A DNA stretch of 46,766 nt. Origin: Acidimicrobiia bacterium (lineage in GTDB: Bacteria > Actinomycetota > Acidimicrobiia > Acidimicrobiales > Aldehydirespiratoraceae). Of the stretch, positions 1-46,766 are shown in pieces. How positions within the stretch are numbered: the first letter of the stretch is position 1; each line of letters begins with the position of its first letter. The position numbers were made by a program, and so were the translations under genes. The stretch spans positions 1 to 46,766 of the forward strand of contig JAUIML010000006.1 of assembly GCA_030432715.1 (NCBI GenBank), in the 5' to 3' direction. The notes below the pieces were generated by a model. It worked only from the letters and a program-made list of their open reading frames with translations. It did no database searches and was not told the origin of the DNA.

Positions 1-620
1 GCCATGGGGGCGGGCAGGCCGTTGACCACGAGCGAGTCCGTGTCGCTCTGGTAGACGTGGTTGATGGACTGGGCTCCGCCGCTCGGGTCGCTTCCCGTCG
101 AGTTGGAGTAGGTCCATCCCAGGTCGGCCATGATCGGGTCGTAGAACTCTCGCAGGGCGACGTTGCCGGGACTGGGCTCGTCGGCGTAGATGTCGATGTC
201 GGGCATCGGGTCGCTCGACAGGACCTCGTAGGTCCAGTCCCATTCCCACGGCGACTCCGGGTCGCCGCCGAACAGGTCGACCGAGATGTGCAGCGGTGAC
301 GTGTTGGCCGGCGTCGGGATCGGCAAGGGGAATCCGATGATGTCCTGCGCGAGCTCGAGCGGGTCGCCGGTGCCCTCGCCCCACGCCACGACGAGGTCGG
401 GGATGTCGGCGAGGGGCAGAGTCGTCGGCTCGGGTGGCGGCGCTTCGGTCGTGGTGGTCGTCGGGGCCGCCGTCGTTGGCGGAGCGACGGTGGTGGTCAC
501 GTCGGGGGCGGCCGTGGTCGTCGTCGTGCTCGTTTCGGCTCCGTCGGTTCCACCGCACGAGGATGCCGCGACGACAACCAGGGCAGCCGAGAACAGCACG
601 GTTCGCATTCGCTTCACCAT
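1..620 (-). CDS. Putative lipoprotein, C-terminus cut by window edge
   Basis: The frame stays open from an ATG at 620 to the left edge, giving 206 visible residues. The N-terminus is a lipoprotein signal: basic VKRMR, a short hydrophobic stretch, then a lipobox ending AASSC with the lipidated Cys at residue 22. A Thr/Ala/Pro-rich linker (about residues 28-65, with runs such as TTTTT) follows, as often seen in surface lipoproteins of high-GC actinobacteria. The remaining domain is acidic and aromatic-rich (WEWDW) and I do not recognise it. The gene starts 11 bp downstream of the ileS stop codon on the same strand, so the two are probably co-transcribed. Expected location is the outer face of the cytoplasmic membrane. 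No function is assigned. Confidence 0.8.
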   Translation of the reverse strand, partial: MVKRMRTVLFSAALVVVAASSCGGTDGAETSTTTTTAAPDVTTTVAPPTTAAPTTTTTEAPPPEPTTLPLADIPDLVVAWGEGTGDPLELAQDIIGFPLPIPTPANTSPLHISVDLFGGDPESPWEWDWTYEVLSSDPMPDIDIYADEPSPGNVALREFYDPIMADLGWTYSNSTGSDPSGGAQSINHVYQSDTDSLVVNGLPAPM

Positions 621-631
621 GGCCGTCGACG

Positions 632-3600
632 CTAGTCGCCGAGGCCGTGACGAGTGTCTGACACCCGTGTGACGGCGAGGGTGAAGCGGAAGGGTTCGTT
701 GTCGACCCTGGCCTCGTGGATGTGGAGGTGGTCGTCGCCGGGTCCGGTGACGATCGAGGTCGCGAGGACCTGTTCGGCGACGTAGGTCCGGTGGGTGTCG
801 AGCGCGGCGGCCGCGTCGGAGGAGGCGACCTCGACCCACACGTCGATCCGGTCGGTGACCACCAGGTCCTCGGCCTTGCGGGCGTTCTGGATCTCCCGGA
901 CGATGTCGCGGGCCAAGCCTTCGGCCGCCAGCTCCGGTGTGACGTCGGTGTCGAGCGTGACCACCGCGTCGTTGGACGGCAGCGCGGCGGCGACCACGTC
1001 GTCGGGCGACTCGAGCGCGAGCTCGTACTCGTCCTCGGCGAGGGTGTGGCCGGCGACCGTGACGGTGCCGTCGTCGTCGGCGATCCAGTCTCCCTGCTTC
1101 GCGGCGGCGAACACCGTCTGCACGTCCTTGCCCAGGCGCGGCCCGAGGGCCTTGCCGTCGGGGCGCAGGACGAAGGTCGCCAGCGAGCCGATCTCCTCGG
1201 TGACATGGACGGCCTTGACGTTGAGCTCGTCGGCCAGGAGGTCGGCGAACGGCTCGAGTGTCGCCGCGTCGCGGCCGGCGACCGTCACCGAGGCCAGCGG
1301 GAGCCGGACCCGGAGACCCTGGTCCTCGCGGAGCCGCAGGCCGGTCGAGGCCACGTCGCGGAGGCGGTCCATGGCGGCGACCAGCATCGGGTCGGACGGA
1401 TAGTCCGCGGCATCCGGCCAGTCGGTCAGATGCACACTGGCCGGCTGGTCTGCGTCGCCACCGGTGAGGCCCGACCAGATCTCCTCGGTGATCATCGGCA
1501 GCAGCGGCGCGGCGACCTGCACCAGCGTGGTCAGCACGGTATAGAGCGTGTCGAGTCCGGCCCTGTCGGCACCGCCGGTATCGCCGGTGCCCCAGAAGCG
1601 GTCGCGGGATCGACGGATGTACCAGTTGTTCAGCGCGTCGATGAACGACTGGATCTCCATCGCCGCGCCGGGCAGGTCGTAGGCATCCATGCGCGCCTCG
1701 ACCTGTTCGACGAGTGCCCTGGTCTTGGCGAGGACGTAGCGGTCGAGCAGCTCGGTCGAGTCGGTGCGAAAGCTCGCCCGGTGCCCCTCGACGTTCGCGT
1801 AGAGGGTGAAGAACGAATAGGCGTTCCAGATCGGCAGGATGACCTGACGCACGACATCGTCGATCGCCTGGTCGGAGATGCGGGTGTCGCCGCCTCGCAC
1901 GATGTTGGTGGACATGAAGTACCACCGCAGGGCGTCGGCGCCCTGCTTCTCGAAGATCTCCGACGGCTCGGTGTAGTTGCGCAGCTTCTTGGACAGCTTG
2001 GCCCCGTCGTCGGCCAGCAGGATGCCGTGACAGATCGCGTTCTTGAAGCCCGGCCGGTCGAAGATCGCGGTCGACAGCACGTGCATCGTGTAGAACCAGC
2101 CGCGCGACTGGTTGATGTATTCGACGATGAAGTCGGCCGGGAAGTGCTCGTCGAACCATTCCTTGTTCTCGAACGGGTAGTGCACCTGGGCAAACGGCAT
2201 CGAGCCCGATTCGAACCAGCAGTCGAGCACTTCGGGGACGCGACGCATCGTCGACTTGCCGGTCGGATCGTCGGGATTCGGGCGCGTCAGCTCGTCGATG
2301 AACGGCCGGTGGAGGTTGTCGGGGCGCACGCCGAAATCGGCCTCGAGCTCGTCGAGCGACCCGTAGACGTCGGTGCGGGGGTAGTCGGGGTCGTCGCTCA
2401 CCCAGACGGGGATGGGCGACCCCCAGAAGCGGTTGCGGCTGATCGACCAGTCGCGGGCGCCTTCGAGCCACATGCCGAAACGGCCGTCGCGGATGTGTGA
2501 CGGCACCCAGTTGATCTCCTGGTTGGTCTCGAGCATCCGGTCGCGGATGTCGGTCACCTTCACGTACCAGCTCGGCATCGCCTTGTAGATGATCGGCGTG
2601 TCGGTCCGCCAGCAGTGCGGATAGTTGTGGGTGTAGCTGTCGTGGCGGACGAGCTGCCCGGTCTCGCGGAGGTGCTTGATGATCCCGCTGTTCGCCTCGA
2701 GCACGTTCTGGCCGGCCCACTCGACGACGTCGTCGGTGAAGCGTCCCGAATCGTCGACCGGCACGACCATGCCGATGCCCGCCTCGCCCACGATGCGCTG
2801 ATCGTCCTCACCGAAACCAGGGGCCATGTGGACGACGCCGGTGCCCTCGGTGGTGTCGATGAAGTCGCCGGCGAGCACGACGAAGGCACGGTTCGTGCCG
2901 TGGTGTGGCTTGGTCGGGTCGACCTCGGCCATGTCGGCGAAGTAGGGGAGCAGCGGCTCGTAGGTGCGGCCGACGAGCTCCGACCCCTTGACCGTGCCCA
3001 CCTGCGTGGCGTTCGCGAGCTGCTTGTCGTACTTGTCGAGCACCGCCTCGCCGAGGATGTAGCGGGTACCGTCGGCGTCGAGCATCACCGCGTAGTCGAG
3101 GTCGGGGCCGACCGCGAGGGCCAGGTTGGACGGCAGGGTCCACGGTGTGGTGGTCCACGCCAGGATCGCCGCGGGCCCCTCGCCGGGGATGCCGTCGGTG
3201 TCGTCGAGCGTGAAGGCCACGGTGACGGCCGGGTCCTGGCGGGGGCGGGTCGCATCGTCGAGGCGGATCTCGTGGTTGGACAGCGGGGTCTCGGCCCCCC
3301 AGCTGTAGGGCAGCACCCGGTTGGCCTGATAGATCAGGCCCTTGTCCCACAGTTGCTTGAACGCCCACATGACCGACTCCATGTAGGGGAGATCCATGGT
3401 CTTGTAGTCGTTCACGAAGTCGACCCAGCGAGCCTGTCGGCGGACCGTCTGCTCCCACTCCTGCGTGTACTTGAGCACCGAGGTGCGGCAGTACTCGTTG
3501 AAGCGTTCGATCCCGTAGTCGATGATCGACGCCCGCCCGGAGACCGGGAGATCCTTCTCGGCCTCCATCTCCGCGGGGAGACCGTGACAGTCCCAGCCGA

Positions 3601-3877
3601 AGCGGCGCTCGACCCGCTTGCCCTTCATCGTCTGGTAGCGGGGGACGACGTCCTTCACGTAGCCGGTGAGGAGATGCCCGTGATGGGGGAGGCCGTTGGC
3701 GAACGGGGGACCGTCGTAGAAGACGTACTCGTTGTCGACCGGTCGCCGCTCGACCGATTCCTCGAACGTCGATGCGGTCTCCCACCGCTCGAGAATGCGC
3801 GCTTCGATGGCCGGGAGATCCGGACTCTCGACGTGCGGATAGGGCGCCTCGGCGCCGGCATTCTCGGTGGCAGTCAT
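632..3877 (-). CDS. ileS: Isoleucyl-tRNA synthetase
   Basis: Class I aminoacyl-tRNA synthetase that charges tRNA-Ile with isoleucine in the cytoplasm; 1081 residues. The HIGH-type signature reads HHGH (residues 65-68, after GLP), followed by LLTGYVKD. The KMSKS-type signature reads KLSKK near residues 627-631, followed by LRNY. The WSISRNRFWGSPIPVW block and the CP1 editing region are recognisable. The length of about 1,080 residues and the KLSKx-LRNY form fit the larger, eukaryote-like IleRS clade (often called type 2, in which intrinsically mupirocin-tolerant enzymes occur) rather than the roughly 940-residue E. coli type. The start is ATG at 3877. MMPL lies 63 bp upstream on the same strand and a lipoprotein gene lies downstream. 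I see no room for a T-box leader in the upstream gap. Confidence 0.96.
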   Translation of the reverse strand: MTATENAGAEAPYPHVESPDLPAIEARILERWETASTFEESVERRPVDNEYVFYDGPPFANGLPHHGHLLTGYVKDVVPRYQTMKGKRVERRFGWDCHGLPAEMEAEKDLPVSGRASIIDYGIERFNEYCRTSVLKYTQEWEQTVRRQARWVDFVNDYKTMDLPYMESVMWAFKQLWDKGLIYQANRVLPYSWGAETPLSNHEIRLDDATRPRQDPAVTVAFTLDDTDGIPGEGPAAILAWTTTPWTLPSNLALAVGPDLDYAVMLDADGTRYILGEAVLDKYDKQLANATQVGTVKGSELVGRTYEPLLPYFADMAEVDPTKPHHGTNRAFVVLAGDFIDTTEGTGVVHMAPGFGEDDQRIVGEAGIGMVVPVDDSGRFTDDVVEWAGQNVLEANSGIIKHLRETGQLVRHDSYTHNYPHCWRTDTPIIYKAMPSWYVKVTDIRDRMLETNQEINWVPSHIRDGRFGMWLEGARDWSISRNRFWGSPIPVWVSDDPDYPRTDVYGSLDELEADFGVRPDNLHRPFIDELTRPNPDDPTGKSTMRRVPEVLDCWFESGSMPFAQVHYPFENKEWFDEHFPADFIVEYINQSRGWFYTMHVLSTAIFDRPGFKNAICHGILLADDGAKLSKKLRNYTEPSEIFEKQGADALRWYFMSTNIVRGGDTRISDQAIDDVVRQVILPIWNAYSFFTLYANVEGHRASFRTDSTELLDRYVLAKTRALVEQVEARMDAYDLPGAAMEIQSFIDALNNWYIRRSRDRFWGTGDTGGADRAGLDTLYTVLTTLVQVAAPLLPMITEEIWSGLTGGDADQPASVHLTDWPDAADYPSDPMLVAAMDRLRDVASTGLRLREDQGLRVRLPLASVTVAGRDAATLEPFADLLADELNVKAVHVTEEIGSLATFVLRPDGKALGPRLGKDVQTVFAAAKQGDWIADDDGTVTVAGHTLAEDEYELALESPDDVVAAALPSNDAVVTLDTDVTPELAAEGLARDIVREIQNARKAEDLVVTDRIDVWVEVASSDAAAALDTHRTYVAEQVLATSIVTGPGDDHLHIHEARVDNEPFRFTLAVTRVSDTRHGLGD

Positions 3878-3893
3878 GGCTGATCAGGCTACC

Positions 3894-3940
3894 GGCAGCG
3901 CTTCGCGCTGCTTGGAGTTTCGCCTGCGGCAGCGCTTCGC
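3894..3940. repeat. Short direct repeat with hairpin between MMPL and ileS genes
   Basis: The 13-mer GGCAGCGCTTCGC occurs twice, at 3894-3906 and 3928-3940. The first copy is extended into a perfect hairpin, GCAGCGC-TTC-GCGCTGC (3895-3911). It fills most of the 63-bp gap between the MMPL stop and the ileS start. It could attenuate read-through from MMPL into ileS, but there is no T-tract, so a terminator role is only a guess. Confidence 0.45.
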
Positions 3941-6265
3941 CTACGACGAAACGTCCCGGCGGGGGCGCACCGCACCGGGTTCGGCTGCCGGGGTCGGTGT
4001 CGGTGCCGGATCACGCAGGTCGATCTCGTCGCTGAGGTCGTTCTCGGTCAGGTCGATGACCACACCGTCGTCGCGTTCGTGCACGCCCCAGCGATCGTGG
4101 ATGCGACGCAACGGTGCCGGCGCCCACCAGTTCGACCGTCCGGCGACCGTCATCATCGCCGGCACGATCGTGATGCGCACGACGAAGGCGTCGACGAGCA
4201 CGGCCACCGCGAGGCCGAGGCCGAACAGCTTCAGGAAGCTCAGGCTCGAGGTCGCCGTGGCCAGGAACGTGATGGTCAACAGGATCGCCGCCGCGCTGAC
4301 CAGGGGACCGGTGCGGTCGATGCCCTCCACGATCGCGTCGTCGTTGTGGCCGCAGCGGTCGTATTCCTCCTTGATCCGCGAGAGGAGGAACACCTCGTAG
4401 TCCATGCTCAGACCGAAGGCGATGCCGAAGATCAGCACCGGTGTGCTGATGTCGGTGAAGCCGGTCGCGGTGAAGCCGAGCAGCGATTCGCCCAACCCGT
4501 CCTGGAACACGACCACCATCACCCCGAAGGTCGCCCCGAGGCTGAGCAGGTTGAGCACGATGGCCTTCAGCGGCACGAGCACGCTCCCGAACATCAGGAA
4601 CAGCAGGACGAACGTCGCCGCGAACAGCAGCGCCGCCGCCAGCGCGAGGTTGTCGATGATCGCGGCCTTGGTGTCGATGAACGCTGCCGTCGCGCCGCCC
4701 ACCAGCAGCTGGTCGAAGGGGGAATCGGCCGCCCGGAGCCGGGCGACGAGCCGCTCTCCCTCGGCACTGATGGGTTCGACCTCGGGCACCACGTTGAACC
4801 AGGTCGCGTCGGCCCGGAGGAACCGCGCCTCGGTCGCGTCGTCACCGGGATCGATCGACGCGCCCGCCCGGAACGCGCCGTTCGCCGTGTCGACGCGGGC
4901 GACGCCGTCGAGCTGCGAGACGGCGAGGGCGTAGTCCGTGATCGCCCCGGCGTCCACGCCGCCGATGGCGACGACGGGGAAGGCATTGGCCTCGGCCGAG
5001 GAGAACGACTCGGTCATCTGTTCGGTGGTCTCGCGGATCGGATCGCCCGGCGGCAACGACCGGTGATCCGACTCGCCCCACTGCACGCCCAGGAAGGGTG
5101 CGGCGAGCGCAGCCAGAGCCACTGTGCCCACCACGAGGTAGCGCCACGGGTGATCGACCACCCGGTCGGCCTGGGCCCGCCACATGCTGATGCCGTGGAG
5201 ACGGGCCGGCCGACGGCGGATGGCGCCGGCTTCGAGTCGATCGCCGAGCAGGCTGAGTACGGCGGGCACGACCACCACCGACAACGCGACGGCGAAGAGG
5301 ATCACGCCGATGCCCGCGTAGGCGAACGACCGCAGGAAGTAGATCGGGAACACCAACAGGGCCGACAGTGAGACGGCCACCGTCAACCCGCTGAAGGCCA
5401 CGGTCCGTCCCGCAGTGCGCACCGTCGCGATGACCGCGGTGTCGACATCGAGGCCCTTCGCTCGTTCCTCCCGGAATCTGGTGACGACGAGAAGCGAGTA
5501 GTCGATGGCCAGGCCGAGCCCGAGCGTGGTCACCAGATTGATCGAGAAGATCGAGACGTCGGCGAACTGGGTCACCAGGAAGAGCACGAGCAGGGCTCCG
5601 ACCATGGTGGCCACCCCGACCAGGGCGGGGACCAGTGCCGCGACGACCGAGCGGAAGACGATCACCAGCAGCAGGAGGGTGAGTGGCACGGCGATGATCT
5701 CCGCCGTCGCCAGGTTGGACTGGGCGGTCATGCCGATGCGTTCGAACGACGGGTCGCGTCCGCCGATGCGCACGTCGAGGGAGCCCCGGTCGACCTGCAC
5801 GAACTCCTCGGTCAGCCGGATCGACAGCTCCTCGCGGATCGGGTCGTCGGCATCGCCGGGGAAGCGCAGGAGGAGGAGGGCGTTGCGTCCGTCGTCGGAC
5901 CGGAGCGCGGGCGGCGATCCGGCCGACCAGTACGACACGACGTCGTCGGTGCCGGCGAGTGCCGCGATCTCGTCGGTGAACGCGAGACCGTCGCGGACGG
6001 CGTCGGCCCGGTCGACGGCGTCGGTGCCCGGGCCCGCGTCTCGGACGGTGAGCAGGAACGCCGCGTCGGTGAAGCCGGTGTCGAACCGCGCGTCGAGCTC
6101 GCGGCGCGCGGCCACCGAATCGGAATCGGGGTCGTCGAAACCCGAGCCGGCGAGACGGTCGATCACCCCCGGCCCGAGGACGACCGACACCGCGATCACC
6201 AGGAGGCTCGCCACGAGCAGCGGACCACGACGCCGGACCGCCAGGTTTCCGAGCCGTGTGAACAC
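3941..6265 (-). CDS. MMPL-family RND transporter
   Basis: Integral membrane protein of 774 residues in the MMPL branch of the RND superfamily, whose members export lipids or other hydrophobic compounds using the proton gradient. The architecture is the expected one: an N-terminal membrane segment, a first periplasmic domain (about residues 40-185), a block of five or six membrane segments containing GLAIDYSLLVVTRFREE, a second periplasmic domain (about 390-540), and a second membrane block with SMDYEVFLLSRIKEEY. The paired D-Y motifs in membrane segments are typical of the proton-relay region. The start is GTG at 6265, followed by a basic stretch and a hydrophobic helix. The substrate cannot be read from sequence. 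The gene is divergent from the SDR gene at 6360, with 94 bp between starts. Confidence 0.93.
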   Translation of the reverse strand: MFTRLGNLAVRRRGPLLVASLLVIAVSVVLGPGVIDRLAGSGFDDPDSDSVAARRELDARFDTGFTDAAFLLTVRDAGPGTDAVDRADAVRDGLAFTDEIAALAGTDDVVSYWSAGSPPALRSDDGRNALLLLRFPGDADDPIREELSIRLTEEFVQVDRGSLDVRIGGRDPSFERIGMTAQSNLATAEIIAVPLTLLLLVIVFRSVVAALVPALVGVATMVGALLVLFLVTQFADVSIFSINLVTTLGLGLAIDYSLLVVTRFREERAKGLDVDTAVIATVRTAGRTVAFSGLTVAVSLSALLVFPIYFLRSFAYAGIGVILFAVALSVVVVPAVLSLLGDRLEAGAIRRRPARLHGISMWRAQADRVVDHPWRYLVVGTVALAALAAPFLGVQWGESDHRSLPPGDPIRETTEQMTESFSSAEANAFPVVAIGGVDAGAITDYALAVSQLDGVARVDTANGAFRAGASIDPGDDATEARFLRADATWFNVVPEVEPISAEGERLVARLRAADSPFDQLLVGGATAAFIDTKAAIIDNLALAAALLFAATFVLLFLMFGSVLVPLKAIVLNLLSLGATFGVMVVVFQDGLGESLLGFTATGFTDISTPVLIFGIAFGLSMDYEVFLLSRIKEEYDRCGHNDDAIVEGIDRTGPLVSAAAILLTITFLATATSSLSFLKLFGLGLAVAVLVDAFVVRITIVPAMMTVAGRSNWWAPAPLRRIHDRWGVHERDDGVVIDLTENDLSDEIDLRDPAPTPTPAAEPGAVRPRRDVSS

Positions 6266-6359
6266 CCACCGGGTCTATCACGCGGAGTGGTTGCGCTGCT
6301 ACGCGTCTGGACACGCGGCCTTGGGTCTCGACGCCGGTCCCCGGACTATCGTCCGACGT

Positions 6360-7130
<771 letters not shown>

Positions 7131-7134
7131 GCCC

Positions 7135-7155
7135 GGCGGCCATTCAGCGGCCGCC
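7135..7155 (+). terminator. Probable terminator hairpin after SDR gene
   Basis: GGCGGCC-ATTCAGC-GGCCGCC gives a perfect 7-bp GC-only stem starting 4 bp after the SDR stop codon. There is no T-tract behind it, which is common for terminators in high-GC actinobacteria. Confidence 0.55.
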
Positions 7156-7215
7156 CCGTTCTGCCGATTGTGGGCCATCGCGGATTTTTTCTGCGTGGCC
7201 AAACATTTCGTCGTC

Positions 7216-7227
7216 CTCACACGTGAG
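7216..7227. promoter_or_regulatory. Small inverted repeat upstream of the sigma factor
   Basis: CTCAC-AC-GTGAG lies 55 bp before the sigma-factor start, in the 152-bp gap after the SDR gene. It is a candidate operator or part of an autoregulated promoter. It is short enough to be chance and I could not identify -35/-10 boxes with confidence. Confidence 0.25.
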
Positions 7228-7282
7228 ATGCGTGGGAGGCGGCGGCGATGTGCGACAGCAACATCAGGCAGATAGGTAGGGC

Positions 7283-7807
7283 ATGGCCCGAAACTTCGAC
7301 GACTTCTTCCGAGAGTCCTACGACCTCACGGTCCGCGGGCTGGAGCTCGACGGCACTCGCAACGACGACGCCCACGACGCCGCCCAAGAGGCGTACGTCC
7401 GGGCATATGCACGCTGGTGGCGGGTGGGTCACTACAAGGAACCTGCGGCATGGGTTCGGCGCGTGGCGGTCAACGTCGTGCGTGACCAGCACCGGCAGCG
7501 GACGACCCGAGAGAACTCGTTGCCGAAGCTCGCAGCTGAGCCGGTCTCCGTACCGGCCCATGGCGACGACGCGATCGAAGGTCTCGACGAAGCCCTCGCC
7601 GATCTGCCGACGCAGCAACGCAAGGCTGTCGATCTCTACTACGGCGCCGGCTTCAGCACGGAGGAGGCCGCGAACCGCATGGGCATCTCGCCCGGCGCGT
7701 TCCGGTTCCATCTGAGTCGAGCCCGCCGCTCCCTCAAGCCACGCATGGCCGAGAAGCTCGGTCGGCACGAGATGACCCCCACGGGTCGTCAGGAAGTGAC
7801 GCGATGA
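7283..7807 (+). CDS. ECF-like RNA polymerase sigma factor (SigE-type)
   Basis: Protein of 174 residues with a sigma-70 region 2 (about residues 6-72, including DDAHDAAQEAYVRAY and the WVRRVAVNVVRDQHR segment) and a region 4 helix-turn-helix (about 105-158: LPTQQRKAVDLYY, then GFSTEEAANRMGISPGAFRFHLSRAR). This is the ECF (group 4) layout, close to the actinobacterial SigE-type subfamily. It directs RNA polymerase to a dedicated promoter set. The ATG at 7283 is preceded by an AGG-type ribosome site (TAGGTAGGGC). Its 3' end overlaps the next start by the ATGA tetranucleotide, so the two proteins are probably made together, as for a sigma factor and its membrane regulator. Confidence 0.9.
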   Translation: MARNFDDFFRESYDLTVRGLELDGTRNDDAHDAAQEAYVRAYARWWRVGHYKEPAAWVRRVAVNVVRDQHRQRTTRENSLPKLAAEPVSVPAHGDDAIEGLDEALADLPTQQRKAVDLYYGAGFSTEEAANRMGISPGAFRFHLSRARRSLKPRMAEKLGRHEMTPTGRQEVTR

Positions 7808-8928
7808 ACCCCCACACCGACGAAATCCTCGAGGGACTCCGTCCCCGTATGCAGACCGCTCGTGTCGCTCATGTGCGGCGCATGGTCGCCTGTCTGGCCA
7901 TGGTGCCGCTCGTCGGCTTCGGCGCCGTGGCGATGGCTGCCGACGACGCGAACGAGGTGCCGGCGATCGAGACCGCCGACGGCGCTCCCGGCCCCGATGA
8001 CTCCCCGGCCGTCGACCTGCCCGACATCGGCAGCGCCGGTGACGTCGACAACGACGCTGACCATGAGGACGTGGACGACGGCGACGTCGCCGGGCCGGAC
8101 ACGGTCATCGGCGACGAGGCGCCCGAGGAGAAGACCAGGGTGCTCAGCTTGGGTCCCCTCGGGTTCGCCGAGGTCGACGAAACCGACGACGGCGGATTCG
8201 AGTTGCTCCACGCGGACCTGACCGACGGGTGGGAAGTCGTCGACATCGACGTCTCCGACGACGGCATCGTGCTCGTGGTCAGGAAGGGCGACGCCCTGAA
8301 GGTCGTCCGGATCAGTGAGGGCGTCCGCGACGAGATCGCGGTGAAGATCGAGGAACTGGTGATTCCCACGACGACCACCAGCACCACGACCACCACGACC
8401 ACGACCGCCAAGCCGGCGGAGCCGCCGTCCGTGATCGTCGACCGGTTCACCGTCACCGTCGAAGGGAAGGGCTCCTTCGTCGTCGAGCGCGAAGGCGAGA
8501 CCCTGTGGGTCGGCAACGTCACCCCCAACGCCGGGTTCGACTACGAGATCGTGAAGGGCGAGGGCTGGAAGGTCTACGTCAAGTTCACCAACGGCGAGTG
8601 GAACTGGTTCGGTAAGGCGTTGATCAACGACAGCGGCGAGGTCGAGCAGCACTTCTGGGACGAGGAGCCGCCGTTCGAGCCGGTCTACCAGTGGGTCGAG
8701 GTGCCCGAGGTGGGTGCGGTGAAGTTCAAGCTCTGGAGCGACGGTCTCGTCTACGTGAAGGAGTGGGAACACGTGGAGGGTTACGGGTTCTGGGACTACA
8801 ACCAGGGATCGCCGGCCGAGGTCGCGAAGATCGACTTCGAAGGTGAAGGCAGCCTCTGGATCGTCGAGGCGTGGGGCAACGAGGAAGGTGGCCTGAGCTA
8901 CTCGGTCACCGACGCCACGCCCTCGTGA
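7804..8928 (+). CDS. Single-span membrane protein, putative anti-sigma partner
   Basis: 374 residues. A short N-terminal cytoplasmic segment (1-26) is followed by one hydrophobic helix (about 27-47), an acidic Asp-rich stretch (48-110), a first beta-rich extracytoplasmic segment (111-187), a Thr-rich linker (189-201, nearly all T) and a second aromatic-rich domain (about 208-374) with many W/Y/E. The position directly behind an ECF sigma gene with ATGA overlap is where an anti-sigma factor usually sits. However, the 26-residue cytoplasmic part is very short for a sigma-binding domain and I see no ZAS HxxxCxxC motif. It may instead be a cell-surface target or sensor of the sigma factor. The product family is not recognised. 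Confidence 0.75.
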   Translation: MNPHTDEILEGLRPRMQTARVAHVRRMVACLAMVPLVGFGAVAMAADDANEVPAIETADGAPGPDDSPAVDLPDIGSAGDVDNDADHEDVDDGDVAGPDTVIGDEAPEEKTRVLSLGPLGFAEVDETDDGGFELLHADLTDGWEVVDIDVSDDGIVLVVRKGDALKVVRISEGVRDEIAVKIEELVIPTTTTSTTTTTTTTAKPAEPPSVIVDRFTVTVEGKGSFVVEREGETLWVGNVTPNAGFDYEIVKGEGWKVYVKFTNGEWNWFGKALINDSGEVEQHFWDEEPPFEPVYQWVEVPEVGAVKFKLWSDGLVYVKEWEHVEGYGFWDYNQGSPAEVAKIDFEGEGSLWIVEAWGNEEGGLSYSVTDATPS

Positions 8929-8960
8929 TCGACAGGGTCTCCAACGACAGGGTCCCCCGG

Positions 8961-9029
8961 CCCGAGTAACCACCCGCACTCGGGTCTGCGCCGGCGTGGG
9001 TCACCGACTTCGGTCGTGGCCCACGCCGG
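8961..9029. terminator. Bidirectional terminator region with UUCG-capped hairpin
   Basis: Two inverted repeats lie between convergent genes ending at 8928 (plus) and 9038 (minus). The first is CCCGAGT...ACTCGGG (8961-8967 with 8978-8984). The second, 8991-9029, is a long stem with arms of about 17-18 bases, one bulge and one G-U pair, closed by a C(TTCG)G tetraloop. The near-palindromic form works in both directions. A 10-mer direct repeat, CGACAGGGTC (8930-8939 and 8945-8954), precedes them. Confidence 0.72.
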
Positions 9030-9037
9030 TGTCGCGT

Positions 9038-9877
9038 CTACGGCCAGGCCCGGGGGAAGGCCGGCGGACCGATCGGCTCACCGTCGACCAACGGCTCGTG
9101 ATGGGGCTTGGGAGTCACCGCCCGACGACGGAAGCGCACTCCGTCGCCGCAGTAGCGGACCGAGACGGCCCGGCGGGTGGTCGTGGTGGACCGGTTGGGG
9201 CCGGCGCCGTGAATCGTCCGCGAGTGGTGGACGAGCACGTCGCCCGGCTGGGCATCGATCCACACGATGTCGGCGTCGCCCGGATCGCGGTGCAGGTCGG
9301 GCACGTCGGTGCCGCTCGTGCCCGGGATCGGATCGCGGGTGACGAACAGGTTGGGCCGCCATTCTGTGTCGTCGAGATGGCTGCCCCGGACGTAGCCCAT
9401 CGCGCCCGACTCCCGGGTGACGGGATCGAGCGGGATCCACGTGGTGCAGACGAGATCACCGTCGACGGAGAAGTACGGGTGGTCCTGGTGGAACACCGTC
9501 GGCTCGATGCTCCCCGGTTCCTTGACGAGGATCGAATCCTCGTAGAGGTACAGGGCGGACGTCTCGAGCAGGGAGGCCACCAACGCCGGGAGCGGCGACC
9601 GCAGGGCGAACGCCTCCATGTCGGGATCGCCGAGCCAGTGGTCGACGCCCGAGCGGAACCGGCCGCGGCGGGCGCGGTCGGGGTCGGGGTCGGAACCCTG
9701 CAGCGCGTCGCCGAGCTCCGAGAGGTCGGCGGTCGACGAATCGCCGTCGACGGCGCGAGCCACGGGAGCCTCGAGGGCCCGCACGACTTCGCGGGGGAGT
9801 ACCCCGCGCAGGGCAACGACGCCGTGTTCGCGAAAGTTCCGCCGGTCCGTCTCGGTGACGGCCGGCGCGGGAGTCAC
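9038..9877 (-). CDS. Phytanoyl-CoA dioxygenase (PhyH) family protein
   Basis: Fe(II)/2-oxoglutarate-dependent oxygenase of 279 residues. The iron-binding facial triad is visible as HQD (H130, D132 in FHQDHPY) and the distal His223 (HHSRTIHGAGPN). R241 (VSVRYCGDG) is a likely 2-oxoglutarate carboxylate ligand. Family members hydroxylate lipids, acyl-CoAs or secondary metabolites; the substrate here is unknown. The start is GTG at 9877, inside a GTGA overlap with the upstream hypothetical gene, so it is the last gene of the minus-strand operon that begins at 13817. A strong hairpin lies just beyond its stop codon. Confidence 0.9.
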   Translation of the reverse strand: MTPAPAVTETDRRNFREHGVVALRGVLPREVVRALEAPVARAVDGDSSTADLSELGDALQGSDPDPDRARRGRFRSGVDHWLGDPDMEAFALRSPLPALVASLLETSALYLYEDSILVKEPGSIEPTVFHQDHPYFSVDGDLVCTTWIPLDPVTRESGAMGYVRGSHLDDTEWRPNLFVTRDPIPGTSGTDVPDLHRDPGDADIVWIDAQPGDVLVHHSRTIHGAGPNRSTTTTRRAVSVRYCGDGVRFRRRAVTPKPHHEPLVDGEPIGPPAFPRAWP

Positions 9878-10305
9878 TCTTCTTCGTCGGCCGAAGCGGC
9901 GGCGACTTCGTCGGTCGCTTCGGCTTGTGGTTCGGCCTCGTCGGCGGCTGCGTCCTCCGCCGGTGCGGCTGCGTCGGCGGTTTCCGGTGCGGCTGCGTCC
10001 TCGGCCGGTGCGGCCTCGGCTGTGTCCTCGGCCGGTGCCTCGTCGGGCTCTTCGCCGTCGCGCAGCTTCTTCCAGCGATCGGTGGCCTCGCGATACGCCT
10101 TCTCGGCCTCGGCCTTCTCCTCCGCCGACCCGCGTTCCTGCAGCTTCTTCACGACAGCGGCGGCATCGTCCTTGGCCCGTTCGGCCTTCTTGACTCGCTT
10201 CTCGCGCTGGGTGCGCTCGCGGTCGGCCTGGACGTATTCGTTGAACAGCGTCAGGGCCGCAGTGGTCTCGTCGTCGAGCTTCGGCGCGGTGTCGGATTCG
10301 GGCAT
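9874..10305 (-). CDS. Hypothetical charged coiled-coil protein
   Basis: 143 residues if started at ATG 10305; an in-frame GTG at 10338 would add 11. Residues about 15-85 are rich in Lys/Glu/Arg with heptad-like spacing (QADRERTQREKRVKKAERAK) and are probably a long helix or coiled coil. The C-terminal half is a low-complexity Ala/Glu/Asp/Pro tail ending DEEE. The low-complexity tail alone would be weak evidence for a gene. The GTGA overlap with the PhyH gene and the 49-bp spacing from the alcohol dehydrogenase stop both support it as a real operon member. No function is assigned. Confidence 0.65.
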   Translation of the reverse strand: MPESDTAPKLDDETTAALTLFNEYVQADRERTQREKRVKKAERAKDDAAAVVKKLQERGSAEEKAEAEKAYREATDRWKKLRDGEEPDEAPAEDTAEAAPAEDAAAPETADAAAPAEDAAADEAEPQAEATDEVAAASADEEE

Positions 10306-10354
10306 TCGCCCATTCTGGCGGGTCCGGACCGCAGACACGACCCCGCGCGGGGAG

Positions 10355-11548
10355 TCAGTCGACCGGGAGACCCCGGCGCTTCTCGTCGCGCAGATCGAAT
10401 GCGACCTTCACCGCACCGCGGTTTCCTGCGTTGGCGGCGTGATCGATCGCGTCCTCGTAGCGCTCGAGCGGGTAGGTCGCCGACACCATCTTGTCGAAGG
10501 CCACCTTGCCGGCCAGCTCGAGGGCCAACTCGAAGCTGGAGGCCGTGCGGCCGTCCTTCGTGGTTTCCGTGCCGTACGTGTACGTGCCCACGAGCTCGGT
10601 CTCGCGGTGCCAGAGAGCGGTGAGGTCGAGACCGACCCGGCCCGGCATGCCGAGCAGGACCACGCGGCCGCGGGGGCGGCAGAGCCCGATCGCCTGCTCG
10701 ATCGACTCCTCGGACCCGACGGCGTCGATCACCACGTCGGCCCCGCCGGAGAGCCGGTTGCCGATCATGAACGAACCGGTCGCTCGGCGGACGGCTCGGG
10801 TCAGTTCGCCCGGCGCGGCCACGATGTCGGCACCGTACTCCGATGCCAGGTCGCGCTGGACGGGGTACTTGGCGCCGATGAGGATCGAACCCGGGTCGGT
10901 CAGGTGGCGCAGGGCTGCCACCGTGACGAGCCCCATCGGTCCGGCGCCGATCACCGCGACGGTGTCGCCGTCGGCGACGCCGGCCCGCAGGGCAGCGTGG
11001 ACGCCACCGGCGACCGGTTCGATGGTGACGGCGAGCTCGTCGCTCATCCAGTCGGGGACGTCGTGGAGTTGGCTGTCGTGGGCCACGAACTCGGTGGACC
11101 ATCCACCTCCGGTGCTCTCGCAGAAGCCGGTCTGGATGCCGGGTTCGAGATGACCGCAGGTGAGGTGCCGGTAGTCGTTGCCATCGCCCGGCGAGGCTCC
11201 GGCGAAGGGGAGCGCGAACCCTCGGGCGGCATGGCCGAGCACCGGCTCGATCACCACGCGTCGGCCACCCTCCATGTCGCCGACGATCTCGTGGCCCGGC
11301 ACGAAGGGGAACGACACGAAGTCCTCGAAATAGCGCGAGCTGTGACCGTCGATGGTCGAGAGGTCGCTCCCGCAGATGCCGGTGAGGCGAGGCCACACGC
11401 GGTGCCAACCCTCGGCGGGGAGTTCGGGCGGATCGTCGTCGACCAGGGCGAGCGGCCCGACGGCGGCACCGGCGCCGGGGCGGAACCGCGAGGCGACCAT
11501 CGCGGCCGCGTAGCGGGATTCCTTGCGACTGAAACGGAGCGCCTTCAC
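10355..11548 (-). CDS. Zinc-type alcohol dehydrogenase (MDR family)
   Basis: Medium-chain dehydrogenase/reductase of 397 residues. The GroES-like domain carries GICGSD with the catalytic-zinc Cys and VPGHEIVGD with the His-Glu pair. The nucleotide-binding domain has GAGPMG, and a conserved EP/AG block (TIEPVAGGVHAALRAG) joins them. The segment where most zinc ADHs have the four-Cys structural-zinc loop instead reads HLTCGHLEPGIQTGFC, so the structural site is altered or absent. The frame is open far upstream, but the GTG at 11548 (VKALRFS) is the family-typical start and lies in a GTGA overlap with the MFS gene. The substrate is not readable from the sequence. Confidence 0.88.
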   Translation of the reverse strand: MKALRFSRKESRYAAAMVASRFRPGAGAAVGPLALVDDDPPELPAEGWHRVWPRLTGICGSDLSTIDGHSSRYFEDFVSFPFVPGHEIVGDMEGGRRVVIEPVLGHAARGFALPFAGASPGDGNDYRHLTCGHLEPGIQTGFCESTGGGWSTEFVAHDSQLHDVPDWMSDELAVTIEPVAGGVHAALRAGVADGDTVAVIGAGPMGLVTVAALRHLTDPGSILIGAKYPVQRDLASEYGADIVAAPGELTRAVRRATGSFMIGNRLSGGADVVIDAVGSEESIEQAIGLCRPRGRVVLLGMPGRVGLDLTALWHRETELVGTYTYGTETTKDGRTASSFELALELAGKVAFDKMVSATYPLERYEDAIDHAANAGNRGAVKVAFDLRDEKRRGLPVD

Positions 11549-12990
11549 GGAGCGGAGGCTAGTGCCTCGTCGCGGGTGCGCACGAGGCGCAGTGCGCTCG
11601 GCACCGCGGCGGCGACGACGAGCGCCATCACGCCTGCGGCGACGGCGAACCCGTCGCCGATCGCGTCGAGCAGGTCGGCCGACACGATCACGTCGTCGCC
11701 CGAGAGGAGGTCCCGCACCGCCTCGACGTCGCCGAAGCGGGAGTCGACCACCGCGAGGCTGATGGCGCCGACGGCCGCGATGCCGAAGGTGATCGCGAGT
11801 GTGCGCAGGAACTGATGGGCGGCGTTCAGCCGCCCCATCTCGGACGCGATGGTCCGGGATTGGAGCAGGGCGGCCCCGGTCGAGGTGACCATGCCGACCC
11901 CCGAACCGAGCCAGGAGAACGACGCGTAGACGGCCGCCACCGGGGCATCCACCCGGATGCAGACGGCGACCAGCACCATGCCCGGCACTGCGATGAGCGA
12001 GCCGAGAAGGGTGACCCACTCGCCTCGCCAGCGTTCCTGGAGGCGGCTGGAGACATAGGCGCTGACCGACCAGCCCACGGTGAAGAAGAGGACGCTGAAC
12101 GCGGCCAGTCCTGCGCTCTGTCGGCGTACCGTGCGCAGGTAGAGGGGGAGCAGCGAGTTCGCGCCCACCCCGCCGGCGAGGACCGCCATCGACGTGAGGT
12201 GCACGGTGCGATAGCGGTCCTCCAGCAGATGGCCGAGGCGCACGACGGGGTCGGGGGTGCGACGAGACCATCGTGCGTAGCCGGGTACCGCGAGCAGGAG
12301 GATCGCCGCCGCCACCGCCATGATGACCGGCTGGTAGGACGCGAGGGCGAGCGTTGCCGTGGTGATGGCAGCGACCAGCGCGAGCCCGACGCGGTCCACA
12401 CGCTGGAGGGTTGCGTCGGCGTGACGATCGGGGATCCGGTTCCACCCGACGACGGCGGCGAACACCGTGACCGGGACGTTGACGACGAAGATCCCCCGCC
12501 AACCGACCGTGGCGACGAAGGTGGCCGCGACCGCCGGCCCGGCGACGCCCATGACGCCCCAGACCGACGACGTGAGTGCGAAAGCCTTCGGTCGCAGGCG
12601 TTCGGGGATCGCCAGACCGATGCTGGCCACGGCGACGGTCATGATCGCGCCCGCGAACACGCCCTGGACCGCCCGCGCACCGAGCAGGACCGGCATACTC
12701 GGCGCCGCAGCGACCAGCAACGACGTGACGACGAAGCCCAGCGCGGCGGAGCGGAACACCCGACGGGCGCCCAGGCTGTCGACGACGGGCCCGGCGGCGA
12801 GCACCGCCACCGCCGAGGTGAGCAGTTCGAGGGTGATGACGAAGGGCAGCAACCCGATGTCGCCGAGGTCGTCGCCGATGTCGGGCAGCGCAGCCGCCGC
12901 CGAGAGGTTGTTGTAGGACGCGATCGCGATGATCGACATCAGGGCGACGACCATCGGGCGTCGGCCGTCCGCCAGGAGGCGGTCGGTCAT
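11545..12990 (-). CDS. MFS transporter (drug/metabolite exporter type)
   Basis: 481-residue major facilitator protein with about a dozen or more hydrophobic segments. Diagnostic features are the N-terminal helix with SYNNLSAAAALPDIGDDLG, the loop 2-3 motif DSLGARRVFR (a variant of the DRxGRR motif) and a GVAGPAVAATFV motif-C-like segment in helix 5, followed by WRGIFVVNVPV. The last is typical of the DHA2/14-helix exporter group, proton-driven efflux. ATG 12990 overlaps the upstream DUF2889 stop codon by ATGA, and its own stop overlaps the alcohol dehydrogenase start by GTGA. The coupling suggests it moves a substrate or product of the neighbouring oxidoreductases; that is inference. Confidence 0.9.
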   Translation of the reverse strand: MTDRLLADGRRPMVVALMSIIAIASYNNLSAAAALPDIGDDLGDIGLLPFVITLELLTSAVAVLAAGPVVDSLGARRVFRSAALGFVVTSLLVAAAPSMPVLLGARAVQGVFAGAIMTVAVASIGLAIPERLRPKAFALTSSVWGVMGVAGPAVAATFVATVGWRGIFVVNVPVTVFAAVVGWNRIPDRHADATLQRVDRVGLALVAAITTATLALASYQPVIMAVAAAILLLAVPGYARWSRRTPDPVVRLGHLLEDRYRTVHLTSMAVLAGGVGANSLLPLYLRTVRRQSAGLAAFSVLFFTVGWSVSAYVSSRLQERWRGEWVTLLGSLIAVPGMVLVAVCIRVDAPVAAVYASFSWLGSGVGMVTSTGAALLQSRTIASEMGRLNAAHQFLRTLAITFGIAAVGAISLAVVDSRFGDVEAVRDLLSGDDVIVSADLLDAIGDGFAVAAGVMALVVAAAVPSALRLVRTRDEALASAP

Positions 12991-13817
12991 CCGTCGCGCT
13001 GATCGAAATCGGCGAGCAGTAGATCCTCGTGGTCCGTGAAGTCCCGCCCGGAACCGATGTTGCGGATGGCGACCGGCGCGATCGCGGGTTGGAACGAGTG
13101 GCAGATGCCGCTCATGCCGTGCTGGAGGTCGGCCGCGGTCGCGAAGAGGTCGAGATCGCCCTGCCGGCCGATCGCGATGTCGCAGGCCCGTCGGAGGGCC
13201 ACCGCCGCCTCGCCGGTTTCGGCGTCGAGTTCGCGAGCCGCCCACGGGATGAAGCCGTTCCACAGGGGCGCGTCGACCCAGTCGGCCGGGGAGAGCACCA
13301 CGCGACCGTCGAGCCTCCAGTCGAGAACGAGGGTGCCGTCGCGCCACAGCCTCGCCGATCGCTCGCCGGTCCCGGCCGCAGGGTCGTCGACCGAGATGTC
13401 GTAGATCCGGTCGCCGTCGCGACCGCGGGCCGCATGGGTGACGATGAGCCCGGCGAGGTCGAACATGTGGGTGCAGTTCTGCCGTGCGTCGAGATGGCTC
13501 AACGCGCCGGGGCCGGTGACGAGTGTGGTCCCGCGCAGGGCGGTCAGCGGTTCGCCGGCCTCGAGGCAGGTGGTCCAGGGCGATCGCAGTCCCGAGCCCA
13601 CGACCTCGGTCACCGTCGAGCCGTCGTGGCGGATGGCGACTCGGAAGTGGTGGAAGTCGTCCTCGAGTTCGCCCCAGGCGCGATCTCCGTCGAGCCGGAC
13701 CAGCACCCGCCGACGGTAGGTGCCGTCGCCGAACGCCCGATCGGCGGCGCGGGGCGCCGCGTCGCGACGGTCGAACTCGGCGCGGGCGAGGCGGCGAGGG
13801 GCGGGCGGAGCGGTCAT
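12987..13817 (-). CDS. DUF2889-family protein
   Basis: 276 residues, soluble. The central pattern (TYRRRVLVRLDGDRAWGELEDDFHHFRVAIRHDG, given here only as its span, about residues 35-67) and the later His/Cys-bearing segment LDARQNCTHMFDLAGLIVTHA match my recollection of DUF2889 proteins, which often sit beside acyl-CoA or oxidoreductase genes in actinobacteria and proteobacteria. No catalytic function is established for the family. The frame continues upstream, but ATG 13817 (MTAPPAPRRLARAEF) is the best start and leaves a 74-bp divergent gap to the LLM gene. It is the first gene of the five-gene minus-strand operon. Confidence 0.75.
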   Translation of the reverse strand: MTAPPAPRRLARAEFDRRDAAPRAADRAFGDGTYRRRVLVRLDGDRAWGELEDDFHHFRVAIRHDGSTVTEVVGSGLRSPWTTCLEAGEPLTALRGTTLVTGPGALSHLDARQNCTHMFDLAGLIVTHAARGRDGDRIYDISVDDPAAGTGERSARLWRDGTLVLDWRLDGRVVLSPADWVDAPLWNGFIPWAARELDAETGEAAVALRRACDIAIGRQGDLDLFATAADLQHGMSGICHSFQPAIAPVAIRNIGSGRDFTDHEDLLLADFDQRDG

Positions 13818-13891
13818 CTCGCCGACGTTACCGCTCGCTCGCCGGACTACCCGGATCGCTCGTCGTGAGGCGACGCAATAGGGTCCCGGGG

Positions 13892-14947
13892 ATGAAGCTC
13901 GGACTCGGACTCGACCTCTATCGCTCGGCGACGCTCGACGTCCCGGTCGAACGGGTGCAGCTCGTCGAATCGCTCGGCTACCACTCGGTGTGGACGGCGG
14001 AGGCCTACGGATGCGACGCGATGACACCGCTGGCCTATCTCGCGGCCCACACGAGTCGGATCAAGCTCGCCACCGGGGTGGTGCAGCTCGCGGCCCGCAC
14101 GCCGGCGTCGACGGCGATGCAGGCCATGACCATCGATGCGCTCGCCGGTGGCGGCCGGGTGATCGTGGGCCTGGGCGTCTCCGGCCCCCAGATCGTCGAG
14201 GGGTGGTACGGCCAGCCCTGGGGGTCACCGGTTCACCGGCTCCGCGACTATGTGTCGATCATGCGCAAGGTGATCGCCCGTGAGGAGCCGGTCACCCACG
14301 ACGGCCGGGAGATCTCGTTGCCCTACGACGGTCCGGGGTCGATCGGTCAGGGCAAGGCGCTCAAGTCCATCCTCCACCCGGCCGGTGCCATCGAGATCTG
14401 GATCGCCGCCGGGGCCCCGCTCAACACCGCCCTCGCCGCGGAGATCTGCGACGGATGGCTGCCGATGGGCTACGGCGCCGACGGCTGGGAGATCCACGGG
14501 CCCAACCTCGAGAAGGGATGGGCCCGACGGGGTGGGCGTCCCGACGACTTCGACATCATGGGTGGGATCACCATCGAGATCACCGACGACGTGAAGGCCG
14601 CGATCGACGCCAAGAAGCCGCTCACCGGCATGTACGTGGGGGGCATGGGCAGTGAGTCGAAGAACTTCCACAAGGACGCCATGGCCCGGCGGGGATTCCC
14701 CGAGGCGGCCGAGCGGATCCAGGAACTGTGGCTCGCCGGTCGCAAGGACGAAGCGATCGCCGCCGTGCCGGACGAGTACATCGACGCGGGGGCCCTCTTC
14801 GGTTCGGCCGACCGGGTCCGGTCGCGCTGGCACGAGGTCATCCCCGACGGCGTCACGGGGCTGACGGTGCGCACCGACACCGACGAGGGACTCGAGATCG
14901 CCGCCGAGATGGCCGGCACCAGAGACACGGGAGGCAACGATGACTGA
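13892..14947 (+). CDS. LLM-class F420-dependent oxidoreductase
   Basis: 351-residue luciferase-like (TIM-barrel) flavin oxidoreductase. It begins MKLGLGLDLY and has the typical VESLGYHSVWTAEAYG, SRIKLATGVV, QAMTIDALAGGGRVIVGLG and WIAAGAP blocks. In actinobacteria this group mostly uses coenzyme F420, but binding specificity is inferred from family, not proven here. ATG 13892 is preceded by a GGGTCCCGGGG purine run. The stop codon overlaps the first crotonase gene by 8 bp, so all three genes to 16510 form one operon. Such clusters commonly degrade fatty, steroid or terpenoid acyl-CoA intermediates. Confidence 0.9.
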   Translation: MKLGLGLDLYRSATLDVPVERVQLVESLGYHSVWTAEAYGCDAMTPLAYLAAHTSRIKLATGVVQLAARTPASTAMQAMTIDALAGGGRVIVGLGVSGPQIVEGWYGQPWGSPVHRLRDYVSIMRKVIAREEPVTHDGREISLPYDGPGSIGQGKALKSILHPAGAIEIWIAAGAPLNTALAAEICDGWLPMGYGADGWEIHGPNLEKGWARRGGRPDDFDIMGGITIEITDDVKAAIDAKKPLTGMYVGGMGSESKNFHKDAMARRGFPEAAERIQELWLAGRKDEAIAAVPDEYIDAGALFGSADRVRSRWHEVIPDGVTGLTVRTDTDEGLEIAAEMAGTRDTGGNDD

Positions 14948-15728
14948 GGCGCTGGTGACGGTCCAGGAGGCGGCGCCCCACGTGCGCTACGTGACCCTGA
15001 ACCGGCCCGAGAAACGCAACGCGATATCGACGCCCCTGCGGGCGCAGTTGTTCGAGATCCTCCAGGCTCACGACCACGACGAGGAGGTGCGTGTGTCGAT
15101 CGTGCGGGGAGCGGGTGTCTGCTTCTCCTCGGGCTACGACCTCGGCAGCGACCTGATGGCCGAGCCGCCCTATCCGTCGGCCCCCGGCGACGGCCAGTGG
15201 GCCCGGCAGGCCACCGACGGGTGGTTCTCGATCTGGGACCTGGCGAAGCCGGTGATCGCCCAGGTCCACGGCTACGCCATGGCGGGGGCAACCGAACTGG
15301 CCTCGGCTTGCGACCTCGTCTACGTGGCCGACGACGCGAAGATCTCGTACCCCGTCGTCCGGGTCGCGTCGCCACCCGACTGGCAGTACCACGAGCCGTT
15401 GATGGGTCTGCGCCACGCGATGGAGGCGATGCTCACCGGCGATGCGATCGACGGCATCGAGGCGGCCCGGATCGGGTGGGCCAACCGGTCGTACCCGGCC
15501 GAGGCCCTCGACGCGGAGGTGTTGGCCGTCGCCGAACGCGTCGCCGGCGTGGCGAGCGATCTGTCGCAGATCCTGAAGCGCATGGTCCATCGGCAGTTCG
15601 AGGTGCAGGGCGGGCGCGCCGCGATGCGTACCGGCCAGGAGTTCCAGGCGCTGGCCGGCCATCAGGCCTCGGTCGAAGCCTTCCGGTCCGACCCGCTCGG
15701 GGCGATCAAGAGGACGGTCGCCGAATGA
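14940..15728 (+). CDS. Enoyl-CoA hydratase/isomerase (crotonase fold) 1
   Basis: 262 residues, crotonase superfamily. LNRPEKRNAIS (about 20-30) is the conserved N-terminal block, and FSSGYDLGSD (62-71) supplies the first oxyanion-hole segment. HGYAMAGATELASACDLVYVADDA (110-133) supplies the second, with A-G-A-T-E in place of the usual G-G-G-x-E. The canonical second catalytic Glu region reads VVRVASPPDW and lacks an obvious acid, so it may be an isomerase, a thioesterase or a variant hydratase rather than a standard hydratase. It overlaps the LLM gene upstream by 8 bp and the second crotonase downstream by ATGA. Confidence 0.87.
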   Translation: MTEALVTVQEAAPHVRYVTLNRPEKRNAISTPLRAQLFEILQAHDHDEEVRVSIVRGAGVCFSSGYDLGSDLMAEPPYPSAPGDGQWARQATDGWFSIWDLAKPVIAQVHGYAMAGATELASACDLVYVADDAKISYPVVRVASPPDWQYHEPLMGLRHAMEAMLTGDAIDGIEAARIGWANRSYPAEALDAEVLAVAERVAGVASDLSQILKRMVHRQFEVQGGRAAMRTGQEFQALAGHQASVEAFRSDPLGAIKRTVAE

Positions 15729-16510
15729 GTCATCCGAACATCGAGGTCGAGATCGACGGTGCCGTCGGTTCGATCACCATCAACCGTCCCGCTCGCATGA
15801 ACGCATGCACCGGGGCCATGTTCGACGCCCTGCACGACGCTGCCATGACGATGCGGGTCGAGCGGCCGCGGGTCGTGGTGTTCCGCGGCGGGGGCGACCA
15901 CTTCTGTTCGGGAGCCGACGTCAGCGGCGATGGCGCCGACGGCATCGAGGGCACCGACCACGCCCTCCACACCATGCGGCGGATCGGCGACGCCGTGATC
16001 GCGCTCCACGACCTGCCGATGCCGACCGTTGCCGCAGTCGACGGTGTCGCCGTCGGGGCGGGCCTCGGCTTCGCGCTCGCCGCCGACCTCATGATCTGCA
16101 CCGAGCGGGCCCGATTCTCGCTGATCTTCGCCCGTCGCGGGCTCTCGCTCGACTTCGGCACGTCCTACCTCCTGCCCCAACGCGTCGGGCTCCACCGCGC
16201 CAAGGAGATGGCATTCACCGCCGCGGAGTACGACGCCGCGGCCGCCCGCGAGATCGGCTTCGTGAACCAGGTGGTGCAACCCGACGAGCTCGAGAGCGCG
16301 ACCGATGCCCTCGTCGCGACGATCGCGGCGGGGCCGCCGCTGGCGCTGTCCATGTCGAAGCGGTTGCTCGACAATGCAGCGCATCACTCGCTGGCCCAGG
16401 CGGTGGAGGCGGAGACCCTCGCCCAGAACGTCAGCTTCACCACCGACGACGTCGCCGAGGCCGGCGCCGCGTTCATGGAGCGACGCGCCGCCGAGTTCCG
16501 GGGCCGATAG
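15725..16510 (+). CDS. Enoyl-CoA hydratase/isomerase (crotonase fold) 2
   Basis: 261 residues. INRPARMNACTG (19-30), HFCSGADVSG (59-68) and the oxyanion-hole loop GVAVGAGLGFALAADL (107-122) are classical. The segment FARRGLSLDFGTSYLLPQRVG matches the PaaG/isomerase-like branch, where Asp replaces the second catalytic Glu. The frame is open well upstream, but ATG 15725 in the ATGA overlap with the previous gene gives the correct family length. It differs clearly from the adjacent crotonase, so the pair is not a recent duplication and probably performs two steps of one pathway. Confidence 0.9.
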   Translation: MSHPNIEVEIDGAVGSITINRPARMNACTGAMFDALHDAAMTMRVERPRVVVFRGGGDHFCSGADVSGDGADGIEGTDHALHTMRRIGDAVIALHDLPMPTVAAVDGVAVGAGLGFALAADLMICTERARFSLIFARRGLSLDFGTSYLLPQRVGLHRAKEMAFTAAEYDAAAAREIGFVNQVVQPDELESATDALVATIAAGPPLALSMSKRLLDNAAHHSLAQAVEAETLAQNVSFTTDDVAEAGAAFMERRAAEFRGR

Positions 16511-16561
16511 GCCGACCGTCGAACCCGGGCGCGGCCTGCCCGGCCATTTTGCGAGGAACCC

Positions 16562-16590
16562 TTGCACTCCTGTCGGCCCTGTGTCAGAGT
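16562..16590 (+). promoter_or_regulatory. Candidate promoter for the WXG100/ATPase pair
   Basis: TTGCAC (16562-16567), a 17-bp spacer and CAGAGT (16585-16590) lie in the 139-bp gap upstream of the WXG100 gene. The -35 is good (TTGCAC against TTGACA) but the -10 matches only three of six positions. The following AT-richer stretch GAAAACTCATGAAAAG fits a transcription start region. Confidence 0.3.
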
Positions 16591-16649
16591 GAAAACTCAT
16601 GAAAAGCACTCACAGTTAGTGATGTGCGGCAACGGAGAGGAAGTGTGTG

Positions 16650-16925
16650 ATGGCAGGCGACATGTTGGTGATGAGCAAGTCCCAGATGGAGCAACTGGCG
16701 GCGACCTTCGGTCACCAGAGTCAGGCGGTGCAGGACGTGATCCGGGCGATCCAGGGAGGAATCGACGGAACGACGTGGCAGGGCAACCGGGCCGATCGCT
16801 TCCGCCAGCTGTGGGACACCGAGTTCCGCCCCAACCTGGTGCGCCTCGTCGAGGCCCTCGGCGAGCACTCGACGTTCATCGGTCGTGAGCTCCAGGCCGG
16901 GGTGACCGCGCTCGACACGGTCTGA
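16650..16925 (+). CDS. WXG100-family (ESAT-6-like) protein
   Basis: 91 residues, the standard size of type VII secretion substrates of the Esx group. It is predicted to be a helix-turn-helix hairpin with the WxG turn at W43-Q-G45, flanked by two long amphipathic helices. I see no C-terminal YxxxD/E secretion signal, so it resembles the partner that lacks the signal, or a Firmicute-type homodimer. The ATG at 16650 is preceded by GGAGAGGAA at good spacing; a GTG immediately before it (16647) is less likely. The FtsK/SpoIIIE ATPase gene begins 27 bp downstream, strongly suggesting one secretion unit. Confidence 0.9.
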   Translation: MAGDMLVMSKSQMEQLAATFGHQSQAVQDVIRAIQGGIDGTTWQGNRADRFRQLWDTEFRPNLVRLVEALGEHSTFIGRELQAGVTALDTV

Positions 16926-16952
16926 TCCACCGCACCGCGATCAGGTACGGCG

Positions 16953-19900
16953 ATGCGTCTCGTGCACCGGTTCCGCCGGGGCGACCAGGTCGTCGAGGCC
17001 GTGGTCGACGTCGAGATCGACGATCCGGACCGGCCCTTGCGAGACCTCCTCCGGGTCCTGGCCCCCGATCTGATCGCCTCCATCGAGCCCGTCATCGACG
17101 GCGCTCCGGTCACCGCCGACTCCCCCCTGTCGGTGGTGACCCTCTGCGAGGGTTCGCTCGTCGACACGACGGGTGAACCTGCCGCCACCCGGCCACCGGC
17201 CCGGAGCGTCGCCGTCGTCGGCGGGCTCCGGGCCGGGGTCGTGGTCGACGCCGATCGACCCGTGGTCGTCGGTCGGGGGCCCAGTGCCTGGCTCCGAATC
17301 GACGATCCCGCGCTGTGCGGGCAGCACCTGCGGTTCTGCGACGGTCGGGTGGGCGACCTCGGCTCGCGCAACGGCACCGCGGTCGACGGCCATCCCCTCG
17401 TCGCGCCGGCGCCCCTGCGTGCGGCCTCCGTCGTCCGCGCCGGCTTCAGCCGGTTCCGTATGGTCTCGCCGGTCGACGACCGCCCACTCGCCGTCGTCCG
17501 GGCACTCGGGCGCCGGGGAGGGGTCATTCCGTTCAACCGGCCTCCTCGGGCGATGCCGCCGGTGACGCTCCCGACGATCGAGGTACCCGGTCCGGCGCCC
17601 GAGCCTCCGGCCACGGAGCCCCTGTCGATCGCCGGCATCGTCCTTCCCGTGGTGGCCGGGGCCGTCGTCGCGGTCCTGTTCTCACCGTTCATGGCCGTCT
17701 TCGCGGCCCTCGGGCCGTTCCTCACCATCGGCACGTGGTGGGAGCGTCGGCGCCGAGCGCGACGGCGACACCGAGACGAGCTGGCGGCGTTCGCCGCCGC
17801 GCTCTCGGCGGTCGGCACCCGATTGGCGTCGGCCCGGGTCGACGAGATCGTGCGCCGTCGATCGGTGTGTCCCGACCCGGTCGAGGTGGCCCGTCGGGGG
17901 AGTGGTCCGTCCGTGCGCCTCTGGGAGCGACGGTCCGACCACCCCGATGCCCATCTCGTGGGTGTCGGGTTCGGCGACGAGGACTTCGCTCCCACGCTCG
18001 TCGCCGATGGCGCCGAACCCGCGGCCGAGGTCGTCTCGCTCGTGGCGGCTCTCCCGGCGATGCCCGACGTGCCGCTTCCCGTCGAACTCTCGCCGGGCCG
18101 CACGCTCGGTGTCGTCGGCGATCTCGTCGCGGCCCGGGCCCTGACCCGGTCGCTGGTCGTCCAGATGGCCACCCACCACGGCCCGGTCGACCTCTCCATC
18201 GTGGTCGGAGCCGACAGTCCGGCGGAGTGGTCCTGGGCCCGATGGCTGCCCCACACCGCCGACCATGTCGGTGGGCGCCGCGGCGCCGGCGTGCTCGCCA
18301 CCGACGACCTCGCGGCGGCGACCGACGTGCTGTCCGGTGCCGGTGCTCGGACCCTGCTCGCGGTGCTCGACGGCGCCGACCCGCTCCAGGGCCGAGCGAC
18401 GGTCGGGCGCGTCCTGCTCTCGGGCGACAGTACTGCGGCGGTGGTCATCGTGCCCGACGAGCATCGACTCCCCGGCTGCTGCGACACGGTCGCCCGCGTC
18501 GACGAGTTCGGTCGGATCTCGGTGCTCGACCTGCGAGCCGCCCGCCCTGACCGGCACGGTCTGGCCTGGGGCCTCGCGCCGGAGCAGGCCGCCGACACCG
18601 CCCGTCGGATGGCTCGGCTCGACGACCCCGAACTCCCGCTGGCCGGCGCCGGCGTCCCCGATGGTGCGGCGCTGGTCGCCCTGCTCGGTGTCCGGGGCGA
18701 CGACCCGGCCGAGATCGAGGAGCGCTGGCGCCGAACCGACGACACCGCCGATCTCCGGATACCCATCGGCGCCGATGCCGACGGTGCGGTGGTGCTCGAT
18801 CTCGTCGCCGACGGCCCCCACGTGCTGGTGGGCGGCACGACCGGGTCCGGGAAGTCGGAGCTGTTGCGCTCGATGGTGGCCGCCCTCGCGGCGACCGCCG
18901 ATCCGGCCCACGTGACCATGGTGCTCGTCGACTACAAGGGCGGGGCCGCGTTCGACTGTTGTGCCGACCTTCCCCACGTGGTCGGCCTCGTCACCGACCT
19001 CGACGAAGACCTCGCAGCCCGGGCGATGCGCTGCCTCGAGGCCGAGTTGCGTCATCGCGAGCGACGATTGCGGGCCGTCGGGGCCGACAGCCTCGCCGCC
19101 TTCCGTGTCATCGCCGCCGGGCGCGACGATCTCGAACCCCTGCCGAGACTCGTCGTGGTCGTCGACGAGTTCGCGTCGCTCGTGGCCGATCTCCCCGACT
19201 TCGTGACCTCGCTGGTGGGTATCGCCCAGCGCGGCCGGAGTCTCGGGGTCCACATGGTCCTCGCCACCCAGCGGCCGGCGGGGGTCGTCACCGACGACAT
19301 CCGGGCCAACACCGGCTGCCGGATCGCCTTGCGAGTGACGGATCGCAACGACTCGATCGATGTGATCGATGCCCCCGATGCCGCGGCGATCCTCCGCTCG
19401 CGTCCGGGTCGGGCCGTGGCCCGCTTCGGTCCGGGCGAACTCGTGCCGTTCCAGGCCGCGCAGGTCACGGCGCGATCCGTCGACACGGCGGGTGTTCGAG
19501 TCGGGGGTGCGGTCCCTCCGCCGGCCGACGACGAGGCCGCGTCCGATCTCGACGCGTTGGTCGCCGCGATCCGGCAAGCCCACGCTGCCCGTGGGGGTCG
19601 CCCACCCCGCGCCCCGTGGCCGCCGGCCCTTCCTGCGGTGCTGCGCCGCACCACCGAATCCCGTTCCCAGTGGCTGCTGGTCGACGATCCTGACGCACAG
19701 ACCCAACGCCTCGACGGTTGGTCGCTCGACGACGGTCACCTCGTCGTCATCGGCGGCCCGGGTGCGGGTGCGACCTCCACGCTGACGGCCGCGGCGCTGG
19801 CCGTGGTCGGCACCGATTCGCCTGATCGGCCCCACCTCCATGTCGTCGATCTCGATCGAGGGTCGTTGGACCCGCTCGCCGGTCTACCCGGTGCCGGCAC

Positions 19901-21029
19901 CATCGTCGGTCCCGCCGAACGGACGAGGAGGGGCCGATTGCTTCGTTGGCTCGACGACGAGGTGACTCGCCGCCGGGCCCTGCCGTCGAACGGCGCGGCC
20001 GGCCCCCGACTCCTGGTGGTCATCGACGATCTCGGTGGGCTGGCCCGCGCCCACGATCCGGTCCGGGAGGCCGTCGTGCACGAGCGGCTCGCCCGCGTGT
20101 GGGCGGATGGTCCGGGGGTGGGGGTGACCATGGCCGTGTCGGTGCGTCGTTCCGTCGACCTGCCGCCGGCGCTGATGGCCACCGCAGGGACGGTGCTCGT
20201 GCACCGGGTCGCCGACCAGTCCGACGCCCTTCGCTTCGGTGTGACCACCGCGACCGAGCGCCTTCCACCCGGGCGGGCGGTCAGGGCGGGCGACGGTGCG
20301 CTCGTGCAGGTCATCGACGACGCCGGCGCGTTGACCGAGGCGGTCGCTGCTCGGGCGCAGGGGCCGGTCTCGGAGCCCACACCCCACGACGTCGGCGAAC
20401 TGGGTGCCGACATCACGCCCGAGGAGGTGGTGCCGACGGTCGCCGTCGACGCGTCGGGCGCCGAGTTGCGGGTGGCGGTGGGCGACCGCGACCTGACGCT
20501 GGCGACCCTGCGCCTGCACCCGGGTGAGCACGCGCTCGTGCTCGGTCCGCCGCGTTCGGGCCGCACGACCACCCTGGTGACGATGGCGCTCGCGGCGGGC
20601 GACGCCGCGGTCGTCGTCGGTGAGGAACTCGCCCGTCGCGCCGGGGTGCCCGCGGTGGCGCCCGCGATGCTCGCGGCAACGCTCGCCGGCCGGGGCCCGA
20701 CCCTCGTGCTGGTCGACGACGCGACCGAGGTGGACGATCCCGACGGCGTGCTCGCGCGGGTCGCAGGGGGCTCGGTGCCCGGCGTGCACCTGGTGCTCGC
20801 GACGCGGCCGGACCGCTACCGATCGGCCTACGGGCACTGGGGATCCGAAATCAGGAGTTCGAGACTGGGTCTGTTGTTGCGGCCCGAGCCGCTCGACGGT
20901 GACCTCCTCGGTATGCCTTTCCCGGCCCGGCTCGATCTGCCCCCCTTGCCGGGGCGGGGCATGCTCGTGGCCGACGGACGGGCCGAGGTCGTCCAGGTTG
21001 TGCGCTCCGACGGTCAGTCGGCGTCGTAG
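16953..21029 (+). CDS. EssC/EccC-like type VII secretion ATPase with N-terminal FHA domain
   Basis: 1358 residues. An N-terminal ubiquitin-like or degenerate FHA region (1-90) is followed by an FHA domain (about 104-147: VVVGRG, DLGSRNGT), then a membrane hairpin (about 225-262) and three FtsK/SpoIIIE-type ATPase modules. Module 1 is intact: Walker A GGTTGSGKS near 628, the VDYKGGAAF block, Walker B VVVVDEF near 735, ATQRPAGVV and NTGCRIALRV. Module 2 has GGPGAGATST (near 933) and module 3 GPPRSGRTTT (near 1198); both lack the P-loop Lys, so only module 1 should hydrolyse ATP normally. The FHA-TM-ATPase single-chain layout resembles Firmicute EssC more than mycobacterial EccC, which lacks FHA. 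The 3' end overlaps the convergent oxidoreductase by 16 bp. Confidence 0.92.
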   Translation: MRLVHRFRRGDQVVEAVVDVEIDDPDRPLRDLLRVLAPDLIASIEPVIDGAPVTADSPLSVVTLCEGSLVDTTGEPAATRPPARSVAVVGGLRAGVVVDADRPVVVGRGPSAWLRIDDPALCGQHLRFCDGRVGDLGSRNGTAVDGHPLVAPAPLRAASVVRAGFSRFRMVSPVDDRPLAVVRALGRRGGVIPFNRPPRAMPPVTLPTIEVPGPAPEPPATEPLSIAGIVLPVVAGAVVAVLFSPFMAVFAALGPFLTIGTWWERRRRARRRHRDELAAFAAALSAVGTRLASARVDEIVRRRSVCPDPVEVARRGSGPSVRLWERRSDHPDAHLVGVGFGDEDFAPTLVADGAEPAAEVVSLVAALPAMPDVPLPVELSPGRTLGVVGDLVAARALTRSLVVQMATHHGPVDLSIVVGADSPAEWSWARWLPHTADHVGGRRGAGVLATDDLAAATDVLSGAGARTLLAVLDGADPLQGRATVGRVLLSGDSTAAVVIVPDEHRLPGCCDTVARVDEFGRISVLDLRAARPDRHGLAWGLAPEQAADTARRMARLDDPELPLAGAGVPDGAALVALLGVRGDDPAEIEERWRRTDDTADLRIPIGADADGAVVLDLVADGPHVLVGGTTGSGKSELLRSMVAALAATADPAHVTMVLVDYKGGAAFDCCADLPHVVGLVTDLDEDLAARAMRCLEAELRHRERRLRAVGADSLAAFRVIAAGRDDLEPLPRLVVVVDEFASLVADLPDFVTSLVGIAQRGRSLGVHMVLATQRPAGVVTDDIRANTGCRIALRVTDRNDSIDVIDAPDAAAILRSRPGRAVARFGPGELVPFQAAQVTARSVDTAGVRVGGAVPPPADDEAASDLDALVAAIRQAHAARGGRPPRAPWPPALPAVLRRTTESRSQWLLVDDPDAQTQRLDGWSLDDGHLVVIGGPGAGATSTLTAAALAVVGTDSPDRPHLHVVDLDRGSLDPLAGLPGAGTIVGPAERTRRGRLLRWLDDEVTRRRALPSNGAAGPRLLVVIDDLGGLARAHDPVREAVVHERLARVWADGPGVGVTMAVSVRRSVDLPPALMATAGTVLVHRVADQSDALRFGVTTATERLPPGRAVRAGDGALVQVIDDAGALTEAVAARAQGPVSEPTPHDVGELGADITPEEVVPTVAVDASGAELRVAVGDRDLTLATLRLHPGEHALVLGPPRSGRTTTLVTMALAAGDAAVVVGEELARRAGVPAVAPAMLAATLAGRGPTLVLVDDATEVDDPDGVLARVAGGSVPGVHLVLATRPDRYRSAYGHWGSEIRSSRLGLLLRPEPLDGDLLGMPFPARLDLPPLPGRGMLVADGRAEVVQVVRSDGQSAS

Positions 21030-21997
21030 CGAACGCCCAGTTCGGCTCGGATCTGGTCGAACCGGGCGAGGACCGCTCGGCTGGTCGCCAGCGGCATGCG
21101 GGGGCTCTCGCGTTCGCCGGCGCGGAGACATCGGTGTACCTCGACCACCTGGTGCCGCAGCCCGACCGACTCCGACTCGAGCGTCTCCGACGCGCCGCCA
21201 GCGGTGATGGTCATTCGGTCGGTGGCGTGGGCCGGTGCCGGGATCTCGATACTGCCGGTGGTGCCCTCGACACGGGCGGCCAACGTGCCGGGGAGGCGGA
21301 GTCCGGCGGTGAGTGCGGCGGTCGCGCCGCCGTCCCAGGCGCACAGCAGGGTGACCTCGTCGTCGACTCCGGTGGCCGAGACATGACCGGCGACCTCGGT
21401 GCGGTGGGGTTCGCCGAGCAGCCACCAGGCGAGGTTGACCGGGTAGATGCCGAGATCGAGGAGCGCACCACCGCCCTTGTCGCGATCCCACAGTCGGTGG
21501 TGCTCGTCCATGGGCAGCGCGAACGAGAAGTCGGCGATGACCCGGCGGACCTCACCGATGGCGCCGTCGTCGACACGTCGCATCATCTCGACATGAGCCG
21601 GGTTGAAGCGCATCCACATCGCCTCCATGAGGAAGCGGTCGTTGCGGGTGGCCGCATCGATCATGGCATCGGCCTCCCGGGCATTGAGCGCCATGGGCTT
21701 CTCGACGAGCACGTGTTTGCCGGCATCGAGGAACATGCAGGACTGGGGTGCGTGCACCGGATGGATCCCGGCGACATAGACCACGTCGACCTCGGGATCG
21801 GCGGCGAGTTCCTCGTAGCTGCCGTGGGCGCGGCCGATGTCGTGCTCGGCGGCGAACGCCTGGGCCGAGGCCGCGGACCGTGAGCCGACGGCCGTGATCT
21901 CGCCGTCGTCGAGTGCGGCGAAGTCCCGCACGAAGCTCGCGGCGATGCCGCCGGTGCCGGCGACACCCCATCGAATCGGATCCGTGACCGGTTTCAT
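21014..21997 (-). CDS. Gfo/Idh/MocA-family oxidoreductase
   Basis: 327-residue NAD(P)-dependent dehydrogenase. The Rossmann motif GTGGIA is at residues 14-19, the conserved EKP at 99-101 (HVLVEKPMALN) carries the catalytic Lys, and GGGALLDLGIYPVNLAWWLLG is the typical C-domain block with the GxYP motif (a dimeric dihydrodiol dehydrogenase-like branch). Family members oxidise sugars, inositols or dihydrodiols; the substrate is open. ATG 21997 is divergent from the S9 peptidase gene with only 46 bp between starts. The 3' end overlaps the type VII ATPase gene, and I see no functional connection to it. Confidence 0.92.
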   Translation of the reverse strand: MKPVTDPIRWGVAGTGGIAASFVRDFAALDDGEITAVGSRSAASAQAFAAEHDIGRAHGSYEELAADPEVDVVYVAGIHPVHAPQSCMFLDAGKHVLVEKPMALNAREADAMIDAATRNDRFLMEAMWMRFNPAHVEMMRRVDDGAIGEVRRVIADFSFALPMDEHHRLWDRDKGGGALLDLGIYPVNLAWWLLGEPHRTEVAGHVSATGVDDEVTLLCAWDGGATAALTAGLRLPGTLAARVEGTTGSIEIPAPAHATDRMTITAGGASETLESESVGLRHQVVEVHRCLRAGERESPRMPLATSRAVLARFDQIRAELGVRYDAD

Positions 21998-22043
21998 CAG
22001 CGGTCTCCCTCCATCGGCTTGCCGCAGCGGCCACGATACGCAG

Positions 22044-24122
22044 GTGCGTTCAACATCGTCCTTCCCGCGCCGTCAGGCCGTCACCCGCCGCTTCACCCTC
22101 GGTGCCCCGCGAGACATCCGGGTGGCCGAAGACGGGTCCCGCGTGCTGTTCCTTCGTTCGTCGGGGCCGGAGGATCCGGTCAACTCTCTGTGGGCCTTCG
22201 ACACTGCGACGGGTACCGAGCACGAGGTCGTCCACGCCGACTCGCTCGGCGCCGACGATGATGATCTGCCGCCCGAGGAACGCGCCCGGCGGGAACGGGC
22301 CCGTGAATCGGGCGCAGGCATCGTCGCCTACGACGCGACGCCGACGCTCGATGTCGCGGCCTTCGCCATCGGTGGCCAACTCGTCCGGGTCGACGTCGAC
22401 ACCGGCGAGGCCGCGGTGCTGGCGACGGCCGGAGGTGTCTTCGACCCGCGGCTCTCGCCCGACGGCCGCGACATCGCCTACGTCCGCGGCCCCGAACTGC
22501 GAGCCGTGGTCGACGGCGTCGACCGAAGCGTGATCGCCGAGACCGGCGACGCGGTGAGCTGGGGGTCCGCCGAGTTCGTCGCGGGTGAGGAGATGGGACG
22601 CACGCGAGGGTTCTGGTGGTCGCCCGACGGCGGTCGACTGCTCGTCGAGCGGGTCGACGTGTCGCCGGTCGAGCAGTGGTGGATCTCCGCGCCGGTGACG
22701 CCCCGCGTCGCACCGACGGCCGTTCGGTATCCGGCCGCGGGCACGGCCAACGCCCGTGTGGACCTCGCGATCGTCGGGCTCGACGGCGGTCGGGTCGGCG
22801 TCGACTGGTCGGCCGGCGGGTGGGAGTACCTCGCCGACGCCCGCTGGGACGACGACGGCATCTGGCTGACCGTGCAGGACCGGAGTCAGCGCACGACCGC
22901 AGTCGTGTTCGTCGACCCCGATTCGGGCGCCGTCGAGGAGTGCCATCGGTTCGACGACGAGCACTGGACCGAACTCGTGCCCGGGGCCCCGACCCGCCAC
23001 GACGGCCGGCTCGTGACCGTGCAGGATGTCGGATCCGCCCGCCGCGTGTGTGTCGACGGTCAGCCGATCACCGACGACGCAGTGCAGGTGCGCCGGATCG
23101 TGGGCGTCGATGATCGTGGGATCGTGATCACGGCCTCGCTCGAGCCGACCACCGTGCACGTCGCCCGCGTGAGCTGGTCGGGCGAGACGGAATGGCTGAC
23201 CGAGGAGCCGGGGGTCCACTCGATGGTGACCGGGGGCGACGTCGCGGTCGTGAGCAGCCGCAGCCTGGCCTTCGACCGGGCCAGGATCCGGGTCGAGCGG
23301 GCGGGCGAAGCGGTCGGCGAGTTGACCGACCACTCGGAGATCCCCGACGTGGCGTTGAACCTGCGGCTCGTGCGTCTCGGCGAGCGTGAGCTCGCCACCG
23401 CCCTGCTGTTGCCCGCCGATGCAGCGGACGACGCGAAGCTCCCCGTCCTGCTCGATCCCTACGGGGGTCCTCACGCACAACGGGTACAGCAGGCGCGGTC
23501 GCTGTTCCACGCCTCGCAATGGTTCGCCGATCAGGGATTCGCGGTGCTGGTGACCGACGGCCGGGGCACTCCCGGCCGGGGCCCGGCGTTCGAGCGGGAA
23601 GTGCGGGGCGATCTGGCTGCCCCCGTCCTCGAGGACCAGATCGACGCGCTCCACGCGGCCGCCGAGATCGAGCCGAGGCTCGATCTCGGGCGGGTCGCCA
23701 TCCGGGGCTGGTCGTTCGGCGGGTATCTCGCCGCCCTGGCCGTGCTGCGACGTCCCGACGTGTTCCACGCCGCGGTTGCCGGTGCGCCGGTCACCGACTG
23801 GCGGCTCTACGACACCCACTACACCGAGCGCTATCTCGGCCACCCCGACATCGAGCCCGGGAACTACGAGCGCAGCGATCTCACCCCCGCCGTGGCCGCG
23901 CTCGGCGACACGCCCCTCCCGCCTCTGCTCCTGATCCACGGACTCGCCGACGACAACGTCGTCGCCGCCCACACGTTGCAGCTTTCCCGCTCCCTGCTCG
24001 AGGCGGGCCGGCCCCACACGGTGCTTCCCCTGTCGGGCGTGACGCACATGACGCCCCAGGAGGAGGTCGCCGAGAACCTTCTGCTGGTGCAACTCGCGTT
24101 CCTCCGCGATGCTGTCTCCTGA
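22044..24122 (+). CDS. S9 family peptidase (dipeptidyl-peptidase IV-like)
   Basis: 692 residues if started at GTG 22044. An N-terminal eight-bladed beta-propeller region (about 10-440, with repeated SPDGRDIAYVR-like and WSPDGGRLLVERVD motifs) precedes the C-terminal alpha/beta hydrolase domain. The catalytic triad is Ser557 (GWSFGGY), Asp636 or 637 (GLADDNVV) and His668 (GVTHMTP). The EEMGRTRGFWWSPDG segment is the DPP IV double-Glu motif region, which suggests aminopeptidase-type cleavage of X-Pro dipeptides. There is no signal peptide, so it is probably cytoplasmic. The start is uncertain: an ATG at 21837 would overlap the divergent oxidoreductase, and no in-frame ATG occurs until far inside the propeller. 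Confidence 0.9.
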   Translation: MRSTSSFPRRQAVTRRFTLGAPRDIRVAEDGSRVLFLRSSGPEDPVNSLWAFDTATGTEHEVVHADSLGADDDDLPPEERARRERARESGAGIVAYDATPTLDVAAFAIGGQLVRVDVDTGEAAVLATAGGVFDPRLSPDGRDIAYVRGPELRAVVDGVDRSVIAETGDAVSWGSAEFVAGEEMGRTRGFWWSPDGGRLLVERVDVSPVEQWWISAPVTPRVAPTAVRYPAAGTANARVDLAIVGLDGGRVGVDWSAGGWEYLADARWDDDGIWLTVQDRSQRTTAVVFVDPDSGAVEECHRFDDEHWTELVPGAPTRHDGRLVTVQDVGSARRVCVDGQPITDDAVQVRRIVGVDDRGIVITASLEPTTVHVARVSWSGETEWLTEEPGVHSMVTGGDVAVVSSRSLAFDRARIRVERAGEAVGELTDHSEIPDVALNLRLVRLGERELATALLLPADAADDAKLPVLLDPYGGPHAQRVQQARSLFHASQWFADQGFAVLVTDGRGTPGRGPAFEREVRGDLAAPVLEDQIDALHAAAEIEPRLDLGRVAIRGWSFGGYLAALAVLRRPDVFHAAVAGAPVTDWRLYDTHYTERYLGHPDIEPGNYERSDLTPAVAALGDTPLPPLLLIHGLADDNVVAAHTLQLSRSLLEAGRPHTVLPLSGVTHMTPQEEVAENLLLVQLAFLRDAVS

Positions 24123-24145
24123 TCGGATCCCGAGCGAACGATGTC

Positions 24146-24235
24146 ATGAACGAGGCCGATGCCGAGCGGGCTGTCCGGCTCGGCGACGGCCGGGCCTGGG
24201 ACGACTTCTGCGACACGTCGAAGGCCGCGGGGTCA
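24146..24235 (+). pseudogene. Possible 5' remnant of a DUF1214-like gene
   Basis: The 309-bp stretch 24123-24431 lies between two convergent genes and has no convincing intact gene. From ATG 24146 the first 30 codons read plausibly (GDGRAWDDFCDTSKAAGS) and resemble, from memory, the N-terminus of DUF1214-type proteins (AWxxFCDxLKAAG). The frame then dissolves into low-complexity Arg/Pro/Gly sequence. The adjacent +1 frame has a short protein-like segment (PLDPARAVAQHMAAL...). This is best read as a decayed gene fragment; the family assignment is tentative. Confidence 0.3.
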
Positions 24236-24431
24236 TGGGCCCTCGGTTCGTTCGGCCCCTTGACCCGGCCCGGGCAGTGGCGCAACATATGGCTGCCCTC
24301 GACTCGGGACGCCTTTCGGCGCCAAGGGTCGAACGAGCACACGAGGCCCTTCGGGGTGCTCGGGAACGCGGGGCGGTGGTGCGCACCCATGGGGGAGGAG
24401 GTGCGTTCCGCCGCCGCCGCTCTCGGGCGGC

Positions 24432-25013
24432 TCAGGCCTTCCAACCGTCGAGCAGCCCGCCGACCACCCGGTCGGTCAGGGCGTCGGTGTCGAGCCCGGG
24501 GGCCAGCGCGCCCACCGTGGCGACGCCGTGGACGGCCGCCCAGAGGGCGAGCCCGTAGTCGAGCGGGTCGGCCGCTCGTAGGTCGCCGGCGGTGATCGCG
24601 GCGGCCAGGTTCTCGAGCATCGCGTCGAACACCGACGACGCCCCGCCGTGCTCGTTGTCGGCTTCGACGGTGATCTCGATGGCATCGGGCCGGAACATGA
24701 ACATCAGCGAGAACAGTTCGGGTTCGTCCATCGCGAAGCGCACATAGCTCCGGCTCGAGATCCAGACCAGATCGATCGGCGATGCCGGCGTGCCCGCGCG
24801 GAAGCGGGCATCGAGCTCGTCGTAGCCGATCTGGGCACACGCCCGCAGGAGCGCGTCGCGGTTCGCGAAGTGGGCGTAGAGCGCAGGAGCCGTGACCCCG
24901 ATCCGGCTGGCGAGCGCTCGCATCGACAACGCCTCGACCCCACGCTCGCGGATCAGGCTGGTCGCCTCCTCGACGATTCCCGAAGCGCTGAGCGCCGGTC
25001 GCGGCTCGCTCAC
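24432..25013 (-). CDS. TetR/AcrR-family transcriptional regulator
   Basis: 193 residues. The N-terminal TetR helix-turn-helix (about 10-57: IVEEATSLIRERGVEALSMRALASRIGVTAPALYAHFANRDALL) is clear. The C-terminal ligand-binding part (60-190) is helical. The frame is open far upstream, but the GTG at 25013 lies in a GTGA overlap with the fused permease gene and gives the usual TetR length. It is therefore the last gene of the binding protein-permease-regulator operon. The obvious candidate operator is the 13-bp palindrome at 28410-28422 in the divergent promoter region. The ligand is likely the transported compound or its CoA ester; that is inference. Confidence 0.9.
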   Translation of the reverse strand: MSEPRPALSASGIVEEATSLIRERGVEALSMRALASRIGVTAPALYAHFANRDALLRACAQIGYDELDARFRAGTPASPIDLVWISSRSYVRFAMDEPELFSLMFMFRPDAIEITVEADNEHGGASSVFDAMLENLAAAITAGDLRAADPLDYGLALWAAVHGVATVGALAPGLDTDALTDRVVGGLLDGWKA

Positions 25014-26971
25014 CGGAGCGCCTTCGCCCGCTTCGCTGCCGAAGTGGAGGCGCCGACGATGCCCGAGGGGAACTTGATGGCGTCGATGATCAGGAACAGG
25101 CCGCTGACCGCGAACTGGTACTGGGAGGCATCGTCGTTGAGCTGATCCATGCCGACGGTGAGCAGGCCCTTCTCGGTGAGTGCGCCGGCCACCAACGCGG
25201 CCGCCGGCGCGGCGATGCCCGAAAGGTAGGTCATCGCCACGAGGACCAACGACTTCAACGAGGAGAAGCTCGAGGCCGAGACGAACCCGTTCTGGTAGGC
25301 GGTGAGGGTCCCGCCGATGCCGGCCAGGAACGCGGCCACGGCATTGGCGGAGAGCTTGACGCGAGGGGCAGAGATGCCGATCGCCTCGGCGGCTCGCTCG
25401 TTGGCCCGTACGGCCAACCACTGGCGCCCCGTCGGGCTGCGTCGGAGGTTGACCACGACATACATGGCGAAAAGGAGGGCCGCGAGCACCAGGAAGCCGA
25501 ATTCCCGACGGGGGAAGAGGCTCCCCCGTGCCGAGATCTGGAGATCGATCCCGAGCAGCCGGGGTGGGTCGACCTGTGCTCCCTCGATGCCGCCGGTCAG
25601 CCAGCTCCACTTGAAGACCAGTTCCTCGATCGCCACCGCTGCGGCCAGCGTGGCGATGGCCAGCGTCAGGCCCCGGATGCGGATCGCGGGCAACCCCGCG
25701 AGGGTGCCGAGGACGACCGCGACGATCGTGCCCAGGAGGGGTGCCCACGGGAAGCCGAGACCCCAGAGGTCACCGAACTTGACCATCGTGAAACCAGCAG
25801 TGCCGGCAAGGGCGAACGTGGCCAATGAGATCTGTCCCACGAACCCGGTCAGGACGATGACCGAGAGCGCCATGATGCTGGCGATGGCCGAGAAGATGAT
25901 TGCGAGGCGCCACTCGCTGTCGAGCTGGAACAGGCCGAGCACCGCGAGTCCGACGAAGAGCAGGGTCACCCGCAGGGTGATCTCCGGGCTCGGGGCCGCG
26001 GGAAGTCTGGCGAACTGGAGGTCGCCGCGGCCCACGGTCCGGTCGCTGCGGACGATGAGGGCGATGAGCACCAGGATGAACGGGAGTCCCTGCTGGAGGC
26101 CGATGCCCTTGAGGGAGTCCCACTCGGCCTGGGCGGCCGAGATCTCCGACATCAGCATGCCGATGGCCAGCCCGACGGCGGCGGCGACCCCGATGGAGTG
26201 GAACCGGCCGAGCAGGGCCGCGCCGAGGGCCGGAACGACGAGGAGGCTCTGCACGGGCGGGTCGAGGCTGTTGAGGATCGGCGCAGCGAGCACCATCGCC
26301 GCGCCGGCCAAAACCGTGGCGAGCACCCAGTTGAGTGCGCTGATCCGGTCGGCCGAGATGCCGAGGAGCACGGCCCCGGTCTCGTTCTCGGCGTTGGCTC
26401 TCGTGGCGAGGCCGAAGTTGGTGAACTTGCCGAGCAGGCTGATGGTGATCGCGGCCGCGATCACGCCGATCGCGAGTAGGTAGCGGTCGGCGTTGACGCT
26501 GACACTGCCGAAGGTGATGAGGTCGTTGGGGAGCGGACCCTCGAGCACGGTGCGCGAGGTGCCGGTGGTGGGGAAGCGGACCTGCATCACCCCGATGAGA
26601 TAGGTCATCAGCCCGAGCGAGGCCACGACGCGGGCGAGCGGCGGGGCGAGTCGCAGGGGCCGGAAGATCAGCCAGTAGGTGGCCAGGCCGACGATCGCGG
26701 CGACGACGAGCGCCACGGACAGCGCACTGGCGACCACGGGACGATCGAGGAGGTGGAAGCGGGCCGGGACGAACGGGATCAGGAACGGGTGCACCAGGTC
26801 GCCGGTCGAGCGGAACTCGTAGTAGACGAGCGCCAGGTAGGTACCGACCGCGGCGTGGGCGAAGTTGATGACGTTGCTCGCCCGATGGGTGACGACGATG
26901 CCGATCGCCAACGCCGCGATGACGCCCCCGACTCCCAGCCCGAGGAGCAGGTTCGAGAAGAGGGTGGTCAT
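25010..26971 (-). CDS. Branched-chain amino acid-type ABC permease, LivH-LivM fusion
   Basis: 653 residues holding two permease domains that are normally separate. The LivH-like half is about 1-310 (GVIAALAIGIVVTHRASNVINFAHAAVGTYLAL). The LivM-like half is about 345-640 (VIVLTGFVGQISLATFALAGTAGF, LRRSPTGRQWLAVRANERAAEAIGI, AFLAGIGGTLTAY). About 14-18 membrane segments are expected. Together with a binding lipoprotein and LivG/LivF ATPases it imports amino acids, short-chain amides or, frequently in actinobacteria, aromatic or other carboxylic acids. ATG 26971 lies 17 bp after the binding-protein stop codon. The missing ATPases are most likely those at 32172-33631. Confidence 0.92.
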   Translation of the reverse strand: MTTLFSNLLLGLGVGGVIAALAIGIVVTHRASNVINFAHAAVGTYLALVYYEFRSTGDLVHPFLIPFVPARFHLLDRPVVASALSVALVVAAIVGLATYWLIFRPLRLAPPLARVVASLGLMTYLIGVMQVRFPTTGTSRTVLEGPLPNDLITFGSVSVNADRYLLAIGVIAAAITISLLGKFTNFGLATRANAENETGAVLLGISADRISALNWVLATVLAGAAMVLAAPILNSLDPPVQSLLVVPALGAALLGRFHSIGVAAAVGLAIGMLMSEISAAQAEWDSLKGIGLQQGLPFILVLIALIVRSDRTVGRGDLQFARLPAAPSPEITLRVTLLFVGLAVLGLFQLDSEWRLAIIFSAIASIMALSVIVLTGFVGQISLATFALAGTAGFTMVKFGDLWGLGFPWAPLLGTIVAVVLGTLAGLPAIRIRGLTLAIATLAAAVAIEELVFKWSWLTGGIEGAQVDPPRLLGIDLQISARGSLFPRREFGFLVLAALLFAMYVVVNLRRSPTGRQWLAVRANERAAEAIGISAPRVKLSANAVAAFLAGIGGTLTAYQNGFVSASSFSSLKSLVLVAMTYLSGIAAPAAALVAGALTEKGLLTVGMDQLNDDASQYQFAVSGLFLIIDAIKFPSGIVGASTSAAKRAKALR

Positions 26972-26988
26972 CGCGGGTCGGACTCGTA

Positions 26989-28365
26989 CTACTCGGCGAA
27001 GGCGCTCTCGAAGAGCGCCACCGTGTCGATCCAGTCGGTGAGGAACGTCAGGTTCGCGTCGGCGTCGAACGTGAAGAGCGCCTGTTGCGGCGAGCACAGC
27101 GAGGGCAGCCCCGGCACCTGTTCGCCGTCACACGTGTAGGGGTGGCCCCAGAAGCTCTCGCGGTCGACCGCGCCTCGGAGGATCTCGACGATCCCCTCGC
27201 TGGTGATGTTGTCGCCCCCGAGCTCGAGCAGCACCGAGTAGAGGTTCATCATCCCCCGGAAGGCCACGGTGCCCGCGGCCTGGGCGTCACCATTGTTGTA
27301 CTCGGTCGAGGCGAGGTCGAAGATCGTGCCCTCGACGTCGTCGGGATCGGGCGGACCCTCGCCGTTGAAGACGACGCCGCTGTCGGCACCCCCCGCGGTC
27401 GCGATGATCTCGTCGGCCGCGCAGGCCCCGAACAGGTAGAGCGTGCCCTCGAACCCGAAGTCGCGGAATCCCTCCATGACGGGCACACAGGCCGTGCCGG
27501 CCGCGTTGATGATGACCGCTTCGGCGCCGAAGGTCTTCGCGTCGTTGAGCACGCTCGTGTAGTCGGCGCCGAACAACGGGAACGGGCGCAGGCGCACTTC
27601 GAGGCCGAGGTCCTCGCCGACACGCGCGCCGTACTCCTCGGCCGCCACCTGGAACGATTCGAACTCGCCATAGGCGATGAACGCCTTCTCGTAGCCCTGA
27701 TCGGACGCGTGCTTCATGAACGCGGCCATGCCGCCGGCCGTGCCGCCCGAGAACGAGAACGACGACGGGCTGCGCTGCTCCGCGAGACCGGCGGGGATAC
27801 CACCGACGATCGGGAGGCCGTTCTGTTCGAGTACCGGCAGCGCGCCCTGGATCAGCACGTCGATGCCGCCGACGAGGGCCACGACCTCCTCGAGGACGAG
27901 GTCCTGGGCACAGGCCTGCGAACTCTCCACACTGAACTCGGCGATACAGGGGTAGAGCTCGAGCGGACGACCGTCGACGCCACCGAGCTCGGCGTTGATG
28001 AAGTTGATCGCGGCGTCGGCGGCGAAGCGCAGTTCGGGATAGGACCCGGCCCCGGTGTTCTCGAGATTGATCATGCCGATCTTGACGGGCTCGAGGGTCT
28101 CGTCGGCCGCCACGGGCAGATCCGGGATCGTGCCGAGGAACCACTCCTCGCCGGCGAGACGCTCGACGATCGAGGTGCCGTCGCCCTGGGGCTCGTCGTC
28201 TTCGCCGTCGTCGACCGGTGGGTCCTCGCCGTCGTCGGCGACGGTGGTGTCGGTGGCCGCCGTCGTCGTGGTCGCGTCGGTGTCGACCGGCTCTTCGGCT
28301 TCGCTGCACGCAGCCACCAGCAGTGCGAACACTCCGAGAACGAGCAGTAGGTGCCGTCGCATCAT
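26989..28365 (-). CDS. ABC transporter substrate-binding lipoprotein (LivK-like, peripla_BP_6)
   Basis: 458 residues. The lipoprotein signal ends in LLVAAC (Cys20), followed by an acidic, Thr-rich linker (about 28-62) with TTTT and repeated D/E. The type I periplasmic binding fold begins near residue 90 (VKIGMINLENTGAGSYPELRFAADAAINFINAE). It has the usual CAQDLVLEEVVALVGGID, GIPAGLAEQ and FGADYTSVLNDAKTFGAEAVIINAAGTAC blocks. Two adjacent ATG codons (28365, 28362) follow GGAGGGG; 28365 is given. It is the first gene of the operon and supplies the substrate to the LivHM fusion. The ligand is unknown. Confidence 0.93.
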   Translation of the reverse strand: MMRRHLLLVLGVFALLVAACSEAEEPVDTDATTTTAATDTTVADDGEDPPVDDGEDDEPQGDGTSIVERLAGEEWFLGTIPDLPVAADETLEPVKIGMINLENTGAGSYPELRFAADAAINFINAELGGVDGRPLELYPCIAEFSVESSQACAQDLVLEEVVALVGGIDVLIQGALPVLEQNGLPIVGGIPAGLAEQRSPSSFSFSGGTAGGMAAFMKHASDQGYEKAFIAYGEFESFQVAAEEYGARVGEDLGLEVRLRPFPLFGADYTSVLNDAKTFGAEAVIINAAGTACVPVMEGFRDFGFEGTLYLFGACAADEIIATAGGADSGVVFNGEGPPDPDDVEGTIFDLASTEYNNGDAQAAGTVAFRGMMNLYSVLLELGGDNITSEGIVEILRGAVDRESFWGHPYTCDGEQVPGLPSLCSPQQALFTFDADANLTFLTDWIDTVALFESAFAE

Positions 28366-28409
28366 GGGTCCCCTCCAGGATCGGTCGTGCGACAATAGCG
28401 CCGATCGAC

Positions 28410-28438
28410 TTAACAGTGTTAACCAACCGCGATATGTT
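28410..28438. promoter_or_regulatory. Divergent promoter with palindromic operator
   Basis: TTAACAGTGTTAA (28410-28422) is a 13-bp palindrome (arms TTAAC/GTTAA). On the plus strand its left half is a -35 (TTAACA, 28410-28415), followed by a 17-bp spacer and TATGTT (28433-28438), which ends 28 bp before the carotenoid-oxygenase ATG. On the minus strand the same palindrome offers TTAACA with TATTGT 19 bp further on, towards the binding-protein gene. A protein bound here would block both directions; the operon's own TetR protein is the natural candidate. Confidence 0.65.
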
Positions 28439-28466
28439 CGGATTCGAGCACACGAGGGGAACACGC

Positions 28467-29810
28467 ATGACGACCACCGAAGCCGGCACGGCCACCGAAG
28501 GCGCCCGGGAGGTGCCGTGGCACCTGCAGGGAAACTTCGCACCCGTCGAACACGAACTCGACGTGGCCGACCTCCAGGTCGAGGGGGAGATCCCGGTCGA
28601 GATCGACGGCCAGTACATGCGCAACGGCTTCAACCCGGTCACCGGGTGGAGCGACCACTGGTTCTTCGGCAACGGCATGGTCCACGCGGTGGATCTGCGC
28701 GATGGCCGCGCGTCCTACCGGAACCGCTACGTGCAGACTCCCGCCCTCGAGCAGGGCGGAGCGATGTCGATGAGCCCGGCCGACTCGCCGGCGAACACCA
28801 ACGTGGTCCGCCACGCCGGCCGCATCTTCGTGCTCGAGGAGGCCCACGGCGCCTACGAGATCGATCACGGTCTGCACACCCTCGGCATGGAGGACTGGGA
28901 CGGTGGTGTCGTCGGCGCGTTCACCGCCCACCCCAAACTCTGCCCGACCACCGGTGAGATGTTGGCCTTCGGCTACAACGTCGTCGGTCCCGAGTTCCTG
29001 CGCTACTACCGCTTCGACCCATCTGGCGCCCTGGTGCAGTCCGAGCCGATCACCCTGCCCCGCGGCGTGATGATGCACGACTTCAACATCACCGCCAACC
29101 ACGTGATCTGGATGGACCTTCCGGTCTGTTTCGACCTCGACCTCGCGGTCAAGGGCGAGGCCCCGTTCGGGTGGACACCCGACAACGGCGCGCGCCTCGG
29201 GGTGATGCCCCGTACCGGCAGCGATGCCGACGTGCGCTGGTTCGAGATCGAACCCGGCTACGTGTTCCACCCGGTCAACTCCCATGAGGAGGGCGACACG
29301 ATCGTGCTCACCGTGTGTCGTGCCGAGCACGCCATGGCCGGTGGGTTCGACGACATCTCGGCCAAGGCCACCCTGTGGCGGTGGACTGTCGACCTCGCCG
29401 CCGGCACCGTCACCGAGACCCAGTTGGACGATCGCAAGAGCGACTTCGCCCGTGTCAACGACGCCCTCGTCGGCCTGCCGACCAACATCGGCTACACGAT
29501 GCAGCTCGGTACGACCCCCGACAATCCGAGCATGGGCAATGAGGTCTACAAGTACGACCTCACCACCGGTCAGCCCGAGGTGCACCAGATGGGCAGCGTG
29601 TGCGGCGGTGAACCCGTCTTCATCCCCCGGCCCGGCGGCACCGCCGACGACGATGGCTGGATCGTGCTGTTCGGCTACGACACCGCAGAGGATCGCAGCG
29701 AGTTGCGGATCATCGATGCCCGGGACTTCACCGGTGCGCCCGTCGCTCGGGTGTTCACGCCCCAGCGGGTGCCCTACGGCGCCCACGGCAACTGGATGCC
29801 CCGCGGCTGA
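28467..29810 (+). CDS. Carotenoid oxygenase-family protein (CCD/lignostilbene dioxygenase-like)
   Basis: 447 residues, a seven-bladed propeller non-haem iron enzyme. The four iron-binding His residues are H155 (TAHPKLCP), H204 (MMHDFNIT), H268 (VFHPVNSHEEGD) and H440 (YGAHGNW). YMRNGFNPV and HWFFGNGMVHAV near the N-terminus are family blocks. Such enzymes cleave a C=C bond in carotenoids, apocarotenoids or stilbene-type aromatics to give aldehydes. The frame is open upstream, but ATG 28467, behind GAGGGGA and the divergent promoter, is the right start. The stop and the next start share one base (TGATG), coupling it to an acyl-CoA ligase. Confidence 0.93.
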   Translation: MTTTEAGTATEGAREVPWHLQGNFAPVEHELDVADLQVEGEIPVEIDGQYMRNGFNPVTGWSDHWFFGNGMVHAVDLRDGRASYRNRYVQTPALEQGGAMSMSPADSPANTNVVRHAGRIFVLEEAHGAYEIDHGLHTLGMEDWDGGVVGAFTAHPKLCPTTGEMLAFGYNVVGPEFLRYYRFDPSGALVQSEPITLPRGVMMHDFNITANHVIWMDLPVCFDLDLAVKGEAPFGWTPDNGARLGVMPRTGSDADVRWFEIEPGYVFHPVNSHEEGDTIVLTVCRAEHAMAGGFDDISAKATLWRWTVDLAAGTVTETQLDDRKSDFARVNDALVGLPTNIGYTMQLGTTPDNPSMGNEVYKYDLTTGQPEVHQMGSVCGGEPVFIPRPGGTADDDGWIVLFGYDTAEDRSELRIIDARDFTGAPVARVFTPQRVPYGAHGNWMPRG

Positions 29811-31357
29811 TGGCGATCTTGCTCGACACCCACGCGGCCGAACGGCCGGATCAGGCCGCGCTCATCGACGAGAACGGCGAGACCACCTGGTCGGAGCTCG
29901 CCCACCGGGTGACGCGCCTCTCGCGCGCCTTCGCCGACCGGGGGATCGGCTCCGGCGACACCATCGCGGTGATGATGGGCAACCGCCGCGAACTCTTCGA
30001 GATCCTGCTGGCCGCAGCCCACACGGGCTTCACCGTGGTCCCCGTCAACTGGCACTGGGTGGCCGACGAGTTGGCCTACGTGATCGACGACTCCGGTGCC
30101 CGCGGCCTGATCGTCGGTGAACGCTTCGTCGATGTGGGCCTGGCCGCACTCGCCGACCCGCGCGCCGCGCGCGTCGAGTTCTCCGCCGTCGCCGGCCACG
30201 GTGATCTCGACCCCTACGAAGACTTGCTGGCCTCAGGTGACGACGCCCCGTTGGGCGACCAGTTCCTGGGTGGCCCGATGTTCTACACCTCCGGCACCAC
30301 CGGCCGTCCCAAGGGGGTGCGGGGCATGCTGTCGGGCGGTCAGGGCATTCCCAGCGAGATCTTCGCGCTCATCTCGTCGAGCATGGCCGACTACGTCCCC
30401 GCCGACGGCACGACGCTGCTGGCCGGGCCGGCCTATCACTCGGCCCAGTGGGCCTTCAGCTTCATGCCGCTCGTCAACGGATCGTCGATCGTGATGCGTC
30501 ACAAGTTCGACGCGGCCGAGACGTTGCGTCTCATCGACGACCACTCGGTGACCAACACCCATCTGGTGCCCACCCAGTTCAAGCGCATCCTCGACCTTCC
30601 CGACGACGTCAGGGCGTCGTTCGACGGGTCGTCGTTGCAGGCCCTCTGGCACGGTGCGGCGCCGTGCCCGCCGCCCTGGAAGCGGGCGATGATCGAGTGG
30701 CTCGGCCCGGTCGTCCACGAGTACTACGGCTCGACCGAGGGTGCGTTCATCTCCCGCATCACCGCCGAGGAATGGCTCGAGCGGGGTGGGAGCGTCGGCA
30801 AGCCGCTCGAGGTCATGGAGGTGTTCGTCGTCGACGACGACGGCAACCACCTCGGCCCCGATCAGACGGGCACGCTCTACTTCAAGAACGCGATGGGCAG
30901 CGACTTCGAGTACCACAACGATCCCGACAAGACGGCGGCGGCCCACCTCGAACCCGGGGTGTTCACGACCGGCGACGTGGGCCACCTCGACGCCGACGGC
31001 TATCTCTGGCTCTCCGATCGCAAGATCGACATGATCATCTCCGGTGGCGTCAACATCTATCCGGCCGAGATCGAGGCCGTCCTGGCCGAACATCCTTGCG
31101 TGGTCGACGTCGCCGTGATCGGCGTGCCCAACGAGGAGTTCGGCGAAGAGGTGAAGGCCGTCGTCGAGCTGTCCGACGGGGCCGATCCCGACGCCGTGGG
31201 CGCCGAGCTCATCGCCGCCGCACGCGAGCGGTTGGCCGGCTACAAGTGTCCGCGGTCGGTCGACGTCGTGGCCGAGATGCCGCGCACGGGCACCGGCAAG
31301 ATCCTCAAGCGCGACCTCCGCGAGCCGTACTGGGCCGACACCGGCCGCGCCATCTGA
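29810..31357 (+). CDS. AMP-dependent acyl-CoA synthetase/ligase
   Basis: 515-residue ANL-superfamily enzyme that activates a carboxylic acid with ATP and joins it to CoA. The P-loop-like motif YTSGTTGRPKG lies near 158-168, the A5-type block EYYGSTEG follows, and TTGDVGHLDADGYLWLSDRKIDMIISGGVNIYPAEIE forms the hinge and C-domain region. The adenylation Lys is about K497 (TGTGKILKR). Given the preceding oxygenase, the likely substrate is the acid formed from its cleavage product (inference). The gene is translationally coupled to the oxygenase (TGATG) and ends at a terminator hairpin shared with the convergent DUF2752 gene. Confidence 0.93.
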   Translation: MAILLDTHAAERPDQAALIDENGETTWSELAHRVTRLSRAFADRGIGSGDTIAVMMGNRRELFEILLAAAHTGFTVVPVNWHWVADELAYVIDDSGARGLIVGERFVDVGLAALADPRAARVEFSAVAGHGDLDPYEDLLASGDDAPLGDQFLGGPMFYTSGTTGRPKGVRGMLSGGQGIPSEIFALISSSMADYVPADGTTLLAGPAYHSAQWAFSFMPLVNGSSIVMRHKFDAAETLRLIDDHSVTNTHLVPTQFKRILDLPDDVRASFDGSSLQALWHGAAPCPPPWKRAMIEWLGPVVHEYYGSTEGAFISRITAEEWLERGGSVGKPLEVMEVFVVDDDGNHLGPDQTGTLYFKNAMGSDFEYHNDPDKTAAAHLEPGVFTTGDVGHLDADGYLWLSDRKIDMIISGGVNIYPAEIEAVLAEHPCVVDVAVIGVPNEEFGEEVKAVVELSDGADPDAVGAELIAAARERLAGYKCPRSVDVVAEMPRTGTGKILKRDLREPYWADTGRAI

Positions 31358-31358
31358 T

Positions 31359-31376
31359 CCGGCTCAGAAGAGCCGG
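31359..31376. terminator. Terminator hairpin shared by convergent genes
   Basis: CCGGCTC-AGAA-GAGCCGG, a perfect 7-bp stem with a 4-base loop, begins 2 bp after the ligase stop codon (31357) and spans the stop codon of the convergent DUF2752 gene (31364-31366). The symmetry allows it to act in both directions. Confidence 0.6.
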
Positions 31377-31783
31377 CCGCCGGGGATCGAATCGCCGGCC
31401 AAGCGGATGATCCAGATGCCGACCAGCAACACACAGTTGGCGACGAGCAACGGCACCGCGCCGCGCCGGAGTCGATCGAGCCGGGTCGCGGGCTTCATCA
31501 GCGCCGCCGCCGAGCCGACGAGCACGAGTTGGACGGCCGCGAGCACGATCCACGGGTGATGGGCCCAGCTCCCGGCCAGGTCGCCGCGCAGCAGCCGGTG
31601 GGCGCCTCTGGTGGCCCCACACCCGGGGCAGTAGCCGCCGGTGCAGCGGCGGAACGGGCACAGCACGATTCCGTCGTCGGCCCCGGCGCTCATCACGAGC
31701 GCGCCGAGCGCAGTCGCGCCGGCCGCGAGCGCGGCGCGGTCGGTCGATCCGGACGCGACCCGTGAGATCAGTGAGGCGGTCAC
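31364..31783 (-). CDS. DUF2752-domain membrane protein
   Basis: 139 residues. The diagnostic cysteine pattern LCPFRRCTGGYCPGCGATRGAHRLLRGD (C42, C47, C52, C55 and the CPGCGxTR core) marks DUF2752. It sits between hydrophobic helices at about 15-35, 75-95 and 110-130. The family is of unknown function, and the paired Cys residues could bind a metal or form disulfides. The start is GTG 31783 within a GTGA overlap with the DUF2510 gene. It is the last gene of the long minus-strand operon that begins at 36947. Confidence 0.87.
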   Translation of the reverse strand: MTASLISRVASGSTDRAALAAGATALGALVMSAGADDGIVLCPFRRCTGGYCPGCGATRGAHRLLRGDLAGSWAHHPWIVLAAVQLVLVGSAAALMKPATRLDRLRRGAVPLLVANCVLLVGIWIIRLAGDSIPGGRLF

Positions 31784-32172
31784 GCGGCGCTCGCGAGGAT
31801 GCCGAAGAACAGGATGAGGGCGAGGACGCCGACCGCCAGGATGATCGTGCCGATCAGACCGATGATCCACGCGGCCTGCGCCATGCCGCGGGCATTGGCG
31901 TCGCCCTGGCCGCCGTCGATGCGTTGGAGTTCGTTGCGGCCCATCACCATGCCGACCGGGGCGAACACCCCGCAGAAGATGATGCCGATGATCGAGAAGG
32001 CGAGGGCCATGCCGGCGTTCGTCTTGTCGCCCGCGGCCGGCGGGTAGGGCGCGGGTGGAGGTGCGGTCCGGGCCTGGCGATGCTCGGTCCACACGGCGCC
32101 GTCCCAGTACCGGATCTGGCCCGGCTGGTCGGGGTCGGGATACCAGCCCGCCGGAATGCCGCCGTCAGCCAT
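31780..32172 (-). CDS. DUF2510/DUF4190 membrane protein
   Basis: 130 residues. The N-terminal DUF2510 repeat is clear (AGWYPDPDQPGQIRYWDGAVWTEH, about residues 8-31). A Pro-rich linker and two membrane segments (about 54-76 and 95-125) follow, with the GMVMGRNELQRI loop typical of DUF4190. The domain pair is common in actinobacteria and has no established role. ATG 32172 shares one base with the stop codon of livF upstream, and the stop overlaps DUF2752 by GTGA. Its place behind transporter ATPases may be accidental. Confidence 0.87.
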   Translation of the reverse strand: MADGGIPAGWYPDPDQPGQIRYWDGAVWTEHRQARTAPPPAPYPPAAGDKTNAGMALAFSIIGIIFCGVFAPVGMVMGRNELQRIDGGQGDANARGMAQAAWIIGLIGTIILAVGVLALILFFGILASAA

Positions 32173-32879
32173 CAGCCGAGATAGCTCGCTTCCACCTGGC
32201 TGGGGTCGGCCCGCAGGTCGGCCGCGGCGCCGTCGAGCACGACGTGACCGTTGGCCATGACCACCGCCCGGTCAGCCAGCTCGAGGGCGAGATGGATGTG
32301 TTGTTCGACGACGATCACCGCGGCACCGAACTCGTCGGCGACCCGGCGCACCACCGGCAGCATCTCCTCGACGATGACCGGCGCGAGTCCGAGACTCATC
32401 TCGTCGACGAGGAGCAGTTCGGGTTCGGTCACGATCGCCCGGGCGACGGCCAGCATCTGTTGTTCTCCGCCCGACAGCAGCCCGGCCTTGCGGTTCATGA
32501 GGGCACCGAGCGCAGGGAAGACGTCGACCGCCCGGTCGTAGGCGGCGGCCCGCGCTCGGCGTTTCAGTCCCGGCGCGAGGCGCAGGTTCTCCTTCACCGT
32601 GAGCCCGGGGAACAGGGAGCGATCCTCGGCTACGTGGGCCACTCCGCGACGGGTGACCCGGTGGGGCCGACGGCTGTCGGTCTCGCTGCCGAGGACCTCG
32701 AGGCGACCGCCGATGGTGGGGAGGAGACCCGAGATCGTTCGCAGGGTCGTGGTCTTGCCAGCGCCGTTCGGGCCCAGCAGGGCGACGACCTCGCCGGCGA
32801 CGACCTCGAGATCGAGCCCGCGTACAACGGGCACGCCGTCGTAGCCCGCATCGAGGCCCTGTAGACGGAGGACGGTCAC
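32172..32879 (-). CDS. livF: Branched-chain-type ABC transporter ATP-binding protein LivF
   Basis: 235-residue ABC ATPase. It has Walker A GPNGAGKTTT (about 38-47), the signature LSGGEQQML, Walker B LLLVDEMSLGLAP and the H-loop VEQHIHLAL, which together match LivF rather than LivG. It powers import with LivG and a LivHM permease. GTG 32879 is within a GTGA overlap with livG. No permease gene is adjacent. The nearest permease without ATPases is the LivHM fusion at 25010-26971, and the two loci flank the carotenoid-oxygenase/ligase pair, so I infer they form one transporter. Confidence 0.92.
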   Translation of the reverse strand: MTVLRLQGLDAGYDGVPVVRGLDLEVVAGEVVALLGPNGAGKTTTLRTISGLLPTIGGRLEVLGSETDSRRPHRVTRRGVAHVAEDRSLFPGLTVKENLRLAPGLKRRARAAAYDRAVDVFPALGALMNRKAGLLSGGEQQMLAVARAIVTEPELLLVDEMSLGLAPVIVEEMLPVVRRVADEFGAAVIVVEQHIHLALELADRAVVMANGHVVLDGAAADLRADPSQVEASYLG

Positions 32880-33631
32880 GTCGTCGACGCCGCTCGGCCG
32901 AGATAGGCGGCGACGACTGCGGGGTCGGTGCGGATCTCTTCGGGAGTCCCGCTCGCGATCACGGCGCCGAAGTCGAGCACATGGATGCGGTCACACACGT
33001 CGAGCACGAGCCCCATGTCGTGGTCGATCAGGAAGACGGTGACCCCGGTGGCGGCGATGGCTCGGAGCCGGTCACCGAGGACGACGCTCTCCGCGGAGTC
33101 GAGACCGGCCGCGGGCTCGTCGAGCAACAGGACGTCGGGCGATGCCGCCAGGGCCCGGGCCACACCGACCAGCCGGCGACGGCCGTGGCTCAGGTCGGCC
33201 GGGTGGCGGTCGCGGTCGGCCACGAGATCCAGGAGTTCGAGGGCGGCCTCGACCTCCGGGGTGGGCGCGGAGTGGCGGTGGGGCACGAGCGCGTCGACGA
33301 CGAAACGCCACCAGGGCGTCTTCTCCGCAGCCGCGGCGAGGTTGTCCTCGACGGACAGGTCCTCGAAGAGTTCGAGCGTCTGGAAGGTGCGAACGAGGCC
33401 GAGGTTGGCTCGCTCGTGGGCGCTCAGGCCCGAGAGGTCACGATCGCCGAGATGAACCGAGCCGGAGGACGGCACCATGCCGGTCACGGCGTCGATGAAC
33501 GTCGTCTTCCCCGCCCCGTTGGGCCCGATGAGACCGGTGATACCACCCTTGTCGATCGTCAGGTCGACGCCGGCGAGGGCCTGGACACCGCCGAAGGAGA
33601 CGGAGAGGGAATCGGTTCGGAGGATGGACAT
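32876..33631 (-). CDS. livG: Branched-chain-type ABC transporter ATP-binding protein LivG
   Basis: 251 residues. Walker A GPNGAGKTTFIDAVTG, LSHGRRRLVGVARALA as the signature segment, Walker B VLLLDEPAAGL and the LivG-type insertion NLGLVRTFQTLELFEDLSVEDNL identify it. The signature reads LSHGR rather than the canonical LSGGQ, within what LivG proteins tolerate. ATG 33631 (MSILRTDSLSVSFGG) is preferred. An in-frame GTG at 33670 would overlap the SDR gene by 16 bp. The 23-bp gap to the SDR stop codon is the only gap of more than a few bases in the operon, so an internal promoter here is possible but not visible. Confidence 0.92.
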   Translation of the reverse strand: MSILRTDSLSVSFGGVQALAGVDLTIDKGGITGLIGPNGAGKTTFIDAVTGMVPSSGSVHLGDRDLSGLSAHERANLGLVRTFQTLELFEDLSVEDNLAAAAEKTPWWRFVVDALVPHRHSAPTPEVEAALELLDLVADRDRHPADLSHGRRRLVGVARALAASPDVLLLDEPAAGLDSAESVVLGDRLRAIAATGVTVFLIDHDMGLVLDVCDRIHVLDFGAVIASGTPEEIRTDPAVVAAYLGRAASTT

Positions 33632-33654
33632 GGCAGCGTCACGGTACGACAGGG

Positions 33655-34434
33655 TCAGACCGCGGTCCACCCTCCGTCGACGGCGACGATGGCCCCGGTC
33701 ATGAACGACGACGCGTCGGAGGCGAGCAGGAGCAGGGCGCCGTCGAGCTCACCCTCCACGCCGGGCCTCCCCATCGGTGCGCCATCGGTCATGTAGGCCG
33801 AGGAGCGATCGTCGGCGAACATCTCGCGGTTCATCTCGGTTTCGAACCAACCCGGCGCGATCGCGTTGACCCGGATGCCTTTGCGGGCCCACTCCGAGGC
33901 GAGCTCGCGGGTGAGGTTGTGGATGCCGCCCTTCGCCGCCGCGTAGCCCGGGACCCGGAGCTTCCCGCCGGCAACAGAGCCCAACACCGAACCGACGTTG
34001 ACGATCGCCAGCGGGTGGGACGCCTCGATCGCCCACCGTGCAGCCGCCCGAGCGACGCCGTAGGGAGCCACCAGGTCGATCTCGATCTCTCGGCGGAAGC
34101 TGTCGACGTCGAAGTCGAGCGCCGGGGCCGCGGTGCTGGCCCCGGCGTTGTTCACCACCACGTCGATCCGCCCGTAGTGCGCCACGGCGGCATCGACGAG
34201 CGCCTCGCCGGCCCCGGACGCCGTGAGATCGATCGGCACGGCATGGGCATCGGGGAGGTCGGCGACGAGCGCCTCGAGCCGGTCGGCCCGCCGGGCGGTG
34301 GCGACCACCCGGGCTCCCGCGGCCGCCAGCACCCGGGCGAAGCGATCACCGAGACCGGAACTGGCGCCGGTCACGATCGCGACGCGGTCGTCGAGTCGGA
34401 ACGTGGTGAACGGGTCGAGGTCGTCGACGGTCAT
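33655..34434 (-). CDS. SDR-family oxidoreductase
   Basis: 259 residues, classical SDR. TGASSGLG (22-29), NNAG (95-98), S149 (NVGSVLG), Y164-x3-K168 (GYAAAKGG) and IAPGWFETEMN follow in order, and the C-terminus is VDGGW. It is distinct in sequence from the SDR at 6360. ATG 34434 overlaps the modC stop codon by ATGA. A dehydrogenase between molybdate-uptake genes and LivG/LivF genes suggests that the operon joins several functions; this enzyme more likely serves catabolism of the imported compound than molybdenum metabolism. Confidence 0.92.
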   Translation of the reverse strand: MTVDDLDPFTTFRLDDRVAIVTGASSGLGDRFARVLAAAGARVVATARRADRLEALVADLPDAHAVPIDLTASGAGEALVDAAVAHYGRIDVVVNNAGASTAAPALDFDVDSFRREIEIDLVAPYGVARAAARWAIEASHPLAIVNVGSVLGSVAGGKLRVPGYAAAKGGIHNLTRELASEWARKGIRVNAIAPGWFETEMNREMFADDRSSAYMTDGAPMGRPGVEGELDGALLLLASDASSFMTGAIVAVDGGWTAV

Positions 34435-35075
34435 GAACCGAGAGTCTGGCGCACCGCCCCGCCCTCCACCGAGATACGGCGCGAACCGGCCTCGACGTCG
34501 CTCGGATCGTGGGAGACCCAGACGGTCGTCGGGTGCGTCGCCGAACGGAGACGGCTGCGGATGAGGGTTCGGCTGGCGTCGTCGATCGCGGCGAGCGGTT
34601 CGTCGAGAAGCAGCAGCGCAGCCGGAGTGGCGAGCGCCCGGGCGATCGCGGTGCGTTGCTGCTGGCCGACCGAGAGTTCGCGCGGTCGCCGGCGGGCGAT
34701 GTCGCCGACACCGACGGATTCGAGATGGCGCCGGGCGGCGGTTCGGGCGTCGTGGCGTGACGCGCCGCGGCGCCGAGCCGGGAAGGCGACGTTGTCGAGC
34801 ACGCTGAGGTGGGGGAACAGCCGATGATCCTGGAAGGCCATCGCCACGGGCCGCCGGTGGGCGGCGACGAACCGCCCGCCGGCGGGTCGGTCCACCGTTT
34901 GCCCGTCGATCGCGAGCTCACCGCCGTCGAGCGCTTCGAGTCCGGCGAGGACGCGGAGCAGGGTGGTCTTGCCCGCGCCGTTGGGGCCGACGACGTAGTG
35001 CACGCCGGGTTCGACGTCGAGATCGAAGTCGAGTCGGAGCGACCCTCGTAGGACGTGGCCGTGGAGCGAGATCAT
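34431..35075 (-). CDS. modC: Molybdate ABC transporter ATP-binding protein (short, no TOBE domain)
   Basis: 214 residues. Walker A GPNGAGKTTL (about 33-42), Q-loop AFQDHRLFPHLSV, signature LSVGQQQRTAIARAL, Walker B LLLLDEPLAAID and H-loop VSHDPSDVEA are present. Typical ModC proteins (about 350 residues) carry a C-terminal TOBE/Mop molybdate-binding domain. Here the protein stops right after the ATPase domain, and a Mop domain occurs instead in the HTH protein at the head of the operon. The frame is open upstream; ATG 35075 (MISLHGH) is within an ATGA overlap with modB and gives the right N-terminus. Confidence 0.9.
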   Translation of the reverse strand: MISLHGHVLRGSLRLDFDLDVEPGVHYVVGPNGAGKTTLLRVLAGLEALDGGELAIDGQTVDRPAGGRFVAAHRRPVAMAFQDHRLFPHLSVLDNVAFPARRRGASRHDARTAARRHLESVGVGDIARRRPRELSVGQQQRTAIARALATPAALLLLDEPLAAIDDASRTLIRSRLRSATHPTTVWVSHDPSDVEAGSRRISVEGGAVRQTLGS

Positions 35076-35860
35076 CGGTCCAGCCAACGACCGCGGAGCA
35101 CGGCGAGGACGCTGAGGCTGATCGCCAGGAGCAGCACGCTCACTGCAATGGCCGTCTCCGGATCCTGCTCGAGGGCGAGGAATGCTTCGACGGGCAGCGT
35201 GCGGGTGCGCCCGCCGAGGCTTCCGGCGAAGGTGATGGTCGCGCCGAACTCGCCGAGGGCGCGGGCCCACGAGAGCGCGACCCCGGCGGCGATCGACCCG
35301 CGCAACGAGGGCAGCGTGACATGGACGAAGGTCTGCCACGGCGAGGCGCCGGCCAGTGCGGCTGCCTCGTCGAGGGCGGGGCCCTCGTCGCGCAAGGCCG
35401 ACTCCACCGTCGTGACGAAGAACGGCAGCGCCACGAACGTGGCGGCCACGACCGCGCCGGCGGTCGTGAACGGCAGGGTGATGCCGAACCAGCGGTCGAG
35501 CCATTCGCCGAACAGCCCTCGTCGGCCCAGCGCGAAGAGCAGCGCCGTGCCACCGACCACCGGGGGAAGGACCATGGGGAGCAGAACGAGGATCCGCAGG
35601 ACGGCGATCGTCCGTCCCTCGTGGCGGGCCAGGATCCAGGCGAGCGGCAGGCCGAGGGCGAGACACAACAGCGCGGCGACCACGGACACGGTCGCCGAGA
35701 CCCGAATGGCATCGAGGATCTCCGCCGACGTCAGCCGTTCGAGCAGCGTCGACCACGGGGCTCGTTGCAGCAGGCCGACCACGGGGAGCGCCAGCAGCGC
35801 GACGGCGAACGCCGCGGGGACGGCGATCGCCGGAGGCGTGGGCCGGGGAGGGGCGCTCAC
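35072..35860 (-). CDS. modB: Molybdate ABC transporter permease
   Basis: 262 residues with about six membrane segments. The EAA loop is recognisable as DEAAALAGASPWQTFVHVTLPSLRGSIAAGVALSWARALGEFGATITFAGS, with ALGEFGA typical of ModB/CysT permeases. LGLPLAWILAR and VLPPVVGGTALLFALGRRGLFGEWL are ModB-like. The start is GTG 35860, inside a GTGA overlap with modA; the longer open frame upstream is antisense-like noise from the neighbour. It forms the translocation channel for molybdate or tungstate with ModA and ModC. Confidence 0.92.
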   Translation of the reverse strand: MSAPPRPTPPAIAVPAAFAVALLALPVVGLLQRAPWSTLLERLTSAEILDAIRVSATVSVVAALLCLALGLPLAWILARHEGRTIAVLRILVLLPMVLPPVVGGTALLFALGRRGLFGEWLDRWFGITLPFTTAGAVVAATFVALPFFVTTVESALRDEGPALDEAAALAGASPWQTFVHVTLPSLRGSIAAGVALSWARALGEFGATITFAGSLGGRTRTLPVEAFLALEQDPETAIAVSVLLLAISLSVLAVLRGRWLDR

Positions 35861-36561
35861 GGTGTGACGAACCCCTCGTCGGCCAGCAGTTCGCGCCCCT
35901 GGGCAGAGCGCAGGAAGTCGATCACCGGGGACGTCTCGCCGTTCAGCGAGGCGGCGAGATAGTCGGTGACGAACACCCGGAGCACGTCGTCGTCCACCGT
36001 GGCGAGGCCGAGGTCGGCGGCATCGGTCGCGTAGATCAGCCCCGCGTCGAGTTCCCCGGCGGCGATCTTGCGGGCCAGCGAGCGTACGTTGGGTTCTTCG
36101 GTGTCGGCGGCGACCTGGAGTCCGAGCCGGCCTCGGGCCTCGGCGGCGAGCCGGCCGCAGGGGACCTCCACTGAGCAGAGTCCGATGAGGAGGCGCTCGT
36201 CGCGCAGGTCGGCGACGGAGGTGACCGACCCGGGGTTGCCGGGAGCGATGGCGAGGACGAGGCGGTTCGTTGCGATGGTCATCGGTTCGGTCGTGACCAA
36301 TCCCTGGGCCACGGCTTCGGCCATCGTCGTCTCGTCGGCGGTGATCAGCACGTCGGCGCGGGCACCGTCGGCCAACTGGCGGACGAGGCGGTTGCTGCCG
36401 GCGACGATCCAGTCGGGGTCGTCCTCGAGGGCGGCGTCGATGCGGGCCGTGAGTCCGGTGAACGAGGAAGGGGCCATCACCACGGTCGAGCCATCGGCTC
36501 CGCAACCCGCCGCGGCGAGTCCGAGGAACAGCAGGAGCGGCACGAGCGCCGGTCTGCTCAT
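35857..36561 (-). CDS. modA: Molybdate ABC transporter substrate-binding lipoprotein
   Basis: 234 residues. A lipoprotein signal ends in LAAAGC (about Cys20). The oxyanion-binding fold follows: VVMAPSSFTGL (the first ligand loop with paired Ser), VAGSNRLVRQLADGARADVLITADETTMAEAVAQGLV, IATNRLVLAIAPGNP, and YATDAADLG near the C-terminus. This is the ModA pattern (ASSL..., GSS.LA.QI..GAPADVF, N.LVL). Ser/Asn at the second loop (AGSN in place of GSS) may alter affinity. ATG 36561 overlaps the HTH-Mop gene stop by ATGA. It captures molybdate or tungstate outside the membrane. Confidence 0.92.
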   Translation of the reverse strand: MSRPALVPLLLFLGLAAAGCGADGSTVVMAPSSFTGLTARIDAALEDDPDWIVAGSNRLVRQLADGARADVLITADETTMAEAVAQGLVTTEPMTIATNRLVLAIAPGNPGSVTSVADLRDERLLIGLCSVEVPCGRLAAEARGRLGLQVAADTEEPNVRSLARKIAAGELDAGLIYATDAADLGLATVDDDVLRVFVTDYLAASLNGETSPVIDFLRSAQGRELLADEGFVTP

Positions 36562-36947
36562 GGGGTCTCGATGACGACGTTCGTCGACTTGATCGACGCG
36601 ACGGCCGGGGCGCCGGGTTCGAGCGCGAGGGCGTCGACCGCTTCGGCGGAGATCAGCGACACGATCCGGTGCGGTCCGGCCTGGATCTCGACCTGCGCCA
36701 TCACCGTGTCGCGGAGCACTCGCGTGACGAGTCCGGGAAACCGATTGCGGGCCGAGACGTGCTCGGCGCCCGCATCGGGCGCGTCGCCCAGTTCGAGGGC
36801 CAGCCGAGCGAGCTCGGGGCCGGCGACCTCGCGGTGACCGCCCTCGGTGCGGGTGGTCTCGAGGCGGCCCTGGTCGGCCCAGCGGCGCACCGTGTCGGGG
36901 CTGACCCCGAGCAGCCGTGCCGCTTCGCCCATCCGAAACTGGTGCAT
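36558..36947 (-). CDS. HTH-Mop molybdate-responsive regulator (MerR/excisionase-like HTH + TOBE)
   Basis: 129 residues. The N-terminal MerR/BldC-like helix-turn-helix lies at about 6-50 (MGEAARLLGVSPDTVRRWADQGRLETTRTEGGHREV). A complete Mop/TOBE domain lies at about 64-128 (ARNRFPGLVTRVLRDTVMAQVEIQ, VDALALEPGAPAVASIKSTNVVIE), which binds molybdate in molbindins and ModE/ModC. It should act as the molybdate sensor of the mod operon and perhaps also stand in for the Mop domain that ModC lacks. ATG 36947 (MHQFRMGEA) is preferred. The IS element starts only 33 bp upstream, so the original promoter of the whole nine-gene operon has probably been displaced. Confidence 0.88.
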   Translation of the reverse strand: MHQFRMGEAARLLGVSPDTVRRWADQGRLETTRTEGGHREVAGPELARLALELGDAPDAGAEHVSARNRFPGLVTRVLRDTVMAQVEIQAGPHRIVSLISAEAVDALALEPGAPAVASIKSTNVVIETP

Positions 36948-36972
36948 GCGGGGAAACTCTAGCGAAGAACGT

Positions 36973-36980
36973 GCACATGC
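36973..36980. repeat. Target-site duplication, left copy
   Basis: GCACATGC immediately outside the left inverted repeat, identical to 39852-39859. An 8-bp duplication is the usual length for the IS1595 family, and the identical copies show that the element inserted as one unit. Confidence 0.88.
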
Positions 36981-37005
36981 GGTGATGTGTGACTTGACGT
37001 ACCCA
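36981..37005 (+). repeat. Left terminal inverted repeat of the IS element
   Basis: Begins GGTGATGTGT and ends ACGTACCCA. It pairs with 39827-39851, with a single mismatch at position 11 (G on the left, T in the complement of the right end). Ends starting with GG fit IS1595-family termini. Confidence 0.92.
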
Positions 37006-37021
37006 AGGACTTGACGTACCC
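36992..37021 (+). repeat. Tandem 13-mer at the left end and transposase promoter region
   Basis: ACTTGACGTACCC occurs at 36992-37004 (inside the inverted repeat) and again at 37009-37021, just inside it. The right end has a single copy. Each copy contains TTGACG, a good -35; from the first copy a 17-bp spacer leads to TACCCT (37017-37022). The second copy ends 8 bp before the transposase ATG. It may be a second transposase-binding site that also represses the transposase promoter. Confidence 0.6.
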
Positions 37022-37029
37022 TTTGGGGT

Positions 37030-38016
37030 ATGGAGTTTTCGATTCCCGCTCTCGCCAACAAGATTCAGACCGAGGCAGACGCCTACATCCTGTTGGAGCA
37101 CATGCGATGGGGCGATGACCTTTCTGGCCAGTCGTGCCCGAAGTGTGGCTCGGTCCGCAAGTTCTATTTCATCAAGCCCAAGGGTGGCGACGGGACGACC
37201 CGTAAGACGAATCGCGGCACCGCAACGCAGCGTCGCCGCTGGAAGTGCGCCGATTGCCGTCACCAGTTCTCGGTACTGACGGGGACGATCTTCCACGGCA
37301 CGAAGGTGTCGATCCGAACGTGGCTGTTCGTCATCTTCGAGATGTGCTCATCGAAGAACGGCGTCTCGGCCCGCGAGATCGAGCGCAAGTACGGACTCAC
37401 CCCAAAGACGGCGTGGTTCATGACGCACCGCATCCGCGAGGCAATGAAGCGTGAGCCAATGGCCGGTCTACTGGCTGGGACGATCACCGCGGATGAGACA
37501 TATATCGGCGGCAAGCCACGCAACAAGCATGGCGGGACCCGCCCGGTCGGACCCGGCCGTTCGCGCCGGCCCGACAATAAGACCGCCGTGCTATCGCTCG
37601 TGGACCGTTCCACTGGCGAGGTCCGCTCACGGGTGCTTCCGACCGTCACCGGCGGCACGTTGAAGGAAGCGATCACGAGCGAGGTCGATGTCGCGAACTC
37701 GACGCTCCACACCGATGAGCACTCTGGCTACCGCAAGCTCGGGGCTGAGTTCAAGGCGCACGAGACGGTCCGCCACTCGGCATGGGAGTACGTTCGCGGG
37801 GATGTCAGCACAAACCACGCCGAGGGCTACTTCAGCCAACTGAAGCGATCGCTCGACGGGACACACCATCACGTCTCACGCGAGCACCTGCCCCGGTACC
37901 TGGCCGAGTTCGACTACCGCTACTCGACCCGCGACCTGTCCGACACAGAGCGCATGCGCCGGGTCATCAACCAGACGCAGGGGCGTCGGCTCCGATACCA
38001 GGGCGGGATTGCCTAG
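37030..38016 (+). CDS. IS1595-family (ISXO2-like) transposase
   Basis: 328 residues. An N-terminal zinc ribbon of four Cys (C36-x2-C39 and C73-x2-C76: SCPKCG, KCADCRHQF) is followed by a helix-turn-helix (about 108-135: NGVSAREIERKYGLTPKTAWFMTHRIREAM) and the ISXO2-like catalytic core. The acidic residues are D155 (TITADETYIGG), D229 (LHTDEHSGY) and the N262-x2-E265-x6-K272 block (TNHAEGYFSQLKRSLDGTHHH). REHLPRYLAEFDYRYSTR is the family's closing motif. All expected catalytic residues are present, so it is probably active. ATG 37030 sits 24 bp inside the left inverted repeat. Confidence 0.95.
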   Translation: MEFSIPALANKIQTEADAYILLEHMRWGDDLSGQSCPKCGSVRKFYFIKPKGGDGTTRKTNRGTATQRRRWKCADCRHQFSVLTGTIFHGTKVSIRTWLFVIFEMCSSKNGVSAREIERKYGLTPKTAWFMTHRIREAMKREPMAGLLAGTITADETYIGGKPRNKHGGTRPVGPGRSRRPDNKTAVLSLVDRSTGEVRSRVLPTVTGGTLKEAITSEVDVANSTLHTDEHSGYRKLGAEFKAHETVRHSAWEYVRGDVSTNHAEGYFSQLKRSLDGTHHHVSREHLPRYLAEFDYRYSTRDLSDTERMRRVINQTQGRRLRYQGGIA

Positions 38017-38156
38017 TCCTTATCGTCGTCTGGTGGCGGGGTGTGGAGCAACGCCCTAAGGGCGTCCAATGGTTCGAGCGGAATCGCCATGCGTTCGTCG
38101 GGGTCGTGCTGTGGCTTGTCTTGCCGACGTTGGCTCGGTCGCTTCGGGTTAGGCAT
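38013..38156 (-). CDS. Possible 47-aa small protein, third passenger gene
   Basis: An ATG at 38156 overlaps the end of the 317-aa gene (ATGCCTAA: its start precedes that gene's TAA) and runs to a TAG at 38013-38015, which overlaps the convergent transposase stop codon by 4 bp. The N-terminal half is basic and Gln-rich (NPKRPSQRRQDKPQ); the C-terminal half is an amphipathic segment, then Pro and acidic residues (PLDALRALLHTPPPDDDKD). An internal ATG at 38092 would give 25 aa. The overlap and filling of the whole space argue for a gene; the small size and the hairpin ACGCCC-TAA-GGGCGT inside it (38051-38065, a possible terminator) argue against. It could be an antitoxin-sized partner. Confidence 0.5.
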   Translation of the reverse strand: MPNPKRPSQRRQDKPQHDPDERMAIPLEPLDALRALLHTPPPDDDKD

Positions 38157-39102
38157 CGTCATCAAGGATACGCAGCCCGCGAAGCTCATAGGTGACGCGC
38201 TGGGTGTCCATCAGTGGTGATTCCGTGATTATGTGCGCTACCTCAGCGCGGACGCGGCTGTCGAGTGTGATGAGCCGAACGGTAGGGAGAAGTTCATCGG
38301 CCACAGTCCCTCGATAGTCGAGGAGTCGACCAGTCTCGGGGTCTGGGGCTATCAGGTGGAACCGCTGGTCAGTTACGTCGCCACCGGTCAATGTCCCGAC
38401 CACCGTTCGAACATCCTCTGTTTCGTCCACGTTTGTGACGGCCTCGACCATCAGCTCGGCATCCCGTGGGCGCAGTGACACGACCTCACCTCTCCATCGA
38501 ACTTGTGCCGTCGTGGCACCGTCTGACAGCTCGTCAGCCAGGCGCTTGTACGACTGGATCGAGCGCGTTCTGAGGTCCCACAACTGTTCGATCACAGGTT
38601 GTGGATCATCGCTGTCTCTCGCTGTTCGGAGCACGGACACAAACTTCTCGGCCGTCCGGTCAAACAGGGGGTCGTGAAGAAGTGACAGGTTCTCCCTGGC
38701 GGGAGCAGGGCCGATCCGAATGCCGAACGAACCGCCAAACACGGTGGACAACACGGGTTCGATCAGGGCGGCGCGGTCTTGTGGTTCGACCTTGTCGCCA
38801 TCCATCGCAAGTACGTCGCGGCTTGTGTTGCGGAGCGCTCCGCCCACGGGCCCGACCAGCCGCACGAGTCGTCCAAGTTCGATCGAGTTGCCGTGAACTC
38901 CCTGTCCATCGAGGACGAAATCCAGCCCGCCACCAATCGAGGCCAACTCGCGCTCAAGGTCCGTTATCCGACGGTTGGCGCGTCGCTCCTCGTCGGCAGC
39001 ATCGCTCCCAGGTTCAACCCGTTCTATGGCGTTGTGGCGGTGGTGCCGACGAGTCCGCTCAAGTCGAAGCCGGGTTTCTAGGTACTTACGAGACCGGATC
39101 AT
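38149..39102 (-). CDS. Passenger protein of unknown function, coiled-coil N-terminus
   Basis: 317 residues. Residues 1-58 are strongly basic and then charged (LETRLRLERTRRHHRH, RRITDLERELASI), probably DNA- or partner-binding and coiled-coil. A central domain (about 60-205) contains GNSIELGRLVRLVGPVGGAL, VFGGSFGIRIGPA and a helical LRTRSIQSYKRLADELS segment. A C-terminal beta-rich part (about 215-312) includes VVGTLTGGDVTDQRFHLIAPDPETG, suggesting a small barrel. The layout reminds me of an unnamed family with a G-S-F-G motif and a GTLxGxD barrel, but I cannot name it. No membrane segment or known catalytic motif is seen. ATG 39102 overlaps the upstream passenger gene by ATGA. Confidence 0.82.
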   Translation of the reverse strand: MIRSRKYLETRLRLERTRRHHRHNAIERVEPGSDAADEERRANRRITDLERELASIGGGLDFVLDGQGVHGNSIELGRLVRLVGPVGGALRNTSRDVLAMDGDKVEPQDRAALIEPVLSTVFGGSFGIRIGPAPARENLSLLHDPLFDRTAEKFVSVLRTARDSDDPQPVIEQLWDLRTRSIQSYKRLADELSDGATTAQVRWRGEVVSLRPRDAELMVEAVTNVDETEDVRTVVGTLTGGDVTDQRFHLIAPDPETGRLLDYRGTVADELLPTVRLITLDSRVRAEVAHIITESPLMDTQRVTYELRGLRILDDDA

Positions 39103-39677
39103 TCGCCACCTCCTTCGTCTTCAGCGATGATGAGATACCCCACGGCTACATCGTCGCCCGCCGGGTGCTGACACATGTAGCGGGCTTGGACTAACGCCGC
39201 GTTGCTCTCGTCGAATCTCGGGTGCGGATACTGCGCTGTAAGAAACAGGTCGGTATCAACCGTCAACACGTCACCCCCCAGGGATTGGGTCTCACCATCG
39301 AACATTCGGCGTAGGAGGAACTGATCGTCGGTCGACAGGTCGCCGAACTCGTCTCGGTCGGCGGTCATGGCTAGGTACATGTCAACGGGGTCGGTTTCGT
39401 CGGTCACGAAGCTGCCTGACATCATGAACAGGCTGTTCGGCAGTCGCTTCACCGCAGCCTCGCGAAGGTTGACCCACTCATTGTGAAGAATCGCCCTGGT
39501 CGATGAGTTGTCGTAGGCCGCCAGAAAGCGGGATGCCACCTGCGTTGGCGTTGCGACGTGCCCTGCATAGGTCGCGACGGAATACTCCTCGCCCTCCTCG
39601 TCGGTGAGGGTCTGGATTCCGCCTGGGCTTTCCCCGATGGGGAGTAGCCCGTTTCCGTCGAACGCCGGTATCGACAC
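39099..39677 (-). CDS. Passenger protein, nucleotidyltransferase-like (DUF6932-like)
   Basis: 192 residues from GTG 39677 (SIPAFDGNGLLPIG). This N-terminal block and the later GSFVT motif (residues 88-92, then TDPVDMY) recall the DUF6932 group of predicted nucleotidyltransferase-fold proteins, where the sequence usually reads GSFVT...P.DID. Here the second Asp of DxD is replaced (D99-M-Y101), so catalysis may be lost. A Gly/Asp-rich C-terminal region (DVLTVDTDLFLT) follows. An alternative GTG at 39737 would place the start inside the LexA box and is rejected. The gene overlaps the 317-aa gene by ATGA and heads the passenger operon. The family assignment is from memory and moderately confident. 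Confidence 0.8.
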   Translation of the reverse strand: MSIPAFDGNGLLPIGESPGGIQTLTDEEGEEYSVATYAGHVATPTQVASRFLAAYDNSSTRAILHNEWVNLREAAVKRLPNSLFMMSGSFVTDETDPVDMYLAMTADRDEFGDLSTDDQFLLRRMFDGETQSLGGDVLTVDTDLFLTAQYPHPRFDESNAALVQARYMCQHPAGDDVAVGYLIIAEDEGGGE

Positions 39678-39728
39678 AGAGTCTCGACTGTATCCGCGAG
39701 CGAGACGCCAGTCGAGACGTTGGCAGAT

Positions 39729-39746
39729 TGCGAACACATGTTCGCA
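39729..39746. promoter_or_regulatory. LexA/SOS box upstream of the passenger operon
   Basis: An 18-bp inverted repeat, TGCGAACA-CA-TGTTCGCA, whose core CGAACACATGTTCG (39731-39744) is an exact match to the Gram-positive and actinobacterial LexA consensus (CGAAC-N4-GTTCG). It lies 52 bp upstream of the passenger-gene start. TTGTCA on the minus strand (39768-39763) is a possible -35 with the box 16 bp downstream, so bound LexA would cover the -10. DNA damage should therefore release transcription of the cargo. Confidence 0.85.
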
Positions 39747-39826
39747 TCATCTGGGAGGGGTGTGACAAGCTGAATCGTAGGTCCACTGTAGCGCGTGTGT
39801 ACGCTGGTGTACATCACCAGATAAGG

Positions 39827-39851
39827 TGGGTACGTCAAGTAACACATCACC
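39827..39851 (-). repeat. Right terminal inverted repeat of the IS element
   Basis: The complement of 36981-37005 with one mismatch; its outer end reads ACATCACC. A second partial copy of the terminal motif (TACATCACC, 39810-39818) lies just inside, within the inverted repeat CTGGTG-TACAT-CACCAG (39804-39820). Confidence 0.92.
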
Positions 39852-39859
39852 GCACATGC
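39852..39859. repeat. Target-site duplication, right copy
   Basis: GCACATGC directly outside the right inverted repeat, identical to 36973-36980. Confidence 0.88.
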
Positions 39860-39914
39860 GGGAATTGGTCGGCAGTCCACCGACCCTTGGTGGCGCGGCC
39901 GTAGTTTCGCGGTC

Positions 39915-41015
39915 ATGACGTTGCCGCCGCTCGCCTTCGCCCCTGTCCAGGAAACCGATCCGATGGTCGATGCCTGCGGCGACGTCGATGCCAAGTACGT
40001 CTGCGAGCAGGTCTTCGAATGGACGGAGAACAAATTCCTCGCGACCGCAGCAGAGTGGGTGCTCGACCGGCCGATTCGGATCATCCTGATCCTGATCGTC
40101 GCCTGGGTGGTGTCGCGGGTGCTCCAGCGGGCCGTCGCCCGCTTCGTCGAGACGGTGGTGTCGTCTCCGTCCGACGAGCGGTTTCGCTCCCTGCGGGAAC
40201 GGGGACCCGGAAGCCTGCTGATCGAGGAGACCGAGCGCACGCGGGCCAGTTCGAGGGCCGAGACGATCGGGCTGGTCCTGCGCAGCGCGGTGATCGCCGT
40301 GGTGTGGAGCCTCGCCGCCCTCCTGGTGCTCGGCCAGCTCGAGATCGACCTCGCACCGCTCATCGCCGGCGCCGGTATCGGCGGCATCGCCCTCGGCTTC
40401 GGCGCCCAGACCGTCGTGCGCGACTTCCTGTCCGGTCTGTTCATGCTCATCGAGGACCAGTACGGCGTCGGCGACATCATCGACATCGGGCCCGCGACCG
40501 GCACCGTCGAGAAAGTGTCGTTGCGTTCGACGTCGATTCGAGACGTGCAGGGAACCGTGTGGCACGTCCCCAACGGTGAGATCGTCCGGGTCGGCAACTA
40601 CAGCCAACTCTGGTCACGGGCCCTGATCGATGTCGAGGTGGCCTACGACACCGACCTCGATCTGGCCCAGGGGGTCATCCAGCGGGTGGCCGACGAGCTC
40701 TGGGAGGACCCCGACTGGGGAGGCGACGAGGTGATGGAGCGGCCCGAGGTGTGGGGCGTCCAGACCCTGGGTTCGTCGTCGGTCGCGATCCGGCTCGTGG
40801 TCAAGACCGAGCCGTCACAACAGTGGGCGGTCGAACGCGAGTTGCGGCTGCGGCTCAAGAACGCCCTCGACGAGGCCGGCATCGAGATCCCGTTCCCCCA
40901 ACAGACGGTGTGGTTCCGTCACCAGGGAGAGCATCCGATCCCGCCGGCACCGGATCCGTCGACGGTCGCCGTGCACCGACTGGCCGACGCCCACGACGAC
41001 GAGGCGTCGGCCTAA
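39915..41015 (+). CDS. Mechanosensitive ion channel (MscS) family protein
   Basis: 366 residues. An N-terminal extracytoplasmic segment (1-50) precedes three membrane helices (about 54-76, 118-141 and 145-168). The third is the pore helix with the small-residue pattern LIAGAGIGGIALGFGAQTVVRDFLSG. The MscS beta domain follows (DQYGVGDIIDIG, GTVEKVSLRSTSIRDVQGTVWHVPNGEI), with an alpha/beta C-terminal domain ending IEIPFPQQTVWF. It opens under membrane tension to release solutes. The start at ATG 39915 is 55 bp from the right target duplication, so the insertion lies in its upstream region. Its stop codon overlaps the convergent methyltransferase gene by 4 bp. Confidence 0.93.
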   Translation: MTLPPLAFAPVQETDPMVDACGDVDAKYVCEQVFEWTENKFLATAAEWVLDRPIRIILILIVAWVVSRVLQRAVARFVETVVSSPSDERFRSLRERGPGSLLIEETERTRASSRAETIGLVLRSAVIAVVWSLAALLVLGQLEIDLAPLIAGAGIGGIALGFGAQTVVRDFLSGLFMLIEDQYGVGDIIDIGPATGTVEKVSLRSTSIRDVQGTVWHVPNGEIVRVGNYSQLWSRALIDVEVAYDTDLDLAQGVIQRVADELWEDPDWGGDEVMERPEVWGVQTLGSSSVAIRLVVKTEPSQQWAVERELRLRLKNALDEAGIEIPFPQQTVWFRHQGEHPIPPAPDPSTVAVHRLADAHDDEASA

Positions 41016-41689
41016 CCAGCGACCCCCACCGGCCGGCGGCGGACCATGGTCACACCGTCACCGATCGTCAGCTGGGCGACGACGACCCGTTGGTCGGCGG
41101 CCAGGAAATCGTTGAGTTCGCGCAATGCGACGGTGCTCTCGTCGTCGGCCCCGGAGTCGGGCAGCACGTTGCCCGACCAGAGCGTGTTGTCGAACAGGAT
41201 GATCCCGTCGGGGGCGAGCCGCGAGAGGATCTCTTCGTAGTACCCGAGATACGCCGGCTTGTCGGCGTCGATGAACGCGAAGTCGATGGCCGGCTCGGGA
41301 GGGAGCGCTCGTAGCGTCTCGAGCGCCGGGGCGATCCGCAGGTCGATGCGGTCGGCGAGACCCGCCATCTCCCAGTGTTCACGGGCGATGGCCGTCCACT
41401 CCTCGCTGATGTCGCAGCACAGCAGGCGACCGCCCGGGGCCAGGCCCCGGGCGATACACAGCGACGAGTAGCCGGTGAAGGTTCCCACCTCGACAGCGAA
41501 CGACGGGCGCAGCGTGGCGACCAGGAGCTGCATGAACGCCCCCTGGTCGGGGCCGATCTGCATCATCGCCGCGCCACCCGCCCGCTCGGCGGTGGCCGCG
41601 ATCAACGCGGCCAGCACCGGGTCGGGCGTCTCGCTGTGGGCCGCGGCGTAGGCGGCGATCCCCGGCTGCGAGATGGTGGGGCGGGTCAT
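41012..41689 (-). CDS. O-methyltransferase (class I SAM, COMT/CCoAOMT type)
   Basis: 225 residues. AVEVGTFTGYSSLCIARGL (the SAM-binding motif I of this family), LLCCDISEEWTAIAREHWE, DFAFIDADKPAYLGYYEEI (metal-ligand Asp residues) and ILFDNTLWSGNV are the hallmark blocks of cation-dependent catechol or caffeoyl-CoA O-methyltransferases (Methyltransf_3). It transfers a methyl group to a catechol-type hydroxyl; the substrate is unknown. ATG 41689 lies 12 bp upstream of the protease stop region, on the same strand as the protease gene, which precedes it, so the two may be co-transcribed. Confidence 0.92.
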   Translation of the reverse strand: MTRPTISQPGIAAYAAAHSETPDPVLAALIAATAERAGGAAMMQIGPDQGAFMQLLVATLRPSFAVEVGTFTGYSSLCIARGLAPGGRLLCCDISEEWTAIAREHWEMAGLADRIDLRIAPALETLRALPPEPAIDFAFIDADKPAYLGYYEEILSRLAPDGIILFDNTLWSGNVLPDSGADDESTVALRELNDFLAADQRVVVAQLTIGDGVTMVRRRPVGVAG

Positions 41690-41700
41690 GGGGCCTCGGG

Positions 41701-43308
41701 TCAGATGTTGGCGATGAAGGTGGCGAGCGCCTCGTCCGCCGCCTCGAGGTCACGAGGTTCCACCGCCTGGACCTCGACCCGCACGAGATAGTCGGCGTCG
41801 AAGGGCGCCGCCGCGAGCACGATGTAGAACGTGTCGGTGCCGCCGCAGCTTCCCCAGATCTGGAGGGTGCCGCCGTAGAGGCCGTCGTCGTAGGGCTCGG
41901 TGCCCACGTTCTCGCAGACGCCGGAAAGGTCGCGCTCCTGGAGGAGGGCGTCGATCTCGGAAGCGCTGCGGTCGGGCGCCGACTCGACGATGATCCCGGG
42001 CACGTCCCAGGTGTCGTTCCAGCCCTGGAGATCGGGCGACGCCCAGATGCTGGGGCCGAAGTTCGGGTTGGGCTCGCCGTTCACGTCGGCCCATGACATC
42101 GGGATGGAGACCGAGATCAGGCCCTGGTCGTCGGTGACCGTGGTGTAGGTGTAGGGCGCGTCGCCGTTCTGGACGGTGCCGGATCCGCCACCGTTGTTGC
42201 CGGTGGAGCCGCCCGACTCCTCGATGACGGTGCCGGCGATCAGCGGCAGCTCGATGGGGTCGCCGTTGACCTGGCCGCTGAGTACGAGGTCGAGAGAGGG
42301 CCGGTAGACCTCGATGTCCATGGTCGCGTCGTCGCCCTGGGTGCGCAGCACGTCGCAGTAGTCGGCCATGGTGCCGTCGGTGGCGAGTACGAGGTTCTCG
42401 AGCGTGATGAGGATGTCGCCCGGTTCGATGCCCGCCCGGTCGGCCGGGGAGCCGCTCTCGACGCTGGAGATGAAGATGCCCGAGAGGCCACCGTCGTAGA
42501 GCTGGGCCTCGCCGTTGATGCCGAGGGAGTTGACGTTCTCGCCCGCGGCCAACTGGTCGATGATCGGGCGGGCGTCCTGGGCGGCGATCGCGTAGTTCGT
42601 GTCGAACTCGTTGTTGCCCGCGTAGTTCACGCCGACGACGTGGCCGTCTTCGTCGACCAGCGGACCACCGGAGTTGCCGCCGAGGATCCGCGCGTCGTGC
42701 TGGATGACGCTGTCGACCGACGCCCACGAGGTCTCGCCGTCGGCGGCGGTGGAGCCGACGATGCCCGAGGTGAGCGTGTAGTCGAGATTGTCGAAGTCGA
42801 CCTCGTCGGCGGCCGGGAACCCGGCCGAGAAGATGCCGAGGCCCACGGTGACGGGTTCGTCACGGAACCTGAGCGGCGTGTAGCCGTCGCCTTCGAGCTG
42901 GATCACGGCGAGGTCGCTACACTCACTCACGCCGAGCACCTGCGCGTTCATGGGGTCGCCGTCGGAGAAGCTGACGGCGAGGGTCGCGGCGCCCTGGACG
43001 ACATGGTTGTTGGTGACGACGAGCCCGTCCTCGCTGATGAGGAAGCCGGTGCCGGTGAAACCGGCGTTGAAGGCGGCGGCGCCGCCCGCCTGCACGAACG
43101 TGCCCTGGCCCTGGATCTGCACGACCGAGGCTTCGACCTCCGAGATGTCGATTCCGCTGCTCCCGGCTGTCGTCGTCGTGGTGGCGTCCCCATCGGGGGC
43201 TGCGGTCGTCGAGGAGCCGCCGGATGCGTCGACGTCGCCGCCGCCATCGTCCCCACACGCGGCGCCCAACATCGCCAAGGTCATCAGTACCACCACTATC
43301 CGCCGCAT
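41701..43308 (-). CDS. S1C (HtrA/DegP-like) serine protease lipoprotein with PDZ domain
   Basis: 535 residues from ATG 43308; an ATG at 43320 adds four residues, but GGGAG at 43318-43314 supports 43308. The lipoprotein signal ends LGAAC (Cys18), then a Thr/Asp/Gly-rich linker (20-52). The trypsin-like domain has H102 (TNNHVVQG), D132 (CSDLAVIQL) and S213 (GGNSGGPLVD). A PDZ domain (about 268-335: IFISSVESGSPADRAGIEPGDILITLEN) follows. A C-terminal domain of about 160 residues (after GGGSG linker repeats) is beta-rich with paired Cys residues, and I do not recognise it. This is probably a surface quality-control or regulatory protease. Confidence 0.92.
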   Translation of the reverse strand: MRRIVVVLMTLAMLGAACGDDGGGDVDASGGSSTTAAPDGDATTTTTAGSSGIDISEVEASVVQIQGQGTFVQAGGAAAFNAGFTGTGFLISEDGLVVTNNHVVQGAATLAVSFSDGDPMNAQVLGVSECSDLAVIQLEGDGYTPLRFRDEPVTVGLGIFSAGFPAADEVDFDNLDYTLTSGIVGSTAADGETSWASVDSVIQHDARILGGNSGGPLVDEDGHVVGVNYAGNNEFDTNYAIAAQDARPIIDQLAAGENVNSLGINGEAQLYDGGLSGIFISSVESGSPADRAGIEPGDILITLENLVLATDGTMADYCDVLRTQGDDATMDIEVYRPSLDLVLSGQVNGDPIELPLIAGTVIEESGGSTGNNGGGSGTVQNGDAPYTYTTVTDDQGLISVSIPMSWADVNGEPNPNFGPSIWASPDLQGWNDTWDVPGIIVESAPDRSASEIDALLQERDLSGVCENVGTEPYDDGLYGGTLQIWGSCGGTDTFYIVLAAAPFDADYLVRVEVQAVEPRDLEAADEALATFIANI

Positions 43309-43391
43309 CTGCGCTCCCATGTCGTCACCGACTCCTAGACGGTCCGTTTGTCGTGCCCATAGTGCCATGTCGGCGGGCACCGATGCGGGTT

Positions 43392-44639
43392 TCACCGCGT
43401 GCGAAGGAGCTCGCGACCGATCGTGCGGAGTTCGGTCGCTCCGCACAGCGCCAGGGTCTGGCGGGTGCCGTCCGCCAGGAAGTCGAGCAACCAGTCGACG
43501 CCGCGCTCACCGGCGGCGCCGAGGGCATACAGATAGGGGCGACCGGTCATCACCGCGTCGGCGCCGAGGGCCCGAGCCTTGACGATGTCGGAGCCGCGGC
43601 GGGCGCCGCCGTCGGCGATGAGCTCGACGCCGTCGCCGACCGCATCCCGACACGGGGCGACCAGGTCGATCGGCGCAGGTGCGTCGTCGAGTTGGCGGCC
43701 TCCGTGGTTCGAGAGGCACACCCCGTCGACGGCGTGTTCGCAGGCCAGGCGGACATCCGCCACCGACTGCACGCCCTTGATCAGGATCTTGCCGTCCCAG
43801 ATCGATCGCAGCCAGGCGATCTCGTCCCAGGACAGCGACGGGTCGAACTGGCGGTTGATCTGCTCGGCGAGGTCGACGGCCCTCGACCCGTCCTCGGTCG
43901 ACGTCGCGGCACGACTCGTCGCGACATTGGCGAACACGATCGGTTCGTTGCGCAGGAACTGCCATGTCCACCCCGGGTGACGGATGCCGTCGACCACCGT
44001 GCCCGGTCCGAGCTTCGGGGGAAGCGTCATGCCGCGCCGCACGTCGCGTTCGCGGCGCCCGAGCACGGCGGTGTCGACGGTGAGGACCAACGCCTCGTAG
44101 CGCGCCGCTGCCGCCCGTTCGACCATCTCTCGCACGAGACCGCGGTCGCGCCAGGTGTAGACCTGGAACCAGAGACGACGGTCGCCCTCGGCGCCCCACG
44201 GCACCGCGTCGCTCGCGGCGGCGAGTTCCTCGATCGAACGGGTCCCCATGGTGCTCAGCACGTAGGGGATTCCCGCCCGGGCGCACGCGCGGGCGACGGC
44301 CAGCTCGCCCTGAGGGTCGGCGATACGGGTGAAGCCGGTGGGCGCGAGCACGAGGGGCAGGGGAGTGGGGCGACCGAGCAACGTCACCGACGTGTCGACC
44401 CTCGACACATCGCGCAGGACGCGGGGCTCGAAGCCGATTCGGCGATAGGCGGCGACGTTGTCCGCGAGGGTGCGCTCGTCCTGCGCGCCGCCGTCGATGT
44501 AGTCGAACACGCCGGCGGGAAGGCGGCGCTCGGCGATGCGGCGCAGATCGTCGACGTTGGCGACCGAGACGAGTCGGCGCTTCTGTGGATCGGGCTCGAA
44601 GCGACGGAACTGCAGGACGGAGCGCAGCGTCTCCAGCAT
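43392..44639 (-). CDS. lldD: FMN-dependent alpha-hydroxy-acid dehydrogenase (L-lactate dehydrogenase-like)
   Basis: 415-residue TIM-barrel flavoprotein. The N-terminal DYIDGGAQDERT motif, LVLAPTGFTRI, YVLSTMGTRSIEE, WFQVYTWRDRG and ILIKGVQSVADVRLA (Lys binding FMN) are present. The catalytic His312 lies in LSNHGGRQLD with the substrate-binding Arg315, followed by ELIADGGARRGSDIVKARALGADAVMTGRPYLYALG. It oxidises an L-2-hydroxy acid (lactate is typical; mandelate or glycolate are alternatives), passing electrons to the respiratory chain or oxygen. The frame extends far upstream into the ABC gene, but ATG 44639 (MLETLRSVLQFRRFE) shares one base with that gene's stop codon (TGATG) and fits the family. 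Confidence 0.92.
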   Translation of the reverse strand: MLETLRSVLQFRRFEPDPQKRRLVSVANVDDLRRIAERRLPAGVFDYIDGGAQDERTLADNVAAYRRIGFEPRVLRDVSRVDTSVTLLGRPTPLPLVLAPTGFTRIADPQGELAVARACARAGIPYVLSTMGTRSIEELAAASDAVPWGAEGDRRLWFQVYTWRDRGLVREMVERAAAARYEALVLTVDTAVLGRRERDVRRGMTLPPKLGPGTVVDGIRHPGWTWQFLRNEPIVFANVATSRAATSTEDGSRAVDLAEQINRQFDPSLSWDEIAWLRSIWDGKILIKGVQSVADVRLACEHAVDGVCLSNHGGRQLDDAPAPIDLVAPCRDAVGDGVELIADGGARRGSDIVKARALGADAVMTGRPYLYALGAAGERGVDWLLDFLADGTRQTLALCGATELRTIGRELLRTR

Positions 44640-46766
44640 CAGCTGTCGCTTCGGTCGATCGCCCGTTCGTCGGTGCCGAGATAGCTCGCCACGACCAGAG
44701 GGTCGTTGCGCACGCTCTCCGGGTCGCCCTCGGCGATGACCGTGCCGGCCTCGAGGCAGTAGACGCGGTCGCTGATGCTCATGATCAGCGGCATGTCGTG
44801 TTCGATGATGAGCATCGAGGCGCCCATTTCCCGTCGGATCTCCTGGATGAGCGGGCCGAACGCCTCGGTCTCGCGCTGGGCGACACCGGCGGTCGGCTCG
44901 TCGAGGCACAGGACATCGGCACCGACGGCCAGCAGACCGCTCAGCTCGACGATGCGCCGGGTGCCGGTCGACAGGTCCGAGACGAAGGAGTCGGCGTAGC
45001 GACCGAGGCCGAGGAAGTCGATCAGCTCGTCGGCTTCGCTGCGCATGCGGCGCTCGTTGGCCATGTCGAGGAACAGCGCGCTGCGGGCGAACGAGGAGCG
45101 ATGGCGTCCCTCCAGGGCGACCTGCACGCACTCGCGGACGGTCAGCTCGGGAAACAGGGTCGCCGCCTGGAACGTGCGGCCGAGACCGATGGATGCCCGC
45201 GCCGGGGAGGTGAGCGATTCGATGCTCTTGCCGAGCAACTCGATCTTGCCCCGGGCGGGAACGTAGCCGCCGATCGCGTTCATGAGGGTCGACTTGCCCG
45301 CGCCGTTGGTGCCGATCAGGCCGACGATCTCTTCGCGGCCCACCGTGATCGACACGCCCGACACGGCGACGTTGCCGCCGAACCGCACGGTGACGTCGTG
45401 GGTGGCCAGCGTCAGCTCGCGTCCGGTCTCGTCCACCGGGAGGTTCGTGTAGGTGTGGGCGGCCCGGGGCGCCGCAGCCTCGAGGTCGCCGGTGAACCAT
45501 CGGCTGACCAGGGTCGGCCACAGGAAGGGGACGACCGGTTCGAGCAGCAGATAGAGGAAGTAGCCCACCTTGGTGCCGCGGGCGCCGATGTAAGCGGACG
45601 AGGTCTGGGCGACCCTGACCATGACCGAGAGGGCCCAGACGCCCGACACCGCGGCGAGGGCCATGTAGATGCCGAACCAGCCGTTGTCGCCGTCGCCGGC
45701 GAGATGGTCGTAGGCGGCGTAGGCGGTGACGCCGATGCTCGCGACCTTGAGGGCGATGAGGATGCCGCTGAGCACGAACTCGTGCATCGGTGCCGCCCGC
45801 TCGGCCGTGGAGCCGGAGCCGGCGCCCCGGCGCAGAGCGTCGGGCGTGACGGTGGTGCTCGTGTGCTCGAGGTGGCCGTAGTGGCGCTCGGCCCGCACGA
45901 CGATCGAATCGCGCAACCGGTAGAAGAGCTGGACGAACCCGCCGGGGAAGTACATGAGCATCAGCAGGAAGCCGATGCTGCTGGTGAGCAGGCTGATCAG
46001 GGTGTTGTCGGGGAAGAGCGTGGGCAGACCGCGGACCCAGAACGCGCCGATCACGGGGCCGATTACCGAGCCGAGCCCGCCGATCACCACCATGTTCACG
46101 ACCTGGAGCGAGTCGGCGATCTGGAAGTGCGCCTCGCTGAAACGGATCTGACGGGCGGCATTGCCGAAGATGGCGCCGCCGAGGCCGGCGATGCCGCCGG
46201 CCACCGCGAACGCGGTCAGCTTCATCCGTACCGGTGAGACGGTGTAGGCGGATGCGGTGTCGGCGTTGTCACGCACGGCGATGATCGAGCGACCGACGCC
46301 GGAGCGGCGTAGCCGGCCGACCACGATGATGGTGAGGACCAGGCACGCGAGCGCGAAGTAGAAGAAGCTGCGCTGGTCCTTGAGGTGCCACTTCCAGAAC
46401 CAGCCCCGCTCGAACACGACGGAGCTCTCGTTGTTGCTGAAGAAGGGCCGGTTGTAGATGTACTTCTCGGCCGCGATGGCGAACGCGAACGTGGAGATCG
46501 CGAGCATGATGCCGCGGACCCGGAGCGCGCCGACGCCGGTGATGGCGGCGATGCCGGCGGTGAAGAACACGGAGAGGACGATCGAGGGAACGGTCGGGAT
46601 GCCGCTCCACTCGACGTCGAGCAGCCGGTTCTCGCCCCACCCGATGTCGAGCTCGACGCCGCGGTTGAACGCCGCGGCGCTCAGTGCGCCGATACCCGCA
46701 TAGGACATCTGCGCGAGCGAGACCTGACCCGACCACCCGGTGATGACGGTCAGCGACGCGGTCACG
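44639..46766 (-). CDS. LivM-LivG fusion, branched-chain-type ABC transporter, N-terminus cut by window edge
   Basis: At least 708 residues, open to the right edge. The first visible codons (TVITGWSGQVSLAQMSYAGIGAL) are internal to a LivM permease, so the true start lies outside. LivM runs to about 300 (GRSIIAVRDNADTASAY, FAVAGGIAGLGGAIFGNA, VVIGGLGSVIGPVIGAFW). A connector of about 140 residues with two or three more hydrophobic segments (about 325-420) follows. Then comes a LivG ATPase: Walker A GTNGAGKSTLMNAIGG, RTFQAATLFPELTV, signature LSTGTRRIVEL, Walker B VLCLDEPTAG and H-loop IEHDMPLIM. It imports amino or organic acids. The lldD-like gene is coupled to it (TGATG), suggesting uptake of a 2-hydroxy acid; that is inference. 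Confidence 0.92.
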   Translation of the reverse strand, partial: VTASLTVITGWSGQVSLAQMSYAGIGALSAAAFNRGVELDIGWGENRLLDVEWSGIPTVPSIVLSVFFTAGIAAITGVGALRVRGIMLAISTFAFAIAAEKYIYNRPFFSNNESSVVFERGWFWKWHLKDQRSFFYFALACLVLTIIVVGRLRRSGVGRSIIAVRDNADTASAYTVSPVRMKLTAFAVAGGIAGLGGAIFGNAARQIRFSEAHFQIADSLQVVNMVVIGGLGSVIGPVIGAFWVRGLPTLFPDNTLISLLTSSIGFLLMLMYFPGGFVQLFYRLRDSIVVRAERHYGHLEHTSTTVTPDALRRGAGSGSTAERAAPMHEFVLSGILIALKVASIGVTAYAAYDHLAGDGDNGWFGIYMALAAVSGVWALSVMVRVAQTSSAYIGARGTKVGYFLYLLLEPVVPFLWPTLVSRWFTGDLEAAAPRAAHTYTNLPVDETGRELTLATHDVTVRFGGNVAVSGVSITVGREEIVGLIGTNGAGKSTLMNAIGGYVPARGKIELLGKSIESLTSPARASIGLGRTFQAATLFPELTVRECVQVALEGRHRSSFARSALFLDMANERRMRSEADELIDFLGLGRYADSFVSDLSTGTRRIVELSGLLAVGADVLCLDEPTAGVAQRETEAFGPLIQEIRREMGASMLIIEHDMPLIMSISDRVYCLEAGTVIAEGDPESVRNDPLVVASYLGTDERAIDRSDS

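Follow-up and report, generated by a model that had tools for sequence, protein, structure and literature searches.

A candidate LexA-repressed DNA-damage promoter at the head of a passenger operon in an IS1595-family element of an acidimicrobial genome

A LexA-type site lies beside two passenger genes of a small insertion element in the genome of an Acidimicrobiia bacterium, raising the question of whether the cargo of such an element is governed by the DNA-damage response of its host. The window analysed here is the whole stretch of DNA in which the element was found, 46,766 nucleotides long. It is highly likely that a two-gene operon of an IS1595-family element, comprising p1 (coding for a DUF6932 protein) and p2, is read from a host-type DNA-damage promoter with LexA repression. 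The box, the LexA motif of the host, the resemblance of the promoter to host promoters, the two ends of the element and the fact that the box recurs with the same cargo can all be read directly from the DNA.

The element is 2,871 bp long (36981-39851) and carries the transposase gene inside its terminal inverted repeats. The left (36981-37005, plus strand) and right (39827-39851, minus strand) repeats pair with each other and have the sequence GGTGATGTGT(G/T)ACTTGACGTACCC; they are bordered by direct repeats of GCACATGC at 36973-36980 and 39852-39859, representing the left and right target-site duplications. With the duplications included, the two arms (36973-37005 and 39827-39859) are 91% complementary. 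An 8-bp target duplication is characteristic of the IS1595 family, and was also seen at three other IS1595 loci (L025, L027 and L030). The transposase (37030-38016, plus strand, 328 aa) is a DDE enzyme of the IS1595 type with a zinc ribbon, matching PF12762 (9.1e-38), PF12760 (1.7e-11) and NF033547 (4.3e-56). The element is present as a single copy in its genome, between a divergent MerR/TOBE gene and an mscS-like gene (39915, plus strand). In congeners this junction is uninterrupted and lacks the element, which indicates insertion in this lineage. The closest transposase (73% identity) was found with different cargo in a metagenome-assembled genome labelled as a gammaproteobacterium. The end of the element nearer the transposase has two copies of the sequence GACTTGACGTACCC, 17 bp apart (36991-37021).

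The LexA box, CGAACACATGTTCG (39731-39744), is the only exact CGAAC-N4-GTTCG site in the window; with up to one mismatch permitted, eight sites were found against 3.7 expected. It is embedded in the 18-mer TGCGAACACATGTTCGCA (39729-39746), described in the first-pass annotation as an 18-bp palindrome around an exact LexA site. The arms of the 18-mer, TGCGAAC and GTTCGCA, are indeed perfect (7+7 bp), but the ACAT between them is not itself palindromic. The 18-mer is therefore palindromic around a 4-nt core, the usual structure of a LexA box. The exact site itself was borne out and scores like the SOS boxes of the host. Using matrices derived from 12 host SOS sites, with the window box left out, it reached 23.95 bits on the 14-bp matrix, compared with 20.3-25.5 for the reference sites and 12.0 for the runner-up in the window; on the 20-bp matrix it scored 25.4, and the second-best place in the window 11.8. 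No match as strong on the 14-bp matrix occurred in 3 Mb of simulated order-3 Markov sequence.

The relevance of the box depends on the motif recognised by the LexA protein of the host, and a different motif had been named as grounds for abandoning the claim. The host genome, a draft that is 83% complete, encodes LexA (L008; Pfam LexA_DNA_bind 1.2e-23, Peptidase_S24 1e-29) and contains 36 exact CGAAC-N4-GTTCG sites. Two boxes are located 60 and 86 bp upstream of lexA, and gene calling around the sites revealed the same motif ahead of recA, dinB, a PHP/DNA polymerase III alpha (DnaE)-type gene and uvrD, with further boxes preceding a DnaQ-type exonuclease gene, mraZ and several DUF222/HNH genes. 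Pfam searches confirmed LexA, RecA, IMS polymerase, PHP/DNA_pol3_alpha, UvrD, RNase_T and MraZ among the products of the adjoining genes, as well as DUF222 at L010, L013, L014 and L104; at L003 and L094, HNH was detected only below the curated Pfam cut-off. On the 20-bp matrix the exact sites of the genome fall into two score classes, at least 20.4 and at most 16.0, the latter located nearly all within genes. The host motif also agrees with that of Streptomyces venezuelae LexA, tCGAAC-N4-GNNCGa (PMC9380542). The mraZ box (L102, position 1501) is 103 bp upstream of the gene, which hints at SOS control of cell-division genes. An AlkB-like (L108) and an ImuA-like (L097) gene, guessed by eye, gained no confirmation from Pfam and were therefore left out of the evidence.

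On the minus strand, TTGTCACACCCCTCCCAGATGATG is followed by the LexA box. This stretch includes the promoter-like element TTGTCAcac-CCCTCCCA-GATGAT (39747-39768, minus strand), whose TTGTCA (39768-39763) had been annotated as a -35-like hexamer 16 bp from the 18-mer. The distance is correct, but the element better fits a damage promoter of the recA-P1/PafBC type than an ordinary -35. A generic sigma-70 scan found no promoter in the p1 region, which speaks against the proposed promoter. The consensus of mycobacterial recA P1, a LexA-independent and PafBC-dependent promoter, is tTGTCRgtg-8nt-TannnT (PMC5656591). The p1 element has TTGTCR, and its 9-mer is separated by 8 nt from the -10 sequence, which is GATGAT (39752-39747) instead of TannnT, so that the match to the consensus is incomplete.

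Similar elements accompany LexA boxes elsewhere in the host. The heptamer TGTCACA has a single occurrence in the window, at 23 bp from the box, and precedes the box by 22-23 bp at three HNH-type genes of the host (L003 and the close paralogues L014 and L104), the background frequency of TGTCAC being 0.12 per kb per strand. In the recA loci of the host and of a second genome, G918, TGTCA(C/T)ACCCCCTCCGTAnnnT is present between the LexA box and the gene. An extended promoter pattern, which permitted T or G in the -10 sequence by a choice made after the p1 site had been seen, was confined to p1, recA and two HNH genes across the window and 108 kb of host loci. In both recA loci the interval between LexA box and gene carries TGTCRYACCCCYTCCSTANNNT (L007, 1550-1571; L116, 1547-1568), which resembles mycobacterial recA P1.

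The operator sits at the presumed p1 promoter, with the promoter element arranged as at the host HNH genes, and the combination of a LexA operator with a PafBC-type element plausibly makes a dual damage promoter. LexA bound at 39731-39744 would cover the transcription start and repress the operon; upon DNA damage LexA would be cleaved, and TTGTCAcac-N8-GATGAT would drive p1 together with p2, which overlaps it. The sequence comparisons give good support to LexA control of the cargo. Since a promoter like the damage promoters of the host is joined to a perfect LexA site, DNA damage probably turns the cargo on, and it would be off until then, as first proposed. The most serious alternative is that the operon is switched mainly by a LexA-independent PafBC-type promoter, with LexA only modulating it. 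The likeness to recA P1 speaks for this, as does the use of the PafBC-type route by most damage genes in mycobacteria (PMC5656591, PMC11804915), and a PafBC homologue may be presumed in the host. However, the LexA box is at full strength and overlaps the likely transcription start, making such a subordinate role for LexA less likely.

The box is 52 bp from the first passenger gene, as originally annotated, provided that translation of p1 begins at GTG 39677, the point from which the protein resembles DUF6932. A second possible start in the same frame, GTG 39737, lies inside the box, 20 codons ahead of this point. A start codon that opens the frame of the gene is likewise placed within the LexA box at uvrD of two genomes (L098 and L114) and at four HNH-type genes (L003, L014, L094 and L104), the shared form being ATG-TTC-G; GTG 39737 occupies the equivalent place. 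This arrangement suggests the presence of leaderless SOS genes in this group, and p1 may itself have a leaderless start at GTG 39737. Leaderless transcripts are documented for lexA of Mycobacterium tuberculosis (PMC2897130).

Conservation of the box in sibling elements gave a divided answer. Neither p1 nor p2 was found by tblastn in any of 67 IS1595 loci taken from public genomes, and near-relative elements bear different cargo, DUF5343 and DUF3800 proteins among it. CGAAC-N4-GTTCG was absent from the 2.3 kb beyond the transposase in all 52 IS1595 elements with enough sequence, and LexA-type boxes of other groups and phyla showed no excess over chance in them. On the other hand, a search for p2 in the order (two overlapping samples of 298 and 397 genomes), the family (51 genomes) and the phylum (396 genomes) yielded one further element with the same cargo, locus L112 of G918, a genome of another family. 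It has its own terminal inverted repeats, an IS1595 transposase (38% identity) and relatives of p1 and p2 (about 31%) in the same arrangement. Between its inverted repeat and p1 there is a one-mismatch box, CGAATGTACGTTCG, which is the best LexA match in 11.5 kb. Its score is 16.9, while six of the own sites of G918 reach 19.0-21.7; 0.0009 such matches are expected in this interval by chance. The LexA protein of G918 was confirmed, with three boxes. L112 lacks TGTCACA and has instead TTGACT of its inverted repeat 17 bp before the box. Judged by these comparisons, the box goes with the cargo and not with the transposase.

The two cargo genes run toward the transposase. p1 (39099-39677, minus strand) encodes a protein of the DUF6932 family (PF22014, 1e-8), and its stop codon overlaps the ATG of p2 (ATGA, 39102-39099). 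p2 (38149-39102, minus strand) encodes 317 aa without sequence matches in Pfam, NCBIfam, PADLOC or PDB, its relative in L112 being 29-32% identical. A p2 match in L022/L023, part of an ArsA-type ATPase-like protein, was judged to be due to chance. The structural model of p2 is poor (pLDDT 54) apart from a better-scoring C-terminal barrel; the last 80 or so residues are predicted to be OB-like, with weak OB-fold matches (E about 5e-3). The prediction for p1 was too poor for use (pLDDT 44). Relatives of p1 carry a GS-x9-D-x-D motif, which we take to be reminiscent of nucleotidyltransferases, while in the p1 motif, GSFVTDETDPVDMY, Tyr replaces the second Asp. Searches found no relatives of p1 or p2 in plasmids, none of p1 in phages and none of p2 in viral contigs. 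A defence or toxin-type function of the cargo product can be suggested only tentatively.

The operator could also work in front of decaying cargo that yields no functional product. Besides the Tyr substitution, the p1 relative in L112 (4277-4806) is interrupted, with homology continuing in another frame past a stop, so that this copy may be decaying or hold an assembly error, and GC3 of p1 and p2 (0.66-0.72) is below that of host genes (about 0.85). Loss of function is nevertheless rather improbable, as p1 and p2 of the window are both open over their full length with the ATGA overlap, p2 is open in L112 and conserved at about 30%, and the low GC3 may reflect only foreign origin.

Control of the mscS-like gene instead of the cargo is far less credible. 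The box is symmetric and located about 170 bp upstream of the ATG of that gene, which the element separates from its divergent MerR/TOBE neighbour, but the promoter-like element beside the box faces p1, which starts at the box or at most 52 bp from it, and in L112 the box adjoins p1 at an unrelated locus. Least credible of all is a functionless chance palindrome: about 15 exact matches in the genome do look like background, but these score at most 16 and are nearly all within genes, while the window box, at 25.4, adjoins TGTCACA at the spacing seen in SOS genes of the host and has a counterpart in the other element with this cargo.

Mobile cargo under SOS control is familiar from prophages, colicins, integrons and conjugative elements. 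In the literature searched (open-access, mostly titles and abstracts), no LexA-controlled passenger operon was found in a small insertion sequence. The proposed control shares the CGAAC-N4-GTTCG core, the recA/lexA/dinB targets and the operator position at the promoter with the actinobacterial SOS regulon of S. venezuelae (PMC9380542), but it would act on the passenger operon of an insertion sequence and not on a chromosomal repair gene. Compared with mycobacterial recA P1 (PMC5656591), the p1 promoter retains TTGTCR and the 8-nt spacing but has GATGAT for TannnT and is fused to a LexA box, PafBC being putative in this host. With other IS1595 elements carrying passenger genes the present one has in common the transposase family, the inverted repeats, the 8-bp duplication and cargo beyond the transposase inside the repeats; their cargo differs, and their LexA-type boxes are not above chance. 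If the proposal holds, the stress response of a host can govern the cargo of an insertion sequence, and there is a trigger that can be tested for DUF6932 gene pairs. A further idea, which we regard as speculative, is that the cassette travels in an insertion sequence with a ready-made host-type dual damage promoter, bringing new hosts a defence or abortive module that DNA damage would trigger.

The nearest described counterpart of the cargo is the two-gene phage-defence candidate PDC-M63 of PADLOC. p1 matches PDC-M63A weakly (4.1e-6), in agreement with PF22014, and the partner downstream of it is comparable in length (317 aa for p2, 306-309 for the PDC-M63B models). Neither p2 nor its relative in L112 matched the PDC-M63B models, and the pair is therefore not assigned to PDC-M63. 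Deletion of PDC-M63AB in Escherichia coli NILS69 had no measurable effect on phage defence (PMC12409345). At another locus (L134, 1420-3041), where no insertion sequence was recognised within 3.5 kb around the gene and the partner showed no significant similarity to p2, a DUF6932 gene is followed by a 337-aa partner weakly matching PDC-M63B (0.0033).
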